In this document: positions 1-64,000 of the stretch, in pieces
Layout: each line of letters starts with the position of its first letter
Position numbering within the stretch: position 1 is the first letter of the stretch
Origin: Salibaculum griseiflavum
Lineage (GTDB): Bacteria; Pseudomonadota; Alphaproteobacteria; Rhodobacterales; Rhodobacteraceae
Assembly: GCF_003129565.1 (NCBI RefSeq)
Contig: NZ_QETF01000018.1
Span: 1 to 64,000 of the forward strand
Direction of reading: 5' to 3'
Length of the DNA stretch: 64,000 nt
Notes under the pieces: model-generated
What the model was told of the DNA's origin: nothing
The model's input: the letters and a program-made list of their open reading frames with translations, nothing else
Database searches by the model: none
Program-made: the position numbers and the translations under genes

Positions 1-59
1 GGGAAGAAGGGCTCAAGACGCGCCATCTGCGCCTCCGTCAGCCAGAAAAGATCAGACAT
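1..59 (-). CDS. IS5-family transposase, N-terminal fragment running off the window
   Basis: Read on the minus strand from the ATG at 59-57, this gives MSDLFWLTEAQMARLEP, the characteristic start of IS5-group DDE transposases in alphaproteobacteria. Only 19 codons lie in the window, so whether the gene is intact cannot be judged. The end of this element should lie in roughly 100-127, directly beside the IS481 element. Family assignment rests on the N-terminal pattern only. Confidence 0.7.
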   Translation of the reverse strand, partial: MSDLFWLTEAQMARLEPFF

Positions 60-121
60 GGTCACCGCTCGTTTTTCGAACCGTGAATCACGCCGAAATG
101 CGGAAATCAATGGGTCCTGAC

Positions 122-127
122 CCTAAG
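122..127. repeat. Left copy of IS481 target-site duplication (CCTAAG)
   Basis: CCTAAG stands immediately before the left end (TGT at 128) and again immediately after the right end (ACA at 1184-1186). A 6-bp duplication fits IS481-family transposition and shows the element inserted as a unit. Confidence 0.8.
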
Positions 128-1186
128 TGTTCCATCCCGGATGATCACATAGACCCTCGCCGATCTGCGCTTTTCATGGCACGATCGATTTTGCGCGAGG
201 TTCGGGATGGGGATGCGACATGCTGATTTCTCTTCATAAGCAGGCAACAACGACGCCGAAGATTAGGGCTGCGATCCAGGCGAGCACAGACCCCGCTTGG
301 ATGGTAGCGGAACGCTACGGGATATCGGAGCAGACCGTCTGGAAGTGGCGCAAGCGCGACAGCGTCCACGACCTGAGCCACACGCCGCATAGGCTTCAGA
401 CGACCTTGAGCCCTGCGCAAGAGGCTGTCGCTGTCACACTGCGCAAGACTCTGCTTTTGCCGCTGGATGACTTGCTCGCCGTGGTGCGGGAGTTCTTGAA
501 CCCACATGTTTCGCGGTCCGGTCTTGATCGCTGCATGCGCCGTCATGGTGTGGGCAACCTGCGCGAACTGAAGCCGAAAGAAGCCAAGCAGACACACGCT
601 TCCTTCAAGGCATATGAGCCGGGCTATCTGCATATCGACATCAAATACTTGCCGCAGATGGCCGATGAGGACCGGCGGCGGTATCTCTTTGTCGCCATCG
701 ACAGGGCGACACGCTGGGTCTTTGTCCGCATCTATCCAACACAAACCGCTGCCAATGCGCGCCGCTTCCTGCGTGATCTGGCGCGCGCGGCACCGATGAA
801 GATCACCCGGGTGCTGACAGACAACGGAAAGGCTTTTACCGACCGGCTGTTTGGCTTGCGCAAGCGCGCTGCCACAGGACAGCATGAGTTCGACCAGCTT
901 TGCACTGACCTCGGCATCGAGCATCGTCTCACGCCACCAATGCGACCGCAGACAAACGGCATGGTCGAGCGGTTCAATGGACGGATCGAAGATGTCCTGC
1001 AAAGCCATCGTTTCCAGAGCGGCGAGGACCTTGAGCAGACCATCCTGCGCTATGTCACGCTCTACAATCAGCAACTGCCGCAGGCAGCATTGGCCTCAAG
1101 GACACCCTTGCAGGCGATGAAAGACTGGCACAAACTCAGGCCTGAGCTGTTCAAAAAACAGCCATACTACGTCACGGGATGTGACA
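128..1186 (+). mobile_element. Intact IS481-family insertion sequence
   Basis: The element is 1,059 bp with one transposase gene. Imperfect terminal inverted repeats are visible: the left end reads TGTTCCATCCCGGATGAT and the right end, read inwards, TGTCACATCCCGTGACGT (11 of 18 match, both starting TGT and sharing CATCCCG). It is bracketed by the 6-bp direct repeat CCTAAG. The matching duplications and open transposase frame suggest a recent, possibly active insertion beside an IS5-type element. Confidence 0.85.
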
Positions 1187-1191
1187 CCTAA
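220..1191 (+). CDS. IS481-family transposase
   Basis: A DDE transposase of 323 residues, normal length for the family. The N-terminal helix-turn-helix region spans about residues 12-50 (ERYGISEQTVWKWRKRD). The rve integrase core carries the catalytic triad D140 (LHIDIKYLP), D201 (LTDNGKAF) and E250 (NGMVERFNGR). The gene fills nearly the whole element. Its reading frame does not stop inside the element: the last codon straddles the right end and the TAA stop (1189-1191) lies in the target duplication. Confidence 0.92.
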   Translation: MLISLHKQATTTPKIRAAIQASTDPAWMVAERYGISEQTVWKWRKRDSVHDLSHTPHRLQTTLSPAQEAVAVTLRKTLLLPLDDLLAVVREFLNPHVSRSGLDRCMRRHGVGNLRELKPKEAKQTHASFKAYEPGYLHIDIKYLPQMADEDRRRYLFVAIDRATRWVFVRIYPTQTAANARRFLRDLARAAPMKITRVLTDNGKAFTDRLFGLRKRAATGQHEFDQLCTDLGIEHRLTPPMRPQTNGMVERFNGRIEDVLQSHRFQSGEDLEQTILRYVTLYNQQLPQAALASRTPLQAMKDWHKLRPELFKKQPYYVTGCDT

Positions 1192-1192
1192 G
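1187..1192. repeat. Right copy of IS481 target-site duplication (CCTAAG)
   Basis: Direct copy of 122-127. Its internal TAA supplies the stop codon of the transposase. Confidence 0.8.
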
Positions 1193-1266
1193 CTATTGCA
1201 AGGTAAAGCTGGCTATTCCAGGTTCTTCTCATCGCGAAATAGATTTCGGCAAGAGGGCAACAGAGT

Positions 1267-1824
1267 TTGTTTGGAAGTCACAAACGAAAAGGCAGGGAGG
1301 CAGGACATGCAGTTCGTAATCTCTTTGGTTCAATGGCGATCGGGACGGACCTAATCAGTCTTGATCAAGGTTTTTTGCCTACACGTGAGTTCCTTTACGA
1401 CCCGTATGTGAATGGATTTTTTGGGACACAAATATCCTTAATGAAGGATTTTATTCATAAAGGTGGTGGTTGGTCTGAGTTAAAATCTGGGGAGTATTTC
1501 TCAACTGCTCTCGAGGCATTTAGAGACCCTAGTCATGATTTTACACTTTCCCAATATTTGGATAATTTAGAGGCAATTCAGTCCTCTGACCTTTTTGGTA
1601 TAGGTAAACAACACGCTGAAACTGTTTTTGGTGCAATGCAGGGGTTACTACCTCAATCGGACGACGACCCAATCGTAGTAAAAGCAAGAAAAATAGCTGC
1701 GAGTGAAAAAGAACTGCATGAATTGCGTGGCAGCCACCTTAAGGACAAGGATGTGGGCTTTAAGACTGCCATTCTAAGGTTAACCATTAGACCCCACCTC
1801 CTAGCATACTATGGCAAACAGTAG
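1267..1824 (+). CDS. Hypothetical protein, A+T-rich orphan gene
   Basis: An open frame of up to 185 codons from TTG at 1267; the ATG at 1333 (163 residues, beginning MAIGTDLISLDQGF) is an alternative. Neither start has a convincing ribosome-binding site. No domain is recognised; the product is soluble, with an acidic, charged C-terminal half and no signal peptide or membrane segment. Base composition is visibly richer in A and T than the neighbouring parE, which ends only 14 bp away. This suggests acquired DNA, and the 5' end may have been lost through the mobile elements just upstream. Confidence 0.45.
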   Translation: MFGSHKRKGREAGHAVRNLFGSMAIGTDLISLDQGFLPTREFLYDPYVNGFFGTQISLMKDFIHKGGGWSELKSGEYFSTALEAFRDPSHDFTLSQYLDNLEAIQSSDLFGIGKQHAETVFGAMQGLLPQSDDDPIVVKARKIAASEKELHELRGSHLKDKDVGFKTAILRLTIRPHLLAYYGKQ

Positions 1825-1838
1825 TTTTCGCCTGCCCC

Positions 1839-3797
1839 CTAAACATCCAACTCCTCAACAAACCGCGCGTTCTCCTGGATATACTGGAACCGCAATTCCG
1901 GCTTCTTGCCCATCAGTCGTTCCACCAGGTCCCCGGTTTCGCCCGGTTCGTCCTCGTCGATGGTCACCCGGATCAGCTTGCGCGAGGCGGGGTCCATCGT
2001 GGTTTCCTTCAGGTCCTTCGCGTCCATCTCGCCCAGGCCCTTGAAGCGGCTCACGTCCATCTTGCCCTTGCCGCCCAGCCCGGTCTCCAGCAGGCGGTTC
2101 TTTTCCGCCTCGTCCAGGCAATAGACGCGCCTGGCCCCTTGGGTGACGCGGAACAGGGGCGGGCAGGCCAGGTAGAGGTGCCCGTTGTCGATCAGCGGCC
2201 GCATCTGGCTGAAGAAGAAGGTCATCAGCAGCGCCGCGATATGCGCCCCGTCCACATCCGCGTCGGTCATGATGATGATCTTGTCATAGCGCAGGTCGTC
2301 GATGTTGAACCTGGTGCCCAACCCCACCCCCAGCGCCTGCGTCAGGTCGTTGATCTCGGCATTGCTGCCCAGCTTTGACGACGCCGCGCCCAGCACGTTC
2401 AGGATCTTGCCGCGCAGGGGCAAAAGGGCCTGCGTCTTGCGGTCCCGCGCCATCTTGGCCGAGCCGCCCGCGCTGTCGCCCTCGACGATGAACAGCTCCG
2501 TTCCCTCGCGGTTGGTGGCCGAACAATCGACCAGCTTGCCGGGCAAGCGCAGTTTCTTGGTGGCGGATTTGCGGGCGGTTTCCTTTTCCTGCCGGCGGCG
2601 CAGGCGTTCCTCGGCCCGCAGGACCAGGAAATCGAGGATCGCGCCGGCCGACTTGGTATCGGCGGCCAGCCAGTTGTCGAAATGGTCGCGCACGGCGTTC
2701 TCGACCAGACGCTGTGCCTCGACCGTGGCCAGCCTGTCCTTGGTCTGGCCCACGAATTCCGGTTCGCGGATGAAACAGGACACCAGCGCACAGCCCCCGG
2801 TGATCAGGTCGTCGCGGGTGATCTGCTGGGCCTTCTTGTTGTTGACCAGCTCGCCATAGGCCTTGACCCCCTTCAGGATCGCCGCCCAGAAGCCCGCCAC
2901 ATGGGTGCCACCCTCTGGCGTGGGCACGGTGTTACAATAGGATTGCAGGAACCCGTCGCGGCTGGGTGTCCAGTGGATCGCCCATTCGACCTTGCCCGGC
3001 GTGCCGAATTTTTCCTGGAAATCGACGGTGCCGGAAAACGGCTTTTCGGAATAGGTGCTGGCGCCGCCAAGCGTTTCCTTGAGGTAATCGGCCAGCCCGC
3101 CGGGGAAATGGAAGGTCGCCTCGGTCGGGGTTTCGCCATCGTCGATGGCGGATTTCCAGCGAATCTCGACCCCCGAGAACAGGTAGGCCTTGGACCGGAT
3201 CGACGCGAACAGGCGGGCGGGTTTGAACCGATGCTTGCCGAAGATCTCCTCGTCGGCATGAAAGGTCACGGTGGTGCCGCGCCGGTTCGGCGCCTGGCCG
3301 ATCTTTTCGACCGGGCCAAGGGGCAGGCCGCGACTGAAGCGCTGTTCGTAGAGCTCCTTGTTGCGGGCCACCTGCACGACCATCGAATCCGAAAGCGCAT
3401 TGACCACCGAGGCGCCCACACCGTGCAAGCCGCCCGAGGTCTGGTAGGCCTTGCCCGAGAACTTGCCGCCCGCGTGCAGGGTGCAAAGGATCACCTCCAG
3501 CGCGGACTTGTCGGGGAATTTCGGGTGCGGGTCGATGGGAATGCCGCGGCCATTGTCGCGGACCGTCAGGGAAAAGTCGTCGTGCAGCTCCACCTCGATC
3601 CGGTTGGCATGGCCGGCCACGGCCTCGTCCATCGAGTTGTCCAGCACCTCGGCCACCATGTGATGCAGGGCGCGTTCGTCGGTGCCGCCGATATACATGC
3701 CGGGGCGCTTCCGGACGGGTTCGAGCCCTTCGAGAACCTCGATCGAGGAAGCGTCGTAATCACCGGACCCGGTGGGGTTGAGAAGGTCGTCTGCCAT
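1839..3797 (-). CDS. parE: DNA topoisomerase IV subunit B (ParE)
   Basis: The ATPase subunit of topoisomerase IV, which with ParC separates replicated chromosomes. 652 residues. The GHKL ATPase domain at the N-terminus shows EVLDNSMDEA, the DNGRGIP loop and GGLHGVGASVVNALS. The TOPRIM domain in the second half has EGDSAGGSA and DADVDGAH, which provide the metal-binding acidic residues. It ends with the family-typical FKGLGEMD segment. The ATG at 3797 is the only good start. The ParE rather than GyrB call rests on length and the absence of the GyrB insertion; it is strong but not absolute. Confidence 0.93.
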   Translation of the reverse strand: MADDLLNPTGSGDYDASSIEVLEGLEPVRKRPGMYIGGTDERALHHMVAEVLDNSMDEAVAGHANRIEVELHDDFSLTVRDNGRGIPIDPHPKFPDKSALEVILCTLHAGGKFSGKAYQTSGGLHGVGASVVNALSDSMVVQVARNKELYEQRFSRGLPLGPVEKIGQAPNRRGTTVTFHADEEIFGKHRFKPARLFASIRSKAYLFSGVEIRWKSAIDDGETPTEATFHFPGGLADYLKETLGGASTYSEKPFSGTVDFQEKFGTPGKVEWAIHWTPSRDGFLQSYCNTVPTPEGGTHVAGFWAAILKGVKAYGELVNNKKAQQITRDDLITGGCALVSCFIREPEFVGQTKDRLATVEAQRLVENAVRDHFDNWLAADTKSAGAILDFLVLRAEERLRRRQEKETARKSATKKLRLPGKLVDCSATNREGTELFIVEGDSAGGSAKMARDRKTQALLPLRGKILNVLGAASSKLGSNAEINDLTQALGVGLGTRFNIDDLRYDKIIIMTDADVDGAHIAALLMTFFFSQMRPLIDNGHLYLACPPLFRVTQGARRVYCLDEAEKNRLLETGLGGKGKMDVSRFKGLGEMDAKDLKETTMDPASRKLIRVTIDEDEPGETGDLVERLMGKKPELRFQYIQENARFVEELDV

Positions 3798-3933
3798 GGG
3801 TGCTGCTCTGCTGTTGGTTGGCCGATAGTGTGGCGCAAAGCCCGGTCAGGGGCAATCGGTTGTTGGCCGTCTTGCCCCCTTGCAACCGGTTGCGAGCGGC
3901 GTAGGCTGGAGGCCAAATCAAGGAGGGTCCGAC
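3798..3933. promoter_or_regulatory. Divergent promoter region between parE and an SDR gene
   Basis: A 136-bp gap between two divergent genes must contain promoters for both. A clear Shine-Dalgarno AAGGAGGG (about 3920-3927) precedes the ATG at 3934. No specific operator was recognised. Confidence 0.4.
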
Positions 3934-4812
3934 ATGCGTGTTTTCTTCACTGGTGGCAGCGGCAAAGCCGGGCGCCACGCGATTCCGGTTCTGCAAAAGG
4001 CGGGGCACGAGGTGGTCAATATCGACCGTGTGCCAAGCGGATTGCCTGACACCAAGGAGTTGCTGATCGACCTGTGCGACAGCGGACAGGTGATGGGTGC
4101 GATGACCCAATGGGCCGATTTCGACGAGCTGGACAAGGCGCCGCAACCCTATGACGCCGTGGTCCATTTCGCCGCCGTCCCCCGCATTCTGATCGGCACG
4201 GATGGCGAATGTTTCCGGCAGAACACCCTGTCCACCTACAACGTGATCGAGGCGGCGGTGAAGCTGGGGATCAAGAAGATCATTTTCGCCAGTTCCGAGA
4301 CAACCTACGGCGTCTGTTTCGCGGCAGGTGAGCTGAAGCCGGACTATGTCCCCGTCGACGAAGAACACCCCACGGTGCCCCATGACAGCTATGCCATGTC
4401 CAAGGTCTGCAACGAGGCCACGGCGCGCTCCTTTCAGGCCCGGTCGGGCGCGGACATCTACGGGTTGCGCATCAACAACGTGATCGAGCCCCACGAATAT
4501 GCCGAGATGTTCCCCGATTTCGTGGCCGACCCGTCACTCAGGCGCCGCAATATCTTTGCCTATATCGACGCCCGTGACCTTGGCCACATGGTCGATTGCT
4601 GCCTGAAAACCGATGGGCTGGGCTATGAGGTGTTCAACGTGTCCAACGATGACAGCTCTGTCGGTATCCCTAGCGCGCAGGTGATCGACGAGTTCTACAA
4701 GGGGGTGCCGGTCAAGACCGAAATGGGCGGCCACGACACGTTCTATTCAAACGCCAAAGCGAAGAAACTGGTCGGCTTCGCACCCAAACACGGCTGGCGC
4801 GACGAGGTCTGA
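3934..4812 (+). CDS. NAD(P)-dependent epimerase/dehydratase family (extended SDR) protein
   Basis: 292 residues from the ATG at 3934, chosen over upstream starts because AAGGAGGG stands 6-13 bp before it. A Rossmann fold begins at residue 2 (VFFTGGSGKAG, the GxxGxxG nucleotide loop). The catalytic Tyr-Lys pair is in YAMSK, and SSETTYG supplies the preceding serine/threonine region. The family acts on NDP-sugars and other small substrates; the substrate here cannot be deduced. It stands alone, divergent from parE and convergent with the next gene, so it is probably monocistronic. Confidence 0.82.
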   Translation: MRVFFTGGSGKAGRHAIPVLQKAGHEVVNIDRVPSGLPDTKELLIDLCDSGQVMGAMTQWADFDELDKAPQPYDAVVHFAAVPRILIGTDGECFRQNTLSTYNVIEAAVKLGIKKIIFASSETTYGVCFAAGELKPDYVPVDEEHPTVPHDSYAMSKVCNEATARSFQARSGADIYGLRINNVIEPHEYAEMFPDFVADPSLRRRNIFAYIDARDLGHMVDCCLKTDGLGYEVFNVSNDDSSVGIPSAQVIDEFYKGVPVKTEMGGHDTFYSNAKAKKLVGFAPKHGWRDEV

Positions 4813-4818
4813 CGGGGG

Positions 4819-6039
4819 CTATTGCGAGAGGATCGCGGCGGGCAGATTGTTGATCTCGACCGCCGTGGTCACCGACCCGTCATCCATGATCTCGGTCTCC
4901 ATATGGGCGGGCGGCATGCCGTAATCCGAGAACCACTTGGCCCAGTCGCTGTTGCGACCGGCGAAGTTTGGCAGAATGTTCAGGCGGGTTCCGCCGCCGA
5001 GATTGTCGAAGCTGGCGCCATTGCTTGGCGAATAGTGCCCGTCGGCGCGCAGGTAGCCGCCAAGCGGCCCGATCGAGGCGCCGGCTTCAACCCGCACATC
5101 CACATTGCCTTCGCCATCGACCACCACATGGGCCGAAAACCCGGGCACGGCGAGGGAGAAGCCGGAATTCAGGCCCGGGATCAGGATGCCGTAGTCGGGC
5201 AGATCTTCCGAGCAGTCGAAGGCGGTCGGGTAGGGCTTGCCCGCCTCGCAATCCATCTGGGCGGATGCATTCTCCATCTCACAGGTGACCGATTGGATGC
5301 CGCCGATAATGGATTTGGGGCAGATCTCCTGACAGCGAAAATCGACATTGCACTGGCTGGCAACTTGCTGGGCGACGGCAGGGCTGCTGGCACCGATTTG
5401 GGCCAGTGCGGCGCGCACCGATGGGGCATTGGCGGAAAGCGCGCGGGCTTCCGCCATGGCCGTGGCGGCCGCGTCCGGCTGGCCGGCGGCATCCAGCGCG
5501 CGGGCAAGATTGGACAGGTAGAGCGGTTCTTGCGGGGCCAATTCGGCGGCCCGCCTCGCCGCCGTGACCATCGTCTCGATCTCACCCTGCGCGCGGGCCA
5601 CATTGGCCAGGGTGTTGTGAAAGGCGGCGGTCTCCGGGGCCAGGGCAATCGCTTCTCTGGCGGCCAGCCCAGCCGCGTCAAGCCATTGCTCCGGAGAGTT
5701 GTCCGGCGCATCCAGGTAGGTTTCGACCAGCATCGCCGCGAAATTGTTCAGCGACACCGCGTCTGCCGGATCGGCAACCGCATCCGTGCCGAAGAACCAC
5801 GCTGCCTTGTCGAAATGCCGTTTCATGAAAAGCAGATGTCCGATCGTCGCCGCTGTCTGATCGTCATTGCGCTGTTCCAGCAGGGCCGAGAAGCCCTGCG
5901 CATCGCCGGGGGCGAAGGTCTCGGACAGGGTGTCTAGGGCTGTCGGAAGGCTGTCGGACAGCGATTGCGCGGTCGCCGCCATCGGCAGGGTCGCGATTGC
6001 GAGCGTTGTGAACAGGGTCTTGAGCCGGATCCTTTGCAT
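4819..6039 (-). CDS. Secreted TPR-containing protein of unknown function
   Basis: 406 residues with a cleavable signal peptide (basic MQRIRLK, hydrophobic core, AAATAQ-type cleavage near residue 24), so probably periplasmic. Residues about 50-220 contain helical repeats rich in Ala/Leu (for example NTLANVARAQGEIETM and LSNLARALDAAGQPD) that fit tetratricopeptide repeats. A cysteine-rich segment follows (CNVDFRCQEICPK and later CEMENASAQMDCE), which may form disulfides. The C-terminal third has no recognised fold. It lies 69 bp downstream of the hydroxylase gene on the same strand. Confidence 0.65.
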   Translation of the reverse strand: MQRIRLKTLFTTLAIATLPMAATAQSLSDSLPTALDTLSETFAPGDAQGFSALLEQRNDDQTAATIGHLLFMKRHFDKAAWFFGTDAVADPADAVSLNNFAAMLVETYLDAPDNSPEQWLDAAGLAAREAIALAPETAAFHNTLANVARAQGEIETMVTAARRAAELAPQEPLYLSNLARALDAAGQPDAAATAMAEARALSANAPSVRAALAQIGASSPAVAQQVASQCNVDFRCQEICPKSIIGGIQSVTCEMENASAQMDCEAGKPYPTAFDCSEDLPDYGILIPGLNSGFSLAVPGFSAHVVVDGEGNVDVRVEAGASIGPLGGYLRADGHYSPSNGASFDNLGGGTRLNILPNFAGRNSDWAKWFSDYGMPPAHMETEIMDDGSVTTAVEINNLPAAILSQ

Positions 6040-6107
6040 GGGCCACCTCCTTGACGGTCAGTTTATCGTCAAGGCGGCGGCGTGGCCATGTCCGCTTTTG
6101 GCAAGGG

Positions 6108-7316
6108 TCAGCCCTTCGCGCCCAGGCCCATCTGCATAAGCGTCTTGCGCAGGGGCGCGATGCCGTAGAGCGTTTCGACACCCTTTGCGCGCAGGTCGCG
6201 CAGGATTGGGTTGCCGGCCATCGAGGCGCGGTTCAACGCATCCACGCCCTTGACCCGCAACACCACCTCGGGATGGCGGCGGCGGTGATAGTCGGTGAGC
6301 ATTTTCGCATCGCCCAGCCGTTCGGGGTGCTGCACGGCAAGGTCCAGAAGGAAGGTCAGGTCGGCCAGCGACATGTTGAGACCTTGTGCGCCGATGGGGG
6401 GCACCACGTGGGCGGCTTCGGCCACCAGCGCAGTGCGTTCTGATTGCATGCGGTCCGCCAACTGGCTGATGATCGGCCAGACCATGCGCCGGCTGGCCAG
6501 GGTCAGCGGGCCATTGACCCCGGCAGAGCGTTCCGTCGCCTCGGCGGCGAAAGCGGCTTCGTCCAGCGCCATGCGGCGCAGGCATTCCGGCCCGGTATCC
6601 ATCCAGACCACCGCCGAGCAGGGCTTGCCCTCATGATCGGGCAGGGGGACGAGGGTGAACGGCCCGCCTGCACGGTGCACCTCTGTCGAGACATTCCCAT
6701 GGGGCTCCGGATGGGTGACCGCAAAGACCACCGCCTTTTGTCCATAGCGGGTGGTTTTCGCGGTGATCCCTGCCGCCTCGCGCACGGGTGAGTTGCGGCC
6801 ATCGGCGCCGATCACCAGACGCGCGCGCACCCGGCTGCCATCAGACAGCGTCGCCAGCGCCTCGGCTTCGCGTGTCAGCATGGATTTGAACCCGATGCCG
6901 GGCCGGAAGTCGACATTTGGAAGCTCCGCCAGCCGCGCCACCATTTCCCGCCGCAAAAGCCAGTTGGGAAAATTCCAGCCCCAAGGGCTGTCGGAAATGT
7001 CGGCGGCGTCGAAATCGCGGGTCACGCGGGGGGCCGGCGTGTCGCCCCCCGCATCGACAATACGCATGACCTGCAAGGGCGCGGCGTGGGGCAAGAGGCG
7101 TGTCCACAGCCCGGCCCGGTCCAGCAGGTCCCGCGAGGGTTGCAGAAAGGCGGTCGTGCGCAAATCGGCGCCCTGTGCGGTCTCATCGGTGATCGGAGGG
7201 GCCGGGTCGGCGATCACCACGGAAAACCCTGTACTGCCAAAGGCTGCCGCGGCGGTCAGTCCCGCCACCCCGCCGCCGGAGATGAGAATGTCGACCTGTT
7301 CCATGACCCCAGACAT
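6108..7316 (-). CDS. UbiH/UbiF/COQ6-family FAD-dependent hydroxylase
   Basis: 402 residues; the start may be the ATG at 7316 or a second ATG four codons in (MEQVDILISGGG). The FAD-binding Rossmann motif GGGVAGLTAAAAF is near residue 12, the conserved GADGRNSPVR (DG motif) is mid-protein, and the second FAD motif appears as EAAHVVPPIGAQGLNMSLAD. These are signatures of aromatic-ring hydroxylases of ubiquinone synthesis. Which ring position is hydroxylated cannot be told. It lies 30 bp after the HAD phosphatase gene and is probably co-transcribed with it. Confidence 0.85.
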   Translation of the reverse strand: MSGVMEQVDILISGGGVAGLTAAAAFGSTGFSVVIADPAPPITDETAQGADLRTTAFLQPSRDLLDRAGLWTRLLPHAAPLQVMRIVDAGGDTPAPRVTRDFDAADISDSPWGWNFPNWLLRREMVARLAELPNVDFRPGIGFKSMLTREAEALATLSDGSRVRARLVIGADGRNSPVREAAGITAKTTRYGQKAVVFAVTHPEPHGNVSTEVHRAGGPFTLVPLPDHEGKPCSAVVWMDTGPECLRRMALDEAAFAAEATERSAGVNGPLTLASRRMVWPIISQLADRMQSERTALVAEAAHVVPPIGAQGLNMSLADLTFLLDLAVQHPERLGDAKMLTDYHRRRHPEVVLRVKGVDALNRASMAGNPILRDLRAKGVETLYGIAPLRKTLMQMGLGAKG

Positions 7317-7346
7317 AGGCCCGCGCGCGGGCCGGGGAAAGCGATC

Positions 7347-7991
7347 TCAGACCAGCTGCGACAAGAAAGCCGCCAGGTCGTCGGTGTGATGGTGGATGTG
7401 GTCATGATGCTCTGCCGCCGGCGCCACGTGAACGGTTCGCATGCCCATCGCGTGGGGCGCGGCCAGGTTGCGGGTGTCATCCTCGAACATCGCCCCCTGA
7501 TCCGCCGGCAGGTCATCCAGCGCGAAGACCGCCTCGAATGCCGCCTGCTCCGGCTTGGGGCGAAAGCCCGCATGTTCTACGCCATAGACCGCATCGAACA
7601 CCTCGGTCAGGCCGCGCGCGGCTAGAACATTGCGCGCGTAAGGTTCACAGCCATTGGTGTAGACGATCTTGCGTCCGGGCAGGGCGGCGATGGCCCGGGC
7701 GAGTTCGGGTGCAGGGTCGAGGACGGAAAAATCGATCTCGTGCACCTCGTCGAGATAGGGGCTGGGGTCCACATCATGTTCGGCCATCAGCCCGGCCAGC
7801 GTGGTGCCGTATTGCCGCCAGTAAAGATCGCGCAGCCGGTTGGCCTCGTCCAGGTCCACGCCGACCGCGCGGGCCACATAGGCTGTCATGCGCGGTTCGA
7901 TCTGGGCGAACAGCCCCGTCGAGGGCGGATAGAGCGTGTTGTCCAGGTCGAAGACCCAGGCACGGACATGAGAAAAATCGGCTTTGACCAT
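7347..7991 (-). CDS. HAD-superfamily pyrimidine 5'-nucleotidase-like phosphatase
   Basis: 214 residues from the ATG at 7991 (MVKADFSHVRAW). Motif I is FDLDNTLYPP, whose first aspartate is the phosphoacceptor. Motif II is YTNG, and the acidic motif is FEDDTRN near the C-terminus with the KP lysine before it. The LYPP form of motif I is typical of the SDT1/pyrimidine 5'-nucleotidase group. The histidine-rich stretch AAEHHDHIHHH near the end is unusual and could bind metal. First gene of a probable minus-strand operon with the hydroxylase and TPR genes. Confidence 0.85.
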   Translation of the reverse strand: MVKADFSHVRAWVFDLDNTLYPPSTGLFAQIEPRMTAYVARAVGVDLDEANRLRDLYWRQYGTTLAGLMAEHDVDPSPYLDEVHEIDFSVLDPAPELARAIAALPGRKIVYTNGCEPYARNVLAARGLTEVFDAVYGVEHAGFRPKPEQAAFEAVFALDDLPADQGAMFEDDTRNLAAPHAMGMRTVHVAPAAEHHDHIHHHTDDLAAFLSQLV

Positions 7992-8092
7992 GAGCGAGAC
8001 CCTAGTTCGGAATCGCGGGGGCGGCAATCGGTCCGACTTGATACAATCGGGTGCAACGGGATACGGTCCCTGAAACGTGAAGGGAAATCCGC

Positions 8093-8746
8093 ATGGTCGA
8101 ACTGAAGTCGCCGCAAAAGGACGCCTATCAACTGATCCTCGAGGCGATAGATACCGGTGTCTACAAGCCCGGCAGCCGCTTGGTGGAAAGCGAGCTGGCA
8201 GAGCGCTTCGGCGTGTCGCGCACGCCCATCCGAGAGGCCCTGCAGAGGCTCGAAACCCAAAGCCTGTTGACCCGGGACGGGCGGTCGCTGATCGTGGCCT
8301 CGCTCGATCATTCGCAACTGAGCGAGCTTTACGTGGTGCGCGGCGAACTGGAGGGCCTGGCCGCGCGCCTTGCCGCCCGCCATGCCACGCCCGAGGAAAA
8401 GCGGGTGCTCCGCGACATGCTGGAATCAGATCGCAGGTTGCAGAACGACCCCGAGGCCATGGCGCGCGCCAACCGCCGCTTTCACAAGCAGATTCACCTG
8501 GCCAGCCATAACCGCTATCTCGTGCAGCAGCTTGACCTCGTGCACCGGTCCATGGCGCTTCTGGCGTCGACCTCGATCGCGGCCGAGGGCCGCACGGTGG
8601 ACACGCTGGAAGAACATGAACGGATCGTGCGCGCCATCGAAGAGGGCGACGGAGATGCCGCCGACGCCGCCCTGCGGGAACATATCAGCCAGGCCTTCGT
8701 GATCCGGCTGCGCCTGGATGCCGAGGCGGAGGACGGCCATATCTGA
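8093..8746 (+). CDS. GntR-family transcriptional regulator with FCD effector domain
   Basis: 217 residues. The N-terminal winged helix (about 5-70) contains GSRLVESELAERFGVSRTPIREALQRLE, matching the GntR consensus. The C-terminal all-helical FCD domain (about 80-210) carries the usual acidic and histidine metal ligands (ELYVVRGELEGLAARLAA, FHKQIHLASHN and HERIVRAIEEGD). Regulators of this class sense small carboxylates; the ligand is unknown. The downstream gene is convergent, so targets are not implied by position. Confidence 0.9.
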   Translation: MVELKSPQKDAYQLILEAIDTGVYKPGSRLVESELAERFGVSRTPIREALQRLETQSLLTRDGRSLIVASLDHSQLSELYVVRGELEGLAARLAARHATPEEKRVLRDMLESDRRLQNDPEAMARANRRFHKQIHLASHNRYLVQQLDLVHRSMALLASTSIAAEGRTVDTLEEHERIVRAIEEGDGDAADAALREHISQAFVIRLRLDAEAEDGHI

Positions 8747-10580
8747 GACCGGTCCGGTCCGATGTGGGCCCAAAAATGCCATGGGCGGTCTTGTCCCAGT
8801 AGAACGGGCGGGTCGCCAATTCGAGCAGCCCCTTGTAGGCGGCGACTGCCGCGAGCGGAAAATAGACGTGCAGGGTGGGGGTCCATTTCATCAGGTCCGG
8901 CTTGCCGGCATCGCGCACCGCGAGGGCGGAAATCGCCACGCCGATCAGTTCCGCGCCGATGAAAAGCGCCGCGAGACACAGCGCAAGTGATCCGGTCATG
9001 ACCCCGGACAAAGGATGCGGCAGGCCGAAGGCGATCAGCCATAGCGACCACAGGAACGGCATCAGGACGAACTGGCTCAGCGTGCCCAGGAACAGCCATT
9101 GCACCCCGAGGAACGCGCGCGGGCCGAGGTCTCGCCACAGCTGGCGCGGGTTGCGCATGTGCACCGCATAGGTCAGCGCATAGCCCTTGAGCCAGCGCGA
9201 CCGTTGCTTGACCCAGGGCCAGGGGCGGGCGTTAGCCTCTTCCTCGGTCACGGTTTCGATCATCTCGGTCCGGTAGCCATGCCGCGCGAGCCGGATCCCG
9301 AGGTCTGCATCCTCGGTCACGTTGTGGGCGTCCCAGCCGCCCAGCCGCTCCAGGATGTGGCGGCGAAAGAACAGCGTGGTGCCGCCGAGGGGCACGGCAA
9401 GACCAAGCCGTTGAAGTCCCGGCAGGACGATGCGGAACCAGGTGGCGTATTCGATTGTGAAACAGCGCGCCAACCAATTGGTTCGGCTGTTGTAATAGTC
9501 CAGACGTCCTTGCAGGCAGGCGACCTTGTCGTCGCGCATGGCAAAACGGTTCACGACCATGCGGATCTGGTCGGGGTGGGGGGCGTCCTCGGCATCGTAG
9601 ACGCCGATGATGCTCCCGCGGGCGAAATTAAGGGCATAGTTCAGGGCCCTCGGCTTGGTCTGAAGGCTTCCCGGCGGCACCTCGATCACCCGCATGTTCG
9701 CGGGCAGGTCGGTGGCGGCGACGGTCTGCCGTGTCAGCGTGTCCGGTGCCTCGACCACCAGGCAGATATCCAGCAGGGCCGCCGGATAGTCCAACCTTCG
9801 CAGTCGGCGGATCAGATCGCTGGCGATGTCGCGTTCCTTGTAGAGCGGGACGAGAACCGTGACCGTCGGCAGGTTGCGCATTTGCAGCGGCCGTGCCGGT
9901 TTGGCAGCCGACGGGCGGCGTAGGAAGATCACGGCCGAGATCAGCTTGAGCACCGTGGTGATCACGAGGGTGAAGACACCCCAGCACAGGATCGCGGCGA
10001 AGGTCGCAGCGGGCCAGGTCATCAGGCAGGCCAGCAGGACGAGGATCGCGGCAAGGCCTAGGTTGCGAGCGCGGGTGCTTTGCCAATCGCGGCAGCTTTC
10101 CGTCAGGGCCGTTCGTCGTTCGGCCCGATCCTGAAGCGCGTTGGGGCAGGCGCTGGCAAGGTGGTGGTCCAACTGATCGGCCGAGCAGGGGATGAAGCGT
10201 GTCGTGTCGACCTGCAGCCGGCCATCGGCAAGGGCCGTTTGCGGCAGTGCCGGAAGCGCGGCCCCGGCCTCAACAAGAAGCACCAGCGTGCCGCCGACAT
10301 GCCGGACCGGCAGCGCGCGCTGGGCCAGGCACCAGCTTTCGCCCAAAAGGCACACAAGACGCGGGTCGGGCGTCAGCTTGCTGGCATCGACGACCTGTAG
10401 GCGCGTATCCAGCCCATTTCGGCTGCTTCGTTGGCGCGACAGGGCAGCGGCGCGGCGTGCATGGTCCAGCCCCGCCAGCCCCAAGACTTCGGCCACGGGC
10501 CGGGGTTGGACCACGGTTCTCGCCCGTTCAAGCCCGTCCGAGTCACGTGCTGCAGCAACACGCAAGAGAGTGAGTGTCAT
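8685..10580 (-). CDS. Membrane glycosyltransferase, family 2, with N-terminal MshEN-like domain
   Basis: 631 residues. Residues about 30-140 resemble the N-terminal domain of GspE/MshE proteins. Two hydrophobic segments follow (about 170-215), then a GT2 catalytic domain with VTVLVPLYKE, the YDAED aspartates and the processive-synthase motif QRSRWLKGY. At least three more membrane helices form the C-terminus. It resembles cellulose or hyaluronan-type synthases, so a role in extracellular polysaccharide is an inference. The last 20 codons overlap the 3' end of the convergent GntR gene by 62 bp; the final Arg/Pro-rich residues look non-conserved. Confidence 0.82.
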   Translation of the reverse strand: MTLTLLRVAAARDSDGLERARTVVQPRPVAEVLGLAGLDHARRAAALSRQRSSRNGLDTRLQVVDASKLTPDPRLVCLLGESWCLAQRALPVRHVGGTLVLLVEAGAALPALPQTALADGRLQVDTTRFIPCSADQLDHHLASACPNALQDRAERRTALTESCRDWQSTRARNLGLAAILVLLACLMTWPAATFAAILCWGVFTLVITTVLKLISAVIFLRRPSAAKPARPLQMRNLPTVTVLVPLYKERDIASDLIRRLRRLDYPAALLDICLVVEAPDTLTRQTVAATDLPANMRVIEVPPGSLQTKPRALNYALNFARGSIIGVYDAEDAPHPDQIRMVVNRFAMRDDKVACLQGRLDYYNSRTNWLARCFTIEYATWFRIVLPGLQRLGLAVPLGGTTLFFRRHILERLGGWDAHNVTEDADLGIRLARHGYRTEMIETVTEEEANARPWPWVKQRSRWLKGYALTYAVHMRNPRQLWRDLGPRAFLGVQWLFLGTLSQFVLMPFLWSLWLIAFGLPHPLSGVMTGSLALCLAALFIGAELIGVAISALAVRDAGKPDLMKWTPTLHVYFPLAAVAAYKGLLELATRPFYWDKTAHGIFGPTSDRTGLRYGRPPPRHPGAAGSRRPG

Positions 10581-10731
10581 GATCGCCCCGTTATCCTACC
10601 TGTCCCGTGGATAACTCTGGGATAACCAAGGTTAATGGTGCGTTAATAAGCCGGAGGTTGTGCCCGAAACAATCCGACCATCCGCGCACCTGCGCGCCGC
10701 GGCATCGACTTGTGGGCCATTTGGTCCCGGG

Positions 10732-11892
10732 TCAGGCAGCCCGGTCGTCCATGGCTTTGGCGAACCGTTCGAAAAGGTAGTAACTGTCCATCGGGCCGGG
10801 GCTGGCCTCGGGGTGGTATTGCACGGAATAGACCGGGCGGCTGTCCATTGCGATGCCGCAATTGGACCCATCGAACAGCGACACATGGGTTTCCTTGACG
10901 CCCTCGGGGAGGGTTTGGCTATCCACGGTAAACCCGTGATTCATCGAAGTGATCTCGACCTTGCCGGTGTCCAGGTCCTTCACCGGGTGGTTGGCGCCGT
11001 GATGACCGTGGTTCATCTTGACCGTCTTTGCACCAAGGGCGAGGGCCAGCATCTGGTGACCGAGGCAGATACCGAAAACCGGCAAATCCGTCTTGTCCAG
11101 AACGTCGCGGATCATCGGCACCGCATATTCGCCCGTCGCCGCGGGATCGCCGGGGCCGTTGGACAGGAACACACCGTCCGGGTTCAGTGCCAGCACGTCC
11201 GCGGCGGTGGCCGTCGCGGGCAGGACGGTCACATCGCATCCGGCGCTGGCCAGGCAGCGCAGAATGTTGCGCTTGGCGCCGTAGTCGATGGCAACGACCT
11301 TATGCCGCGCGGCTGTCTGGCGGACATACCCTTCGGGCCAGGCCCACCGCATCTCGTCCCAGCGATAGGACTGGGCGCAGGTGACCTCTTTGGCAAGGTC
11401 CAGCCCCTCGAGGCCGGAAAAGCCGCGTGCGGCCGCTATCAGGGCGTCAAGGTCGAAATTGCCCTCGGGATCATGGGCGAGTGCCACATGCGGCGCGCCC
11501 TGCTGGCGGATCGCGCGGGTCAGGCGTCGGGTGTCGACCCCGCCGACACCGATACGCCCCCGCTTTTCGAGCCATTCTTCCAACCGCTCGGTGGCGCGCC
11601 AGTTCGACGGTTCGGTCGGATCCCATTTGACGACCATCCCTGCGGCCACCGGGTCGGCGGTTTCGTCATCCTCGGGATTGACCCCGACATTGCCCACATG
11701 GGGAAAGGTGAAGGTCACGACCTGACCGGCATAGGACGGGTCGGTCATGATCTCCTGGTAGCCGGTCATGGCGGTATTGAAGCACAGCTCGGCGACAGTC
11801 TGGCCGGTTGCCCCGAACCCCTTGCCGTAGAAGACCGATCCGTCGGCGAGAACGAGGCAGGCAGTCGGTTTGGCGGTTTCCGAATGTGCCAT
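10732..11892 (-). CDS. carA: Carbamoyl-phosphate synthase small subunit
   Basis: The glutamine amidotransferase subunit that feeds ammonia to CarB for pyrimidine and arginine synthesis. 386 residues from the ATG at 11892 (MAHSETAKP). The N-terminal CPSase_sm_chain domain shows GFGATGQTVAELCFNT and TGYQEIMTDPSYAGQ. The class I amidotransferase domain has the nucleophile in FGICLGHQ and the His-Glu pair in YHPEASPGP. carB is not adjacent in this window. It is divergent from the YqeY gene. Confidence 0.96.
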   Translation of the reverse strand: MAHSETAKPTACLVLADGSVFYGKGFGATGQTVAELCFNTAMTGYQEIMTDPSYAGQVVTFTFPHVGNVGVNPEDDETADPVAAGMVVKWDPTEPSNWRATERLEEWLEKRGRIGVGGVDTRRLTRAIRQQGAPHVALAHDPEGNFDLDALIAAARGFSGLEGLDLAKEVTCAQSYRWDEMRWAWPEGYVRQTAARHKVVAIDYGAKRNILRCLASAGCDVTVLPATATAADVLALNPDGVFLSNGPGDPAATGEYAVPMIRDVLDKTDLPVFGICLGHQMLALALGAKTVKMNHGHHGANHPVKDLDTGKVEITSMNHGFTVDSQTLPEGVKETHVSLFDGSNCGIAMDSRPVYSVQYHPEASPGPMDSYYLFERFAKAMDDRAA

Positions 11893-12056
11893 GATGCGCG
11901 ACTCCCCTAGTGGCAAATTGGCCGTGGTTTACGGGCGGGGCGGGGGCGGGTCAAGGCCGCGCAGGTCGCCCTGACAAGGGTGCTTGTGAGCCGGGGGCAA
12001 AATGCGATAGTGTCGGTGCTTGTGTTCACGCTCACGGCACGGATTGGGATGACAGG

Positions 12057-12515
12057 ATGGATATGCGCGCCCGCATCAACAGCGCCCTGAAGGACGCGAT
12101 GAAGGCCAAGGACAGCGAGCGTCTTGCGACGCTGCGCCTGATCAACGCCGCGATCAAGGATCGCGACATCGCCAAGCGCGGCGATGGGGAAGAGGCGGGA
12201 GCCAGCGATGACGAGGTGCTCGGCATTCTCGGCAAGATGGTCAAGCAGCGCCATGAAAGCGCGCGGGCCTACGAGGAAGGGGGCCGGCTGGAACTGGCCG
12301 AAAAGGAGCTTTCCGAGGTCAAGATCATCGAGGAGTTCCTGCCTCAACAGCTGGATGATGACGCCATCGCCAAGGTGGTCGAGAAGGCCATTGCCGATGT
12401 GGGGGCTGAAAGCCTGCGGGACATGGGCAAAGTCATGGGGGCGCTCAAGTCGAAATACACCGGCCAGATGGATTTCGGCAAAGTTGGTCCCATGGTGAAG
12501 GATAAGCTTGGCTAG
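12057..12515 (+). CDS. GatB/YqeY domain-containing protein
   Basis: 152 residues, with the ATG at 12057 (MDMRARINSALKD) preferred over longer in-frame extensions because it matches the family N-terminus. The protein is helical and charged, with IEEFLPQQLDDDAIAKVV and GKVMGALKSKYTGQMDFGKV typical of YqeY. The family shares the tRNA-binding tail domain of GatB; its exact role is unsettled. The stop codon shares a CTAG tetranucleotide with the convergent DUF2244 gene. Confidence 0.88.
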   Translation: MDMRARINSALKDAMKAKDSERLATLRLINAAIKDRDIAKRGDGEEAGASDDEVLGILGKMVKQRHESARAYEEGGRLELAEKELSEVKIIEEFLPQQLDDDAIAKVVEKAIADVGAESLRDMGKVMGALKSKYTGQMDFGKVGPMVKDKLG

Positions 12516-13024
12516 GGCGCCTCGCCCGGCGTTGCGGCCAATCGGGCCAATCGCCCCAATAATTCGTCATAAAGCGCGGCGCGTTCCTCTTCCGAGAGGA
12601 AGGCGCCGATTTCCACTTCGCGCCCCTCGCCCTTGAGCGTCACGTAATTCGGCACCGGCCCGTCCTGGCGCATCTTGACCTGCACCCAATAGGGGTTTGC
12701 GGCCCAGGTCCGGTGCCCGCTCTTGCGATCGTGACGGTCCAGTTCGATGCGGTCGGGCCAGAGGCGCAGCTCTTCGACGATCTCACCATCCTTGTAGGAT
12801 CGGGACAGCCCCCACCAGATACCTGCAAGCATCAAGAGGATGAACGGCAGAATCCCCCAAAGCACGGGGGAACCGATCACCGCCATAAGCGGCACCAGCA
12901 CCAGCGCGGCGGTCAGCGAGATGAAGATGACGAAGTCCCGCCGCAGCAGTGACCGGTAAGGCCAGAGATGCAACTCGGCCTTGGGCCCGTCGGGCCCGTC
13001 GGGGGTGGTCCATTCGTAGGGCAT
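12512..13024 (-). CDS. DUF2244 integral membrane protein
   Basis: 170 residues starting MPYEWTTPDGPDGP. Two adjacent transmembrane helices (about 32-75) are followed by a soluble domain with ELRLWPDRIELDRHDRK and WVQVKM. This arrangement matches DUF2244 proteins, which in alphaproteobacteria are often found beside cytochrome oxidase genes; here it is next to ctaD, on the same strand. Function is unknown. Confidence 0.82.
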   Translation of the reverse strand: MPYEWTTPDGPDGPKAELHLWPYRSLLRRDFVIFISLTAALVLVPLMAVIGSPVLWGILPFILLMLAGIWWGLSRSYKDGEIVEELRLWPDRIELDRHDRKSGHRTWAANPYWVQVKMRQDGPVPNYVTLKGEGREVEIGAFLSEEERAALYDELLGRLARLAATPGEAP

Positions 13025-13088
13025 GCCCAAAAATTCCAGAATTCTGGTGGCTGACCAAGCGGTAGCTAATCCGGGGATGGCAAAGGAA

Positions 13089-13114
13089 AAGGGCCCCGGA
13101 ATTCCGGGGCCCTT
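13089..13114 (-). terminator. Rho-independent terminator of ctaD
   Basis: A perfect 22-bp palindrome at 13091-13112 (arms GGGCCCCGGAA and its complement), extended by two A-T pairs, lies 23 bp after the ctaD stop. On the minus strand it is followed by a short run of T. Confidence 0.75.
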
Positions 13115-13136
13115 GAAGCGGTTCAGGTGTGGCCCC

Positions 13137-14810
13137 CTAGTGGGCGTGGCCTTTGTCCCATTCCTCCTGCTTGGGGAGCGTCTCGAAGGTGTGCTCCGGC
13201 GGCGGCGAGGGCAGGGTCCATTCCAGCGTGTCGGCCCATTCGTTCCACGGGTTGTTTTCCGTGGCGTTCTTCGGGCTCAGCAGCAGTTTGAACAGCATCA
13301 CGATGAAGAACAGGAAGGACGCGAAGGCGATGAAGGCACCGATCGAGCTGACATAGTTCCAGGTGGCGAAGGCCTCCGGGTAGTCAATGTAGCGGCGCGG
13401 CATGCCCTGGCGGCCCAGGAAGTGCTGCGGGAAGAAGGTCAGGTTCGCACCGATGAACATGGCCCAGAAATGCAGCTGTCCGACCCATTCGGGGAATTTC
13501 TTGCCCGTGAACTTGGGCATGTAGAAATAGATCCCTGCGAAGATGCCGAAGACGGCGCCAAGGCTCATCACGTAGTGGAAGTGGGCCACGACATAGTAGG
13601 TATCGTGATAGGCCCGGTCCACGCCGGCCTGGCTGAGCACGATACCGGTGACGCCACCGACCGTGAACAGGAAGAGGAAGCCGAAGGCCCAGACCATGGG
13701 CGTCTTGAACTCGATCGAGCCGCCCCACATGGTCGCGATCCAGCTGAAGATCTTCACGCCGGTGGGCACCGCGATCACCATCGTCGCCAGCATGAAGTAG
13801 CTCTGCTGGGTCAGCGACATGCCGACGGTGTACATGTGGTGCGCCCAGACGACGAAGCCCAGCACGCCGATGGCGACCATGGCGTAGACCATGGGCAGGT
13901 AGCCGAAGATCGGCTTGCGGCTGAACGTGGCGATCACGTGGCTGATGATGCCGAAGGCGGGGATGATGATGATGTAGACTTCGGGGTGACCGAAGAACCA
14001 CAGGATGTGCTGGTAGAGCACAGGGTCACCGCCACCGGCCGGATCGAAGAAGGTCGTGCCGAAATTGCGGTCCATCAGCAGCATGGTGATCGCGCCGGCC
14101 AGGACCGGCAAGGCCAGCAGGATCAGCCACGCGGTCACGAAGATCGACCACGAGAACAGCGGCACCTTGTGCAGGGTCATGCCCGGGGCGCGCATGTTCA
14201 GGAAGGTGGTGATCATGTTGATCGCGCCAAGGATCGAGCTGGCGCCCGAAACGTGAACGGCGAAGATGGCAAGGTCCATCGAGATGCCAGCCTCGTTCGT
14301 CGACAGCGGCGGGTAGAGAACCCAGCCCACGCCCGAGCCGAGCTGACCGTTGCCACCAGGGGCCAGGAGCGAGGCGACGCCAAGCGACACACCGGCCACG
14401 AACGTCCAGAAGGACAGGTTGTTCATACGGGGGAACGCCATGTCCGGCGCACCGATCTGCAGCGGCATCAGGTAGTTGCCGAAGCCGCCGAAGAGTGCCG
14501 GAATCACGACGAAGAACATCATCAGAACGCCGTGATAGGTGATCATCACGTTCCACAGGTGCCCGTTGGGCGTGCATTCCCCGGCCGCGGCGGCGGTGAA
14601 ACGCGCACCTTCAAGACACATGTATTGCACGCCGGGCTCCATCAGCTCCAGGCGCATGTAAACGGTGAAGGCCACCGAGATGAACCCGACGATACCGGAC
14701 ACCCAAAGGTAAAGAATGCCGATATCCTTGTGGTTCGTGGACATGAACCAGCGGGTGAAGAACCCCCGGTTGTCCTCGTGCTCGTGGCCGTGAATGGCGG
14801 CGTCTGCCAT
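13137..14810 (-). CDS. ctaD: Cytochrome c oxidase subunit I (aa3-type)
   Basis: The catalytic heme-copper subunit of the terminal oxidase. 557 residues from the ATG at 14810, which has a GGAG ribosome-binding site and begins [14 protein letters not shown]. About twelve membrane helices. Diagnostic segments are the heme a ligand region [12 protein letters not shown], the active-site [17 protein letters not shown] with its cross-linking His-Tyr pair, the Cu-B region [10 protein letters not shown], and the heme ligands in [12 protein letters not shown]. The other oxidase genes are not adjacent, a common arrangement in Rhodobacteraceae. Confidence 0.96.
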
Positions 14811-15131
14811 GTGGCTCTCCTCTGCGTAAGCTCCTTGCGGACGAGTCACGACGGACTCCCCCTTCCGAAGTTGGTTCTAGAGCGGTCACGGGAACGAGGC
14901 AACAACCCATGCAACAGATTGCATGGGTAAAAATGGCGCAGTTTCGCGATTTTGAAGGCTCTATGACGAATCGTGGCGCGCCGTGCGTTGACGCAGATCA
15001 AATCACGGGGAACAGGATTGCCGTTGCCCGGCAAGTGGGGTGGGCGGCCCCCGGCTGCCCGCGCAATGGCAAACGGGCCACCCGGTCAGGGTGGCCCGTT
15101 GCGCGCTTTGTTTTATGGCAGGTCAGCCCGC
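14811..15131. promoter_or_regulatory. ctaD upstream region with a perfect inverted repeat
   Basis: A 321-bp gap without a convincing gene. At 14905-14914 and 14919-14928 stand perfect 10-bp inverted arms (ACCCATGCAA, 4-nt loop, complement), about 95 bp before the ctaD start. It could be an operator or an RNA hairpin in the ctaD leader. The end nearest phoX holds the terminator described separately. Confidence 0.4.
15072..15100 (-). terminator. Stem-loop terminator after the PhoX-like gene
   Basis: Arms AACGGGCCACCC and GGGTGGCCCGTT are perfect complements around a 5-nt loop, 32 bp downstream of the phosphatase stop. Only a short T-run follows on the minus strand. Confidence 0.65.
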
Positions 15132-17033
15132 TCAGCCCACAACGCCGTTATCGTCGCGCTTGACCACGATCACCGAGGAGCGCGGCAGCCCTTCGCCATC
15201 AGGCCAGGAACCGCCCGGATGCTGGATACCGACGAACATCGAACGGCGGTCGGCAGACCAGGCCAGGCCGGTGACCTCGGATCCGTTCGGGCCCGTCAGG
15301 AAGCGGGCGATCTCGCCGGTCACAGGGTCCCCGACCAGCATCTGGTTGTTGCCCATGCCCTCGAAGTCGCCTTCGTTGTCGTCGTCCCCGTCGGTCTGGA
15401 TCCAGACAAGGCCATTGCTGTCAAAGGCCATCCCGTCGGGCGAGTTGAACATGTTGCCCGGCGTGATGTTCGAGGACCCGCCATAGATGTTGTCATATAC
15501 GGTCGGGTTGCCTGCCATCACGTAGAGATCCCAGTCGAAAGTATCGGCTGCGTGGTCATCGTTATGGGGCTTCCAGCGCACGATCTGGCCGTAATGGTTG
15601 GTCTCGCGCGGGTTGGGGCCGTTGACGGGGGTGTCGTCGCCGCCGGCATTTGGCTTGACGCCACGGTTGCGGTTGTTGGTCAGGCAGCAATAGGCCTCGA
15701 CCGCATGCGGGTTGGCCGAGATCCATTCGGGGCGGTCCATCGTGGTCGCGCCGACGGCAGAGCCGGCCATGCGGGCGAAGATCAGGATATCGGCCGCGCC
15801 CATGCCTGTGGTTTCCGGGGTCAGGGCCAGCCACTCGCCGGTCTGGTCGTCGTTGAACTTGGCCACGTAGAGCGTGCCGTCATCCAGCAGACCCTCGGTC
15901 GAGCCACCGGGCTGGTAGGTGCCGTTGGACACGAACCGGTAGAGGAATTCACCGCGCTCGTCGTCGCCCATGTAGACGACCACGCGCCCGTCGGGGGCCA
16001 GAACGACCTCGGCATTCTCGTGCTTGAAGCGGCCCAGGCCGGTGTGCTTGACCGGGGTGCTGGTCGGGTCGGTCGGGTCGATCTCGACCACCCAGCCGGC
16101 GCGGTGCGGCTCGTTGGGGTTCTTGGAGGTGTCGAAGCGGGCATCCCACTTGTGGTAATCGTAACCCCAGCCATCGGCGCCGATCCCGTAGCGTGCATAT
16201 CCGTCGACCAGCGCGTTGGGTTTCTGGTCCTGCGCCTCTTCGGTGGACCCGAAATAGCCGTTGAAGTTCTCTTCACAGGTCAGGTAGGTGCCCCACGGCG
16301 TTTTGCCCGAACCGCAATTGTTGAACGTGCCAAGGCTTTCGGTGCCGGTTGGGTCGGCCTCGGTCTTGAGCAGGTCGTGACCGGCGGCGGGGCCGACGAT
16401 CTTCATCGGCGTGTTGTGGTGGATGCGGCGGTTGAAGGGGCTGTCGGTGACGATGGACCATCCGTTGTCGGATTCGCGAACTTCCATGACCGTGACGCCT
16501 TGCAGGTTTTGCAACTTGCGCACGTCGTCTGCGTTTGCGGGCGTTCCGTCCTGGCCTGCGGGGAGGTTGGTGCCACGGTTCGTGTATTCATGGTTGATCG
16601 CAATCAGTTGGTGGCCCCGGAAGGTGAAGGTTTCCATGCCGTCGGTGTTTTCGCCGAACACCATGTCGGACCCGGCGACCGGGCCGCCCTCTGTGATGTC
16701 GTAACCTTCGGCCTCGGGCATCAGCGCGTCGCCCCAGCGGGCCAGAACCTTCCAATTATAGCCTTCGGGGACATGGACGTCGAAATCGGTCTGGATGTCG
16801 ATCGGGGTAAAGGGAAAGCGGTTGGCGGCGGCTTGGGCCTGAGCCGAGGTGGTGCCCAGCAGGCCGGTGCCCATGACGGCGGCACCCGAGCCAAAGGCCA
16901 GCACGCCCCCCAGGAAGCCACGGCGCGAGATGGCGCGTTCGACGACCTCGTCGAACTCGTTGGCATCGGGGCGCGGGAAATTCTGTTCGTCCCAGTCGTC
17001 AGCGGACATGTTGACGGTGTCGATATCTTTCAT
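15132..17033 (-). CDS. PhoX-family (DUF839) secreted phosphatase
   Basis: 633 residues with a twin-arginine signal: a charged N-region ending ISRRGFLGG, a hydrophobic core and an AQAQA-type cleavage near residue 68. The mature part is the DUF839/PhoX beta-propeller, with acidic and tryptophan-rich loops such as WGTYLTCEENFNGYFG, GWVVEIDPTDPTS and DSNGLVWIQTDGDDDN. PhoX enzymes are calcium/iron-dependent alkaline phosphatases that release phosphate from organic esters in the periplasm or outside. No Pho box was recognised upstream. Calling it PhoX rather than another DUF839 protein is likely but not proved. Confidence 0.83.
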   Translation of the reverse strand: MKDIDTVNMSADDWDEQNFPRPDANEFDEVVERAISRRGFLGGVLAFGSGAAVMGTGLLGTTSAQAQAAANRFPFTPIDIQTDFDVHVPEGYNWKVLARWGDALMPEAEGYDITEGGPVAGSDMVFGENTDGMETFTFRGHQLIAINHEYTNRGTNLPAGQDGTPANADDVRKLQNLQGVTVMEVRESDNGWSIVTDSPFNRRIHHNTPMKIVGPAAGHDLLKTEADPTGTESLGTFNNCGSGKTPWGTYLTCEENFNGYFGSTEEAQDQKPNALVDGYARYGIGADGWGYDYHKWDARFDTSKNPNEPHRAGWVVEIDPTDPTSTPVKHTGLGRFKHENAEVVLAPDGRVVVYMGDDERGEFLYRFVSNGTYQPGGSTEGLLDDGTLYVAKFNDDQTGEWLALTPETTGMGAADILIFARMAGSAVGATTMDRPEWISANPHAVEAYCCLTNNRNRGVKPNAGGDDTPVNGPNPRETNHYGQIVRWKPHNDDHAADTFDWDLYVMAGNPTVYDNIYGGSSNITPGNMFNSPDGMAFDSNGLVWIQTDGDDDNEGDFEGMGNNQMLVGDPVTGEIARFLTGPNGSEVTGLAWSADRRSMFVGIQHPGGSWPDGEGLPRSSVIVVKRDDNGVVG

Positions 17034-17206
17034 CGGTCTCTCCTGAAAGCAGCGGTTGGAATCGTTCCAATGCGGACGCTAAGCAGCGCGCGTTTCAGAA
17101 AGGCGACAAAGCGGTAACAAGAAAAATACAACGCCCGGTGTGGCTATGGACGAACGCCCGGATCGGGACGGGGTCTTCCGTCGCCGTGCCGGGGCGGGGG
17201 GCGCGA

Positions 17207-17857
17207 TCAATCGCCCATCACCGCATCGAAACTGCGCCGCAATGCCACGTCGAGATCATCCATCGTCACCGGCAGGCCAAGATCCACCAGGGACGTGACG
17301 CCGTGATCTGAAATGCCGCAGGGCACGATGCCTGTGAAATGGTCCAGGTCGGGTTCGACATTGATGCTGATCCCATGAAAGCTGACCCATTTGCGCAGGC
17401 GGATGCCGATAGCGGCGATCTTGTCCTCACGGGGGCTGCCATCGGCCAGGGGAGGTTTTTCGGGGCGCTCGACCCAGACGCCGACACGGCCGGGCCGAAT
17501 CTCGCCCTTGATGTTGAACTCGGCCAGGGTCGCGATGACCCAGTTTTCAAGGTCACGCACGAAGCAGCGCACGTCGCGGCCCCGGTTCCCGACATTCAAC
17601 ATGACATAGGCCACGCGCTGACCGGGACCGTGATAAGTGTATTGCCCCCCGCGCTTGGTCTCGTGGACCGGAAAGCGGTCGGGATCGACGAGGTCGGCCG
17701 GCTTGGCGCTGGTTCCGGCGGTGTAGAGCGGCGGATGTTCGACCAGCCAGATACATTCGTCTGCTGTCCCGTTGGCAATGGCCGAGGCGCGCTCCTCCAT
17801 GAAGCGCACGGCCTCGTCATAGCCGGTCAAACCGGGTGTCGTGATCCATTCCACCAT
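17207..17857 (-). CDS. lipB: Lipoyl(octanoyl) transferase
   Basis: Transfers octanoate from acyl carrier protein to lipoyl domains, the first step of lipoate attachment. 216 residues. Family landmarks are [28 protein letters not shown], the catalytic lysine in DKIAAIGIR and the catalytic cysteine in [14 protein letters not shown]. The ATG at 17857 ([10 protein letters not shown]) is the natural start. It stands alone between phoX and tRNA-Leu. Confidence 0.95.
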
Positions 17858-18017
17858 TCTCGTGCCCCGCTTCGGTGCCCCGTGGCCCCGTCATTGCCGG
17901 CCCACGGTCTTTTGCCCCATTTCCCGTAGGGTCGCAATTCGCGATTGCAGGCCGGATTTTGTGCTTGAGGTGCAGACCGGCTTTGTCTAAAGACCCGCTC
18001 ACCAAGCCTCAGACAGT

Positions 18018-18104
18018 GCGGTCGTGGCGGAATTGGTAGACGCGCAGCGTTGAGGTCGCTGTGGGGTAACACCCGTGGAAGTTCGAGTCTTCTCGACCGC
18101 ACCA
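18018..18104 (+). tRNA. tRNA-Leu (anticodon GAG)
   Basis: Acceptor arms GCGGTCG and CGACCGC pair perfectly. The anticodon arm is CAGCG-TTGAGGT-CGCTG, giving GAG. A long variable arm typical of leucine tRNA and the T-arm GTTCGAGTC follow. The CCA end is encoded (18102-18104). Confidence 0.96.
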
Positions 18105-18223
18105 TTCTCCTCTCCATTGATGAAACCTACGCGCAGCTGTGCCGCGGGCCGATTGTGTTTGTCTTGCCCGGGGGGCTGAGGCATCCTTGCCGCTGATCCC
18201 GTCCCGGCAGGAGGTTTCCGCTC

Positions 18224-18979
18224 GTGCTCGCTTCGCGCATCCGCTCCCTTGGAACCTGGCATTGGCTCGGCTTTTTCGGCCTGCTGCTTTCTTGCTGGGC
18301 GGTGCTGTTCACCATGGCGATCCCGCCGGCCTTGCGGGGCTTGGAAGGCACCTATGGCGTTTCCCTGGTCGAATTGCTTTGCGGTGGGGCCATGGGGGCC
18401 TCGGGACTTTGGCCAGTGATCTTGATGTGGGCCTTGATGAGTGCGGCCATGATGCTGCCCACGGCCTTGCCGGCATTCGCCACCTATGACGACTTGCCCG
18501 ACAGCGACATGCGCGGCTTCTGGCGGCTGGTCGGGGGGTTCCTGACCGCCTGGGCCGGTTTCTCGCTCGCCGCGGCCCTGTTGCAGGTGGGTCTTTACCG
18601 CGCGGGTATGGTCAGTGGTTTGGGCGTGAGTCTTTCAGTCTGGTTGAGCGCCGGCCTTCTGGTCGGGGCGGGACTGTACCAGTTTTCCGCTCTGAAGGCC
18701 GCGTGCCTGAGCCGCTGCCGCGCGCCCCTGCCGTTCTTCATGCAGCACTGGTCAGAGGGGCCATGGCGCAATGGGCTGCGAATGGGGCTGGATTGCGTCG
18801 GGTGTTGCTGGGCGCTGATGCTGCTCGGCTTCGTGGGCGGGACGATGAACCTGGGTTTCATGGGGCTGGCAATGGTTCTGATGACCCTGGAGAAACTACC
18901 ACGCATCGGCGCGTTTCTTACTCTGCCACTGGGGGTCGGATTGGTCGCGGCCGGCGTCGGAATCGTCGTCTTTCAATAG
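18224..18979 (+). CDS. DUF2182 integral membrane protein
   Basis: 251 residues starting at GTG 18224, with AGGAGGT 8-14 bp upstream. About six or seven hydrophobic helices cover the whole length. The pattern MWALMSAAMMLPTALPAF, with the later segment DCVGCCWALMLLGFVGG, is typical of DUF2182 proteins, some of which are described as metal-binding. The methionine- and cysteine-rich helices would suit a copper-related role, which is an inference. Confidence 0.83.
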   Translation: MLASRIRSLGTWHWLGFFGLLLSCWAVLFTMAIPPALRGLEGTYGVSLVELLCGGAMGASGLWPVILMWALMSAAMMLPTALPAFATYDDLPDSDMRGFWRLVGGFLTAWAGFSLAAALLQVGLYRAGMVSGLGVSLSVWLSAGLLVGAGLYQFSALKAACLSRCRAPLPFFMQHWSEGPWRNGLRMGLDCVGCCWALMLLGFVGGTMNLGFMGLAMVLMTLEKLPRIGAFLTLPLGVGLVAAGVGIVVFQ

Positions 18980-19259
18980 ACGAGGGAGGGAACTGCGGAA
19001 GGTGGCACAGGGGCGAAAGCGTCGCGGAAATGACCTTCCGAACGATTCTTGCGCAGTCATGTCTTGCAGGAAAATGGATGGTTATCGGTGCAAACCGCCG
19101 GAAAAAAGTGCACGCGTCAGGTCAAAATCGGTCGAAAACGCGTGAATCGTCGCGGTTTCGTGGCCTGTTCATCTAATTCGTTGCAATCCATGCCCCGGCT
19201 TGGTTTAGTCACTCAACGTAAGGGCAGCGACAAGCTGTCAAGAAACAGGGAGACACGGC
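18980..19259. promoter_or_regulatory. Upstream region of the Pot-like ABC operon
   Basis: A 280-bp gap holding no supported gene; it must contain the promoter of the four-gene transporter operon. A GGGAG ribosome-binding site precedes the TTG start at 19260. No riboswitch structure was recognised. Confidence 0.35.
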
Positions 19260-20360
19260 TTGGCCGATGGAGCATCCAACGACGCGTTCGTTGAATTTGA
19301 ACGTGTGCAGAAAAGTTACGATGGCGAAACGCTCGTCGTGAAGGACCTCAACCTCTCAATGCCACGCGGCGAATTCCTGACGATGCTTGGGCCGTCGGGA
19401 TCGGGCAAGACCACTTGCCTCATGATGCTGGCGGGCTTCGAGACCGCGACACATGGCGATATCCGGCTGGGAGGCATGTCGATCAATGACATTCCGCCGC
19501 ACAAGCGCGGGATCGGCATGGTGTTCCAGAACTATGCGCTGTTCCCGCACATGACGATCGCGGAAAACCTGTCCTTCCCGCTGGAAGTGAGGGGCATGGG
19601 CAAGTCCGAGCGCGAGGAAAAGATCAAGCGCGCCCTCGATATGGTCGAGATGGGGAATTTCGGTGGCCGCCGCCCGGCGCAGCTTTCGGGTGGCCAGCAG
19701 CAACGGGTCGCGCTGGCCCGCGCTCTGGTTTTCGAGCCCGAGCTGGTGCTGATGGACGAGCCATTGGGCGCGCTGGACAAGCAGCTGCGCGAAAAGATGC
19801 AGTTCGAGATCACGCACCTGGCGCATAACCTCGGGATCACCACGGTCTACGTGACCCACGACCAGACCGAGGCCCTGACCATGTCGGACCGCGTGGCCGT
19901 GTTCGACGATGGCCGCATTCAGCAGTTGGCCCCGCCGGACCAGCTTTACGAAAGCCCCGAAAACAGCTTCGTTGCCCAGTTCATCGGCGAGAACAATACG
20001 CTGGAGGGCACGGTCAAGGAGCTCAAGGGCGAGACCTGCATCGTTGAACTCGACGATGGCGAGATCATCGACGCCAAGCCGGTCAATGTCGACAAGGTCG
20101 GCGACCGAACCCAGGTTTCGATTCGCCCCGAACGGGTGGAATACAATCAGGACCGCCTTCAGGAAGGGGCGCATACCCTGGATGCGGAGGTGCTGGAATT
20201 CATCTACATGGGTGACATTTTCCGCACGCGGCTGCGTGTTGCCGGTAATGATGAGTTCATCATCAAGACCCGCAACGCCCCTGACCAGCAACGCCTCCAG
20301 CCCGGCGAGAAGATCAAGATCGGCTGGCTGGCTGAAGATTGTCGTGCGCTTGACGCCTGA
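19260..20360 (+). CDS. potA: Spermidine/putrescine-type ABC transporter ATPase (PotA-like)
   Basis: 366 residues from TTG 19260 (preceded by GGGAG). Walker A GPSGSGKTT, the Q-loop in GMVFQNYALFPHM, signature LSGGQQQRVALARAL, Walker B LVLMDEPLG and the H-loop YVTHDQTEALTMSDR are all present. The C-terminal TOBE domain (about 280-360) is as in PotA/FbpC importers. It energises the permeases encoded downstream. The substrate may be a polyamine but could be another small cation or amino acid derivative. Confidence 0.88.
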   Translation: MADGASNDAFVEFERVQKSYDGETLVVKDLNLSMPRGEFLTMLGPSGSGKTTCLMMLAGFETATHGDIRLGGMSINDIPPHKRGIGMVFQNYALFPHMTIAENLSFPLEVRGMGKSEREEKIKRALDMVEMGNFGGRRPAQLSGGQQQRVALARALVFEPELVLMDEPLGALDKQLREKMQFEITHLAHNLGITTVYVTHDQTEALTMSDRVAVFDDGRIQQLAPPDQLYESPENSFVAQFIGENNTLEGTVKELKGETCIVELDDGEIIDAKPVNVDKVGDRTQVSIRPERVEYNQDRLQEGAHTLDAEVLEFIYMGDIFRTRLRVAGNDEFIIKTRNAPDQQRLQPGEKIKIGWLAEDCRALDA

Positions 20361-20451
20361 TGCGTCTGGCGCATGTCGAGTAAGGAGCGGCCCAGGCCCG
20401 GTTGCCGTTCCTATGTGCAAAAAGAAACCGGGAACTATACGGGAGTATGAA

Positions 20452-21564
20452 ATGAAACTTCTCAAGACCCTTACCGCGACCACCGCTCTGTGTGCTGCTG
20501 GCTCAATGGCCGGCGCCCAGGACATGGCCGATGACGTGACCATGGTCAGCTGGGGCGGCGCCTATCAGCAGTCCCAGATCAATGCCTATGCCGAGCCCTA
20601 CATGGAAATGAACCCCGAGGTGTCGATCACCTGGGATGAATCCTCCAACGAGGCCGTGGCCAAGCTGCGCGCCATGAACGAGGCCGGTAACATCACCTGG
20701 GACCTGGTCGACGTGGTTGCCGCCGACGCGCTGCGCCTGTGCGACGAAGGCCTCGCGATGGAAGTCGACCATGACGAGCTTCTGGCGCCCGCGCCCGATG
20801 GCACCGATGCCAGCGATGATTTCGGTGACCTGATCGTCAGCGACTGCTTCATTCCGCAGATCGTCTATTCGACCACCTTCGGCTATCGCACGGACATGGT
20901 GCCTGAGGGCGTCGATGCGCCGGACGACATCTGCGACGTCTTCGACACCGAGACCTATCCGGGCATGCGGTCGCTGGAACAGCGCCCGATCAACAACATG
21001 GAATGGGCCCTGCTTTGCGACGGTGTCGCCAAGGAAGACGTCTATGACGTGCTGGCCACCGACGAAGGCCAGGATCAGGCGCTTGCCAAGCTCGACACCA
21101 TCAAGGACAGCGTGATCTGGTGGTCCGCAGGCGCCGACACGCCGCAGCTTCTGGCTGACGGCGAGGTGTTCATGGGCTCGACCTACAACGGTCGCCTGTT
21201 CTCGGCCATCGTGGAGCAGAATCAACCGATCGGCATGATGTGGGACGCGCAGGTCTTCGACCTTGACGGCTGGATCATCCCGACTGGTCTGTCCGACGAG
21301 CGTCTGGCCCGCGTGGAAGACTTCCTCTACTTCGCCACCGACACCCAGCGTCTTGCGGATCAGGCCAAGTACATCTCCTACGGTCCGGCCCGTGCCTCCT
21401 CGGCTCCGCTGGTCAGCACCCATGCTGAACTCGGCATCGAAATGGCGCCGCACATGCCGACCGATCCGGAGAACTCCAAGAACACGTTCCTCTACAACTA
21501 CGAGTTCTGGGCGGACTACCGTGACGACATCGACGCCAAGTTCCAGGCTTGGCTGGCTCAGTAA
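20452..21564 (+). CDS. Periplasmic substrate-binding protein (PotD/PotF-like)
   Basis: 370 residues from the ATG at 20452. A Sec signal peptide ends near residue 23 (SMAGAQ). The mature domain begins DDVTMVSWGGAYQQSQINAYAEPY, the usual opening of spermidine/putrescine-type binding proteins. It later contains IVYSTTFGYRTDM, MGSTYNGRLFSAI and DGWIIPTG, matching the ligand-cleft strands of the family. It delivers ligand to the permease pair. The surface is strongly acidic. Confidence 0.87.
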   Translation: MKLLKTLTATTALCAAGSMAGAQDMADDVTMVSWGGAYQQSQINAYAEPYMEMNPEVSITWDESSNEAVAKLRAMNEAGNITWDLVDVVAADALRLCDEGLAMEVDHDELLAPAPDGTDASDDFGDLIVSDCFIPQIVYSTTFGYRTDMVPEGVDAPDDICDVFDTETYPGMRSLEQRPINNMEWALLCDGVAKEDVYDVLATDEGQDQALAKLDTIKDSVIWWSAGADTPQLLADGEVFMGSTYNGRLFSAIVEQNQPIGMMWDAQVFDLDGWIIPTGLSDERLARVEDFLYFATDTQRLADQAKYISYGPARASSAPLVSTHAELGIEMAPHMPTDPENSKNTFLYNYEFWADYRDDIDAKFQAWLAQ

Positions 21565-21667
21565 GAGCTGACCTTTCGGAGGGGCCGGTCTCCCGGCCCC
21601 TCCACCTCCAATTCGTTTGGACCTTTTGAATAACAGACCGGAAATCCGGCAGACCGACGGGGAAACG

Positions 21668-23335
21668 ATGAGTGATAGCACAGATACCGGCCCGGTGCTG
21701 GCCGCGGATGGCTCGCCGCTGAAGCAAAGCCTGGCCCGCGCCCTCAGACGAGAGAAGATGCGCGCCTTGGCCCTGATCGCGCCGCTCCTTCTCTTTGTCG
21801 TCCTGACCTTCATCATCCCGATCCTGTCGATGCTGTTCCGGTCGGTCGAGAACCAGATCGTATCGGACACGATGCCGGGCACGGTCGCCGCGATCCAGGA
21901 CTGGGAAGCCGGCACCGGCGAAGCGCCCGACGAACTGGTCTTTCAGCATCTTTTCATCGACCTCTTCAACGCGTCCGAGGCCAAGGAGCACACCAAGCTC
22001 GGCACCCGTCTGAACTATGAACAGACCGGGCTTTCCTCGTTGTTCCGCACCTCGGGACGTCGTCTCGACGATATCGGTGAGACCTACCAGGACCCGCTGG
22101 AAGAGATCGATCCGGCCTTCGAAGAAGCCGATTTCTGGTATTCCATGATGAACGGCGAAGGGGGCGAGGGCCTTCTGGAAGAACGCCGCGACATGTGGAA
22201 TGCACAGATCGGTGGCGGTATGGACGGGGATGTCGGTTTCGTTCCGTCCTCGGCGATGATCGACATGCTGCCCTGGACAACCACTGCCTACACCGATTGG
22301 GCCATTTGGGCCGCCATCGAGGACGAGGATGTCGTCGCGGAGGAAGAACCCTGGGAAGCGGTCTACGGAGCGCTGGGGATGGACCTGCGCAACCCCGAAA
22401 CCGCCGCCGCGATCGCCGCGTATGACGGCCCCGGTGCCGAACAGCTCCAGGCTGCAGTGGCCAACATGGACCAGCTGCCTCAGATCGGTTTCCGTGAAGC
22501 CTTCGCCGAGATGGACGAGGACTGGCTGGACCCCGAGGTCTGGGACACGATTGCCGTCTATTCGCCGCGCTTCACCTCGGGATATTTCCTGACAGCGGTC
22601 GACCTGAAGCTGAGCGCCGAGGGCGTGACCGCGCAACCCGAGGACCGGCAACTCTATATCAAGCTGTTCAACCGAACACTGTTCATGTCGCTGGTCATCA
22701 CCGGGTCGTGCATCCTGCTGGGATACCCGGTGGCGTGGCTGCTGGCGAACCTGCCGCTGCGCACCGCCAACGTGCTGATGATCCTGGTGCTTCTGCCTTT
22801 CTGGACCTCGCTCTTGGTGCGGACATCGGCCTGGAAGGTGCTGCTGCAACAACAGGGCGTGATCAACGAGATCCTCGTGTGGCTTGGCTTCGTGGATGAT
22901 GCCAACCGATTGATCCTGATGAACAACCAGACCGGCACGATCATCGCGATGACGCATATCCTGCTGCCCTTCATGATCCTGCCGCTCTACTCGGTGATGA
23001 AGACGATCGACCCGTCCTACCTGCGGGCGGCAAAATCCCTGGGGGCGACGAATTTCGTGGCTTTCTGGCGCGTCTACTTCCCGCAATCCGTGCCTGGGAT
23101 CGGCGCCGGCTCGATCCTCGTGTTCATCCTGTCGATCGGCTACTACATCACGCCCGAGATCGTCGGTGGCACCGATGGTGTCTTCATCTCGAACCGGATC
23201 GCATACCACATTTCCAGCTCGCTCAACTGGGGCCTCGCGGCCGCCCTGGGCTCGATCCTGCTGGTGGTGGTCCTGGTCCTCTACTGGCTCTACGACCGGA
23301 TCGTGGGCATCGACAACGTGAAACTGGGGGGCTGA
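21668..23335 (+). CDS. ABC transporter permease (PotB-like) with large periplasmic insertion
   Basis: 555 residues from the ATG at 21668, about twice the usual PotB length. A first membrane helix (about 32-55) is followed by some 270 residues (about 60-330) that are acidic and soluble, predicted periplasmic. Then comes the canonical BPD_transp_1 core (about 335-545) with the EAA-type loop YLRAAKSLGATNFVAFWRVYFP. A TTG start 51 bp upstream is possible but lacks a better ribosome-binding site. It works with the next gene as the membrane channel. Confidence 0.85.
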   Translation: MSDSTDTGPVLAADGSPLKQSLARALRREKMRALALIAPLLLFVVLTFIIPILSMLFRSVENQIVSDTMPGTVAAIQDWEAGTGEAPDELVFQHLFIDLFNASEAKEHTKLGTRLNYEQTGLSSLFRTSGRRLDDIGETYQDPLEEIDPAFEEADFWYSMMNGEGGEGLLEERRDMWNAQIGGGMDGDVGFVPSSAMIDMLPWTTTAYTDWAIWAAIEDEDVVAEEEPWEAVYGALGMDLRNPETAAAIAAYDGPGAEQLQAAVANMDQLPQIGFREAFAEMDEDWLDPEVWDTIAVYSPRFTSGYFLTAVDLKLSAEGVTAQPEDRQLYIKLFNRTLFMSLVITGSCILLGYPVAWLLANLPLRTANVLMILVLLPFWTSLLVRTSAWKVLLQQQGVINEILVWLGFVDDANRLILMNNQTGTIIAMTHILLPFMILPLYSVMKTIDPSYLRAAKSLGATNFVAFWRVYFPQSVPGIGAGSILVFILSIGYYITPEIVGGTDGVFISNRIAYHISSSLNWGLAAALGSILLVVVLVLYWLYDRIVGIDNVKLGG

Positions 23336-23339
23336 GACC

Positions 23340-24731
23340 ATGAGTGCCTTGACCGTGAACGTGGGGCGCCCGTCGCTTCTTACCTTTACCATGCCCATCG
23401 TGGCGGTGCTGGGGGGCTGCTTCGGCTTCATCACCGGCAACATCTTCGGTCAGCCGGGGCTTGGCTTCGTGATCGGCGCCCTGGTCGGGGCGGTTCTGGC
23501 CGCGGCGTTGGCGAAAGCACCAAAGCTGAACAGACGGAAGGCGGCCTGGGGAACGGCGGCGTTGTTCGGCCTTGTCGGACTGGTTTTCGGTGGCGTCGGT
23601 GGTCTGATCGGCGGGGCCGTCGTGGGCCTGTCGATGGGCTGGTTCGCCGTCTGGATCGGCTCGGGGCAGTATCGTGCCGGGGTGCCGATTTACTACACCG
23701 CCGGGCAGACGCTCTGGCACAACGTGTTCCTGTTCATCTGCGCCTTCGTCTTTTTCTTCCTGATCGCGCCGCTGATCCCGGTCATGTGGCTCAGCTTCAA
23801 CGCGCAGAACTTCTTTACCTTCACGCCGGAAATGCTGGCCTTCAAGGCCGAGGGCTACAGCCTCAAGCATTACCGCGACTTCTTCAGCGGCGGGGGGCAT
23901 CCGCTTCAGGGGCTGCTTTATGGCGCTGTTGTCGGTGCTGTGATCGGGGGGCTGGTGCAATTGCTGCCCAATGCCGAACGCAGCGTCCGCAAGATCGTGG
24001 TCTTTGCGATCATCGGCACGCTGATCGGTGTCGTCGTGGGCAAGATGTGGGGCGTGTCGGGCGCTGAATGGATGACGCCGCTCAAGAACTCGCTGATCAT
24101 CGCGCCCTTTGCCACGCTGATCTCGGTGAGCCTCGGCACCCTTGCGGCGATCGGCCTGTCGCAGACACATGTTCCGGGCCGGCAGGCGATCATGGCGATC
24201 ATGATCTCGCCGATGATCGTCCCGCTGATCATCTCGGCCACCGGTATGTTCTTCTTCTATGCGCCGCTTGGTAACTGGCTTCAGGCCAACCTGGGCCTCA
24301 ACCAGAACTTCGTCGGCTATCTCAAGGTGATCCTTGCCCATGCCGTGTTGGGCGTGCCCTTTGTCATCATCACTGTGACCGCCACGTTGGTCGGCTTCGA
24401 CAAGTCCCTGACCCGCGCTGCGGCGAATATGGGCGCCAATCCCGTGACCACCTTTTTCCGGGTGCAAATGCCTTTGATCCTGCCGGGTGTCATTTCGGGC
24501 GGGCTCTTCGCCTTTATCACGTCCTTCGACGAGGTGGTTGTCGTGCTCTTCGTGGGTTCTGCACAGCAGCAGACCCTGCCCTGGCAGATGTTTACCGGCC
24601 TGCGAGAGCAGATCAGCCCCACCATCCTGGCGGCGGCGACGATCCTCGTCACGATTTCGGTCTGCCTGCTGACCACGGTGGAACTGCTGCGCCGCCGCTC
24701 CGAACGGTTGCGCGGGATGAGCCCGGGTTAA
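23340..24731 (+). CDS. ABC transporter permease (PotC-like) with extra Gly-rich helices
   Basis: 463 residues, against roughly 270 for PotC. Residues about 1-120 are glycine-rich hydrophobic helices (for example GFVIGALVGAVLAAALAKAP and VGGLIGGAVVGLSMG) absent from ordinary family members. Another such pair is inserted at about 198-245. The permease core has the EAA loop LTRAAANMGANPVTTFFRVQMP and ends ELLRRRSERLRGMSPG. It starts 4 bp after the PotB-like gene, so the two are translationally coupled. Confidence 0.85.
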   Translation: MSALTVNVGRPSLLTFTMPIVAVLGGCFGFITGNIFGQPGLGFVIGALVGAVLAAALAKAPKLNRRKAAWGTAALFGLVGLVFGGVGGLIGGAVVGLSMGWFAVWIGSGQYRAGVPIYYTAGQTLWHNVFLFICAFVFFFLIAPLIPVMWLSFNAQNFFTFTPEMLAFKAEGYSLKHYRDFFSGGGHPLQGLLYGAVVGAVIGGLVQLLPNAERSVRKIVVFAIIGTLIGVVVGKMWGVSGAEWMTPLKNSLIIAPFATLISVSLGTLAAIGLSQTHVPGRQAIMAIMISPMIVPLIISATGMFFFYAPLGNWLQANLGLNQNFVGYLKVILAHAVLGVPFVIITVTATLVGFDKSLTRAAANMGANPVTTFFRVQMPLILPGVISGGLFAFITSFDEVVVVLFVGSAQQQTLPWQMFTGLREQISPTILAAATILVTISVCLLTTVELLRRRSERLRGMSPG

Positions 24732-24752
24732 GTGCAAGGCGAACGCTCTTCC

Positions 24753-24780
24753 AAAGGCCGCCCCTCGGGGCGGCCTTTTT
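24753..24780 (+). terminator. Rho-independent terminator of the Pot-like operon
   Basis: Arms AAAGGCCGCCCC and GGGGCGGCCTTT with a short TC loop, then TTTTT, 22 bp after the permease stop. The symmetric stem may also serve the convergent AEC gene. Confidence 0.88.
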
Positions 24781-24783
24781 CGT

Positions 24784-25713
24784 TCAGGGCAGGATCGACA
24801 GCCAGAACGTTGCGGTTACGATCGTAAGACCAGTCCCGATCAGAACCGCCGAGGCCGTAACGCGTTTGGCGACCCCGTACATGTTGGCGAAGAGATAGGC
24901 ATTGACGCCCGGTGCCATGGCTCCGGTCACGACGGCAGAGCGCAACGCCTCGGTCGAAAGGCCAAGGGCCTGACCCAATCCCCAGGTGATGGCCGGATGC
25001 ATGACCAGCGAGACTGCGCAAATGAACAGGATCGCCCGCATGTCGCCCGCTGGCCGGTAGTGGAACAACACCCCGCCGAGGCCGAACAGCGCCACCGGGA
25101 TGCCCGCCCGCACGATCAGGTCGATGGCATCGGTCAGCACGCCGGGCAGGGGTATTTGCCCCAGATTGACGACAAAGCCCAAGGTGATCCCGATGACCAG
25201 CGTATTGGAGAAGACTGCCTTGACCATCTTCGCGGGCAGGGCCCTGGCCGGGGTGCCATCCGCCCGTGCCAGCTCCATCGCGACGATGCCGACGGTATAG
25301 CAAAACGGAGAGTGGATCGCGATGATGGCGTAATTGGTGGTCAGCGCCGCACTACCATAGGCCAGTTCGGTGATCGGCAGGCCCAGCAGGACGGAGTTGG
25401 AAAACATGCCGACAAAGCCGATGGCGATGGCCTCGGACCAACTGCGCCGGAACAGGACGCGCCCGGCGGCAAGCCCCACGCCAAAACCGGCCACCGCGCC
25501 GCTATAGAAAGCCAGCAAGAGGGGCCAGTTGAAGTGTTGGCCGAGGTCCAGCGTCGAGATCGCCCGGAACAGCAACATCGGGATGGCGAAGTTCTGGGCG
25601 AAATACATCAGCCCGTCGATGCCCTCGTCCCCGATGATCCGCCGCCAGCGGGCGAAATAGCCGACCCCGACCACCAGGAAGACCGGCAGAATGACTGTGG
25701 CCAGCGTGCCCAT
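24784..25713 (-). CDS. AEC (auxin efflux carrier) family transporter
   Basis: 309 residues, about ten membrane helices in two inverted halves. It begins MGTLATVILPVFLVVGVGYFA. Conserved helix breaks include NFAIPMLLFRAIS and GFVGMFSNSVLLGLPI in the first half and AGIPVALFGLGGVLF in the second. The family exports small organic acids or amino acid derivatives in bacteria; the substrate is unknown. It lies 5 bp downstream of the metallohydrolase gene and may be the last gene of that operon. Confidence 0.87.
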   Translation of the reverse strand: MGTLATVILPVFLVVGVGYFARWRRIIGDEGIDGLMYFAQNFAIPMLLFRAISTLDLGQHFNWPLLLAFYSGAVAGFGVGLAAGRVLFRRSWSEAIAIGFVGMFSNSVLLGLPITELAYGSAALTTNYAIIAIHSPFCYTVGIVAMELARADGTPARALPAKMVKAVFSNTLVIGITLGFVVNLGQIPLPGVLTDAIDLIVRAGIPVALFGLGGVLFHYRPAGDMRAILFICAVSLVMHPAITWGLGQALGLSTEALRSAVVTGAMAPGVNAYLFANMYGVAKRVTASAVLIGTGLTIVTATFWLSILP

Positions 25714-25718
25714 GGCCG

Positions 25719-26516
25719 TCAGGCCCGGATGGACAGGGTCATCCCGTCATAGGCGGGGGTGACGTTATCCGGGGTCTCGGCGGCGACGGTGTCCCAGTCG
25801 AGGTCGATATGCATGTTGGTGAGCACCGCTTGTTTCGGTTCAGCCCGCGCGATCCAGTCGAGGCTCTGGGCCAGGTGCGAATGGGTCGGGTGCGGGTCGC
25901 GGCGCAGCGCGTCGAGAATCCATAGGTCCAGCCCCTCCAGAACCGGCCAGGCGGCATCGGGAATCTGCGCCACATCGGGCAGGTAGGCGGCATCGCCGAT
26001 GCGGAACCCGAGCGCCTCGATCGAGCCGTGATCGACCTCGAAGGGGGTAAAGGTGATCGGGCCGCCCGCGCCGTCGATCGTCACGTCGCCCTTGATGGTG
26101 TGCAGGTTGCAGATCGGCGGGTAGGGCGAGCCTTCGGGCTGAACGAAGGCATAACCGAAGCGCGATAGCAGCTGTTCGCCGGTATCGCCATCGGCCCAGA
26201 CATCCAGCTGCCGACGCATGTTGAAGACGATCATGCGCAGGTCATCGAGCCCATGCACGTGGTCCGCATGGGAATGGGTGTAAAGCACGGCATCCAGCTG
26301 GCCCACGCCGGCCTCCAGCAACTGGTGGCGCAGGTCGGGCGAGGTGTCGATCAGCACGCGGGTTGTGCCCTCCGGCCCGTCACGGCTGACCAGCAGCGAG
26401 CAGCGGGTGCGGCGGTTCTTGGGATTTTCGGGATCACAATCGCCCCAGTGCCCGCCCAGCCGCGGCACACCGCCAGAGGAGCCGCATCCCAATATGCGCA
26501 GCGTGATCTCAGACAT
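25719..26516 (-). CDS. MBL-fold metallohydrolase (PhnP-like)
   Basis: 265 residues from the ATG at 26516, which overlaps the TatD stop as TGATG. The N-terminus ILGCGSSGGVPRLGGHWGDC and the zinc motif THSHADHVHGLDDLR place it in the PhnP/RNase Z branch of beta-lactamase-fold hydrolases. Later metal ligands are in FEVDHGSIEALGF and the C-terminal NMHIDLDW. PhnP itself is a cyclic phosphodiesterase, but members next to tatD and holB in alphaproteobacteria are not in phosphonate operons, so the substrate is open. Confidence 0.88.
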   Translation of the reverse strand: MSEITLRILGCGSSGGVPRLGGHWGDCDPENPKNRRTRCSLLVSRDGPEGTTRVLIDTSPDLRHQLLEAGVGQLDAVLYTHSHADHVHGLDDLRMIVFNMRRQLDVWADGDTGEQLLSRFGYAFVQPEGSPYPPICNLHTIKGDVTIDGAGGPITFTPFEVDHGSIEALGFRIGDAAYLPDVAQIPDAAWPVLEGLDLWILDALRRDPHPTHSHLAQSLDWIARAEPKQAVLTNMHIDLDWDTVAAETPDNVTPAYDGMTLSIRA

Positions 26517-27319
26517 CAGGCGACCGCCTGCCATTGGGCGGCTTTCCGGAACAGCCGGTCGAAATTCTCGGTCGTCTGCCGGGCGAAGTTGGCATAGTCC
26601 ATGCCGAAGACCTCGGCCCCGACCTTGGCGGTATGGGCGGTATAGGCCGGCTCGTTGCGCTTGCCGCGATTTGGTGGCGGGGCAAGGTAGGGGCTGTCGG
26701 TTTCGACCAGCACCCGGTCCACCGGGGCAGCAGCAAAGATATCTCGCACCTCTTGCGACTTGGGGAAGGTCGCGATGCCGGACATGGACAGGTAGAATCC
26801 CATATCGAGCGCCGCGCGCGCCAGCTCCGGCCCCGAAGAGTAGCAGTGCATGACGCAGGTATAGGCACCGTTCGCCATCCCCTCGCGCAGGATCGTTTCC
26901 ATGTCCGCGTCCGCGTCGCGGGCATGGATGATCAGTGGCAAACCGGTCTCGCGCGCCGCGTCGATATGGATGCGCAGAGATTGCTTCTGCAGTTCGGCGC
27001 TCTCGGCGGTGTAATGGTAGTCCAGCCCGGTTTCCCCGATGCCTACGAATTTCGGATGCTTGGCCAGGGCGACCAGCGCGTCCACCGTTGCCAGCGGTTC
27101 GTCAGCCGCGCTCATCGGGTGGGTGCCGGCGGCGTAGAAGACGGGTGCATAGGCCTCGGCGATGGCGCGCACCTGTGGTTCGTTGCGCAGCCGTGTGCAG
27201 ATGGACACCATGCGCTCCACGCCCGCGTGTTGGGCACGGGCGATCACGTCCGGCAACTCCCCGTCGAAATCGGGAAAATCCAGATGGCAATGGCTGTCGA
27301 CGATCCGGGCCTCGGTCAT
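26516..27319 (-). CDS. TatD-family metal-dependent deoxyribonuclease
   Basis: 267 residues, standard length. The metal site starts with VDSHCHLDF. Further landmarks are GIGETGLDYHY (catalytic Glu), PLIIHARDAD and VMHCYSSG, then ETDSPYLAPPPNRGKRNEPAYT. TatD proteins are 3'-5' exonucleases acting on damaged DNA. It sits in the tmk-holB-tatD-MBL operon. Confidence 0.93.
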   Translation of the reverse strand: MTEARIVDSHCHLDFPDFDGELPDVIARAQHAGVERMVSICTRLRNEPQVRAIAEAYAPVFYAAGTHPMSAADEPLATVDALVALAKHPKFVGIGETGLDYHYTAESAELQKQSLRIHIDAARETGLPLIIHARDADADMETILREGMANGAYTCVMHCYSSGPELARAALDMGFYLSMSGIATFPKSQEVRDIFAAAPVDRVLVETDSPYLAPPPNRGKRNEPAYTAHTAKVGAEVFGMDYANFARQTTENFDRLFRKAAQWQAVA

Positions 27320-27328
27320 GTCACCCCG

Positions 27329-28480
27329 TCAGGCTGTGGTGGTGGTCGCGGCACTGTGCTGTGCCGTCTGCTCGATCCTGAACAGGGTATCTAGGACCAG
27401 CAGGGCAGGGTCAAGGTTGACGGCCTTGCCGTGACGGGTCCGGTCGCTGACTTCTTGCGCAAGGTCCGCCCAGGCGCGGGCGGCGCGGTCATGTGGCGAC
27501 AGGCGGGCGAGCAGCCGCGCCTCTCCAGCCGCGCCCTGTGATGCGGGTGGCCCGGCAAGCCCCGCGCGCGCCGTGCGCGACAGGAATCGGTCGATCAGGT
27601 CCAGCATCAAGGCGAACCGCGTTTCGCTGTTGCGGCCGGTGCAGCTTTCGGCCAGCTTGATCGCGCGGGGCCGGTCAAAGCCCGGCAGGCCCTCGAGCAC
27701 CGAGATCAATTCGCCGTAGAGCGCAAGGCCGTCGAGGTTGACCAGTCGGATCGCCTCGCCCACCGATCCCCCGGTCAGTGCCACCAGGGCGTCGGGCGCG
27801 TCGGTCTGGCACCCGGCCTGGGTCAGCGCGGTTGCCATGTCATCGGGCCCCAGCAGCCCGCAGCGCAATTCCCGGCACCGCGACCGGATCGTCGGCAAGA
27901 GCCGCGAGGGCTGATGCGCCACCATGAGGATCGTCGCCCCCTCGGGCGGCTCTTCCAGCAGCTTCAGGATAGCATTGGCGGCGTTCACGTTCATCTCGTC
28001 CGCGGCATCCACGATCACCACCCGGCGGCCGCCATCGGCGGCGGACATGGCGAAGAATCCACGTAGTTTGCGAACCTCTTCCACGGTAATCTGTGCGCGC
28101 AGGCGGTCAGCCTTTTCATCCCAGCCCCGGCGCAGCACGAACAGGCGCGGATGCGCGCCAGACGCAAGTAGCCGCATGTCGGGGTGATCCGGGTCAACGT
28201 CCAGCCGGTCCGGGGCAGGGGGCGCATCCCCAAATAGGCCGCCGCCCGCCTCTTCGATGGGTTGCGCCAGCAGAAAACCGGCGATCTTCCAGGCCAGCGT
28301 CGCCTTGCCGACGCCGCGCGGCCCGGTGATCAGCCAGCCCGAATGCAGCCGCCCGGTGTTGAAACTGTCGAGGAAACCCGCCTGTGCCGCGTCCTGGCCG
28401 ATCAGCATCGGCGTTTCGCGCGGATGCGGTGCGCCGTCGATCTGGTCGGGCAGGGGGCGGTCCTCGGGGGCGGTGGCCAT
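27329..28480 (-). CDS. holB: DNA polymerase III subunit delta'
   Basis: A clamp-loader subunit of the replicase. 383 residues. The AAA+ domain shows HSGWLITGPRGVGKATLAWKIA, the sensor/SRC-like SRCRELRCG and the MNVNAANAILKLLEEPPEG helix that is nearly diagnostic for delta'. The zinc-binding cysteines of E. coli HolB are absent, as expected for alphaproteobacteria. Its ATG overlaps the tmk stop as TGATG. Confidence 0.92.
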   Translation of the reverse strand: MATAPEDRPLPDQIDGAPHPRETPMLIGQDAAQAGFLDSFNTGRLHSGWLITGPRGVGKATLAWKIAGFLLAQPIEEAGGGLFGDAPPAPDRLDVDPDHPDMRLLASGAHPRLFVLRRGWDEKADRLRAQITVEEVRKLRGFFAMSAADGGRRVVIVDAADEMNVNAANAILKLLEEPPEGATILMVAHQPSRLLPTIRSRCRELRCGLLGPDDMATALTQAGCQTDAPDALVALTGGSVGEAIRLVNLDGLALYGELISVLEGLPGFDRPRAIKLAESCTGRNSETRFALMLDLIDRFLSRTARAGLAGPPASQGAAGEARLLARLSPHDRAARAWADLAQEVSDRTRHGKAVNLDPALLVLDTLFRIEQTAQHSAATTTTA

Positions 28481-29082
28481 CAGGCCACCTCGCGCGCGGC
28501 CAGCTGCGCGGCGACCTCGGCGGCGACTGCTTCGGGGGCGCGGTTGCCCTCGATCACGACGCAGCGGTCGGCATGGTCATGGGCCAGTTGCAGGAAGCCG
28601 TGGCGCAAGGTTTCCTGGAAGCCCAGCCCGAAATCCTCGAACCGGTCCTCGCCCGACCCGCGGGCCAGCCCGCGTTCAAGCGCCACGGACGGGTCCATGT
28701 CGATGACGAAGGTCAGGTCGGGTTCGCGGCCGATCATCAGATCATGCAGCCGGTCCACGGTCGCCCGCAGATCGCCGCGCGTGGCGCCCTGGTAGATGCG
28801 GGTGGAATCCGCGAACCTGTCGCAGATGACCGTGCGCCCGGCCTCGAGGGCGGGCCGGATGGTCTTCTCCAGATGATCGCGCCGGGCCGCGGTGAACAGC
28901 AGGATCTCGGTCTCCGCCGACCAGCGGTCGGGATCGCCCGTCAGCAGCAATTGCCGGATTTCCTCGGCTCCTGGGCTGCCACCGGGTTCGCGGGTCAGGA
29001 CGGCATCGGGAAGGCGCTCGGCCAGCATCCGGGCCTGCGTGGACTTGCCGGATCCGTCAATGCCTTCGAAGGTGATGAACAT
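28480..29082 (-). CDS. tmk: Thymidylate kinase
   Basis: Phosphorylates dTMP to dTDP. 200 residues. It opens MFITFEGIDGSGKSTQARML with the P-loop. The dTMP-binding DR-containing segment is VICDRFADSTRIYQGATRG, and TREPGGSPGAEEIR is the conserved motif after the first strand. The lid segment is arginine-rich (ARGSGEDRFEDFG). First gene of the tmk-holB coupling; the carboxypeptidase gene lies 30 bp upstream on the same strand. Confidence 0.95.
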   Translation of the reverse strand: MFITFEGIDGSGKSTQARMLAERLPDAVLTREPGGSPGAEEIRQLLLTGDPDRWSAETEILLFTAARRDHLEKTIRPALEAGRTVICDRFADSTRIYQGATRGDLRATVDRLHDLMIGREPDLTFVIDMDPSVALERGLARGSGEDRFEDFGLGFQETLRHGFLQLAHDHADRCVVIEGNRAPEAVAAEVAAQLAAREVA

Positions 29083-29112
29083 ACTGGGCTGCTGCCTGAA
29101 GCTGCTGAAAAA

Positions 29113-30303
29113 TCAGCTTCCTTCCTCGGCCCCGGTCCCGTCCTTGTCAAGGAACTTGGCCGAAAGCACGTCCGCGGCGACCCGTAGCCGCGAGGTAAAT
29201 CCACCCCGTGCGACATCGCCGTCGGCCACCAGTCGGGCGCGGGTTTCGGGCAAACCATCCAGCCGGATCACAAGCTCCGCGATCTCGTCGCCGGTCGTGA
29301 TCGGCGCCTCCACCGGGCCGGTATAGACCACTTCGGCCTCGATGTTGTCACCGCCGGTGACCGGGACAAGCATCGACAGGTCGTCTTTCAGGGTCAGACC
29401 AACGAAGGGGCTTTCGCCCATCCAGACTTCGGCCTCGGCGATGCGGGTGCCGGCCTCGGCCACGTCGCGTTCGGCGAACTGGCGAAAGGCCCAGTTGATG
29501 ATTTTCTCGGCTTCCTCGGCGCGGTCCTGTGCCGTGTCCAGCCCCGTAATGGCAAAGATGATGCGGCGATCCCCTTGCTTGGCGCTACCCACAAGGCCAT
29601 AGCCCGCTTCCTGGGTATGACCGGTCTTGAGCCCGTCAGCCCCGATCCCCAGGCCCAGAAGCGGGTTGCGGTTGCTGACATTCTGCGGCGCGCGGCCGTC
29701 GAATTCATACCGTTCTTCGGCGAAAAGCGGGTAGAAGGTCGGAAAATCGGTGATCAGGCGATCCGCCAGGATACCCAGGTCGCGCATCGACATCCGGTGC
29801 CCTGCAGCGGGCCAGCCGTTGGAATTGGTGAAGGTCGAATTGTCCATGCCTAGCGATTGGGCGCGTTCGGTCATCATGCGCGCAAAGCCCGACTCCGTGC
29901 CGTCGATGGACAGCGCCTCGGCGATCACGGCCGAAGCGTCATTGCCCGACAGCACGACGATGCCGCGCAGCAGGTCCTCGACCCGGACCCGGTCGGTGGT
30001 GTCCAGAAACATGGTCGAGCCGCCGTAGTTCATCGCGTGCTGGCTGACCGGCAGGCGTTCATCCACGGTCAGCCGGCCATCCGCGATGGCCTCGAACGCC
30101 ATGTAGAGTGTCATGAGCTTGGACATGGACGCCGGGGGCAGGGGCTGATCGGCGTTCTTGGCCAGAAGCACCGTATCGGTGGTCTGGTCAAAGACATAGG
30201 CAGCCGTCGCGCGCGTGTCGAAACTCTGCGCAAGGGCTGCCTGCGCCACGACCACAATCAGCGCTGCGGCAAAGATAACAGGCTTGAAGACAAGACGGAT
30301 CAT
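29113..30303 (-). CDS. D-alanyl-D-alanine carboxypeptidase (PBP5/6 type)
   Basis: 396 residues with a signal peptide (cleavage after AALAQ, residue about 26). The penicillin-binding motifs are SMSK (SxxK nucleophile), SGN (SxN) and KTG in DGLKTGHT. The C-terminal PBP5_C beta domain spans about 290-380. It trims pentapeptide side chains of peptidoglycan in the periplasm. It ends without an obvious amphipathic membrane anchor. It lies 32 bp after the SPOR gene on the same strand. Confidence 0.92.
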   Translation of the reverse strand: MIRLVFKPVIFAAALIVVVAQAALAQSFDTRATAAYVFDQTTDTVLLAKNADQPLPPASMSKLMTLYMAFEAIADGRLTVDERLPVSQHAMNYGGSTMFLDTTDRVRVEDLLRGIVVLSGNDASAVIAEALSIDGTESGFARMMTERAQSLGMDNSTFTNSNGWPAAGHRMSMRDLGILADRLITDFPTFYPLFAEERYEFDGRAPQNVSNRNPLLGLGIGADGLKTGHTQEAGYGLVGSAKQGDRRIIFAITGLDTAQDRAEEAEKIINWAFRQFAERDVAEAGTRIAEAEVWMGESPFVGLTLKDDLSMLVPVTGGDNIEAEVVYTGPVEAPITTGDEIAELVIRLDGLPETRARLVADGDVARGGFTSRLRVAADVLSAKFLDKDGTGAEEGS

Positions 30304-30335
30304 GGCAGCAATCCTCGGTAGCGGACGAGATCGGA

Positions 30336-31220
30336 TCAGTTGGTGACGAAATAGGCGTCGGTAAAGCCCATTCCACGCACTTTCTCGCGAATGTCATTGC
30401 GCTCTGCCGCCGAGGTGGCAGGCCCTACGATCACACGCCAGAAGGTGCGGCCCTGGCTTTCCTGTTGCAGGACGGTCGGGACGATGCCGTTGCCCCGCAA
30501 CCGATCGGCGGTGCGCGTGGCATTGGCTTCGATCGAGAAGATCCCGATCTGAACATAGGGCTTTTCCAGCTCCGAAGCCGGGGCCGGCGCTGGCGCCGGG
30601 ACGGGAGCTTCAGGCGCAGGTGTCGCGGCTTCGGCCGCGTCGATGGCTGCCGCTGCGCCGGCGATCGGATCAGCCATATCGCCGTCCTCGGGTTCGGCGT
30701 CCAGCGGCGCGGCGCTGATCTCGTCCGGGGCGCCAAAATCGGCGGTTGGAGACTGTTCCGGCTCGCTCACTTCTTCGCGGCGCAGGGCCGTGACCTGCAA
30801 ATCGGCCGGAGCCCCGGCCAGCATTTCCAGAGCTGCCGCGGCATCCGAGGAGACCTGCAGGCGCGGCCCGGGGTTTTCGCGTTCGCGGCGGAACAAGGCG
30901 CCGATGACGAAACTGCCATTCTCCTCGTTGCGGATGATGACCCGCTCGGGATCCGTGACATCAGGATGCGCCACCCAGACCCCGCCAAGGGAAGGACGGC
31001 CATCCCACAGACCGCGTTCCTGCACCTGGAAAACTTCAGGCGCTTCGACGTCGCGTTCGACCAATTGCACCGACTGATTGGCGGCGGCCTCCGGTGTGGC
31101 CGCGTCGCGCCCGTTCCCGCCCAATGCGAATTGCCCATTTTCGTCACAGCCTGCCAAAACGGCGAGCGCCGCGGTGGCTGCCAGGAATTTGCTTTTGAAC
31201 CTCAGTGACTTGCCTGTCAT
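30336..31220 (-). CDS. SPOR-domain lipoprotein
   Basis: 294 residues from the ATG at 31220 (MTGKSLRFKSKFLAA), preferred over a longer frame because it creates a proper lipoprotein signal with lipobox LAGC (cysteine near residue 24). The middle is low-complexity Ala/Pro/Glu-rich, a periplasmic spacer. The C-terminal SPOR domain (about 215-292: YVQIGIFSIEANATRTADRL to GFTDAYFV) binds denuded glycan at the division septum. The neighbouring carboxypeptidase suggests a joint role in cell-wall maturation. Confidence 0.85.
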   Translation of the reverse strand: MTGKSLRFKSKFLAATAALAVLAGCDENGQFALGGNGRDAATPEAAANQSVQLVERDVEAPEVFQVQERGLWDGRPSLGGVWVAHPDVTDPERVIIRNEENGSFVIGALFRRERENPGPRLQVSSDAAAALEMLAGAPADLQVTALRREEVSEPEQSPTADFGAPDEISAAPLDAEPEDGDMADPIAGAAAAIDAAEAATPAPEAPVPAPAPAPASELEKPYVQIGIFSIEANATRTADRLRGNGIVPTVLQQESQGRTFWRVIVGPATSAAERNDIREKVRGMGFTDAYFVTN

Positions 31221-31454
31221 TTTGCCCTCATTCCCGCGTTGTCGACCCGGTTGAAATATCAGGTCTTCCGTCCCTCTTGCCGGGGATAGCGCCGCGGTCT
31301 TGCCCATGATTATCCGGATCGTCCGGACCCTCTTTGACCGCACAATAGCTTGCAAAGCCTGCTTGTGAAAGCCTTCTCGACGGGGTCGGCGGATTCTCAC
31401 GCTCGCCTTGGGACTTCCAGAATCGCTCGGAGCACACTAAGGCGACGCCCTACC

Positions 31455-31544
31455 GGAGGAGTGGCAGAGTGGTCGAATGCACCGGTCTTGAAAACCGGCG
31501 TGCGTGAAAGCGTACCGTGGGTTCGAATCCCACCTCCTCCGCCA
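31455..31544 (+). tRNA. tRNA-Ser (anticodon UGA)
   Basis: Acceptor arms GGAGGAG and CTCCTCC pair. The anticodon arm is CCGGT-CTTGAAA-ACCGG, giving TGA. A long variable arm (GCGTGCGTGAAAGCGTACC) and T-arm GGGTTCGAATCCC follow, and CCA is encoded. It marks the border between housekeeping genes and the accessory region that follows. Confidence 0.96.
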
Positions 31545-31570
31545 CTTGCCCCCGCGAAAGCGTTCTCCCG

Positions 31571-31592
31571 ATCCGGCTACGGCCGGATTTTT
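31571..31592 (+). terminator. Terminator after tRNA-Ser
   Basis: A 7-bp stem ATCCGGC/GCCGGAT with a 4-nt loop is followed by TTTTT, 27 bp after the tRNA. Confidence 0.75.
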
Positions 31593-31814
31593 CCGTTGTA
31601 TTCGAGGGTTATGCGGGTGGGGCTGTTAACCGGCTCTGCTGCAGGGAGGCCCCGGAGTGGTCTCTCCGGGCCGATATTCTCTGGACCTCATGACTGCGCC
31701 AATTTGGTGAAGAGGCTGCAAGCATCTGATTCCGAATGATTTTGTCCGATGTGCGGCTGAACACTTCGATTCCAGTGGCGTCCGGAAGATGGAACATAGA
31801 TCGAACTCTCACCT
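31593..31814. other. Gap between tRNA-Ser and the defence operon
   Basis: No supported gene. A short inverted repeat CCCGGAG/CTCCGGG (31651-31670) could help end minus-strand transcription from the defence operon, but it has no T-run. I saw no second copy of the tRNA-Ser 3' end that would mark an integration junction. Confidence 0.4.
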
Positions 31815-32747
31815 TCAGAACAGCTCGGTGCTACCGTCGTCACGGATGCGGACAGCATATCCTGCGCGCGCATAGGCGGTCGATCCGTCCGCAAATCTGT
31901 TGCGAAGGCCCTGAGCGTGTTCGAAGTCCAAGAGGGTGAACGCAGCAGACTCAGTGGGGCCATCTGCGGATAGGCCCGCGCCAATCATAATCCCGCCCAA
32001 ATCTGTCAGAACGAAGCGGTCGTGGAAGTCTTCGCCGCCCCTGATCTCCGACCACGCATACAGCTCCAAGCAGTAGCCTGGTGGCAGTCGTCCTTTGATC
32101 TGGACGGCCCCGTCTCGGGCAACGAGCTCCGGTGGGGGGCGAGAACCATGATCGCGGAAGTGAACTCTGATAACTTTTGGCTGCCAAGGGCCTCCTCCAA
32201 GTCGATCAAGCAGAGATACAAGTGTGGCGAGATAGTTGCCCTCAGTTGGCCGGAGATCGAAGTACGGATCGACGATGTCGACCACTGTAGAGACTGCAGC
32301 GAAAGTATTCAGCGCGTCAGCAATTTCGTCTGCGGTTCTCCTCACGTCGCAACTTCTCACTGCGCTAAAGAGCGCATGCCCATCGGAGCAATCGTCTGGA
32401 TGCATCGCCTCTGCGCAGGTTGCCTTACCAGAGTCGCATATGATTGCTTTGAATGGCCGCGTGGCGTGCTCTCGCAGGGCGTTGTTTATCCAGTCTACCT
32501 CGTAGTCATAGACACGATTGAAATCGACGACCTTATGTTTCGACTCGCGCAAACGCTCGACGATGCTTGACATGCGAACATCCGGAACGCCAGCCTCTTT
32601 CGCTGCTTGAATGACCTTCTTCTCCCATTTGGTCGGGAGTCGTGAAATCAGCCGGCCCTTGTCAGCACCGAACCGGTCGATCAGATCCTTGAAGGTTCGC
32701 CAGTCCGCGCCGATGGCTGCAGGCTCTACAGCGTATTCCGACAGCAT
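31815..32747 (-). CDS. Putative PLD-like effector protein, last gene of the defence operon
   Basis: 310 residues from the ATG at 32747, which overlaps the ATPase stop as TGATG. No family is named with confidence. Two segments recall phospholipase D-like nucleases: IVDPYFDLRP in the middle and HDRFVLTDLGGIMIGAGLS at 242-260, where H-x-R-x4-D resembles a single HxKx4D motif with Arg for Lys, followed by the usual Gly-rich strand. The coupling with an AAA ATPase and a restriction system suggests it is the effector. Without a structure prediction the nuclease idea remains an inference. Confidence 0.6.
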   Translation of the reverse strand: MLSEYAVEPAAIGADWRTFKDLIDRFGADKGRLISRLPTKWEKKVIQAAKEAGVPDVRMSSIVERLRESKHKVVDFNRVYDYEVDWINNALREHATRPFKAIICDSGKATCAEAMHPDDCSDGHALFSAVRSCDVRRTADEIADALNTFAAVSTVVDIVDPYFDLRPTEGNYLATLVSLLDRLGGGPWQPKVIRVHFRDHGSRPPPELVARDGAVQIKGRLPPGYCLELYAWSEIRGGEDFHDRFVLTDLGGIMIGAGLSADGPTESAAFTLLDFEHAQGLRNRFADGSTAYARAGYAVRIRDDGSTELF

Positions 32748-34480
32748 CAGAACAGTTCCTCGGCCCGTTCTGCGAAGAAGCCGTGTGGCCACCGGTCGAC
32801 GAAATCGCCATCTGGGCTCACACGGAGGGGCCGGAAGCGGACACCTTCGATGGAAGACTCGACGTAGATTACGGAGAGGTCGTCAGGCGTTAGTCCGAGC
32901 ACGCCGGGCGGAACCTCGTCCTCGGTCTGCTCCCGCACACGGCGAAGCAGCCGCAGCATGATGTGCTCGCTGTGTGTCTCAATGAGCATGGTCTTGCCCG
33001 AGGTAAGCTTATTCTCGTCGCCGGCGGCGGCCTTGATGAACAGGTCGCCCATGCCGACCTGGATGGCTGGATGGACATGAAGCTCCGGCTGTTCGATCCC
33101 GAGAACCCCGTCCTGCTTCCGCAATGAAGCGACGATCACCGGGACCATCTGCGAGATGCCGACGCCCACGTCGCCCGGTGCAACCAGGATACCCTTCTCA
33201 AAGTCCCGCAGTGCAATCTCTGTCCGCGTAGCGAGGCTCAGGTAAAGCTCCTGCAACTCGCCGATGTCGTCCTCGTTGAGGCCGCGCTCAAACATCTGGT
33301 GCATGGCGCTCGGGACCGGGATTTCTTTGAATTCCACCCGCTCCAGCCGGTATGTGGTTCTCAGCCGCTCTTCTCCGGAGAGCCAGGCGTTGACCTCGTC
33401 CATGAGGTCGCCGCGGCGGTCGTTGTAGAGCAGATCCCAAGCCGCGAGACCATGGGCCCAGCGGGTCTCATCTGGGGTCACCTGCGGACGATAGCTGCGC
33501 GTTGGGATATCTCGTAATGGCCCGATGTAGGTCATCTGCATCAGGTGATCGCGGACCAGCCGGGCTGGGCCAAGCATCATCTCTGAGAGCAACGCGCGGA
33601 GTCCATTCACCCTCGGCGTGCGCCCTTCAAGTTCCAGTTTTCCTACGTCCGGGTCGCGGATATCGACAATTAGGTCATGGTCGAGCCGAGGCAGTGCGCC
33701 GTGTGCGGTGCCCACGGCGATGCGCAGCTGGTCATCTGGGGTGTTCGGCGTCGAACGGTCGGCCGCGACTTCACGCGACAATTCCCAGATCGCGTTGAAG
33801 AACACATCTGAGTAGTCTTCCTCAATGCCAAGCTCCTCAGCTGATTGCAGGCCCATCTCTTCGGCTTCGTCTTCCGTCACGTAGTCGTCCGGATGAACCG
33901 CCTGCTGGACCAGCGGATGCTTGAAGTTGAAGTCGGTGAGCTGCGCCCGCCCTTCTGATGGCGGCGACACGATGGACGCGAGCGGTTCACCGTCCAATTC
34001 AATCGCGAGGCGCGAGACGTAGGGCGCTTGCTCGAGCGCACTCCAGCGGACGTCAACTTCAAGGCCGACCTCCTGAACGATGGCGTAGTCGCGATACTCC
34101 TCGCTTTCCCCGACCAGGTAACGCACCGACAGTTCTGCGAACTCGGGATCTCCGATCGAGAGGCCGGCGTTCAGCGGGAGGCCGTCCGAGCCCTGCTCAT
34201 CCGAGAGGTCGAGGACGACCTTCAGGGCCACCGTGCGGTCGAGTTCGTGGTTATGGACGAGTGTCGCGAAACCTCCGAGGTCGATGAGGCCGCCAGCGAT
34301 CGTTCGGTCGGGATCGACGTTCCCGCGTTCGAGGATTTCGCGCAGGTAGTGCAGCGCCTGCAGGATCGTGCTCTTGCCAGCGCTGTTCGGACCGAAGAGC
34401 AGCGTTATGGGTCGCAGGTCGATCCGCTGCCGGGAGCCGATGCCTTTGAAGTTCTCAATCTCGATCCGGGTCAAGCGCAT
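32747..34480 (-). CDS. AAA ATPase with DUF3696-like C-terminus, defence-associated
   Basis: 577 residues, of the OLD/RecF-like ABC-ATPase group. It begins LTRIEIENFKGIGSRQRIDL, with Walker A GPNSAGKST at residues 30-38, the signature region VGVGISQMVPVI, Walker B LGIEQPELHVHP and the H-loop TMLIETHSEHIMLR. The end (about 525-577), including GDFVDRWPHGFFAERAEELF, looks like DUF3696. No TOPRIM nuclease domain follows, so it probably acts as sensor or motor for the partner encoded in overlap. It lies 10 bp after hsdS. Confidence 0.85.
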   Translation of the reverse strand: MRLTRIEIENFKGIGSRQRIDLRPITLLFGPNSAGKSTILQALHYLREILERGNVDPDRTIAGGLIDLGGFATLVHNHELDRTVALKVVLDLSDEQGSDGLPLNAGLSIGDPEFAELSVRYLVGESEEYRDYAIVQEVGLEVDVRWSALEQAPYVSRLAIELDGEPLASIVSPPSEGRAQLTDFNFKHPLVQQAVHPDDYVTEDEAEEMGLQSAEELGIEEDYSDVFFNAIWELSREVAADRSTPNTPDDQLRIAVGTAHGALPRLDHDLIVDIRDPDVGKLELEGRTPRVNGLRALLSEMMLGPARLVRDHLMQMTYIGPLRDIPTRSYRPQVTPDETRWAHGLAAWDLLYNDRRGDLMDEVNAWLSGEERLRTTYRLERVEFKEIPVPSAMHQMFERGLNEDDIGELQELYLSLATRTEIALRDFEKGILVAPGDVGVGISQMVPVIVASLRKQDGVLGIEQPELHVHPAIQVGMGDLFIKAAAGDENKLTSGKTMLIETHSEHIMLRLLRRVREQTEDEVPPGVLGLTPDDLSVIYVESSIEGVRFRPLRVSPDGDFVDRWPHGFFAERAEELF

Positions 34481-34489
34481 AGCGGCACC

Positions 34490-35662
34490 TCAAAGTTCGC
34501 CGCGGAAAGCGCGCTGTGAAAGAGACTGGAAAAGGTCCTCACCTGAGCCTTCTGACGTCTGAAAACGCGTCTCGATGGCTCGGGCCTTGCGCAGCATCCG
34601 GACGAATCGAAGCTGTTCCTCCATCGGAGGCAGGTTGATCTCAAGCTTTCGAATGATTCCGAGGTTCAGGCCGTCCATGATCGCGCCCTTGTTGAAGGAC
34701 TTGATCTGGCGGATGATCAGCGGATCGGAATGGATCGCGAAGGAGAGCACTTCCGGATGGATCAGTTCCTTGTTGCAGGTGATCGTAGCAAGGTGCTTGG
34801 TCGTGATCGCTTCCGGGATGTCGTCTGGCACGACGGCGGAACGGCCCGTCGTGCCCATGATCGTGATGATCACATCACCCGGGAAAACCCTGTATCGGCG
34901 CAGTTCCTCGTATTTGGACGACGTGATGAAGCGGCGCTCTGCCCAAGCGAACTTATTCTTTACCGCGTTGTCGATGCCGAGGACCGCGATGCCCTCATCA
35001 ACAAATTCGCTGTGACGCAGCGCACTGCCGAATGGTCCCGATCGGATCGCGCCCTTTCGATCTTCGGCAAGAGCCTCAATCGTAAACGGCTCCCAGTCGC
35101 CATGGCTCGGGTTGAGATGTCCGGCCGTGTGCAAATAGGCAGACCTCACGAAGTCCTGGGCCTCATCGATCAAGCGCTCGCGCTTTCGCCGGATGCCATC
35201 AGCCCTCGCAAGGATTGATGCGATCCGCCGCTGCGCCGATCGATCAATGCGCGGAAGCTCAATTGCTTCCAACTTCGATTTATCGACGTGTGGGATTGTG
35301 GCTCCGCGGGCCTGTGCCTCGTCATTAAGTTGGCGAAAGCGGCTTTGAAGAAGCCTGCCGACGAACTCCGTATCCCATTCCTCTGGCGTCTTGATACGCA
35401 TTCTGGCTACGGTGCTGCCGATCAAGCCGTCGACGCCGTATCCTACAGTGCCAGCATTCGCGCCGTCCCAGACAATACAAAGATCGTCTGGCGTTACGGA
35501 TACGCCCTTCGCGTCATGGGCGTACTTCTGAGGTTTTGCTCCGCGCACTTCGTCAATCTGGATGTACGGCATGGCACCGTTGACGCGCTGGTCATGAACT
35601 TCCGTCGCCTTCTTGCCTTTTCGAAGCTGAATGATGTTGCCCAATTGAACTGCGTACGTCAT
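34490..35662 (-). CDS. hsdS: Type I restriction-modification specificity subunit
   Basis: 390 residues with two target-recognition domains in tandem (about 1-170 and 190-370). The first ends in the conserved helical spacer [30 protein letters not shown] and the second in [23 protein letters not shown]. It sets the DNA sequence recognised by HsdM and HsdR. The frame is intact. Its start overlaps the hsdM stop by 4 bp (ATGA). Confidence 0.92.
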
Positions 35663-37182
35663 CCGAGCATGTCCTCAAGCTCCGCCAAGTCGTCAGCAAT
35701 TTCGTCGTTAAGCTCCTTCATCCGGCCAAGGATCGCATGAGGCGGGTCATAATCCTTCTCCTCATAGACACGTTCCTTGTAGCGGCTTAGAGAAAGATCA
35801 TAGCCGGCCTCCTTGATCTCGGTAGCCGACACGAAGAACGCCTTCGATGTCCGGTCTGTGTCCTCTGCAGGATCGCGGGCGCGCCAGCGGGCCAAGCAGT
35901 CCGGTAGATCGTTCTCGGCTACAGGTTCCCGCTTGTCGTCGAGAGAGAGGCCATCGGCCCCGACGTCATAGAAGAAGACGTTGTCGGTGCGTCCGCCCTT
36001 GGTGAAGACCAGAATCCCAGTGGACACGCCCGCGTAGGGCCGGAACACACCGCTGGGCAGCGAGATCACGGCTTCCAGCTGGTTGTTGTCCACCAGTAGC
36101 TGACGCAGCTGACGGTGCGCGCCGGAAGAGCCAAAAAGCACACCATCGGGCACGATTGTCGCCGAGCGGCCGCCGGTGTTCAGCATACGCAGGATAAGCG
36201 CCATGAAAAGCAGCTCGGTCTTCTTCGTCTTGACCTGGCGCAGGAGACCCGAGTGCACATCCTCGAAATCGAGGCTCCCCTTGAAGGGCGGGTTGGCGAG
36301 GATGACGTCGAACCCCTCGCTCGCCTGCCTCGGGAACTTGTCCGTGAAGCCAGTGCTCAGCGTGTCTTGATAGTGGATGTCAGGATCGTCGACCCCGTGC
36401 AGCATGAGGTTCATCGCCGCGATCCGCAGCATCGTGGCGTCGAAGTCGAAGCCATGGAACATGCCGCTGCGGATGTGCTCGCGGTGCTCTTCGAGCAGGT
36501 CGCCGGTGAAGATCTTCTCGACCGCGCCGGTCTCGGGGTCCTTCTCCTCGATCACCGCCTCGGGCGAGGTATAGGTCTCGAGCAGATACTCCATGACGCT
36601 CACGAGGAAGCCGCCGGTGCCGCAGGCGGGATCGCCGATCACGTCGGTCGGCTTGGGCTCCAGCATGTCGACCATCAATCGAATGATGTGCCGCGGCGTG
36701 CGGAACTGCCCGTTGATGCCGGCCGTGGTCAGCTTGCTGAGCAGGTACTCGTAAAGGTCGCCCTTCGTGTCGCCCTCTGTCAGCGGCAGTTCGTGGATCA
36801 TGTTCACGGCCTTCACCAGAAGTCCGGGCTTCTGGATCATCAGCTGCGCGTCCTTCATGAACTCGGCGAAGGCCGTGCCGCTGGCGACAGTGGTGCGGAA
36901 GTGCGGGAAAACCTTGTCGCGCACGAGAGGCAGCATCTGGTCGGATCCCAGGTGCCGGAACTGCGACCAGCGCAGATGCTGCTCGTCCTCCTTGAAGCGG
37001 CGCTGGAACGGCTTGCCCGTCCGCTTCTGGCGGTTCTCGTCGCGCGCCTCGTTGATGTCGAGGAGGCGCGCATACATCAGGAACGTGATTTGCTCGATCA
37101 CCGTCAGGGGGTTTGTAATCCCGCCCTGCCAAAATTCCGTCCAGAGCGCGTCGACGCGCCGCTTGAGCTCACCCGTGACCAT
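35659..37182 (-). CDS. hsdM: Type I restriction-modification DNA methyltransferase subunit
   Basis: 507 residues. The N-terminal helical HsdM_N domain is followed by the N6-adenine methylase domain: SAM motif [20 protein letters not shown] and catalytic motif [12 protein letters not shown] (NPPF). It methylates adenine in the HsdS target and protects host DNA. The ATG at 37182 is immediately downstream of the hsdR stop. Confidence 0.95.
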
Positions 37183-40100
37183 TTATGATTTCCTCTCGTT
37201 CGGGTTGTCGTCGGGGCGCTCCTCGACCGTGGGGCCGAAGGAGCGCACGATGTTGATGAGATCGGTGAGATCGGCCTCGTCCTCGAACACGCCGTCCGGT
37301 CCGTCGGCGTCGACCACAGTGAAAGGATCGTCGTAGAGCCGCTCGACCTCGATGGTGCCGTACCGCGCGATGTGGTTTTGAAGCAGTGCGAGGAAGCGTG
37401 TCTGCTTAGCGCTCAGCTTCGGATGCTTCTGGACGAAGGCGGTGAACTTCTCTCGCACCGCCTCGGGGTCCATGCCTACGATCATCCGGATCGCAAGATA
37501 GAGCGGACCAGCGGTCTCACTGAAGAACTCCTCAAGGTGCTCGCGCTGCACGTCCGGGTGCTGCGTCAGAATGAGCGAAACGAGCGAGTCGATTTCGCGG
37601 TCGGACACGGCCTCGCCGGCGCGGATCTTCTTGAGGACCGGGTTGGTCTCGAAGTGCTTTTTGAGCTCCGCTTCGACGATCTGTTGGTAGGCTTTCATGT
37701 CGACAGATTTCAGGCTTGCCGAGCGACGAGCATACTGCATCTGCCCGGCATCCTCGGTAATATCGACCACCTTCGGGGGAATGCCCTGCGAGCTACCCTT
37801 GGCGCGATGATGCATGATCTCACGAAGCTGGAGGCGTGCATCCTCCAGATCAGCGACCGTTACATCCTGCCAGAAGCCATCAGACTTCACGCGCTTGATG
37901 ACTTCGGCCTTCTCGCGCACCGGGTTCAAGTGCATCTGGAGAGATGCCAGGCGGTCAAGGAGTTCGATCTTCAGATCGGAAATCTCACCCGAGCCACGAA
38001 GCACCGCAATCTGCATGCGCGCGATAAGTAGGTCGAGTGCAAGAGCGTCACCAAAGCCACGAATGTTTCGCCATTGCATCAACGGGGCGATCTCTTGGCG
38101 CAGCCTGGCGACCGTCGCTGGGGCGAATGCCTTCAATACCTCAGGACGAGATAGCGCGCGCTTCTCCTTCCATTTCTCCCGAACCGCGATGGATTCTTCC
38201 GGCAGGGCATTGATGTCGTGTTCCACGAGCTTGATGACAGCGTCGAAGACCGCGATTTCGCTTTTCTGAAGGGCGATCTCCGCAACGCTCAGCCGCTCCT
38301 CGAAGACCAGCTGAGCAAGCGGCTTGCCCTGCGTGGGCTCGGCAGGGCGATAGCCCATCTCGAAGCGAGCGAAATTGCCCCAATGGTCGAAAATGCGGAA
38401 CACGCTCTTGTGCTGACCGGGACCGAAAAGGTCAGGACAGAGGCGCGTGCCCCGGCCGATCATCTGCCAGAACTTGACGGGTGACTTTACCGGCTTCGCG
38501 AACACCAGGTTCACGATTTCCGGAATGTCGATCCCCGTATCAAGCATGTCGACCGAGATCGCGATGGTCAGATCGTTGTTGGTACCTTCGCCCTTGAAAT
38601 CGTCGATCAACTGCTCGGCTCGTGGATCGTAGTTGTCGATCACCTGGCAGAACTTGCCGGCGTACTGCGGATACATTTCATCGAAGAGCTGACGCATCAG
38701 CATCGCATGCTGATGGTTGCGTGCAAAAATGATGCTCTTTCCTAGGATTTGTCCGGTCGCATCCTTGATCCCGTTTTCCATCAGGTTTCGGAGGATCGCG
38801 CGGTTGGTGTCCTTGTTGTAGATGACCTTGTCGATCTGCTCCGAGGAGAAGTCATACTGCGCCGGGTCCTCCCCCTGGTCTTCGAGCTCCTGGATCTGCT
38901 GCGGCGACAGGCCATCGAGGCTGATGCCGTCGCGGAGAAACTGCGTCGTGTGCTCATAGACCTCGAATGGGGTCAGGTAGCCTTCGTGAACCGCCTGTTC
39001 GAGATCGTAATTCGACGTGGGAAGCTGCCCTTCGCACCCAAAGAGGCGGAAAGTGCTCCTCGTAACGAAGTCGACTGGCGTCGCGGTAAGCCCCACCTGA
39101 TGACAGTCGAAATAGTGAAAGATGTCTCCGTAGACGTTGTAGATGCTTCGATGAGATTCATCCGCGATGATGAGGTCGAAGAAGCCAGGGTCGAAAGACT
39201 GGAAGACCTTTTGCATTGCGGGATAGGTCGCAAGGAAGACGCGCTCACTGGCGTTCGTCCTCACGCGTGATGTGATGATCCGCGTGGGCTCCGAAAGGAA
39301 GTCGTTGAAGGCGTTCTTGGCCTGCTTCCGGAGTTCCTTGCGATCGCAGAGGAAGAGGACCCGCTTGACCCAACCGGCCCTGATCAGAAGGTCCGTCAAC
39401 GCGATCGCAACGCGTGTCTTGCCTGTACCAGTGGCCTGAACCACCAGCGCCCGACGGTGCTTCTGTGAAAACCGCTCAGAAACCCTTTTGATCGCTTCGA
39501 GCTGGTATAGCCGATCCACGATCTGATCGCTGATCGCGACTGTGTCGAGGGGCTGTTTGTTGTGCCGCTGGTAGTTGGCCAGATGCTGAAGGCTGTCCTT
39601 GGAGTAGAAGCCATAGAGCTTCCGCGGAGGAAAGTCCTGCGCGTCGTCCCAAATCCAGATGTCGAAGCCGTTCGTGTAGAAGATTACCGGGCGGTGCCCA
39701 TACCGCTTTTCAAGGCTATCGGCATAGAGTTTGGCTTGATGCCGACCAAGTTCGGCATCGGTCGAGGTCTTCTTCGCCTCGATCACGGCCAGCGGGTTCC
39801 CGTTGTCATCCCACAGCACGTAATCGGCGTAGCCGATGCCCGTAGCGGTAGGTTGTCCGTCGACCTCGACTTCCTTGCCCACTTGGGTCGTGTTCTTGAC
39901 GCCTTCTGCGATATCCCAGCCGACGCTCGCCAACATGCTATCGATGAGGCGCGTTCGGGTTTCTGACTCGCTGAACTGAAGTTCATCGGCCGCTGCCTGT
40001 GCCGAGCTTGCTAGCTGCTTGAGCTCAGCCGCTTCCTTCTGGGCGGCGGTTGCTTTCGAGCGCGCTTCTTCGAGCTCCGAAAGCAGCGCGTCCATCTGCG

Positions 40101-40578
40101 CTTCCTGCGCTGCCAGTTTTTCGAGGACCTGGCGCCGTTCCCGCTCCTCAACCTGACCGGGAATGGCCGGCTGCTGGAAGGCGGGAAGTTGGTCTGCTTT
40201 CGCATTCCCATACCGGACACACATCCAGCGAGCGAGATCGTGTGCCTCCTTGAGCAGCCATAGCGCGTGTTGGCTCCTTACAGGTTCGCCATGCGCGGCT
40301 TTGTTGCCGTGCATCCGCAAAGCGTGGAGTTTGTCGAGCACAACCTTCGGCGTGATTGCAATGAAGGCGTCGTTCTTCAAGAGATCAACGAATGTGGGCA
40401 GGTCAGGCTTTGGCAGCCGGAGCTCGCGGTAGATATCCTTCGTCAGATTCTCTGCGAAGAGCCGAAGCTTGACGAGTGCGCTTGCAGGATCAGCGTGAGC
40501 ATACGCTTCTGCAAAGGCGCCCAGACCTGCAAGTTCAGGCCAGCCGTCACGAAGGATTTCGAAATTGACAGACTTCAT
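37183..40578 (-). CDS. hsdR: Type I restriction endonuclease subunit with N-terminal DUF4145-like domain
   Basis: 1,131 residues. Residues 1-125 resemble DUF4145 (RLFAENLTKDIYRELRLP, HGNKAAHGEPV). A coiled coil follows (about 140-200). The nuclease domain has D252 (YADYVLW) and E267-A-K269 (VIEAKK), a PD-(D/E)XK core. The SF2 translocase has Walker A QATGTGKT (381-388), DESH near 473 and a motif VI region IGRGTRLCPD. The C-terminus resembles EcoEI_R_C. All catalytic elements are present, so the enzyme should be active. It overlaps the regulator gene by 4 bp. Confidence 0.94.
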   Translation of the reverse strand: MKSVNFEILRDGWPELAGLGAFAEAYAHADPASALVKLRLFAENLTKDIYRELRLPKPDLPTFVDLLKNDAFIAITPKVVLDKLHALRMHGNKAAHGEPVRSQHALWLLKEAHDLARWMCVRYGNAKADQLPAFQQPAIPGQVEERERRQVLEKLAAQEAQMDALLSELEEARSKATAAQKEAAELKQLASSAQAAADELQFSESETRTRLIDSMLASVGWDIAEGVKNTTQVGKEVEVDGQPTATGIGYADYVLWDDNGNPLAVIEAKKTSTDAELGRHQAKLYADSLEKRYGHRPVIFYTNGFDIWIWDDAQDFPPRKLYGFYSKDSLQHLANYQRHNKQPLDTVAISDQIVDRLYQLEAIKRVSERFSQKHRRALVVQATGTGKTRVAIALTDLLIRAGWVKRVLFLCDRKELRKQAKNAFNDFLSEPTRIITSRVRTNASERVFLATYPAMQKVFQSFDPGFFDLIIADESHRSIYNVYGDIFHYFDCHQVGLTATPVDFVTRSTFRLFGCEGQLPTSNYDLEQAVHEGYLTPFEVYEHTTQFLRDGISLDGLSPQQIQELEDQGEDPAQYDFSSEQIDKVIYNKDTNRAILRNLMENGIKDATGQILGKSIIFARNHQHAMLMRQLFDEMYPQYAGKFCQVIDNYDPRAEQLIDDFKGEGTNNDLTIAISVDMLDTGIDIPEIVNLVFAKPVKSPVKFWQMIGRGTRLCPDLFGPGQHKSVFRIFDHWGNFARFEMGYRPAEPTQGKPLAQLVFEERLSVAEIALQKSEIAVFDAVIKLVEHDINALPEESIAVREKWKEKRALSRPEVLKAFAPATVARLRQEIAPLMQWRNIRGFGDALALDLLIARMQIAVLRGSGEISDLKIELLDRLASLQMHLNPVREKAEVIKRVKSDGFWQDVTVADLEDARLQLREIMHHRAKGSSQGIPPKVVDITEDAGQMQYARRSASLKSVDMKAYQQIVEAELKKHFETNPVLKKIRAGEAVSDREIDSLVSLILTQHPDVQREHLEEFFSETAGPLYLAIRMIVGMDPEAVREKFTAFVQKHPKLSAKQTRFLALLQNHIARYGTIEVERLYDDPFTVVDADGPDGVFEDEADLTDLINIVRSFGPTVEERPDDNPNERKS

Positions 40579-41432
40579 GCCGTTGCCTCCGCGAGCGCGG
40601 CGTCAAAGGCAGCGCGGTTGGCGACCACGACCGGGACTTCGTGGGGGTTGTCTAGCTTGTCTGCGAAATCCAGACGGAGACGCTTCAGGAAGTAGTAGAG
40701 CAGCGCCTTTCGCACCATGACTTCGGTGCGCCCGTTCGTCATTTCATAGTCTTGAGCGATGATCGATCGCTGGCTCTCGCTCAGGGCTGGATTCGGTGCG
40801 AGCGCCACCACGAAGCGATCATGCCAAAGCTTGTCGTCATTCGCGGACGCGCCGGACAATCCATGCTTTCGGGTCTTCATGCATCGCGAGAGGATGAAGT
40901 CCTTGAACTTGTGGTCGATGTGACAGAAGGCACGGATATGCCAGCGCAGTCCGTCATTGCCGAGAGCGTGGGGAGAAATCCGCCTCCATTCGGGGCTGGG
41001 CTTCTTGGCACTCATCGACTGGTAGAAGACCTCGATGGAATGGCCTTCTCTAATGGCCTTGAGGACATCGCGAAGGACGTCGGCCTCCACGCGCCGGTGT
41101 GGAATAGGCAGGGCATCATGCTCGGGCGCCGATGCAAGCCAGGCTTCGGTTACACCAGACGCTCCTCCGTTAGTCTCGCGCAGGTGGGCGAGGTACGTGG
41201 ATGCATTGGGCTGCATGAAAACAGGCTTGAAATCGTCCGCCGCTTTGTAGCGCTTGGCGCTCTTGTCGTAGATCAGATTTCCCGGTGCCTTCTCCTCGTA
41301 GAGTGTCAGGTCCTTCGAGGCCTGGGGCACGGACACGCCGAACTGGTCTACGATGTCGGCACGGTTGATCCCGCCCTCCCAAAAGAGGCGGAATTCAATG
41401 AACTCCAACCGTTTTTCGACACCCCAGCGCAT
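40575..41432 (-). CDS. WYL-domain regulator (BrxR/CapW-like) of the defence operon
   Basis: 285 residues from the ATG at 41432 (MRWGVEKRLEFIEFRLFWEG), preferred because this is the typical BrxR/CapW N-terminus. A winged helix (about 1-65: INRADIVDQFGVSVPQASKDLTLYE) is followed by a WYL domain (about 115-200: EWRRISPHALGNDGLRWHIRAFCHIDHKFKDFILSR is its core region) and a C-terminal dimerisation domain. Such proteins repress defence operons until a ligand signals infection or damage. First gene of the operon, overlapping hsdR by 4 bp. Confidence 0.87.
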   Translation of the reverse strand: MRWGVEKRLEFIEFRLFWEGGINRADIVDQFGVSVPQASKDLTLYEEKAPGNLIYDKSAKRYKAADDFKPVFMQPNASTYLAHLRETNGGASGVTEAWLASAPEHDALPIPHRRVEADVLRDVLKAIREGHSIEVFYQSMSAKKPSPEWRRISPHALGNDGLRWHIRAFCHIDHKFKDFILSRCMKTRKHGLSGASANDDKLWHDRFVVALAPNPALSESQRSIIAQDYEMTNGRTEVMVRKALLYYFLKRLRLDFADKLDNPHEVPVVVANRAAFDAALAEATA

Positions 41433-41550
41433 GGCAGGTCCTCGTTGAGCAGGTAGGACGAGAGCGCCCACCAGAATCGTTTTATGATGGGTATATAAAC
41501 TATACGCATCTTCACGATCAACCCCTCGCGCGGGCTTTTTTGGGTGGAGT
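41433..41550 (-). promoter_or_regulatory. Defence-operon promoter with palindromic operator
   Basis: On the minus strand a -35-like TTGATC (41521-41516) stands 16-17 bp before the A+T-rich -10 region TTTATA/TTATAT. The palindrome GTATA-N5-TATAC (41491-41505) covers that -10. A regulator bound there would block transcription. This is the only strongly A+T-rich stretch nearby. Confidence 0.6.
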
Positions 41551-41949
41551 TCAATCGTCAGTGTCTGCCTGAAAGCCCGGCCGCTGCTCGTTCCACGCTG
41601 CAGGAAAAGGCTCTAACACGCGCGCGAGCGTCACCTCCGGCCCCTGCCTACCGTCCAAGATCGCCTCGACGATATCGGGTGCCAGCAGGCTGAGACGCAG
41701 GACGCGGGTCATGTAAGACGGCGCGATGCCCTCGTGCTCGGCCAGTTCGCCGATGGTCGCGAACTCACCTGAGTCGAGCATGTGCTTCCACCGGAACGCG
41801 CGCGCGAGCGCCTTGACCAGCGTATTGTCGGTCCGCCGCGATTGCTGGACGCCCTCGGGCAGCTGCATTTCCTTTCGCCCACCGCGCTTCACGACGCGGA
41901 ATGGCACATGCAGCGTCACGGTGTCCGGGATCTGTGTCCTGCTGGTCAT
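41551..41949 (-). CDS. Small helix-turn-helix protein downstream of the recombinase
   Basis: 132 residues. Residues about 60-95 form a helix-turn-helix (ATIGELAEHEGIAPSYMTRVLRLSLLAPDI), similar to ParB-type or recombinase-associated HTH proteins. Its start overlaps the recombinase stop by 4 bp (ATGA), so the two are co-translated. It may aid recombination or control the cassette; no experimental counterpart is known to me. Confidence 0.7.
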   Translation of the reverse strand: MTSRTQIPDTVTLHVPFRVVKRGGRKEMQLPEGVQQSRRTDNTLVKALARAFRWKHMLDSGEFATIGELAEHEGIAPSYMTRVLRLSLLAPDIVEAILDGRQGPEVTLARVLEPFPAAWNEQRPGFQADTDD

Positions 41950-43256
41950 GCTGCCGCCTCGATACCGCCTGTAAGCATCTCGCGCGCAAGGCCACTGAGG
42001 CCGTCGACGCGCAGCCGGACATTGAGCCCGTCCGTGCCGATGTCGACGCGCTCGACCAGCAACGCCACGATGCGCGCCTGCTCTGCGGGGAAGAGTTCAT
42101 CCCACAGCGGGTGGAGTTGCTGCAGGGCCGTGCGGACGTCGGCCTCGGTGATGTCGTCGGCACTGGCGCGCGCCGCCTTCCATGTCCCTGCAACGATCTC
42201 GGGCTGGCGGAACACTGCGCGGAGCTGGTCGATGACGGTGGCCTCAATCTCGCCCGCAGGCACGCGGCCGACGGGGCAGGATCCTGCGCCGTGCTTAAGC
42301 ACCGTCTGGCTGACGTAGTATCGGTAGAGCCGGTCGCCCTTTCTGGTGTGCGTCGGCGAGAAGGCCGCGCCGTCTGGGCCGTAGAGCAGCCCTTTCAGCA
42401 GTGCGGGCGTATCGGCGCGGGTGCGGGCGGCGCGCTTGCGGGGGCTTTCGGTCAGGATCGTGCGAACCTTGTCCCAGACGTCCCTGTCAATGATGGCATC
42501 GTGCTCGCCCGGATAGCTATCGCCCTTGTGCACCGCTTCGCCGATATAGGCGCGGTTGTTCAGCATTCGGTACAGGTATTTCTTGTCGATCCGGTTGCCG
42601 CGCGGTGTGCGGATGCCCCGATTTGCAACTTCGCGGGCCAGCTCTGTGCCCGACCCGATCTCGAGGAACTTGGCGAAGATCCAGCGCACATGCGCGGCGA
42701 GCTCGTCGTCGACCACCAGCTTCCGGTTCTCGACGCGGTAGCCATAGGGTGGCACGCCGCCCATCCACATGCCCTTCTTGCGGCTCGCCGCGACCTTGTC
42801 CCTGATCCGCTCCGCCGTCACCTCGCGCTCGAACTGGGCGAAGCTGAGCAGGATGTTCAGCGTCAGCCGCCCCATTGACGTGGTGGTATTGAACGACTGC
42901 GTCACTGAGACAAAGGTCACGCTGTTGCGCTCGAACACTTCGACCAGCTTGGCGAAATCGGCCAGCGAGCGGCTGAGACGGTCGATCTTGTAGACCACGA
43001 CTACGTCGACCAGTCCGTCCTCAATGTCGGTCATCAACTGCTGCAGCCCGGGGCGTTCGAGTGTGCCGCCGGAAACACCACCGTCGTCGTATTGATCGCG
43101 GACCAGTACCCAGCCTTCGGAGCGTTGGCTGGCGATATAGGCTTCGCAGGCCTCGCGTTGCGCATGCAGGCTGTTGAATTCCTGCTCGAGCCCTTCCTCA
43201 GAGGATTTTCGTGTGTAGATCGCGCAGCGCAGTTTTCGGATGATTGGCTTGGTCAT
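41946..43256 (-). CDS. Serine recombinase (resolvase/invertase family, recombinase domain)
   Basis: 436 residues from the ATG at 43256, which overlaps the upstream gene by 4 bp. The N-terminal catalytic domain has AIYTRKSSEEG (catalytic serine), YDDGGVSGGTLERPG and VVYKIDRLSRS. Then comes the Recombinase domain (about 165-270, GVPPYGYRVENRKLVVDDE) and a region resembling the zinc-ribbon/coiled-coil tail, here with few cysteines. At this length it is a medium-sized member of the large serine recombinases, plausibly the phage or island integrase. Confidence 0.9.
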   Translation of the reverse strand: MTKPIIRKLRCAIYTRKSSEEGLEQEFNSLHAQREACEAYIASQRSEGWVLVRDQYDDGGVSGGTLERPGLQQLMTDIEDGLVDVVVVYKIDRLSRSLADFAKLVEVFERNSVTFVSVTQSFNTTTSMGRLTLNILLSFAQFEREVTAERIRDKVAASRKKGMWMGGVPPYGYRVENRKLVVDDELAAHVRWIFAKFLEIGSGTELAREVANRGIRTPRGNRIDKKYLYRMLNNRAYIGEAVHKGDSYPGEHDAIIDRDVWDKVRTILTESPRKRAARTRADTPALLKGLLYGPDGAAFSPTHTRKGDRLYRYYVSQTVLKHGAGSCPVGRVPAGEIEATVIDQLRAVFRQPEIVAGTWKAARASADDITEADVRTALQQLHPLWDELFPAEQARIVALLVERVDIGTDGLNVRLRVDGLSGLAREMLTGGIEAAA

Positions 43257-43705
43257 GCGCGCCTCCGGTGGTTTTTCAAGCCGAAGAACACCCAGCCGTT
43301 CCAGCGTGTGCCGGTGATGGCGCGCGCAATCGCGGAGAGTGATTTGTAAGGCCGCCCCTGCCATTCAAAACCGTCGGCGGTGACGGTGACGACGTGCTCC
43401 ACGCCCTGCCACTCGCGGATCAACCGCGTGCCGACGATGGGCATGGCGTCAGCCCGCATTCTGCTCTTCTTGCGGTCGCCACCGTCCAACTGTTCTCCGA
43501 GGGCCTCCAGCCGTTTCACCGTTTCCGGTTTCAGTCCGCCATAGGCGAGTTCCTGAATGCGGTATGCGAGGCGGCTCTCGAGATAAGGGCGATTGAACGG
43601 CGGCGGCTCGCTGTCGAACAACTCGCGCCATTGCGCCTTCAGGTCCGGCGTCGATGAGGCCTTTAGCGCGGCCAGGCGCGCGGGGATCGGATCGTGGGTC
43701 GTCAT
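43253..43705 (-). CDS. DUF2924 protein
   Basis: 150 residues from the ATG at 43705 (MTTHDPIPARLAALKA). The segment LKAQWRELFDSEPPPFNRPYLESRLAYRIQELAYGGL and the C-terminal GFEWQGRPYKSLSAIARAITGTRWNGWVFFGL are typical of DUF2924. The family is repeatedly found just upstream of serine recombinases in alphaproteobacterial phages and islands. Overlaps of 4 bp on both sides show translational coupling. Confidence 0.88.
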   Translation of the reverse strand: MTTHDPIPARLAALKASSTPDLKAQWRELFDSEPPPFNRPYLESRLAYRIQELAYGGLKPETVKRLEALGEQLDGGDRKKSRMRADAMPIVGTRLIREWQGVEHVVTVTADGFEWQGRPYKSLSAIARAITGTRWNGWVFFGLKNHRRRA

Positions 43706-43905
43706 GCATTTCTCCGTTGAGTTGGAGTTGCATGACGCCATTCGTTGGCCGAATAGTGTAGTCCACTTTCTCCAGTATCGTCAGATACTTCCGCTCGATC
43801 ACGCATCCGCAACCGAACCAACCCCAAGGCCAACAGGCTGCAAAGTTCAGCGCGCCGCTCTGCGGCTGTCATCATGGTGGGCGAGAGTGGATTGGGGCGC
43901 TTCAT
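43702..43905 (-). CDS. Small protein leading the recombinase cassette
   Basis: 67 residues from the ATG at 43905 (MKRPNPLSPTMM), with TTG 43941 as alternative. The core MTAAERRAELCSLLALGLVRLRMR recurs next to DUF2924/recombinase pairs, so it is probably a real gene of the cassette. Function unknown. Its 3' end overlaps the DUF2924 start by 4 bp. Confidence 0.65.
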   Translation of the reverse strand: MKRPNPLSPTMMTAAERRAELCSLLALGLVRLRMRDRAEVSDDTGESGLHYSANEWRHATPTQRRNA

Positions 43906-44000
43906 GTTTCGGGTAGCCGTGATCGGTGGTGTCGTTACCAATCAAAAGCCACCCAGAAGCCCTTTATGGGACAGACGCCCTTCAACACCAGTGAAGGCGT

Positions 44001-44015
44001 GAACATGTGGTGAAC
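44001..44015. promoter_or_regulatory. LexA (SOS) box, GAAC-N7-GAAC
   Basis: GAAC at 44001-44004 and again at 44012-44015 with a 7-nt spacer. On the other strand this reads GTTC-N7-GTTC, the LexA operator known from Alphaproteobacteria. It lies in the divergent gap, about 96 bp from the recombinase cassette start and 86 bp from the next plus-strand gene. Confidence 0.65.
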
Positions 44016-44100
44016 ATCCACTCTTGTGGAGCTGTCTTTTGTCCACGATTATCGGAGGTTGAGTCGAGTTGAGAGACAAAATGCATCGAGAGGTGAGTTC

Positions 44101-46293
44101 ATGGCGCGCAAAGCAATTCCGATCGGCCCCAATATTCTTGCGTTGGTCGAAGATGCACGCATTGACCTTGCTTGTGCAGCGCTTGCCCTTCGGGAGGGCG
44201 AAAACGAACCAGAGTTCAATTTATCAGAAGAAATTCCGAATTCTTCCGATGAAGTGTTGGTCAATGAGTTTCGGCAAGGAATTGTTGATACGTTATCTCA
44301 ATTCGATTTGGACGAACTGCGGCCAATCGAGCAACGCTGTCGGCGGATCCGCGCGCTTGCAGATGGCAAGGGAATTTCATCCCTCACTACGATTGTCGAA
44401 CGGCAGTTCACCGAAGAACAAGTTTTGCAAATTGAAGCCCAACCAGATCCTCTTTGTCGGAGCATCTGGACATTTCTGAATGCTCGCCAGACGTTCGAGG
44501 ATGCGGAGAGCTTTCATTTTGCGCGACAGTTCCGCGACCACGGCAAAATGTACGATGCGTTCGAAGTAGAATTGGAAAAAACGGTTTATCTCGACGCAAA
44601 CGCAATAAATGAAACCGCGCTAGCGTCGAAGATCACGGAGGTCCTTGAACTAAAGACGGCTTGCACCGTCAAAGCGCTCGATCTTCCCGCAACCGAGGCG
44701 CATACCACCTCGATCATGCTCATAGTCCGTCACGGCGGCCCGTTGTCGAGCGTGCATGACCATCGCTACGACGGGCGGCGAGGAACGATCTACTTCCGCC
44801 CGCCCAACGAGGCGACATTGATTTACACGCCTTCGAAAAGGCAGATCGAAATATGCGGCGATAGCCCTGTCGTTCGACAAAAGGTAAGCGACGCTTTTGC
44901 CGAGGTTACGCTTGAACATGACATTTCTCAAAAACCGCTGACCTGGAAGCGCTACAATCTCAGCCGGTTCCGCACATCTCTGACACTTCCGATCCCGACG
45001 ATTGAAGGCGTGGAGATCCAGGTGGCGCGGGTTTTGGAAGTGCAAATCCGTCTGGGCCACTGGAGCCGAAAACTGGCTCTGAAAGTCGCCCTCGATGATG
45101 ACATCCAGGACGTCGCAACGAAGTACCTCGGCCGCGGCAACATCTTCCGGCGAGCGGCCAGTTTCAGCCGGATCGGGATTGCGGTGAAGTACAATCGAGC
45201 GGGCGACACGAAGGAACGATCGCTAAATATCACCGTGTCTGGTGCCAGGAGCTGCAATTTGCAGAGCAACAAGGACCCTGATGAAAGAAGCCTCGGGTTT
45301 GCTTTGCTGCATGAATGGGGGATCCTGAGCGCCTTCCGTCAGATCGATAACGGCGATCTGCGCTCCATGCTCCCGCAGCTGGTCGACCTATACGATCTGG
45401 AGGAAGACGAGGTCAGCGGCGGATATCTGCGTGAAATCGCGCTCGATCCTGATCGGCTGATTGAAGGCGGGCTGCTCGAGCGGCGCGATCGCCAAGATGT
45501 GGTGCTGATTGAAGAGGACGACATAAACGGTGAGGTCGAGATCAAGCCCTCATCGACACCGGGAATGGTCTCGGCAACGGGCCCATTCGGCGAAGACGCA
45601 GGCGAGCGCCCTACGGCCGATCTTGAACGGTATCAAATCAATCGGGAATGGCTTCAAGAAACTGTCCTGAAGCTCATCAGGCCATTGCTGACAAATAAGG
45701 GCGCGCAGGTACTCGATCAGGATCTCGTCCTGATGGGTGACATAGGGATGGATGGTGGTAGCACCCCGGTCTTTTTCGCGCGGCGCTTGGGTGATCCTCA
45801 GATCATCAACAAACTTGATCAACTTCTGCGGGCGCGGAATGCATCTGGCATTGGGATCGTCCTGACATCCAGCAACGAGACACTTACCTGCCTCGGGCCA
45901 AATGTCGTCGTTCCAGTGCTCACGCATCTGTCTGACGATGACGAAGATCTGGTCCTGTCGCGCGAGGCCTTGGCGCAAACCTTCAGCTCAGGGCGGAACC
46001 TTGCAACCGGGGGCAGTTCAGTCGCAGTGCTTAAGGCTGGCACCCAATCCGCATCATTGTGCATTCCTGGAAAAGCCCCGCTCGCCATTCTTGGTGCAAA
46101 TCAGATCCGAATCTTCGAAAAGCTGGTGTTGGCGCATCTTGCCGGCAGTCCAGATGTCAAAACCGCTGACCTCATCGAGGATACTGGCGTCAAGAGCCCA
46201 CAGCAGGCGTTCAAGAAACCGATGTGGGAGAACATTCTTGACGTCTATATCGCCAAGGGTTCGACCCGTGGATATTGGCGTCTTGTCGTCTGA
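44101..46293 (+). CDS. Large protein of unknown function
   Basis: 730 residues from the ATG at 44101 (MARKAIPIGPN), which has AGAGGTGAG upstream. No domain is recognised. No signal peptide or membrane helix is visible. The first 180 codons are visibly richer in A and T. The C-terminal part (about 500-730) contains regularly spaced beta-like stretches (VLMGDIGMDGGSTPVFFARRL, VVVPVLTHLSDDDEDLVLS) and ends with a possible winged helix (DLIEDTGVKSPQQAFKKPMWENILDVYIA). It sits between the recombinase cassette and the phage early genes, downstream of the SOS box. Confidence 0.6.
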   Translation: MARKAIPIGPNILALVEDARIDLACAALALREGENEPEFNLSEEIPNSSDEVLVNEFRQGIVDTLSQFDLDELRPIEQRCRRIRALADGKGISSLTTIVERQFTEEQVLQIEAQPDPLCRSIWTFLNARQTFEDAESFHFARQFRDHGKMYDAFEVELEKTVYLDANAINETALASKITEVLELKTACTVKALDLPATEAHTTSIMLIVRHGGPLSSVHDHRYDGRRGTIYFRPPNEATLIYTPSKRQIEICGDSPVVRQKVSDAFAEVTLEHDISQKPLTWKRYNLSRFRTSLTLPIPTIEGVEIQVARVLEVQIRLGHWSRKLALKVALDDDIQDVATKYLGRGNIFRRAASFSRIGIAVKYNRAGDTKERSLNITVSGARSCNLQSNKDPDERSLGFALLHEWGILSAFRQIDNGDLRSMLPQLVDLYDLEEDEVSGGYLREIALDPDRLIEGGLLERRDRQDVVLIEEDDINGEVEIKPSSTPGMVSATGPFGEDAGERPTADLERYQINREWLQETVLKLIRPLLTNKGAQVLDQDLVLMGDIGMDGGSTPVFFARRLGDPQIINKLDQLLRARNASGIGIVLTSSNETLTCLGPNVVVPVLTHLSDDDEDLVLSREALAQTFSSGRNLATGGSSVAVLKAGTQSASLCIPGKAPLAILGANQIRIFEKLVLAHLAGSPDVKTADLIEDTGVKSPQQAFKKPMWENILDVYIAKGSTRGYWRLVV

Positions 46294-46313
46294 TTTAGCC
46301 CACCTCGAAGGGC

Positions 46314-46358
46314 CGGTCTAACGACCGTCTAAAATAATGCGGGCGACGGTCTAAAAAA
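46314..46358. repeat. Three short CSGTCTAA repeats before the com-like gene
   Basis: CGGTCTAA (46314), CCGTCTAAAA (46325) and CGGTCTAAAAAA (46347) stand in direct orientation. The last also forms CGGT...ACCG. They may be operator copies in the early-gene promoter region. Confidence 0.35.
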
Positions 46359-46402
46359 CCGCTGTCTATTGGAAAGGCTCACTCAGTCAGAGGAGCACTT
46401 CC

Positions 46403-46648
46403 ATGCCGACTCCCTTCCCCTCGCGCCAGACAGCCCAGATCAGCCGGGTCGACGGAGCAAAGTCAAACCCCAACCTTTTGAGCCCTGAATGGCGTTGCAC
46501 GCGTTGTGACAAGCTGCTCGGCGTCTGCCGAGACGGCCGCATGCATCTGCGTTTTGCGCGGGGCCACGAGTATTTCGTGGGCTTTCCGGTTCAGGCCACC
46601 TGTCGCGGCTGCGAGACGCTGAACCAGGCACAATCACCCGCACGCTGA
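46403..46648 (+). CDS. Com-like zinc-finger protein
   Basis: 81 residues with AGGAGC 8 bp before the ATG. Two Cys pairs, EWRCTRCDKLLGVC and ATCRGCETLN, form a four-cysteine zinc knuckle as in phage Mu Com, which binds mRNA to permit translation of the DNA modifier Mom. No mom-like gene was recognised in the window; a DNA methyltransferase gene lies 12 kb on. Confidence 0.75.
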   Translation: MPTPFPSRQTAQISRVDGAKSNPNLLSPEWRCTRCDKLLGVCRDGRMHLRFARGHEYFVGFPVQATCRGCETLNQAQSPAR

Positions 46649-46747
46649 GGCGCGCATCTCACCAATTCCCTGAAATCGCAGAGACGCACGACGTCCTGAC
46701 CTGGCCACGACAAGGCGCTGGACGCCTGGCTGCAAGGCAGGCGTCCA

Positions 46748-47467
46748 ATGTCCATCGCGTGGCACGAGATCCGTGATCACCTCATGTTGTCTTCTTCAAC
46801 TCTCAATTTTCAAAAGAACTTCGAAGCGCTTCGGCACAACAGAGAACCGCTCGCGCAATTCGCTGATCCGGCCGCATTGCTGGATACGCTGCACGTCGGT
46901 GACCGCGCGCCGGATGAAAAAAACCGGTTGCTGGCTGCACTAGTCGGGGCTGCCCAGTCTGGTGGCGCGGTCTCCGATTGTGCCCTGACGCTGATGCTGC
47001 TGGCGCTCTGGCCGGGACTTGATGCTGTTCGGCGCAGATCGATCTGGCGCAGGGTTGGCACCGGTGACGAGGTTGCATCCGAAATCCTTGCACGGGCGTC
47101 CGAGGTCCTTCGGAGTCAGGATCTGCAGCGCGTCAACTGGATCGCGGCAACCACCCTTCGGAACATCGAGCGCGACCTGATCAGAACGCGTCAGCGTGAG
47201 GACAGGCACCAGAGCCTGCGCAGCGATGGCGATCCCGACGAAATCCTGACTGACGGTGAAGCGTCAGCCTCAGCCAGCCCCGCACTGCTTCGCGACGATC
47301 TCGTCCGCATCATCGGAGCGGATGCTGATCTGGTGATCCGTGTGGCCGTGGACGGGTTTTCCCAGGCTGAGGTCGCGATCGAAATGGGGCTGTCCGAGGC
47401 GGCGGCGCGCAAACGCTATCAGCGAGCGACCCGGCGGCTGCGCGATGCACTGCAAGAATTTCGCTGA
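46748..47467 (+). CDS. Sigma-70-like protein with region-4 helix-turn-helix
   Basis: 239 residues. The C-terminal helix-turn-helix (GFSQAEVAIEMGLSEAAARKRYQRATRRLRDAL) is like sigma region 4. A region-2-like helical part precedes it (VNWIAATTLRNIERDLIRTRQRE). The first 75 residues are not recognised. It could steer RNA polymerase to phage late promoters. The gene starts 100 bp after the zinc-finger gene. Confidence 0.7.
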   Translation: MSIAWHEIRDHLMLSSSTLNFQKNFEALRHNREPLAQFADPAALLDTLHVGDRAPDEKNRLLAALVGAAQSGGAVSDCALTLMLLALWPGLDAVRRRSIWRRVGTGDEVASEILARASEVLRSQDLQRVNWIAATTLRNIERDLIRTRQREDRHQSLRSDGDPDEILTDGEASASASPALLRDDLVRIIGADADLVIRVAVDGFSQAEVAIEMGLSEAAARKRYQRATRRLRDALQEFR

Positions 47468-47551
47468 TCGGGTGTCCCGATCCCTGCGGCGCGGTGGCTT
47501 TTTACATTCAGACGCCACCGCCCGCCCCACTCAAACCGAAAGTCGACCCGC

Positions 47552-47824
47552 ATGATCCGCAAAGCCGACCTCTGGTCCGCAGACCTCAAGCGCATCCCCG
47601 GCCTCTACCGCCGCTGGGAGCTGCCGGAAATCCTGAAGAACCAGCGTGCATACCGCATCGAGAATGCCGGTTCCCATCAGGACGGGACGCCACTCGTGGC
47701 GGTCTACGCCGAGGCCGAGGCCGACGCCGATGCGGGCCAGCCGGACGACCTGCACAACGCCTTAATCAAGGGTGCCGAAGCGGCCTCGGTACCCGCTGGG
47801 ACGATGTCGCGGCGGCCTGAGTAG
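47552..47824 (+). CDS. Hypothetical phage protein
   Basis: 90 residues, MIRKADLWSADLKRIPGLYRRWELPEILKN at the start and an acidic Ala/Asp run in the middle. No domain is recognised. It lies in the plus-strand early cluster, 18 bp before the next gene. Confidence 0.6.
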   Translation: MIRKADLWSADLKRIPGLYRRWELPEILKNQRAYRIENAGSHQDGTPLVAVYAEAEADADAGQPDDLHNALIKGAEAASVPAGTMSRRPE

Positions 47825-47841
47825 AGGGGAAAGGAGGAGAC

Positions 47842-48231
47842 ATGTTCATGGAAACCACACCGTTCATCACCGTTCGCGCCAGCCGACCGCTGTCCGAGAT
47901 CGAGTTCTGCGCCTGGGTGGCGCAAGCCGTTCCCGGCGACCGGCTGGAATACCATCGCGGCTTTCTGGTGCTCGACATCTTCCCTGTGTTTTCAGGGCTG
48001 TCGGATGCGGCGCGGGCCGAATTGAGCAGGCTTGGATCGCGGGCCTTCTGGGCCGCCGAGCAGGGCCTCGTGCATCTCGTCCAGGAGCGCGTGGGGCCTG
48101 ACCAGTTCGCCTACATCGCCGTCGCTCGCCCCAAACCCAAAGCCGCCGCCGTCTCGCTGTCCGAGCTGCTGCTCGCCGAACAGGGGCAGCCCGGTCACGC
48201 CACCGGTTCGAGTGGCGGGGCTGCCGCGTGA
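47842..48231 (+). CDS. Hypothetical phage protein
   Basis: 129 residues, preceded by AAGGAGGAG. Compact alpha/beta composition, with a Gly/Ser/Ala-rich C-terminal tail from about residue 115. No family recognised. Its stop overlaps the 48228 region of the next frame. Confidence 0.65.
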   Translation: MFMETTPFITVRASRPLSEIEFCAWVAQAVPGDRLEYHRGFLVLDIFPVFSGLSDAARAELSRLGSRAFWAAEQGLVHLVQERVGPDQFAYIAVARPKPKAAAVSLSELLLAEQGQPGHATGSSGGAAA

Positions 48232-48275
48232 TGCCCGCATTTCAATCCCTTTTCACCGATCATGGAGACCCTTTC

Positions 48276-48764
48276 ATGCCTTTTCCCGCGAACACTCCCA
48301 CGCCTGACGATCTGCCAAGCCTCAGCGTAGCTGAGATCGCGGCCTTGCCGGTCGAGTTACTGGCAATCCTGCAGCGCGAAATCGACGAGCGCTTGAAGCG
48401 CGACAAGGCGGCCAAGACGCGCTTCGATGCTGGCCTCGCTATCCGATACGCCACTCGCGCCGCTGAGGAACGCCAAACCGCAGGTAAAGACACCGGCACC
48501 GTCCGGTTCGACGACGGCGATTTCACCGTGGTCGCCGACCTGCCGAAGCGGGTGGATTGGGACCAGGACCAGCTTGCAGCCATGGTCACGCGGATCCGCG
48601 ATGCTGGGGACGATCCGGCCGAATATGTCGACCTGGCCTACAAGGTGCCGGAGCGCAAATACTCCGCCTGGCCCGAGGCCATCCGTCAGGGCTTCGAGCC
48701 TGCACGCACGGTGCGGCCAGGCACGCTGAAGGTCGAGATCCTCGCGCAGGGGGCTGATCAGTGA
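48276..48764 (+). CDS. Hypothetical phage protein, partner of the Sak4-like ATPase
   Basis: 162 residues from the ATG at 48276 (GGAG upstream); ATG 48228 is an alternative overlapping the previous gene. An N-terminal helical part (SVAEIAALPVELLAILQREIDERLKRDKAAK) is followed by a DRVDWDQDQL-like region and a conserved-looking KYSAWPEAIRQGFEPARTV. The stop overlaps the ATPase GTG start (GTGA). It may be a recombination accessory protein. Confidence 0.6.
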   Translation: MPFPANTPTPDDLPSLSVAEIAALPVELLAILQREIDERLKRDKAAKTRFDAGLAIRYATRAAEERQTAGKDTGTVRFDDGDFTVVADLPKRVDWDQDQLAAMVTRIRDAGDDPAEYVDLAYKVPERKYSAWPEAIRQGFEPARTVRPGTLKVEILAQGADQ

Positions 48765-49636
48765 GCCTCCCCATCATCAGCGCCGACGAACGTCTGGCTG
48801 AGCCGCGCGGCATCAAGGGCTGCATCTTCGGAGGCAGCGGAATTGGCAAAACCTCCCTCCTTTGGACACTCGATGCCGAGCGCACGCTGTTCATGGATCT
48901 CGAAGCGGGCGATCTCGCTATCGAGGGCTGGGCCGGTGACAGCCTTCGGCCGCGCACCTGGACGGAATGCCGGGATTTCGCAGTGTTCATTGGCGGACCC
49001 AACCCGGCGCTGCGCGACGAGCAGCCCTATAGCCCGGCGCATTACGAGGCGGTCTGCGACCGCTTTGGTGATCCTGCAGCACTCGATCGCTACAACACCA
49101 TCTTCGTGGACTCGATCACCGTGGCGGGGCGGCTGTGCTTCGGGTGGTGCAAGGGCCAGCCCGAGGCGCTGTCGGAGAAGACCGGCAAGCCGGATATGCG
49201 TGGCGCTTACGGGCTGCATGGCCGTGAGATGATCGGCTGGCTAACCCATCTGCAGCACACGCGCGCCAAGAACGTCTGGTTCGTCGGGATCCTCGACGAG
49301 AAGCTGGACGACTTCAATCGCAAGGTGTTCCAGCCGCAGATCGACGGCTCAAAGACCGGGCTCGAATTGTCGGGGATCGTCGATGAGGTGATCACCATGG
49401 CGGAGCTGAAGGCCGAGGGCGGCGATCCGTACCGGGCCTTCGTGTGCCAGACGATCAACCCCTGGGGCTTTCCTGCGAAGGATCGGTCCGGCCGCCTGGC
49501 TCAAGTCGAAGAACCCCATCTCGGGCGCCTGATGGCGAAGATCCGGACGCCCGCAGCCCCGGCGATGGATCGCCTGACCTACGCCCCGCCACCTGCCAAT
49601 CCGGCCGGTGCCGACCAATCCCAACCGCAATCCTGA
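48761..49636 (+). CDS. Sak4-like phage ATPase (RecA-type fold)
   Basis: 291 residues, starting at GTG 48761. The P-loop FGGSGIGKTSLL is at about residues 23-34, Walker B-like IFVDSITVAG follows, and the protein has the short single-domain build of Sak4/UvsX-like phage recombinases (annealing or strand-exchange ATPases). The downstream gene is a likely ssDNA-binding partner, an arrangement common in phage recombination modules. Confidence 0.75.
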   Translation: MSLPIISADERLAEPRGIKGCIFGGSGIGKTSLLWTLDAERTLFMDLEAGDLAIEGWAGDSLRPRTWTECRDFAVFIGGPNPALRDEQPYSPAHYEAVCDRFGDPAALDRYNTIFVDSITVAGRLCFGWCKGQPEALSEKTGKPDMRGAYGLHGREMIGWLTHLQHTRAKNVWFVGILDEKLDDFNRKVFQPQIDGSKTGLELSGIVDEVITMAELKAEGGDPYRAFVCQTINPWGFPAKDRSGRLAQVEEPHLGRLMAKIRTPAAPAMDRLTYAPPPANPAGADQSQPQS

Positions 49637-49655
49637 AAATAGAAGGAGGTTCCCC

Positions 49656-50264
49656 ATGGGTTCCTGGAACGACTTCAACGACGCGCAGAGCAACACCAAC
49701 CTCATCCCCAAGGGAACGCTGGCCAAGGTGCGCCTGACCATCCGCCCCGGCGGCTTCGACGACGCCGCGCAGGGCTGGACCGGCGGCTATGCCACGCGTG
49801 GCTCCACCGGCGCGGTCTATCTCAACGGCGAGTTCACTGTGACCGAGGGGCAATATGCGCGCCGCAAGATCTTCACCTTGATCGGCCTTCACAGTCCCAA
49901 GGGCGCGGACTGGGCCAACATGGGTCGCAGCCTGGTGCGCGGCATGCTGAACTCGGCGCGCGGGATTTTCGACAAAGACATGTCGCCCGAGGCGCAAGCA
50001 GCACGGTGCATCGGCGGTTTCGCCGATCTCGACGGCATTGAGTTCGTTGCCCGGATCGACGTCGGGACTGATGCCAGCGGCGAGGACAAGAACGAGATCC
50101 GCAGCGCCGTCACGCCTGATCATCGTGACTATGCGCAGATCATGGGCACGGCGCCTCTTCAGTTCAGCGGCAATGCCACGCAGCAGAATGCCGCCGCCAC
50201 GCCTTCGTCCAACCCGCCAGCAGCCAGCCCCGGTGCCCCTGGGCGGCCGAGCTGGGCGCAGTAA
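49656..50264 (+). CDS. Probable ssDNA-binding protein of the recombination module
   Basis: 202 residues from the ATG at 49656 with a strong AAGGAGGT site. The core (about 1-150) has beta-rich segments (VRLTIRPGG, GAVYLNGEFTV, RRKIFTLIGL). The tail is disordered, rich in Asn, Pro and Ala, ending PGRPSWAQ. Position directly after the Sak4-like gene and this layout suggest single-strand DNA binding. The family assignment is inferred, not recognised by motif. Confidence 0.6.
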   Translation: MGSWNDFNDAQSNTNLIPKGTLAKVRLTIRPGGFDDAAQGWTGGYATRGSTGAVYLNGEFTVTEGQYARRKIFTLIGLHSPKGADWANMGRSLVRGMLNSARGIFDKDMSPEAQAARCIGGFADLDGIEFVARIDVGTDASGEDKNEIRSAVTPDHRDYAQIMGTAPLQFSGNATQQNAAATPSSNPPAASPGAPGRPSWAQ

Positions 50265-50276
50265 GGGGGATCGGTC

Positions 50277-51959
50277 ATGCGCCTGCGCCCCCGCCAGAAA
50301 ACCTTTGTCGAGCGCAGTGTTGCTGCGCTCGCGTCCCGCGGCAACACACTGGGTGTGGCTCCCACCGGGGCGGGCAAGACGGTTATGCTCTCGGCGGTCA
50401 CCGGCGAGATGATCGGCGACGGCGCCAAAGCCGGCGTGTTGGCGCATCGCGACGAGCTGACCGCGCAGAACCGCGCCAAGTTCCAACGCGTGGTGCCAGC
50501 GGTGTCCACCTCGGTGATCGATGCCACCGAGAAGTCCTGGGGCGGCGACGTCACCTTCGCCATGGTGCCGACCCTGGCGCGGGCCTCGAACCTGGCCGAC
50601 ATGCCGCGCCTTGATCTGCTGGTGATCGACGAGGCGCATCATGCGGTGGCGGAGAGCTACCGCCGGATCATCGACCGGGTGCGCGACGCCAATCCTGACG
50701 CCCGAGTGTTCGGGGTGACGGCAACGCCGACGCGGGGCGATCGCAAAGGGCTGCGCGAGGTCTTTGACAATGTCGCCGACCAGGTGCGTTTGGGCGAGTT
50801 GATCGCTTCGGGTCACCTCGTGCCGCCGCGCACCTTCGTGATCGATGTCGGCGTGCAGGAGGAATTGAAATCGGTCCGAAAGACCAGTGCCGATTTCGAC
50901 ATGACCGAGGTGGCGGACATCATGGACCGCGCGCCGGTCACCGATGAGGTGATCCGCCACTGGCGTGAGAAGGCGGCAGACCGGCAAACCGTCGTCTTCT
51001 GCTCCACCGTCGCGCATGCCGAACACGTCACCGATGCGTTCAAGGCGGCTGGTATTTTCGCTGCGCTGATCCACGGCGATCTGTCGTCCGACACCCGCAA
51101 GTCCATGCTGGCCGACTACGCGGCAGGCGACATCCGCGTGATCGTCAATGTCGCCGTGCTCACGGAAGGCTGGGATCACCCACCCACCTCCTGCGTCGTG
51201 CTACTGCGGCCCAGTTCCTACAAATCCACGATGATCCAGATGGTCGGGCGGGGCTTGCGCACCGTCGATCCGGAAGAACACCCCGGCATCGTAAAGACCG
51301 ACTGCGTGGTGCTGGATTTTGGAACGTCGAGCCTGATCCATGGCACGCTGGAGCAGGATGTCGATCTGGATGGCAAGATCGGCACCGCTAATCCGCCGAC
51401 CAAATCTTGCCCGGCGTGCGCAGCGGAGATCCCGCTTGCCGCCACCGAATGCCCGATTTGCGGCGAGGTATTGCTGCAGCATGAGGGCGAAACCGGCGCG
51501 GACTCAGCGCCGCTCTCGGACTTTGTCATGACCGAGATCGACCTGCTGAAACGCTCAAGCTTCGCATGGGTCGATCTCTTCGGCACCGACGATGCGCTGA
51601 TGGCCACTGGCTTTACGGCCTGGGGCGGCATCTTCTGGATGGACGGCGTCTGGTACGCAATCGGCGGGGCCAAGAGCGCGCGGCCACGCTTGCTGGGCGT
51701 CGGCGAACGCGCCGTCTGCCTGGCGCAGGCCGACGACTGGTTGAACACCCACGAGAGCGATGAAAGCTCCTTCAAGACCAAATCGTGGCTGCGTCAGCCA
51801 CCGACGGACAAGCAGCTGAAATACCTGCCACCGGAGTGCCGGCACGATTTCGGCCTGACGCGCTATCGCGCTTCTGCCCTGATGACCTTCGGCTTCAACA
51901 AACGCGCCATCCAGGCCGCCGTGAACGCGGTGGCTGGTCCCGAACGGAGGGCGGCATGA
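50277..51959 (+). CDS. SF2 DEAD/DEAH-box helicase with zinc ribbon
   Basis: 560 residues. Walker A VAPTGAGKTV at 26-35, DEAH box LLVIDEAHHA near 116, motif III TATPTRG, and motif VI MIQMVGRGLRT. A four-cysteine ribbon SCPACAAEIPLAATECPICGE lies near 380. The C-terminal part is phage-specific. It probably remodels DNA during phage replication. Confidence 0.88.
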   Translation: MRLRPRQKTFVERSVAALASRGNTLGVAPTGAGKTVMLSAVTGEMIGDGAKAGVLAHRDELTAQNRAKFQRVVPAVSTSVIDATEKSWGGDVTFAMVPTLARASNLADMPRLDLLVIDEAHHAVAESYRRIIDRVRDANPDARVFGVTATPTRGDRKGLREVFDNVADQVRLGELIASGHLVPPRTFVIDVGVQEELKSVRKTSADFDMTEVADIMDRAPVTDEVIRHWREKAADRQTVVFCSTVAHAEHVTDAFKAAGIFAALIHGDLSSDTRKSMLADYAAGDIRVIVNVAVLTEGWDHPPTSCVVLLRPSSYKSTMIQMVGRGLRTVDPEEHPGIVKTDCVVLDFGTSSLIHGTLEQDVDLDGKIGTANPPTKSCPACAAEIPLAATECPICGEVLLQHEGETGADSAPLSDFVMTEIDLLKRSSFAWVDLFGTDDALMATGFTAWGGIFWMDGVWYAIGGAKSARPRLLGVGERAVCLAQADDWLNTHESDESSFKTKSWLRQPPTDKQLKYLPPECRHDFGLTRYRASALMTFGFNKRAIQAAVNAVAGPERRAA

Positions 51960-51962
51960 CCC

Positions 51963-52373
51963 ATGACATCTTCAACCCCCATAACGGCCAAGGATCGGTG
52001 GCGTCTCTGGCATCCGCGAGGAACGCTCTGTGCTGTCTGCCGACAACCCACGCGTGGTTTTGGCTGGCGCGATCCGCACCGGTCGAAGCGGCCCCGGCCA
52101 TCGTCCTGGTTCTGCTCGATGCCCTGCCAAGGCTACTGGACGCGTTTGGCGCGGGAGCGTTTTGCCATGGTTGATCTGACCGAAGAAGAACGCACTGCCG
52201 TCACCGCCACCATGAAACGCGTCGCACTGCTGATGGACGAGATCGGCTGGCAGACCGCCTTCGCCGATCTCACCGAGGCGCAGGTGCGCGCCCTGATCGA
52301 GGAAGCCGTCGAGGGCTTCCGCGAGGCCATGTCCGACATCGCCAAATCGAACGCGCCGGAGATCCCGTTTTGA
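51963..52373 (+). CDS. DUF6511 phage protein
   Basis: 136 residues from the ATG at 51963. The N-terminal half has two cysteine pairs, TLCAVCRQPTRGFGW and WFCSMPCQGYW, probably binding zinc. The C-terminal half is helical (MVDLTEEERTAVTATMKRVALLMDEIGW). The pattern fits DUF6511. The stop overlaps the next start (TTGA). Confidence 0.75.
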   Translation: MTSSTPITAKDRWRLWHPRGTLCAVCRQPTRGFGWRDPHRSKRPRPSSWFCSMPCQGYWTRLARERFAMVDLTEEERTAVTATMKRVALLMDEIGWQTAFADLTEAQVRALIEEAVEGFREAMSDIAKSNAPEIPF

Positions 52374-53131
52374 CATTGGACTTCAATCACCGCCCGTCCA
52401 CGACGGAACGTATCAACACGCTGGTCGATGCCGCTCTCATCGCTGAGCGGGAGGCTGCGCCGCTCCGGACCTATCTCGGCGCGTCCCGCCTGGGCCACGC
52501 CTGCGAACGCGCGTTGCAGTTCGAATTCGCCGGTGCGCCTAAAGATGAGGGGGCGGACTTCAGCGGGCAGACGCTGCGGATCTTCGCGATTGGTCATCAG
52601 CTCGAGGACCTCGCCATCCGCTGGCTGCGCGCGGCCGGGATCGATCTAGTGACCCAAAGACGCGATGGTGGCCAGTTCGGTTTCTCCGTCGCGGGCGGAC
52701 GTATCCGGGGACATGTCGACGGGATCATCGCTGACGCCCCGGCAGCACTTGGTTTGCACACCCCGGCGCTCTGGGAATGCAAGACCATGAACGCGAAGAA
52801 CTGGCGCGCCTGCGTCAAGGACGGGGTGACTGTCTCCAAACCCGTCTATGGCGCCCAGATCGCGATCTACCAGGCCTACATGGAGCCTTCGCTGCCGGGG
52901 ATTTTGTCCGCACCGGCGCTTTTCACGGCAATCAACAAGGACACGGCCGAGCTTCACCACGAGCTTGTCCCCTTCGATGCCGATCGAGCGCAGCGCATGT
53001 CCGACCGGGCGGTGCGGATCCTGCAGGCTACCGACGCGGGCGAACTGCTGCCCCGCATCGCCACCAGTCGCGACTTCTTCGAATGCCGGTTCTGCGCCCA
53101 CGCCGAGCGGTGTTGGAGCCTCACTGCATGA
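52370..53131 (+). CDS. PD-(D/E)XK nuclease with Cas4-like cysteine set
   Basis: 253 residues from TTG 52370. The nuclease core shows GHQLE (H76, E79), D117 in GHVDG and E136-C-K138 (ECKTMN). Three C-terminal cysteines (C239, C242, C248 in FFECRFCAHAERCW) with C45 upstream mirror the Fe-S cluster ligands of Cas4 and AddB. It is expected to be an exonuclease that prepares single-stranded ends for the recombination proteins encoded nearby. Confidence 0.83.
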   Translation: MTLDFNHRPSTTERINTLVDAALIAEREAAPLRTYLGASRLGHACERALQFEFAGAPKDEGADFSGQTLRIFAIGHQLEDLAIRWLRAAGIDLVTQRRDGGQFGFSVAGGRIRGHVDGIIADAPAALGLHTPALWECKTMNAKNWRACVKDGVTVSKPVYGAQIAIYQAYMEPSLPGILSAPALFTAINKDTAELHHELVPFDADRAQRMSDRAVRILQATDAGELLPRIATSRDFFECRFCAHAERCWSLTA

Positions 53132-55506
53132 CCGACGAGCCAAGCGATCCATACGACCCCGACCAGGACAAACCCATGCGCGACGACACAACGCCCGACA
53201 AGCCCGCGGAAAACATCGTCCATTTCAACCCTTGGCGCGACTTCAACGATGCTGCTCCGCAGATTGACGTTTTCGGCGATGAGCCGGACCCTGCGCAGAT
53301 CGCCCAGTTCATGCAGGTCGTCTTCGGCTATTGCGATGGGCTGATCCCGGTCCGTAGTTTCATTGACAAGGGCCAGGGCATTGATGGCCGCCCGCACAAT
53401 ATCTGGCTCGAGGCGGAACAGGCCGCCCCAGAGAAGATGGCAACCTTCGCCACATGGGCCTCACGCGAGGGCGCAGCGGTCTACGTGATACCCGGCACCG
53501 TTGCTGCGTCAGGCCAGGCCAAGGCCGCGGAAATCCTGCAGATGCAAACCGTGGTCGTCGACCTCGACACGGGCGACATTTCCGCAAAGCGTGCTCATCT
53601 GGAGCGCCATCTCGGTGCGCCGACCATGGTGGTGGAAAGCGGTGGTGCGACGCTGGAGGGCCAGCGGAAATCGCACATCTGGTGGACGCTGACCGAGCCT
53701 GCCGAGGGTGATGACATTCGCCGTGTCTGCGGCTTGCGCGGTGACATTGCGGCCAAAGTTGGCGGCGACATGCATTTCCGCTCGGCGCATCAGCCGATCC
53801 GGGTGGCGGGTTCGGTCTATTACAAGAACCACCTCAAGACGCAGGTGCGCATCGTCGAACTGAACGCCGCCCACGAGCGTGATCTGGATGAGTTCATCGA
53901 AGCCGTGACAGACATGCCGCCCGCACCGGGCGTATCCCTGCAGCCCGAGTTCACCCATGCGGACAAGCTCGCCGTGGACGAGGTGCTGGTGACGCCGGCG
54001 CGTGAGGGGGCGCAAGACGACTGGTCTCGCTTCGAGGGTGCCAGCGCCGCGATCGGGCATTTTATACGTATGGTCCACGAGGGCCGGATGACCAAGGGTG
54101 AGGGCTGGGAAGGCATCTGTGGCTACAACGCCGCGATGTTGCGACCGCAGTGGCCGGTCGAACGTCTCAAGCGCGAGTCCGAGCGGCTCTGGGATCGGCA
54201 TGTCGAGAAATACGGACCGCCGGTCATCCGATTGGACTCCGGCGCACCGGGGCCGGTCGAGATGCCCGCTTTCACACTCGGCGCGCTGCTGGACGACCAG
54301 AGCCCGATGCCGGAGGACATCATCGCACCGCGCGTGCTCACGCCGGGCGGGCTCTTGGTACTGGGCGGCGCGCCAAAGGTCGGCAAAAGCGATCTGCTGA
54401 TCTCCTGGCTCGTCCACATGGCGGCAGGCGCGCCGTTCCTCGGCTTCACCCCGCCGCGGGCGCTACGCATTTTCTACCTTCAAGCGGAGATCCAATATCA
54501 CTACCTGCGCGAACGGCTGAAACAGATTGCCTTGCCACCGGAGGTGCTAGCTGCCGCGCGCGATACCTTCGTCGCGACACCCAAGCTGAAGATGTTGCTC
54601 GACAATGAGGGCAGTGTGCGCGTGGCGCGTGCTGTCCAGACGTCTTTCCCCGATGCGCCGCCGGACATCCTTTGTGTCGACCCGATCCGGAACTTGTTTG
54701 ATGGCGGGCCCGATGGTGGCGGCGAAAACGACAACACGGCCATGATGTTCTTCCTGAAGGAACGCATCGAGGTCTTGCGTGACCATATCGACCCCGATTG
54801 CGGGGTAGTCTTGGTCCACCACACCAAGAAACTCAGCAAGCAGCAGGTGAAGGACGATCCCTTCCTCGCACTCTCTGGCGCCAGCGCGCTGCGCGGCTTC
54901 TATACCTCAGGCCTGATCCTGCACCGGCCTGACGACGAGGCCCCCGAACGCAAGCTGGAGATCGAGCTCCGGAACGGACCCGCGCTGCCCTCCAAGCTGA
55001 TCGACAAGGTCGGCGGCCAATGGGTCGAGATCAACCCGATGAACGAGCGGCTGGTTCGTAAGGAGGCCGGAGCCAAGCACGACGCCGAGCGCAATCGCAA
55101 GGGCGAGGTGATCTGCGGTCTGCTGTACGAAGAGGCCCTTCAGGGTCGAATGTACACGATGACCCATTTCGCGGAGACCTTCGAGAACACCGGGGGTCTC
55201 GGCGGGCAATCGATCATCCGCGAACGGCTGAACGTGCTGACCACAAAAGGCTACGTGAAGTTCGTTCGTGGGGCCGCTGCGACGGCGTTGGATCTGGCGA
55301 CCGAGCGGAGCAAATACGGCTACCTTTGCGTCGAGACCATGCGTCTTGCGACCGGCCGGGAGCATGTCGATCCCGACACCGGAGAGGTCACGCTGGAGCT
55401 GATCGAAGTCCTGCCCAGCCACTACAAATGCGCGCAGACCGGTGCGGTCCTGCCCGTCGAAAACCCGTCCGTATGGGTCTATCGCGAATTGGAGGACGCA
55501 GGATGA
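53128..55506 (+). CDS. RepA/primase-like AAA ATPase of the phage replication module
   Basis: 792 residues from the ATG at 53128. The N-terminal half (about 50-330) resembles RepB-type primase/polymerase domains (VVVDLDTGDISAKRAHLERHLG, MVVESGGATLEGQRKSHIWWTLTEP). The C-terminal half is a RepA-like AAA_25 ATPase with Walker A GGAPKVGKSDLL near 412 and VVLVHHTKK. This fusion fits a replication initiator helicase-primase. It is followed in overlap by a repeat-rich small ORF. Confidence 0.8.
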   Translation: MTDEPSDPYDPDQDKPMRDDTTPDKPAENIVHFNPWRDFNDAAPQIDVFGDEPDPAQIAQFMQVVFGYCDGLIPVRSFIDKGQGIDGRPHNIWLEAEQAAPEKMATFATWASREGAAVYVIPGTVAASGQAKAAEILQMQTVVVDLDTGDISAKRAHLERHLGAPTMVVESGGATLEGQRKSHIWWTLTEPAEGDDIRRVCGLRGDIAAKVGGDMHFRSAHQPIRVAGSVYYKNHLKTQVRIVELNAAHERDLDEFIEAVTDMPPAPGVSLQPEFTHADKLAVDEVLVTPAREGAQDDWSRFEGASAAIGHFIRMVHEGRMTKGEGWEGICGYNAAMLRPQWPVERLKRESERLWDRHVEKYGPPVIRLDSGAPGPVEMPAFTLGALLDDQSPMPEDIIAPRVLTPGGLLVLGGAPKVGKSDLLISWLVHMAAGAPFLGFTPPRALRIFYLQAEIQYHYLRERLKQIALPPEVLAAARDTFVATPKLKMLLDNEGSVRVARAVQTSFPDAPPDILCVDPIRNLFDGGPDGGGENDNTAMMFFLKERIEVLRDHIDPDCGVVLVHHTKKLSKQQVKDDPFLALSGASALRGFYTSGLILHRPDDEAPERKLEIELRNGPALPSKLIDKVGGQWVEINPMNERLVRKEAGAKHDAERNRKGEVICGLLYEEALQGRMYTMTHFAETFENTGGLGGQSIIRERLNVLTTKGYVKFVRGAAATALDLATERSKYGYLCVETMRLATGREHVDPDTGEVTLELIEVLPSHYKCAQTGAVLPVENPSVWVYRELEDAG

Positions 55507-55862
55507 AATACGCAGTTTCGCCTTCCGAAATCTGCCCTGACGGCTCCGAAATCTGGCCAGATTTTGCAAAATCTGAAATCTTTGCGAAATCTGGAATCTG
55601 GATTTTACCATTTGGTTTCAGCGACTTGGAAGGTCCTATCCAGATTTCGGAAGGGTGTTTCCGAAATCTGGTCCGCAATCTGGATTTACTCAACAAAATC
55701 AGTGGCCTGCGCCAGATTTCAGATTTCAGAAAAGTCCCCCCTAAAGGGGTAGGTGTCCTCCCCGCTACAGGCGGGGAGAGTCACCACCTACCCCTGAGCA
55801 ATTTCTGGGGTCGCAGTCTGACCCGTTCCACCCCTCGAGCAGCCAATCAAAAAAGGAGATAG
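55503..55862 (+). CDS. Repeat-rich small ORF overlapping an iteron-like array
   Basis: 119 codons, starting in ATGA overlap with the primase gene. Much of the peptide simply reads out a DNA repeat (EIW, EIC, EIF and SDF units), so coding is doubtful. The 3' third spans a nested hairpin, where translation would be disturbed. It may be a real but fast-evolving gene or just an open frame over regulatory DNA. Confidence 0.35.
   Translation: MKYAVSPSEICPDGSEIWPDFAKSEIFAKSGIWILPFGFSDLEGPIQISEGCFRNLVRNLDLLNKISGLRQISDFRKVPPKGVGVLPATGGESHHLPLSNFWGRSLTRSTPRAANQKRR
55527..55727. repeat. GAAATCTG/CAGATTTC repeat array
   Basis: The exact octamer occurs at 55527, 55548, 55586 and 55663 forward, and at 55641, 55713 and 55720 reversed. 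Close variants lie at 55558, 55568 and 55594. Some form palindromes: AAATCTGG/CCAGATTT at 55549-55564 and CCAGATTTCGG-N10-CCGAAATCTGG at 55640-55671. Density and placement after an initiator-like gene suggest iterons of a replication origin, or a regulator binding array. Confidence 0.7.
55745..55795. other. Nested hairpin before the RuvC-like gene
   Basis: Outer arms AGGGGTAGGTG (55745-55755) and CACCTACCCCT (55785-55795) are perfect complements. They enclose inner arms CTCCCCGC (55758-55765) and GCGGGGAG (55771-55778). The structure lies about 70 bp before the next start codon and could act as an attenuator or RNA processing site. Confidence 0.55.
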
Positions 55863-55865
55863 CCC

Positions 55866-56402
55866 ATGGCGGACCAGACCATGACCAACCCCAATCAGAA
55901 CCCCGTCCAAAATGTGCCACCTGCGTTTACCGGCCAGCGCACATTGCTGGCGCTCGATCTCGGTACAACTACGGGCTGGGCGCTGCATGGCGCCGACGGG
56001 CTGATCACCAGCGGTACCGTGTCCTTCCGTCCTAGCCGGTTTGATGGCGGTGGGATGCGCTACCTGCGCTTCACAAATTGGCTGGGAGAGTTGGAGCGGT
56101 TGTCCGGGCCTATCGCTGCCATCTGGTTCGAAGAGGTCCGTCGCCACGCGGGCACCGACGCGGCCCATGTCTACGGCGGCTTGATGGCCACCCTGACCGC
56201 ATGGGCCGAGATGCGCGGCGTGCCATACGAGGGCGTCCCGGTCGGCACCATCAAGCGCCACGCCACCGGCAAGGGCAACGCCAACAAGGACGCCATGATC
56301 GCGGCCGCCCGGGCGCGCGGCGTCAGCCCCGCCGATGAAAATGAAGCTGACGCCATCGCGATCCTGCTCTGGGCCATGGAAACCCAAGGAGGTGCGCAAT
56401 GA
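55866..56402 (+). CDS. RuvC-like Holliday-junction resolvase
   Basis: 178 residues with AAAAGGAGAT upstream. RNase H-like fold with acidic residues D31 (LLALDLGTTTGWA), E89/E90 (WFEEVRRH) and DENEADAIAI near 157-166, and the lysine-rich KGNANKD motif between. Phage RuvC-type resolvases cut branched DNA before packaging. It overlaps the next gene by 4 bp. Confidence 0.83.
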   Translation: MADQTMTNPNQNPVQNVPPAFTGQRTLLALDLGTTTGWALHGADGLITSGTVSFRPSRFDGGGMRYLRFTNWLGELERLSGPIAAIWFEEVRRHAGTDAAHVYGGLMATLTAWAEMRGVPYEGVPVGTIKRHATGKGNANKDAMIAAARARGVSPADENEADAIAILLWAMETQGGAQ

Positions 56403-56602
56403 CCGGCATGCACTTTACGCCCAAAGGTTATGGCGGGCATCGCCGCAATCCCGATGAGGTCAAACGGGATGGCTGGAAGGAACAGGGGCTGCTGGCCGTC
56501 GCCATCGACGATGATCGGCTGACCTGGTCTGAGCGCGAACTGGTGCGCCAGCTTGGCGAGCGCCTGTATGGCAAACTAGAACGGGAGGCGCGCCATGGGT
56601 GA
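56399..56602 (+). CDS. Small phage protein
   Basis: 67 residues, ATG at 56399 with AAGGAGGT upstream. Charged and basic at the start (FTPKGYGGHRRNPDEVKRDGWKEQG), helical at the end. No domain recognised. Confidence 0.6.
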   Translation: MTGMHFTPKGYGGHRRNPDEVKRDGWKEQGLLAVAIDDDRLTWSERELVRQLGERLYGKLEREARHG

Positions 56603-57041
56603 TTGGACAACCACACGTGTGGAGGACCGGCTGGAGAGCGCGGCCGATGTCTTCCGCACCTTGCCCGGCGTCATGCCGCAGGGCTTCTTCAACGCCTGGC
56701 CCGAGTATTTTCACAGCTTCGCGGACAAGGTCGGCCAAGAGCCACAGATGCGCCGCCCCCGACCGGGCCCGCGCCAGATCACTGAAGCCGAAGAGGCGTT
56801 GCTCTGGCTGCGCTGGCTGGAGCGGGACGATGCCCGGGTAGTCTGGCTGCGCGCTGAGCGAACGGCGTGGAAGCCGATCTGCTGGCAGATGGGGCTCAGC
56901 CGGACGGCAGCGACCAAGCGATGGCAGTTCGGTCTCGCGGTGATCACCTGGCGGCTGCATGGACGTGTGCCTCCTCCCCGGCGTTCGCAGCAGTTCGTCA
57001 TCGAAAACGCCAATCGCCTGTCAAGGAAAATCGTCCTGTGA
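56595..57041 (+). CDS. DUF6362-like phage protein
   Basis: 148 residues, overlapping the previous gene by 8 bp. The core (RVEDRLESAADVFRTLPGVMPQGFFNAWPEY and WLRAERTAWKPICWQMGLSRTAATKRW) looks like DUF6362, with a probable helix-turn-helix in the second part. It is last in the plus-strand replication block. Confidence 0.75.
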   Translation: MGDWTTTRVEDRLESAADVFRTLPGVMPQGFFNAWPEYFHSFADKVGQEPQMRRPRPGPRQITEAEEALLWLRWLERDDARVVWLRAERTAWKPICWQMGLSRTAATKRWQFGLAVITWRLHGRVPPPRRSQQFVIENANRLSRKIVL

Positions 57042-57142
57042 GGAAATTTTCCGGTGTACATCGCAGGGCCTTACACATTCCGAGAATGACGCTAGAAATT
57101 GGGTATACTCGGGAGAGGCGCGCGCGGGACGGGGGGTGAGCC

Positions 57143-58036
57143 TTATTGGACCGGAGCTTGCACGCTCTTGCCCGTCATATAGAAGTTTGCGATGTCCTCT
57201 TCGGAGGCGGCACCCGCTTCTTCCGTGGTAAAGAACCATGCCGGGAACTTCTGAGAGCCGCGGCGTTCATCCCTTATCCTAAGAATTGCCGAATGCTCCA
57301 AGTGGACATACCACCCTACATCCCGTGCAGCGAGGGTTACTGCGCGGATATCTGTATAGTCGGTCATTCGACCAACCATCGCCAATCTGCTTCCCGCGGT
57401 ACCCCACCGTCGCCAAGCCGCCATGTACTCTCGAAAATGCGTACGACCATCCTCAGCGCATCCCGGACAGTACGAAGCGAGCCCGCATTGGGCGGCACTG
57501 TGTGGCTTCTTTGACGGAGGTATGCTCGAGTTGTCATAGCCGAATTCGCATACGATTAACTCGTATTCATCATCTGGTTCTGCTGTCTGATAATCTCCGG
57601 CAATCAAGTCCAAATTGGTGAGAGACCTTCCGATCTCGATAAGGTTTTTCGCCTCATCAATTCCGTTTAACACCAGATGCGGGGCTTTCCTCTGGAGATA
57701 GTTGATCAGTAGGCCAGCACCGCAGCCCATCTCGACCAATGATGTCGGATTTGTCCGCTCAACCAAGTCCGCGATCCAACCCATCGACACGATGTATCGA
57801 TCTGCGTCATGTGAGAAGAGGGTGCACGCCTGCTTGAGGTTCTTTGGGACAGTGTACAATTCGCTGCTGATATCCAGTCCCATAGCCGCCGCTGACCAGA
57901 CCTGTTCAACAGTTTCTTGATCTTCTGGAGAGAGCATCTTGTAGAAGCGTTTATCCAGCTGGGCTGGTTTTGCATCAAAGATGAAGCCCGAGTCTTTGAG
58001 ATATTTTCGTGGGTTCAGCTTGGTACCTTGAGCCAT
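57143..58036 (-). CDS. SAM-dependent methyltransferase-like cargo gene
   Basis: 297 residues on the minus strand between two plus-strand phage blocks. Motif I is SLVEMGCGAGLLINYLQ (about 103-119), followed by the acidic LNGIDEAKNL. A four-cysteine or similar segment AAQCGLASYCPGCAEDG may bind zinc. A+T-richer than its neighbours. It resembles small-molecule or protein class I methyltransferases more than DNA methylases, since no NPPY/DPPY motif is seen. Target unknown; likely lysogenic cargo. Confidence 0.7.
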   Translation of the reverse strand: MAQGTKLNPRKYLKDSGFIFDAKPAQLDKRFYKMLSPEDQETVEQVWSAAAMGLDISSELYTVPKNLKQACTLFSHDADRYIVSMGWIADLVERTNPTSLVEMGCGAGLLINYLQRKAPHLVLNGIDEAKNLIEIGRSLTNLDLIAGDYQTAEPDDEYELIVCEFGYDNSSIPPSKKPHSAAQCGLASYCPGCAEDGRTHFREYMAAWRRWGTAGSRLAMVGRMTDYTDIRAVTLAARDVGWYVHLEHSAILRIRDERRGSQKFPAWFFTTEEAGAASEEDIANFYMTGKSVQAPVQ

Positions 58037-58419
58037 AGTTATTCGGTCTACTTTCGATGGGATTGGAGCGGTTAACTACCTTAAATTACGAGTAATATTC
58101 AAGGCTTGATGTGTAGATCGCAGGAAAACCAACGTTGTTATGACGCGTCAGAACCCGGAGGTGCAGCGGGCTCGCTCACGGGTCCTTCCCGGCCCGAAAC
58201 GTATACGGGCGGGCTAGGCTCGACGCTTTCCCAGTGACACCCGCAAAAACACCCGTTTCGTTTCGCTTTGCGCGCAACCCCAATGAAACAAGGGCCTGAG
58301 GTCCTGCCAGACCCGGCCTGAAGCGAAACGGTGGTCTGACCCCATTTCGCTTTTGTGGACTTCTTTTCGTTTCTCGGAGCGGACCCGTTTCGGTTTGGTA
58401 CTTTTCCAAGGAAACACCC
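58037..58419. promoter_or_regulatory. Gap with minus-strand promoter region and TTTCG-rich segment
   Basis: A 383-bp gap. The part next to the methyltransferase (58040-58135) is A+T-rich and should hold its promoter. From about 58250 to 58405, TTTCG/CGAAA motifs recur many times. No gene is supported, although open frames exist. Confidence 0.4.
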
Positions 58420-59652
58420 ATGGACGTTTTGGAACTGCCGCTCGAGCAGATCATTCCCTATGCGCGCAACCCGCGGCGCAACGAGCAGGCGATCGCGACG
58501 GTTGCGGCGTCGATCCAGGAGTTTGGTTGGCGCCAGCCTATCGTTGTCGATGAGGCGATGGTGGTTCTCGCTGGACACACGCGGCTTGAGGCCGCGCGCA
58601 AGCTCGGTTTCAAGACCGCGCCTGTGCATGTCGCCAAGGGGCTGACAGAAAATCAGGCGCGGGCCTTCCGCATCATGGACAACCGCTCCAGCGAGAACGC
58701 TGAGTGGGATAAGGACTTGCTGAACCTCGAACTCGCCGACCTGCTGGAGGCGGATTTCGATCTCGGGCTGACGGGCTTCACAAACGATGAGCTGGACGCG
58801 TTGACGGCGAGCCTTGAGGAGGGCACCGGTCCGCAGGAAGGTGAAGACGATATTCCGGACAAGCTGGACGATCCGATCAGCGGTCCAGGCGATCTCTGGG
58901 TTCTTGGCAACCACCGGCTGCTCTGTGGCGACAGCACTGTTGCCACCGATGTCGAGCGCCTGCTTGGCACCGTCACACCGCTGCTCATGGTAACAGATCC
59001 GCCCTATGGCGTGGAATATGATCCCAGCTGGCGCAACCAGGCAGGCGCAGCCAAGACCGAGCGCACCGGCAAGGTGCTGAATGACGACCGCGCTGACTGG
59101 CGCGAAGCCTGGGCGCTATTCCCGGGCGATGTGGCCTATGTCTGGCACGGCGCGCTGCACACGGCCACGGTCGCTGAAAGCCTTGAAGCGGCGGGCTTCA
59201 CCATCCGGTCCCAGATCATCTGGGCCAAGGACCGGCTGGTGCTCAGCCGGGGCGATTACCATTGGCAGCATGAACCGGCCTGGTACGCTGTCAAAAAGAC
59301 CGGCAAGGGCCATTGGGCAGGGGATCGCAAGCAAACGACGCTCTGGCAGATCGCGAACAAAGATCAAGACGACAAGACGGTCCATGGCACGCAGAAGCCA
59401 GTGGAATGCATGCGCCGGCCGATCCTGAACAACTCCAGCCCGGGTCAGGCGGTCTATGAGCCCTTTATGGGATCGGGCACCACGCTTATCGCGGCGGAAA
59501 CGACGGGGCGGGTTTGCCTCGGCATTGAATTGAACCCGGCTTACGTCGATGTGGCGGTCCAGCGTTGGCAGAAATTCACAGGCAAGCAGGCCATGCTTGA
59601 CGGAGACGAGCAGACCTTCGATGCCCTGAAAGCTGAGCGCGAGGCCGCATGA
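58420..59652 (+). CDS. ParB-domain DNA methyltransferase
   Basis: 410 residues. The N-terminal ParB/sulfiredoxin-like domain (1-110) includes ARNPRRNEQAI and GHTRLEAARKLG. The methyltransferase domain has catalytic DPPYGVEY (193-200) and the later SAM motif EPFMGSGTT, the order of beta-class N6-adenine/N4-cytosine methylases. Phages use such fusions to protect their DNA. Its stop overlaps the next start (ATGA). Confidence 0.9.
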   Translation: MDVLELPLEQIIPYARNPRRNEQAIATVAASIQEFGWRQPIVVDEAMVVLAGHTRLEAARKLGFKTAPVHVAKGLTENQARAFRIMDNRSSENAEWDKDLLNLELADLLEADFDLGLTGFTNDELDALTASLEEGTGPQEGEDDIPDKLDDPISGPGDLWVLGNHRLLCGDSTVATDVERLLGTVTPLLMVTDPPYGVEYDPSWRNQAGAAKTERTGKVLNDDRADWREAWALFPGDVAYVWHGALHTATVAESLEAAGFTIRSQIIWAKDRLVLSRGDYHWQHEPAWYAVKKTGKGHWAGDRKQTTLWQIANKDQDDKTVHGTQKPVECMRRPILNNSSPGQAVYEPFMGSGTTLIAAETTGRVCLGIELNPAYVDVAVQRWQKFTGKQAMLDGDEQTFDALKAEREAA

Positions 59653-59855
59653 TACGGTCCCGACATATGTCACTGCTTGAGGCGATAACGAATGTCGCCG
59701 TCGGCTATCTTCTGGCGGTGATCACGCAAATCCTCGTGTTCCCATGGTTCGGCCTAAAGGTCGAACTGGGCGAACACATGGCGATCGGCGTGACATTCGT
59801 TGCTGTCTCGCTGGCCCGGAGTTATCTGCTGCGCCGATTGTTTGCGCTGATCTAA
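59649..59855 (+). CDS. DUF7220-like small membrane protein
   Basis: 68 residues, ATG at 59649 in overlap (MSLLEAITN at 59667 is another start). Two hydrophobic helices (NVAVGYLLAVITQILVFPWF and MAIGVTFVAVSLARSYLL). Small proteins of this type follow phage methyltransferase genes in Rhodobacteraceae; DUF7220 is the likely family. Confidence 0.7.
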   Translation: MIRSRHMSLLEAITNVAVGYLLAVITQILVFPWFGLKVELGEHMAIGVTFVAVSLARSYLLRRLFALI

Positions 59856-59892
59856 GCGGTGCTGCCTTTGACTTTTTGTGAGGTGCTTGACG

Positions 59893-60378
59893 TTAGCAGC
59901 GATGGTTGCGCCAATATCGATCCCACCGCAAGGCCCACCCGCCTCTCACCATCGCGCAATTTATGTCTCCATAGAGCGGTGATAAGCACCATGCCGCTGT
60001 CCGGTTACCACCAGCGGAGCCGTCCGAAGAACAGCGCAACGTGGGGCCATTGATTAGGATATGTCCATGGCGGCTGACGCCTGTTTGAGTGCCTAAAAGC
60101 TCTGCCAATGCGTCGCGAGCATCAATCCCGCTCACGCTAGGGCAAGGATGGCCAGCAGAGCAGCTACCATCCAGTTCGCGCGCTGCAATCCCTGCTAATC
60201 GTAACCGTGGTCCCTCACTGCACCAAACGGGGCCGTCTCCGTCCCAGACATGTGTTGGCGTGCAGGTAAAATTCTGGCCGCGCGGAACGATGGGTACGTC
60301 CGCACAGGTCGCTGATGCAAAAAATGCGCCAATCAGCGCGCTGAAAACAGATCTATAAACAATTGGGGCCACCGGCAT
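59893..60378 (-). CDS. Secreted staphylococcal-nuclease-like protein
   Basis: 161 residues from the ATG at 60378 with AGGTGAG upstream. A signal peptide ends near ATCA-DV (about residue 25). The mature part shows VWDGDGP, RLRLAGIAARELDG and a late MVRGGWALRWDRYW, following the thermonuclease order in which Arg and Glu form the active site. Several cysteines suggest disulfides. A secreted nuclease in a prophage may serve the lysogen. Confidence 0.65.
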   Translation of the reverse strand: MPVAPIVYRSVFSALIGAFFASATCADVPIVPRGQNFTCTPTHVWDGDGPVWCSEGPRLRLAGIAARELDGSCSAGHPCPSVSGIDARDALAELLGTQTGVSRHGHILINGPTLRCSSDGSAGGNRTAAWCLSPLYGDINCAMVRGGWALRWDRYWRNHRC

Positions 60379-60496
60379 CTCACCTTTTCTCAAGATTTTG
60401 CCGCCACCACGTACCATAGGCCGCATCAATCGAGAAACCTTGAACATGACTACAGCGGCAGTTGTTCACGGTTATCCCGGTTGAGGAGGAGCACAG

Positions 60497-60715
60497 CTAG
60501 ATCAATCCAAGGCCTTTCAGGCAGCTGGCCGTATCCCCCAGCTGATGGGTCGGCACCTCGACCGTGATGGTGAAGCTGTCGGCAAAGGTTTTGGCGTAAA
60601 CGCCGCCATCATCCATCAAAGCCATCTCGATTTCATCGAGCACGATGGCGATGCGGCGGCTGTCAAATTGCTCGGGCAGGTTCCGAATGGGGAGGCGAAT
60701 GCTGGTGGTGTCCAT
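60497..60715 (-). CDS. Hypothetical small protein
   Basis: 72 residues, with GGAGAAA before its ATG on the minus strand. Compact alpha/beta (RIAIVLDEIEMALMDDGG, SFTITVEVPTHQLG). No family recognised. It lies 118 bp upstream of the nuclease-like gene and may be co-transcribed. Confidence 0.5.
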   Translation of the reverse strand: MDTTSIRLPIRNLPEQFDSRRIAIVLDEIEMALMDDGGVYAKTFADSFTITVEVPTHQLGDTASCLKGLGLI

Positions 60716-60825
60716 GTTGATTTCTCCGAGCGTCGTCTTCCGGATCAGCTTCGCTCAGGCGGGCATAGTTATCCAGTGAATTAGACGTAATTCCATATGG
60801 TTAATCGCATTCTTGAGGCCTGACT

Positions 60826-61422
60826 ATGTCGACAACCAGCCAACCCATCGGTGTCATCGCAAGGCTTCTGGATCTCTCTGAACGGCGCGTGCAACAGCTA
60901 AGCCGGGAAGGTTTGATCCCAAAAGCCGAGCGCGGTCAGTACGATCTGATCGGATCGGTGCGCGGCTACGTCCGTTATCTGCGCGATCAGGCGCAAAAGG
61001 CGCAGGCAGGCGCGCCGGATTACGCTTCCGAGCGGGCCCGCTTTATCCGAGCGCGGGCGGACCTTGCCGAGATGGAGGCAGAGGAAAAGCGCCATGCGTT
61101 GATCGCGGCTGACCAAATCGAGGCGGCCTGGATTGCGGTGCTTGCGCTTCTCAGAACCCGCCTGCTGGCCCTACCTGATCGGCTAGCACCTCAGGCCTTT
61201 GAAAAATCAACCGTCGGAGACACCCGGAACCTGATCCGCGCCGCCATCCGCGAGGTGCTTGATGATCTCGCAGAGCCAGACATTGAAATCGAAACCGACT
61301 CTGAAATTGACGGGCTCGCTGATCGTGAAGCGGACGGTGGTGAAAACACTCGCGGTTCTGAAACCACCGCCGGACTTGACGATCAGCGATTGGGCGGATC
61401 AGAACCGGCGGCTGAGCTCTGA
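60826..61422 (+). CDS. Terminase small subunit (Nu1-like)
   Basis: 198 residues. The N-terminal winged helix (VIARLLDLSERRVQQLSREGLIPKAERGQYDLIGSVRGYVRYL) is like lambda Nu1, which recognises the packaging site. The middle (RARADLAEMEAEEKR) is the oligomerising helix. The C-terminal 60 residues are acidic and encoded in overlap with the large-subunit frame. Confidence 0.85.
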   Translation: MSTTSQPIGVIARLLDLSERRVQQLSREGLIPKAERGQYDLIGSVRGYVRYLRDQAQKAQAGAPDYASERARFIRARADLAEMEAEEKRHALIAADQIEAAWIAVLALLRTRLLALPDRLAPQAFEKSTVGDTRNLIRAAIREVLDDLAEPDIEIETDSEIDGLADREADGGENTRGSETTAGLDDQRLGGSEPAAEL

Positions 61423-63235
61423 GGCCAGTGCCGAGCCGGGGCAATGGCGGACCGCCCGCGCAGAATACCAGCGTGGTATCATGGAAGCGGTTTCAGATGC
61501 CGCCACCGAAACCGTTGTCATCATGTCCAGTTCACAGGTGGGTAAGACGGAAGTGGTGAATAATTGCGTCGGCTACCACATCGACCAAGATCCGGCACCG
61601 ATCATGGTGGTGATGCCGACCGAGCGCGATGCGGAAACCTGGTCAAAGGACCGCTTCTCGCCCATGGCGCGCGATACGCCGTCTTTGCAGCATAAGATTG
61701 CTAATCCGAAGTCGCGGGATGGCAATAACAAGATCCTGCACAAACGGTTCCCGGGCGGTCATCTGACGATCGTGGGGGCCAACGCGCCCTCGGGGCTGGC
61801 AAGCCGCCCGATCCGGCTGCTCTTGTGCGATGAAGTGGACCGTTACCCGTTCAGCGCAGGCGCTGAGGGCGATCCGGTGAACCTCGCGAAGAAGCGGACG
61901 GTGACGTTCTGGAACCGCAAGATCGTGCTGGTCTCAACCCCGACCAATAAGGGCGAAAGCCGAATTGAGGCGGCGTTTGAAGAGAGCGACCAGCGCAGGT
62001 TTTGGGTGCCGTGCCCCGATTGTGGCCATGATCAAATCCTGACTTGGGGGCAGGTGAAATGGGACAAAGATGAAGCTGGCGGCCATCGCCCGGGAACCGC
62101 GCTCTATCATTGTGCAGAGTGCGACGCGGCCTGGACGGATGAGACCCGCTGGGCAGCGATCTCGAAAGGCCGCTGGCGTGCCGAGGCGCCGTTCAATGGG
62201 ACAGCCGGGTTCCATCTGAACGAGATCTATTCGCCCTGGGTGCGGCTAGAGGCGATGGCCAAGGCGTTTCTATCGGCGCGCGCCGGTGGGGATGAGACGA
62301 TGAAGACCTTCGTCAACACCTCGCTTGGCGAGACCTGGATGGAAAGCGGGGAGGCCCCGGACTGGCAGCGGCTGCAGGGTTTGAAGGAAGAGTGGCGCGC
62401 GGGCACAGTGCCAGCCGCTGGATTGTTTCTGACCGCAGGCGCTGACGTCCAGAAAGACCGGATTGAGGTCGATGTCTGGGCCTGGGGCAGGGGGCTGCAA
62501 AGCTGGTTAATAGATCACATTGTGATTGAAGGGGGGCCGGGCGACCCGGTTTGCTGGCAGAAACTGACCGACCTGCTTGGCCGGACTTGGGATCACGCAA
62601 GCGGCACGCCCATGACCATTGCGCGGCTGGCGATCGACACGGGTTATGAAACAGCCGCCGTCTACGCTTGGGCGCGTCAGGTGGGCTTTGGACAGGTCGC
62701 GCCGGTGAAAGGGCTTGAAGGCTTCAATCGGGCGAGCCCGGTGACGGGGCCGACCTTTGTCGATGCGACGATCGCAGGCAAACGCCTGCGCCGCGGGGCG
62801 CGCCTTTGGACTATCGCCACCTCGACATTCAAGGCCGAGACTTATCGGTTCCTGCGGCTTGATCCGCCGGAAGTCACCAGCCCCGGGGATGGTGAGCGGT
62901 TTCCTCCCGGCTTTCTTCATCTGCCGGGCTGGGTCGATGCGGAATGGCTGAAGCAGCTGACGGCCGAGCAACTGGTCACGGTCAAGAACAAGCGCGGCTT
63001 CGCGAAACTCGAATGGCAAAAGCTGCGGGAACGTAACGAAGCACTCGACTGCCGGGTCTATGCCCGTGCTGCTGCTTGGATCCTCGGCGCAGACCGCTGG
63101 TCAGCTGCACGCTGGGAGGAGCTCGCGTCCCAGTTTGCGGCTGTTGACGCCAAAGGAACGGTTCCAACTCGGGGCACACATAAAATTCGCAAGGCACAGG
63201 TGCGCCGCGTTGTGCGGTCGAATTACATGGGGTGA
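61262..63235 (+). CDS. Terminase large subunit (GpA family)
   Basis: About 657 residues from ATG 61262; GTG 61325 is an alternative nearer the usual start. The packaging ATPase shows Walker A-like SSSQVGKTEVVNN, Walker B LLLCDEVDRYP and the coupling motif VSTPTNKGESRIE. A zinc-like CPDCGHDQI...YHCAECDAAW follows. The nuclease domain with LAIDTGYETAAVY is in the C-terminal third. It packages phage DNA into proheads. The overlap with the small subunit is 161 bp. Confidence 0.92.
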   Translation: MISQSQTLKSKPTLKLTGSLIVKRTVVKTLAVLKPPPDLTISDWADQNRRLSSEASAEPGQWRTARAEYQRGIMEAVSDAATETVVIMSSSQVGKTEVVNNCVGYHIDQDPAPIMVVMPTERDAETWSKDRFSPMARDTPSLQHKIANPKSRDGNNKILHKRFPGGHLTIVGANAPSGLASRPIRLLLCDEVDRYPFSAGAEGDPVNLAKKRTVTFWNRKIVLVSTPTNKGESRIEAAFEESDQRRFWVPCPDCGHDQILTWGQVKWDKDEAGGHRPGTALYHCAECDAAWTDETRWAAISKGRWRAEAPFNGTAGFHLNEIYSPWVRLEAMAKAFLSARAGGDETMKTFVNTSLGETWMESGEAPDWQRLQGLKEEWRAGTVPAAGLFLTAGADVQKDRIEVDVWAWGRGLQSWLIDHIVIEGGPGDPVCWQKLTDLLGRTWDHASGTPMTIARLAIDTGYETAAVYAWARQVGFGQVAPVKGLEGFNRASPVTGPTFVDATIAGKRLRRGARLWTIATSTFKAETYRFLRLDPPEVTSPGDGERFPPGFLHLPGWVDAEWLKQLTAEQLVTVKNKRGFAKLEWQKLRERNEALDCRVYARAAAWILGADRWSAARWEELASQFAAVDAKGTVPTRGTHKIRKAQVRRVVRSNYMG

Positions 63236-63243
63236 GTTTGGGC

Positions 63244-63459
63244 ATGGCGGATCTGGCAACACTGAAACTCCGCCGGGAGGCTCTGACGTCGCAACGCTCC
63301 TCTGGGGTGGCCCGGGTCAGCTATGACGGCAAAACGGTGGACTATCGTAGCGTGGCTGAGATCGACCGGGCCATTGAGGCGCTCGACTGCGAGATCGCCT
63401 TGGCAGAGGGCCGGCGCATTGTCCGGCAGGTCCGCATAACAACGGCCAAAGGTCTCTGA
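63244..63459 (+). CDS. gpW-like head-tail joining protein
   Basis: 71 residues from ATG 63244 (GTG 63232 is an alternative overlapping the terminase stop). MADLATLKLRREAL and the C-terminal VAEIDRAIEALDCEIALAEGRR are typical of the gpW family that connects head and tail. It lies between terminase and portal, as in lambda. Confidence 0.8.
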   Translation: MADLATLKLRREALTSQRSSGVARVSYDGKTVDYRSVAEIDRAIEALDCEIALAEGRRIVRQVRITTAKGL

Positions 63460-63463
63460 TCAG

Positions 63464-64000
63464 ATGGCACTCTTCGACTTGTTCCGCCGCCGCAAGCCGG
63501 GCGGCCCGGAGGTCATGCGCGCGCGGCTTGAAGGGGCGATGGCCAAGCGCCGGCTCCGCGGTTGGAACCCGCCGCTTGAGAATATCAACGCGCTGGTCGC
63601 GTCGGGCGGCCCACGACTGCTGGCACGGTCCCGTGAACTGGTGGTGACCAACGGCTACGCGGCCAATGCCTGCGAGGCTTTTGCGGCCAATCTGGTCGGC
63701 GACGGCATCAAACCGTCCTCGCTGATCACAGATGCGGGGCTGCGTGACCAGGTGCAGAAGCTGTGGCTCGCCTGGACGGATGAGGCGGATGCCGACGGTT
63801 TGACGGACTTCTACGGCCTGCAGGCCATGGCCGCCCGCGAGATTTTTGTTGGGGGCGAGTGCTTTGTGCGGTTGCGCCCGCGCCGCGCGGAAGACGGGCT
63901 CCTGGTGCCGCTGCAATTGCAGCTTCTCCAATCTGAGATGCTGCCCTTTGAAAAAACCGAGACCGATCCGAACGGGAACCGCATCCGCTGCGGGATCGAA
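63464..64000 (+). CDS. Phage portal protein (lambda gpB family), 5' part
   Basis: 179 codons to the window end, frame open. It starts MALFDLFRRRKPGGPEV. The segments RSRELVVTNGYAANACEAFAANLVGDGIKPSS and EIFVGGECFVRLRPR are typical of lambda-type portals, the ring through which DNA enters the capsid. Protease, capsid and tail genes should follow outside the window. Confidence 0.9.
   Translation, partial: MALFDLFRRRKPGGPEVMRARLEGAMAKRRLRGWNPPLENINALVASGGPRLLARSRELVVTNGYAANACEAFAANLVGDGIKPSSLITDAGLRDQVQKLWLAWTDEADADGLTDFYGLQAMAAREIFVGGECFVRLRPRRAEDGLLVPLQLQLLQSEMLPFEKTETDPNGNRIRCGIE

What the first reader, a model, noticed from the sequence alone, without database searches (positions are those of the whole stretch)
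55527..55727. Dense GAAATCTG array after the replication gene
Seven exact octamers in both orientations plus three near copies occur in 200 bp, some as perfect palindromes. They directly follow a RepA/primase-like gene and lie over an ORF whose peptide mirrors the repeats. This looks like iterons of a phage origin or a site array for a regulator. It could equally be an unknown mobile repeat.
Basis: seen in the sequence. Interest (0 to 1): 0.62.

Follow-up and report, generated by a model that had tools for sequence, protein, structure and literature searches.

The report
Swappable phage replication-origin specificity cassette
The repeat cluster is very probably the replication origin of a prophage, read by the tail end of its replication protein; related phages keep the same arrangement but use many different repeat sequences, each matched to its own version of that protein tail, so origin and reader appear to be exchanged together.

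Summary
The array is real: seven exact GAAATCTG and five near copies directly after a 792-residue primase/helicase-like RepA. In 315 distinct relatives the gap between repA and, usually, a RuvC-like gene mostly carries a repeat array, but the word differs between lineages (GAAATCTGG, GTGTTCTGG, AAACTGG, AACTCCTC, GAGGACGAACA and others). The word follows RepA's C-terminal winged-helix domain: 14 motif classes need 13 changes on the C-terminal tree (the minimum) and 93 on the RepA-body tree. In five example pairs the repA-ruvC stretch is alike except for one block of about 0.6-0.9 kb: C-terminal domain, array, hairpin. IHF-like sites sit at fixed places. Best explanation: an iteron origin whose initiator-iteron pair is exchanged as a specificity cassette. 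Binding and origin firing are inferred. The array also lies inside a reading frame that starts on RepA's stop codon and stays open in 98-100% of two array types, with little peptide constraint. Against or open: the largest cluster (65 loci) shows no significant 8-mer array; co-resident prophages do not detectably avoid sharing a motif (3 of 23 pairs, background 8.5%). SaPI, lambdoid and geminivirus initiator-iteron specificity are precedents; my searches found no description of this family.

The parts
53128..55506 (+). repA: 792-residue primase/helicase-like replication protein (candidate initiator)
   Evidence: Pfam AAA_25 at 387-568; PHROG 239 DNA primase/helicase at 403-787
55036..55503 (+). 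RepA C-terminal domain: winged-helix-like part plus beta tail, candidate iteron reader; left part of the exchanged cassette
   Evidence: AlphaFold model mean pLDDT 85.7; structural matches over model residues 10-114, Z 5.4-7.0, Foldseek best E 0.02 only; covaries with motif
55491..55496 (+). Shine-Dalgarno-like GGAGGA before the ORF that starts on the RepA stop
   Evidence: read; relatives: 137 of 176 ATGA loci have an SD core
55503..55862 (+). open reading frame (119 codons plus stop) starting in the RepA stop (ATGA) and running through array and hairpin to just before the RuvC-like gene
   Evidence: frame kept open in relatives; no PHROG match
55527..55535 (+). iteron GAAATCTGC
55548..55556 (+). 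iteron GAAATCTGG, head-to-head with the next
55557..55565 (-). iteron AAAATCTGG
55568..55576 (+). weak iteron AAAATCTGA (2 mismatches)
55575..55583 (+). weak iteron GAAATCTTT (2 mismatches), 7-bp register with the previous
55586..55594 (+). iteron GAAATCTGG
55593..55601 (+). iteron GGAATCTGG, 7-bp register with the previous
55616..55628 (+). IHF-like element at the first position conserved in relatives (2 mismatches here, not above chance in the window alone)
55640..55648 (-). iteron GAAATCTGG
55663..55671 (+). iteron GAAATCTGG
55675..55683 (+). iteron GCAATCTGG
55697..55709 (+). IHF-like element at the second position seen in relatives (2 mismatches here)
55712..55720 (-). iteron GAAATCTGG
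55719..55727 (-). iteron GAAATCTGA, 7-bp register with the previous
55745..55795 (.). strong hairpin closing the cassette; its type (A, B or C) goes with the C-terminal cluster in relatives
   Evidence: fold of 55728-55830: -46.6 kcal/mol, z -3.5; types by cluster
55866..56402 (+). RuvC-like resolvase gene, right border outside the cassette
   Evidence: PHROG 159 E 1.3e-30; follows the RepA body rather than the motif

Best explanation
The array is the iteron block of the prophage's replication origin. The C-terminal winged helix of RepA binds about 10-12 iterons lying in both orientations; IHF bends the DNA at two fixed spacers; the primase/helicase part then loads and primes (binding, bending and loading are inferred). 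Winged helix, array and closing hairpin form a specificity cassette that is exchanged as one block between otherwise similar phages. Among type A arrays, which share layouts, the iteron word has also changed in all copies in step with the C-terminal domain. Shown by sequence: the array, the shared layout, the match between motif class and C-terminal domain, the block exchange. Inferred: that RepA is the binder and that replication starts here.
For: Motif classes (14, components of at least 3 loci; 202 non-redundant loci) need 13 changes on the C-terminal tree, the minimum, against 93 on the body tree and 136-147 with shuffled labels. Pairs with 95-99.9% identical bodies: same motif, median C-terminal identity 0.97 (870 pairs); different motif, 0.54 (398 pairs). 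Below 0.50 C-terminal identity none of 5411 pairs shares a motif (similarity >0.5); above 0.95, 92% of 1092 do. The RuvC-like gene beyond the array follows the body (Spearman 0.585), not motif (0.131) or C-terminus (0.013), 275 loci. Five example pairs: 100-bp DNA identity 80-98% up to 500 bp before the RepA stop, 50-75% over the last 400 bp, 17-47% in the first 100 bp after it, 81-98% again from +500. Fifteen type A arrays with 12 words share most site positions in two sub-layouts. IHF-like WATCAANNNNTTR with at most 1 mismatch in 212 of 315 arrays against 21 shuffled, 24 of 34 cluster representatives; 153 of the 212 lie 118-123 bp before the hairpin, in 21 clusters. Array GC 0.445, repA 0.631. 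Winged-helix-like model.
Against: No binding or replication data. GC skew shows no crisp switch. The window's two IHF-like sites have 2 mismatches each, and three other places in the array do as well; no DnaA box with at most 1 mismatch at 53-58 kb. 96 of 321 arrays do not exceed the highest shuffle score of the 8-mer test, among them all 65 loci of the largest C-terminal cluster, cluster 6, for which pooled motif finding did not resolve an iteron either. All 28 pairs with C-termini over 85% identical but motif similarity under 0.1 lie in that cluster. Columns that best track the motif within the C-terminus are 677/678, 717/722 and 772/775, not the recognition helix (crude method). Closeness of C-terminus and array adds linkage, only partly controlled by the RuvC-like side. 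Motif classes were made by single linkage on shared repeated 6-mers. Foldseek gave no match with E at most 0.001 for the C-terminal model.
Confidence: 0.85

Rival explanations
1. Operator array for control only: RepA or another phage regulator binds the repeats to shut off the replication operon or to pair copies, and replication starts elsewhere.
For: The covariation of array and C-terminus is expected of any sequence-specific binder; the array lies between two genes read the same way.
Against: The domain that tracks the motif is part of a primase/helicase-like protein, as in self-loading initiators; IHF-like spacers in relatives and low GC fit an origin.
Confidence: 0.1
2. The repeats act as a structured RNA or single-stranded DNA (hairpins for priming or packaging), and complementarity, not protein reading, keeps the copies alike.
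For: The array folds well: -82.2 kcal/mol, z -5.5, none of the shuffles as low; many inverted pairs; a strong hairpin follows.
Against: Inverted copies fold well by construction; many copies are in direct orientation, some in a 7-bp overlapping register, and keep the motif. Structure does not predict that the word follows the RepA C-terminal domain.
Confidence: 0.04
3. The repeats are coding: an ORF starting on the RepA stop encodes a repetitive peptide that is the selected product.
For: RepA ends in ATGA in 176 of 285 loci with a TGA stop (all 87 type A loci; 21 of 34 cluster majorities), although only 8.5% of third codon positions nearby are A; 137 of the 176 have a Shine-Dalgarno core (11% at random places). 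That frame is stop-free over the array in 98% of 82 type A and 100% of 76 type C loci, and in 16 of 17 A/C cluster representatives with about 1.6 expected from shuffles (clusters are related, so not independent).
Against: Third-position excess is 1.7-fold in cluster 0, slight in 8 and 12 and absent in five of eight clusters, while RepA in three clusters gives rates such as 0.064/0.018/0.294. No PHROG match for two of these ORFs. Copies on both strands keep the DNA word. In type B the open frame differs by cluster and cluster 13 has none.
Confidence: 0.02
4. A dispersed mobile or intergenic repeat that happens to lie after repA.
For: Four further single copies of CCGAAATCTGG in the genome.
Against: Each has one octamer in 500 bp; 40 of 40 viral stretches with a 19-bp core lie beside a RepA C-terminus; no blastn match of the array in phage or plasmid records.
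Confidence: 0.01

Closest known systems
SaPI Rep/ori of staphylococcal pathogenicity islands (and SCCmec Cch2)
   Same: Initiator helicase whose C-terminal domain reads short iterons in an origin directly downstream of its gene (passages of PMC7581432)
   Different: By annotation another helicase family: AAA_25 here, DUF927 or Primase_Cterm/D5-type in the paper. IHF-like spacers, closing hairpin and the reading frame over the array are not mentioned in the passages seen.
Lambdoid phage O protein and ori (lambda, P22)
   Same: Phage initiator with its own iterons, replaceable replication modules, and iterons inside a reading frame: ITN1 lies in gene O (passages of PMC3349717); type specificity of O recalled
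   Different: O recruits host helicase through P (recalled); here helicase and candidate reader are one protein and the array lies in a separate frame after its gene
Geminivirus Rep and iterons
   Same: Iterons of close relatives differ and the reading domain of Rep changes with them; described as diversifying selection (abstract and passages of PMC12548392)
   Different: Rolling-circle replication, iterons upstream of Rep, plant viruses
Phage P4 alpha protein with ori and crr
   Same: Primase, helicase and origin reading in one protein, iterons in both orientations (recalled, not tested)
   Different: Not compared here beyond the Pfam and PHROG scans, which did not name it
Type I restriction specificity subunits
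   Same: A recognition part swapped between conserved flanks (recalled analogy in evolution only)
   Different: No tested relation in sequence or role

Membership tests
Iteron-type replication origin | Several short repeats next to the initiator gene | tested here: met
   12 sites in 201 bp directly after repA; same place in relatives
Iteron-type replication origin | Repeat word matched to the initiator's DNA-binding domain | tested here: met
   13 changes on the C-terminal tree against 93 on the body tree; that this domain binds DNA is inferred
Iteron-type replication origin | Accessory bending or DnaA sites and a low-GC stretch | tested here: inconclusive
   IHF-like sites strongly enriched in relatives but 2-mismatch only in the window; GC 0.445 against 0.631; no DnaA box
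Iteron-type replication origin | Initiator binds the repeats | not testable with these tools
   needs a binding assay
Iteron-type replication origin | Replication starts there | not testable with these tools
   needs marker frequency or autonomous replication; GC skew uninformative
SaPI-type Rep/ori | C-terminal reading domain, origin directly downstream of rep | tested here: met
   position and covariation
SaPI-type Rep/ori | DUF927 or Primase_Cterm/D5-type helicase | tested here: not met
   up to E 1 only AAA_25 and one sub-threshold Tudor match in Pfam
Lambda O-type origin | Iterons inside the initiator gene itself | tested here: not met
   array begins after the RepA stop
Dispersed mobile repeat | Copies or arrays spread over the genome | tested here: not met
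   outside the array only four single copies of the 11-mer
Winged-helix DNA-binding domain | Winged-helix fold | tested here: inconclusive
   confident model with many winged-helix proteins among the VIA rows, Z 5.4-7.0, a middling level; Foldseek best E 0.02

The most novel reading that the evidence does not exclude
In a large family of alphaproteobacterial temperate phages the origin and the DNA-reading domain of its primase-helicase form one exchangeable cassette of 0.6-0.9 kb with at least 14 specificities. New words arise by coordinated change of all iterons on a fixed scaffold (IHF-like spacers, dyad, 7-bp register), spread by cassette exchange and are kept apart by diversifying selection on replicon identity. 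The origin is held inside an open, translated frame whose peptide hardly matters, so that ribosomes cross the origin.
Probability: 0.5. Interest if true: 0.75.

Novelty: new variant of a known kind. Interest (0 to 1): 0.62.

Why it matters
Why iterons and their initiators diversify is an open question, raised in print for geminiviruses (PMC12548392, abstract). Here is a natural experiment with many matched initiator-iteron pairs on one protein scaffold and shared DNA layouts, so specificity, cross-talk between co-resident phages and the stepwise change of a many-copy site can be tested directly. Such pairs could also give orthogonal replicons for alphaproteobacteria and help predict which prophages can replicate each other.

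Tried and rejected
blastn of the array against phage and plasmid records found nothing. RepA in phage records matched only nine Wolbachia phage records, best places within residues 349-631. GC-skew switch: not clear. PDB sequence search with the full alignment: two chance-like matches. Foldseek of the C-terminal model: no match with E at most 0.001. The full-length model is of low confidence (pLDDT 70.3, pTM 0.39) and was not searched. Incompatibility test by co-residence: 24 rows, one pair appearing twice (2619619046 and Shimia haliotis, identical values), so 23 pairs in 21 genomes; 3 of 23 share a motif (similarity >0.5) against a background of 8.5%, P 0.44: no avoidance seen, low power. Specificity residues: suggestive only. 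Terminator reading of the hairpin: TTTT in 14 of 278 loci. Rfam on four loci: one sub-threshold match.

Dropped rows: 418 RepA hits, 406 with enough flank and protein, 321 distinct; six more were dropped for internal stops or short protein. One of these six stood for the window itself: L008 was collapsed with the truncated duplicate L002, which then failed the length filter. The class statistics on 315 loci therefore rest on relatives; window values are given apart. Structure alignments hold 54 of 60 and 35 of 40 relatives offered, plus the window. One search uses 202 of 216 non-redundant loci (216). The words given to the 15 arrays were chosen by eye. My first count of start codons on the RepA stop (198 of 315) accepted any of three start codons and is partly trivial; one search gives the stricter ATGA count.

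Full report
Observation. The seven exact octamers are present at the stated place and far above chance. With the 9-mer GAAATCTGG and up to two mismatches there are 12 sites, in both orientations, some overlapping in a 7-bp register. The array lies between repA (53128-55506) and a RuvC-like gene (55866-56402), in a phage block with a Sak4-like annealing protein, a helicase and a Cas4-type exonuclease before it and terminase genes after it.

Relatives. RepA relatives were found in 19 of 147 genomes and 59 of 394 genomes of the family sample, the own genome and some weak or partial matches included, and in four viral-contig scans and one genome scan, each of which keeps its best 80 loci. After filtering, 315 distinct loci remained. 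In a first look at 88 loci, four of them copies of the window, the gap after repA mostly held a repeated word, but not always GAAATCTG. Over 321 loci the best 8-mer score beat the maximum of all 963 shuffles in 225. Of the 96 that did not, 65 form the largest C-terminal cluster (cluster 6, type B) entirely, and 16 more are in cluster 8. Pooled motif finding per C-terminal cluster gave words such as CCAGATTTC, CCAGAACACGG, CCGGATTCTGG, AAACTGG, AAGTTGGG, AACTCCTC, GAGGACGAACA and ATGACAGAGG, with 5.4-12.3 sites per array in 13 of the 14 clusters of five or more loci; in cluster 6 (3.5 sites) it found no clear iteron. So an array is well shown for most clusters, not for cluster 6.

Who reads the word. 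RepA's C-terminal domain varies independently of the rest of RepA (Spearman 0.018 between body and C-terminus). Motif similarity goes with the C-terminus (0.43) more than with the body (0.19); the partial correlation lies between -0.04 and 0.12 up to residue 640 and reaches 0.50 at 760-789. On FastTree trees, 14 motif classes need 13 changes on the C-terminal tree and 93 on the body tree, against 136-147 for shuffled labels. The RuvC-like gene on the far side (present in 297 of 315) follows the body, not the cassette, so nearness alone is not the whole cause. Five example pairs show one block of low identity from about 400 bp before the RepA stop to 100-500 bp after it, with 80-98% identity further upstream and 81-98% from +500 on. 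The 34 C-terminal clusters need 111 changes on the body tree; unsupported branches inflate such counts. The C-terminal model has mean pLDDT 85.7. The closest structures by VIA-align over residues 10-114 include many winged-helix proteins (KAT6A WH, MarR/MepR, Fur-like, MCM C-terminus; the class of some rows is recalled), with Z 5.4-7.0, a middling level; Foldseek alone gave no match with E at most 0.001.

Layout. Fifteen type A arrays with 12 words, aligned, share the head-to-head pair, the last sites and the spacers, in two sub-layouts; L089, L101 and L287 deviate in places. The word differs in all copies together. Spacers match the IHF consensus WATCAANNNNTTR (as given in PMC10380432, passage read): exact in 130 of 315 arrays and within one mismatch in 212, against 2 and 21 after shuffling, and 2 and 37 on the other strand. 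153 of the 212 lie 118-123 bp before the closing hairpin in type A and B arrays, in 21 clusters; 24 of 34 cluster representatives have one. The window's own two sites, 55616 and 55697, sit at such positions with two mismatches each, a level that three other places in the array reach too. The closing hairpin has three types that go with C-terminal clusters.

Reading frame. RepA ends in ATGA in 176 of the 285 loci with a TGA stop, including all 87 type A loci, although A stands at only 8.5% of third codon positions nearby; 137 of the 176 have a Shine-Dalgarno core against 11% at random places. The frame of that start is free of stops over the array in 98% of 82 type A and 100% of 76 type C loci; the other two frames are free in 17 and 13% (type A) and 9 and 64% (type C). 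In type B the open frame differs by cluster, and cluster 13 has none. Codon-position rates show little amino-acid constraint. In 142 of 297 loci the RuvC-like frame has no stop back to repA. I read this as selection for ribosomes to cross the origin, perhaps against transcription polarity; that is inference.

Mechanism. Most likely the RepA C-terminal domain binds the iterons, IHF bends the spacers, and the fused primase/helicase starts replication. Shown by sequence: array, layout, covariation, block exchange, open frame. Inferred: binding, bending, origin function. The co-residence test gave no sign that lysogens avoid two phages with one word (3 of 23 pairs), so the selective cause of the diversity is open.

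Known and new. SaPI Rep proteins read downstream iterons with a C-terminal domain (PMC7581432, passages); lambdoid phages and geminiviruses have matched initiator-iteron pairs (PMC3349717 and PMC12548392, abstracts and passages). Searches for a description in alphaproteobacterial phages (listings; passages of PMC6536676 and PMC10783043) and general iteron searches (listings) showed none in the open library; subscription papers were not seen. I rate it a new variant of a known kind.

Noticed in passing
L027 (G000:C16:2574-4907): The same genome holds a second RepA of this family (80% identical) whose array uses another word (AGTTTCGG).
   Followed up: yes
window 55503-55862: A reading frame starting on the RepA stop codon, with a Shine-Dalgarno-like sequence, covers the whole array; in relatives it is kept open although the peptide is hardly constrained.
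   Followed up: yes
L010:1209-1305 (-): The type B closing hairpin gives a sub-threshold match to Rfam BjrC68, Bradyrhizobiaceae sRNA (25.8 bits, gathering 39, E 0.006), starting at the hairpin: that family might be a prophage origin hairpin.
   Followed up: partly
cluster 6 loci, e.g. L016-L018, L109 and others: The largest C-terminal cluster (65 loci, type B) has conserved IHF-like spacer and hairpin but only a weak, unresolved repeat set.
   Followed up: partly
window 58420-59652: ParB N-terminal domain fused to an N6/N4 DNA methylase domain near the replication block.
   Followed up: no
window 57143-58036 (-): Weakly methyltransferase-like gene (below Pfam's cut-off) on the opposite strand in a stretch of low GC (0.52-0.53).
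   Followed up: no
Wolbachia phage WO records: The helicase part of RepA has 38-51% identical relatives in Wolbachia phages; whether they have a similar array was not checked.
   Followed up: no
before the RuvC-like gene in L010, L027, L041: An inverted repeat ACGACGGCGG...CCGCCGTCGT, seen by eye in these relatives but not in the window; it might be a crossover point of the cassette.
   Followed up: no
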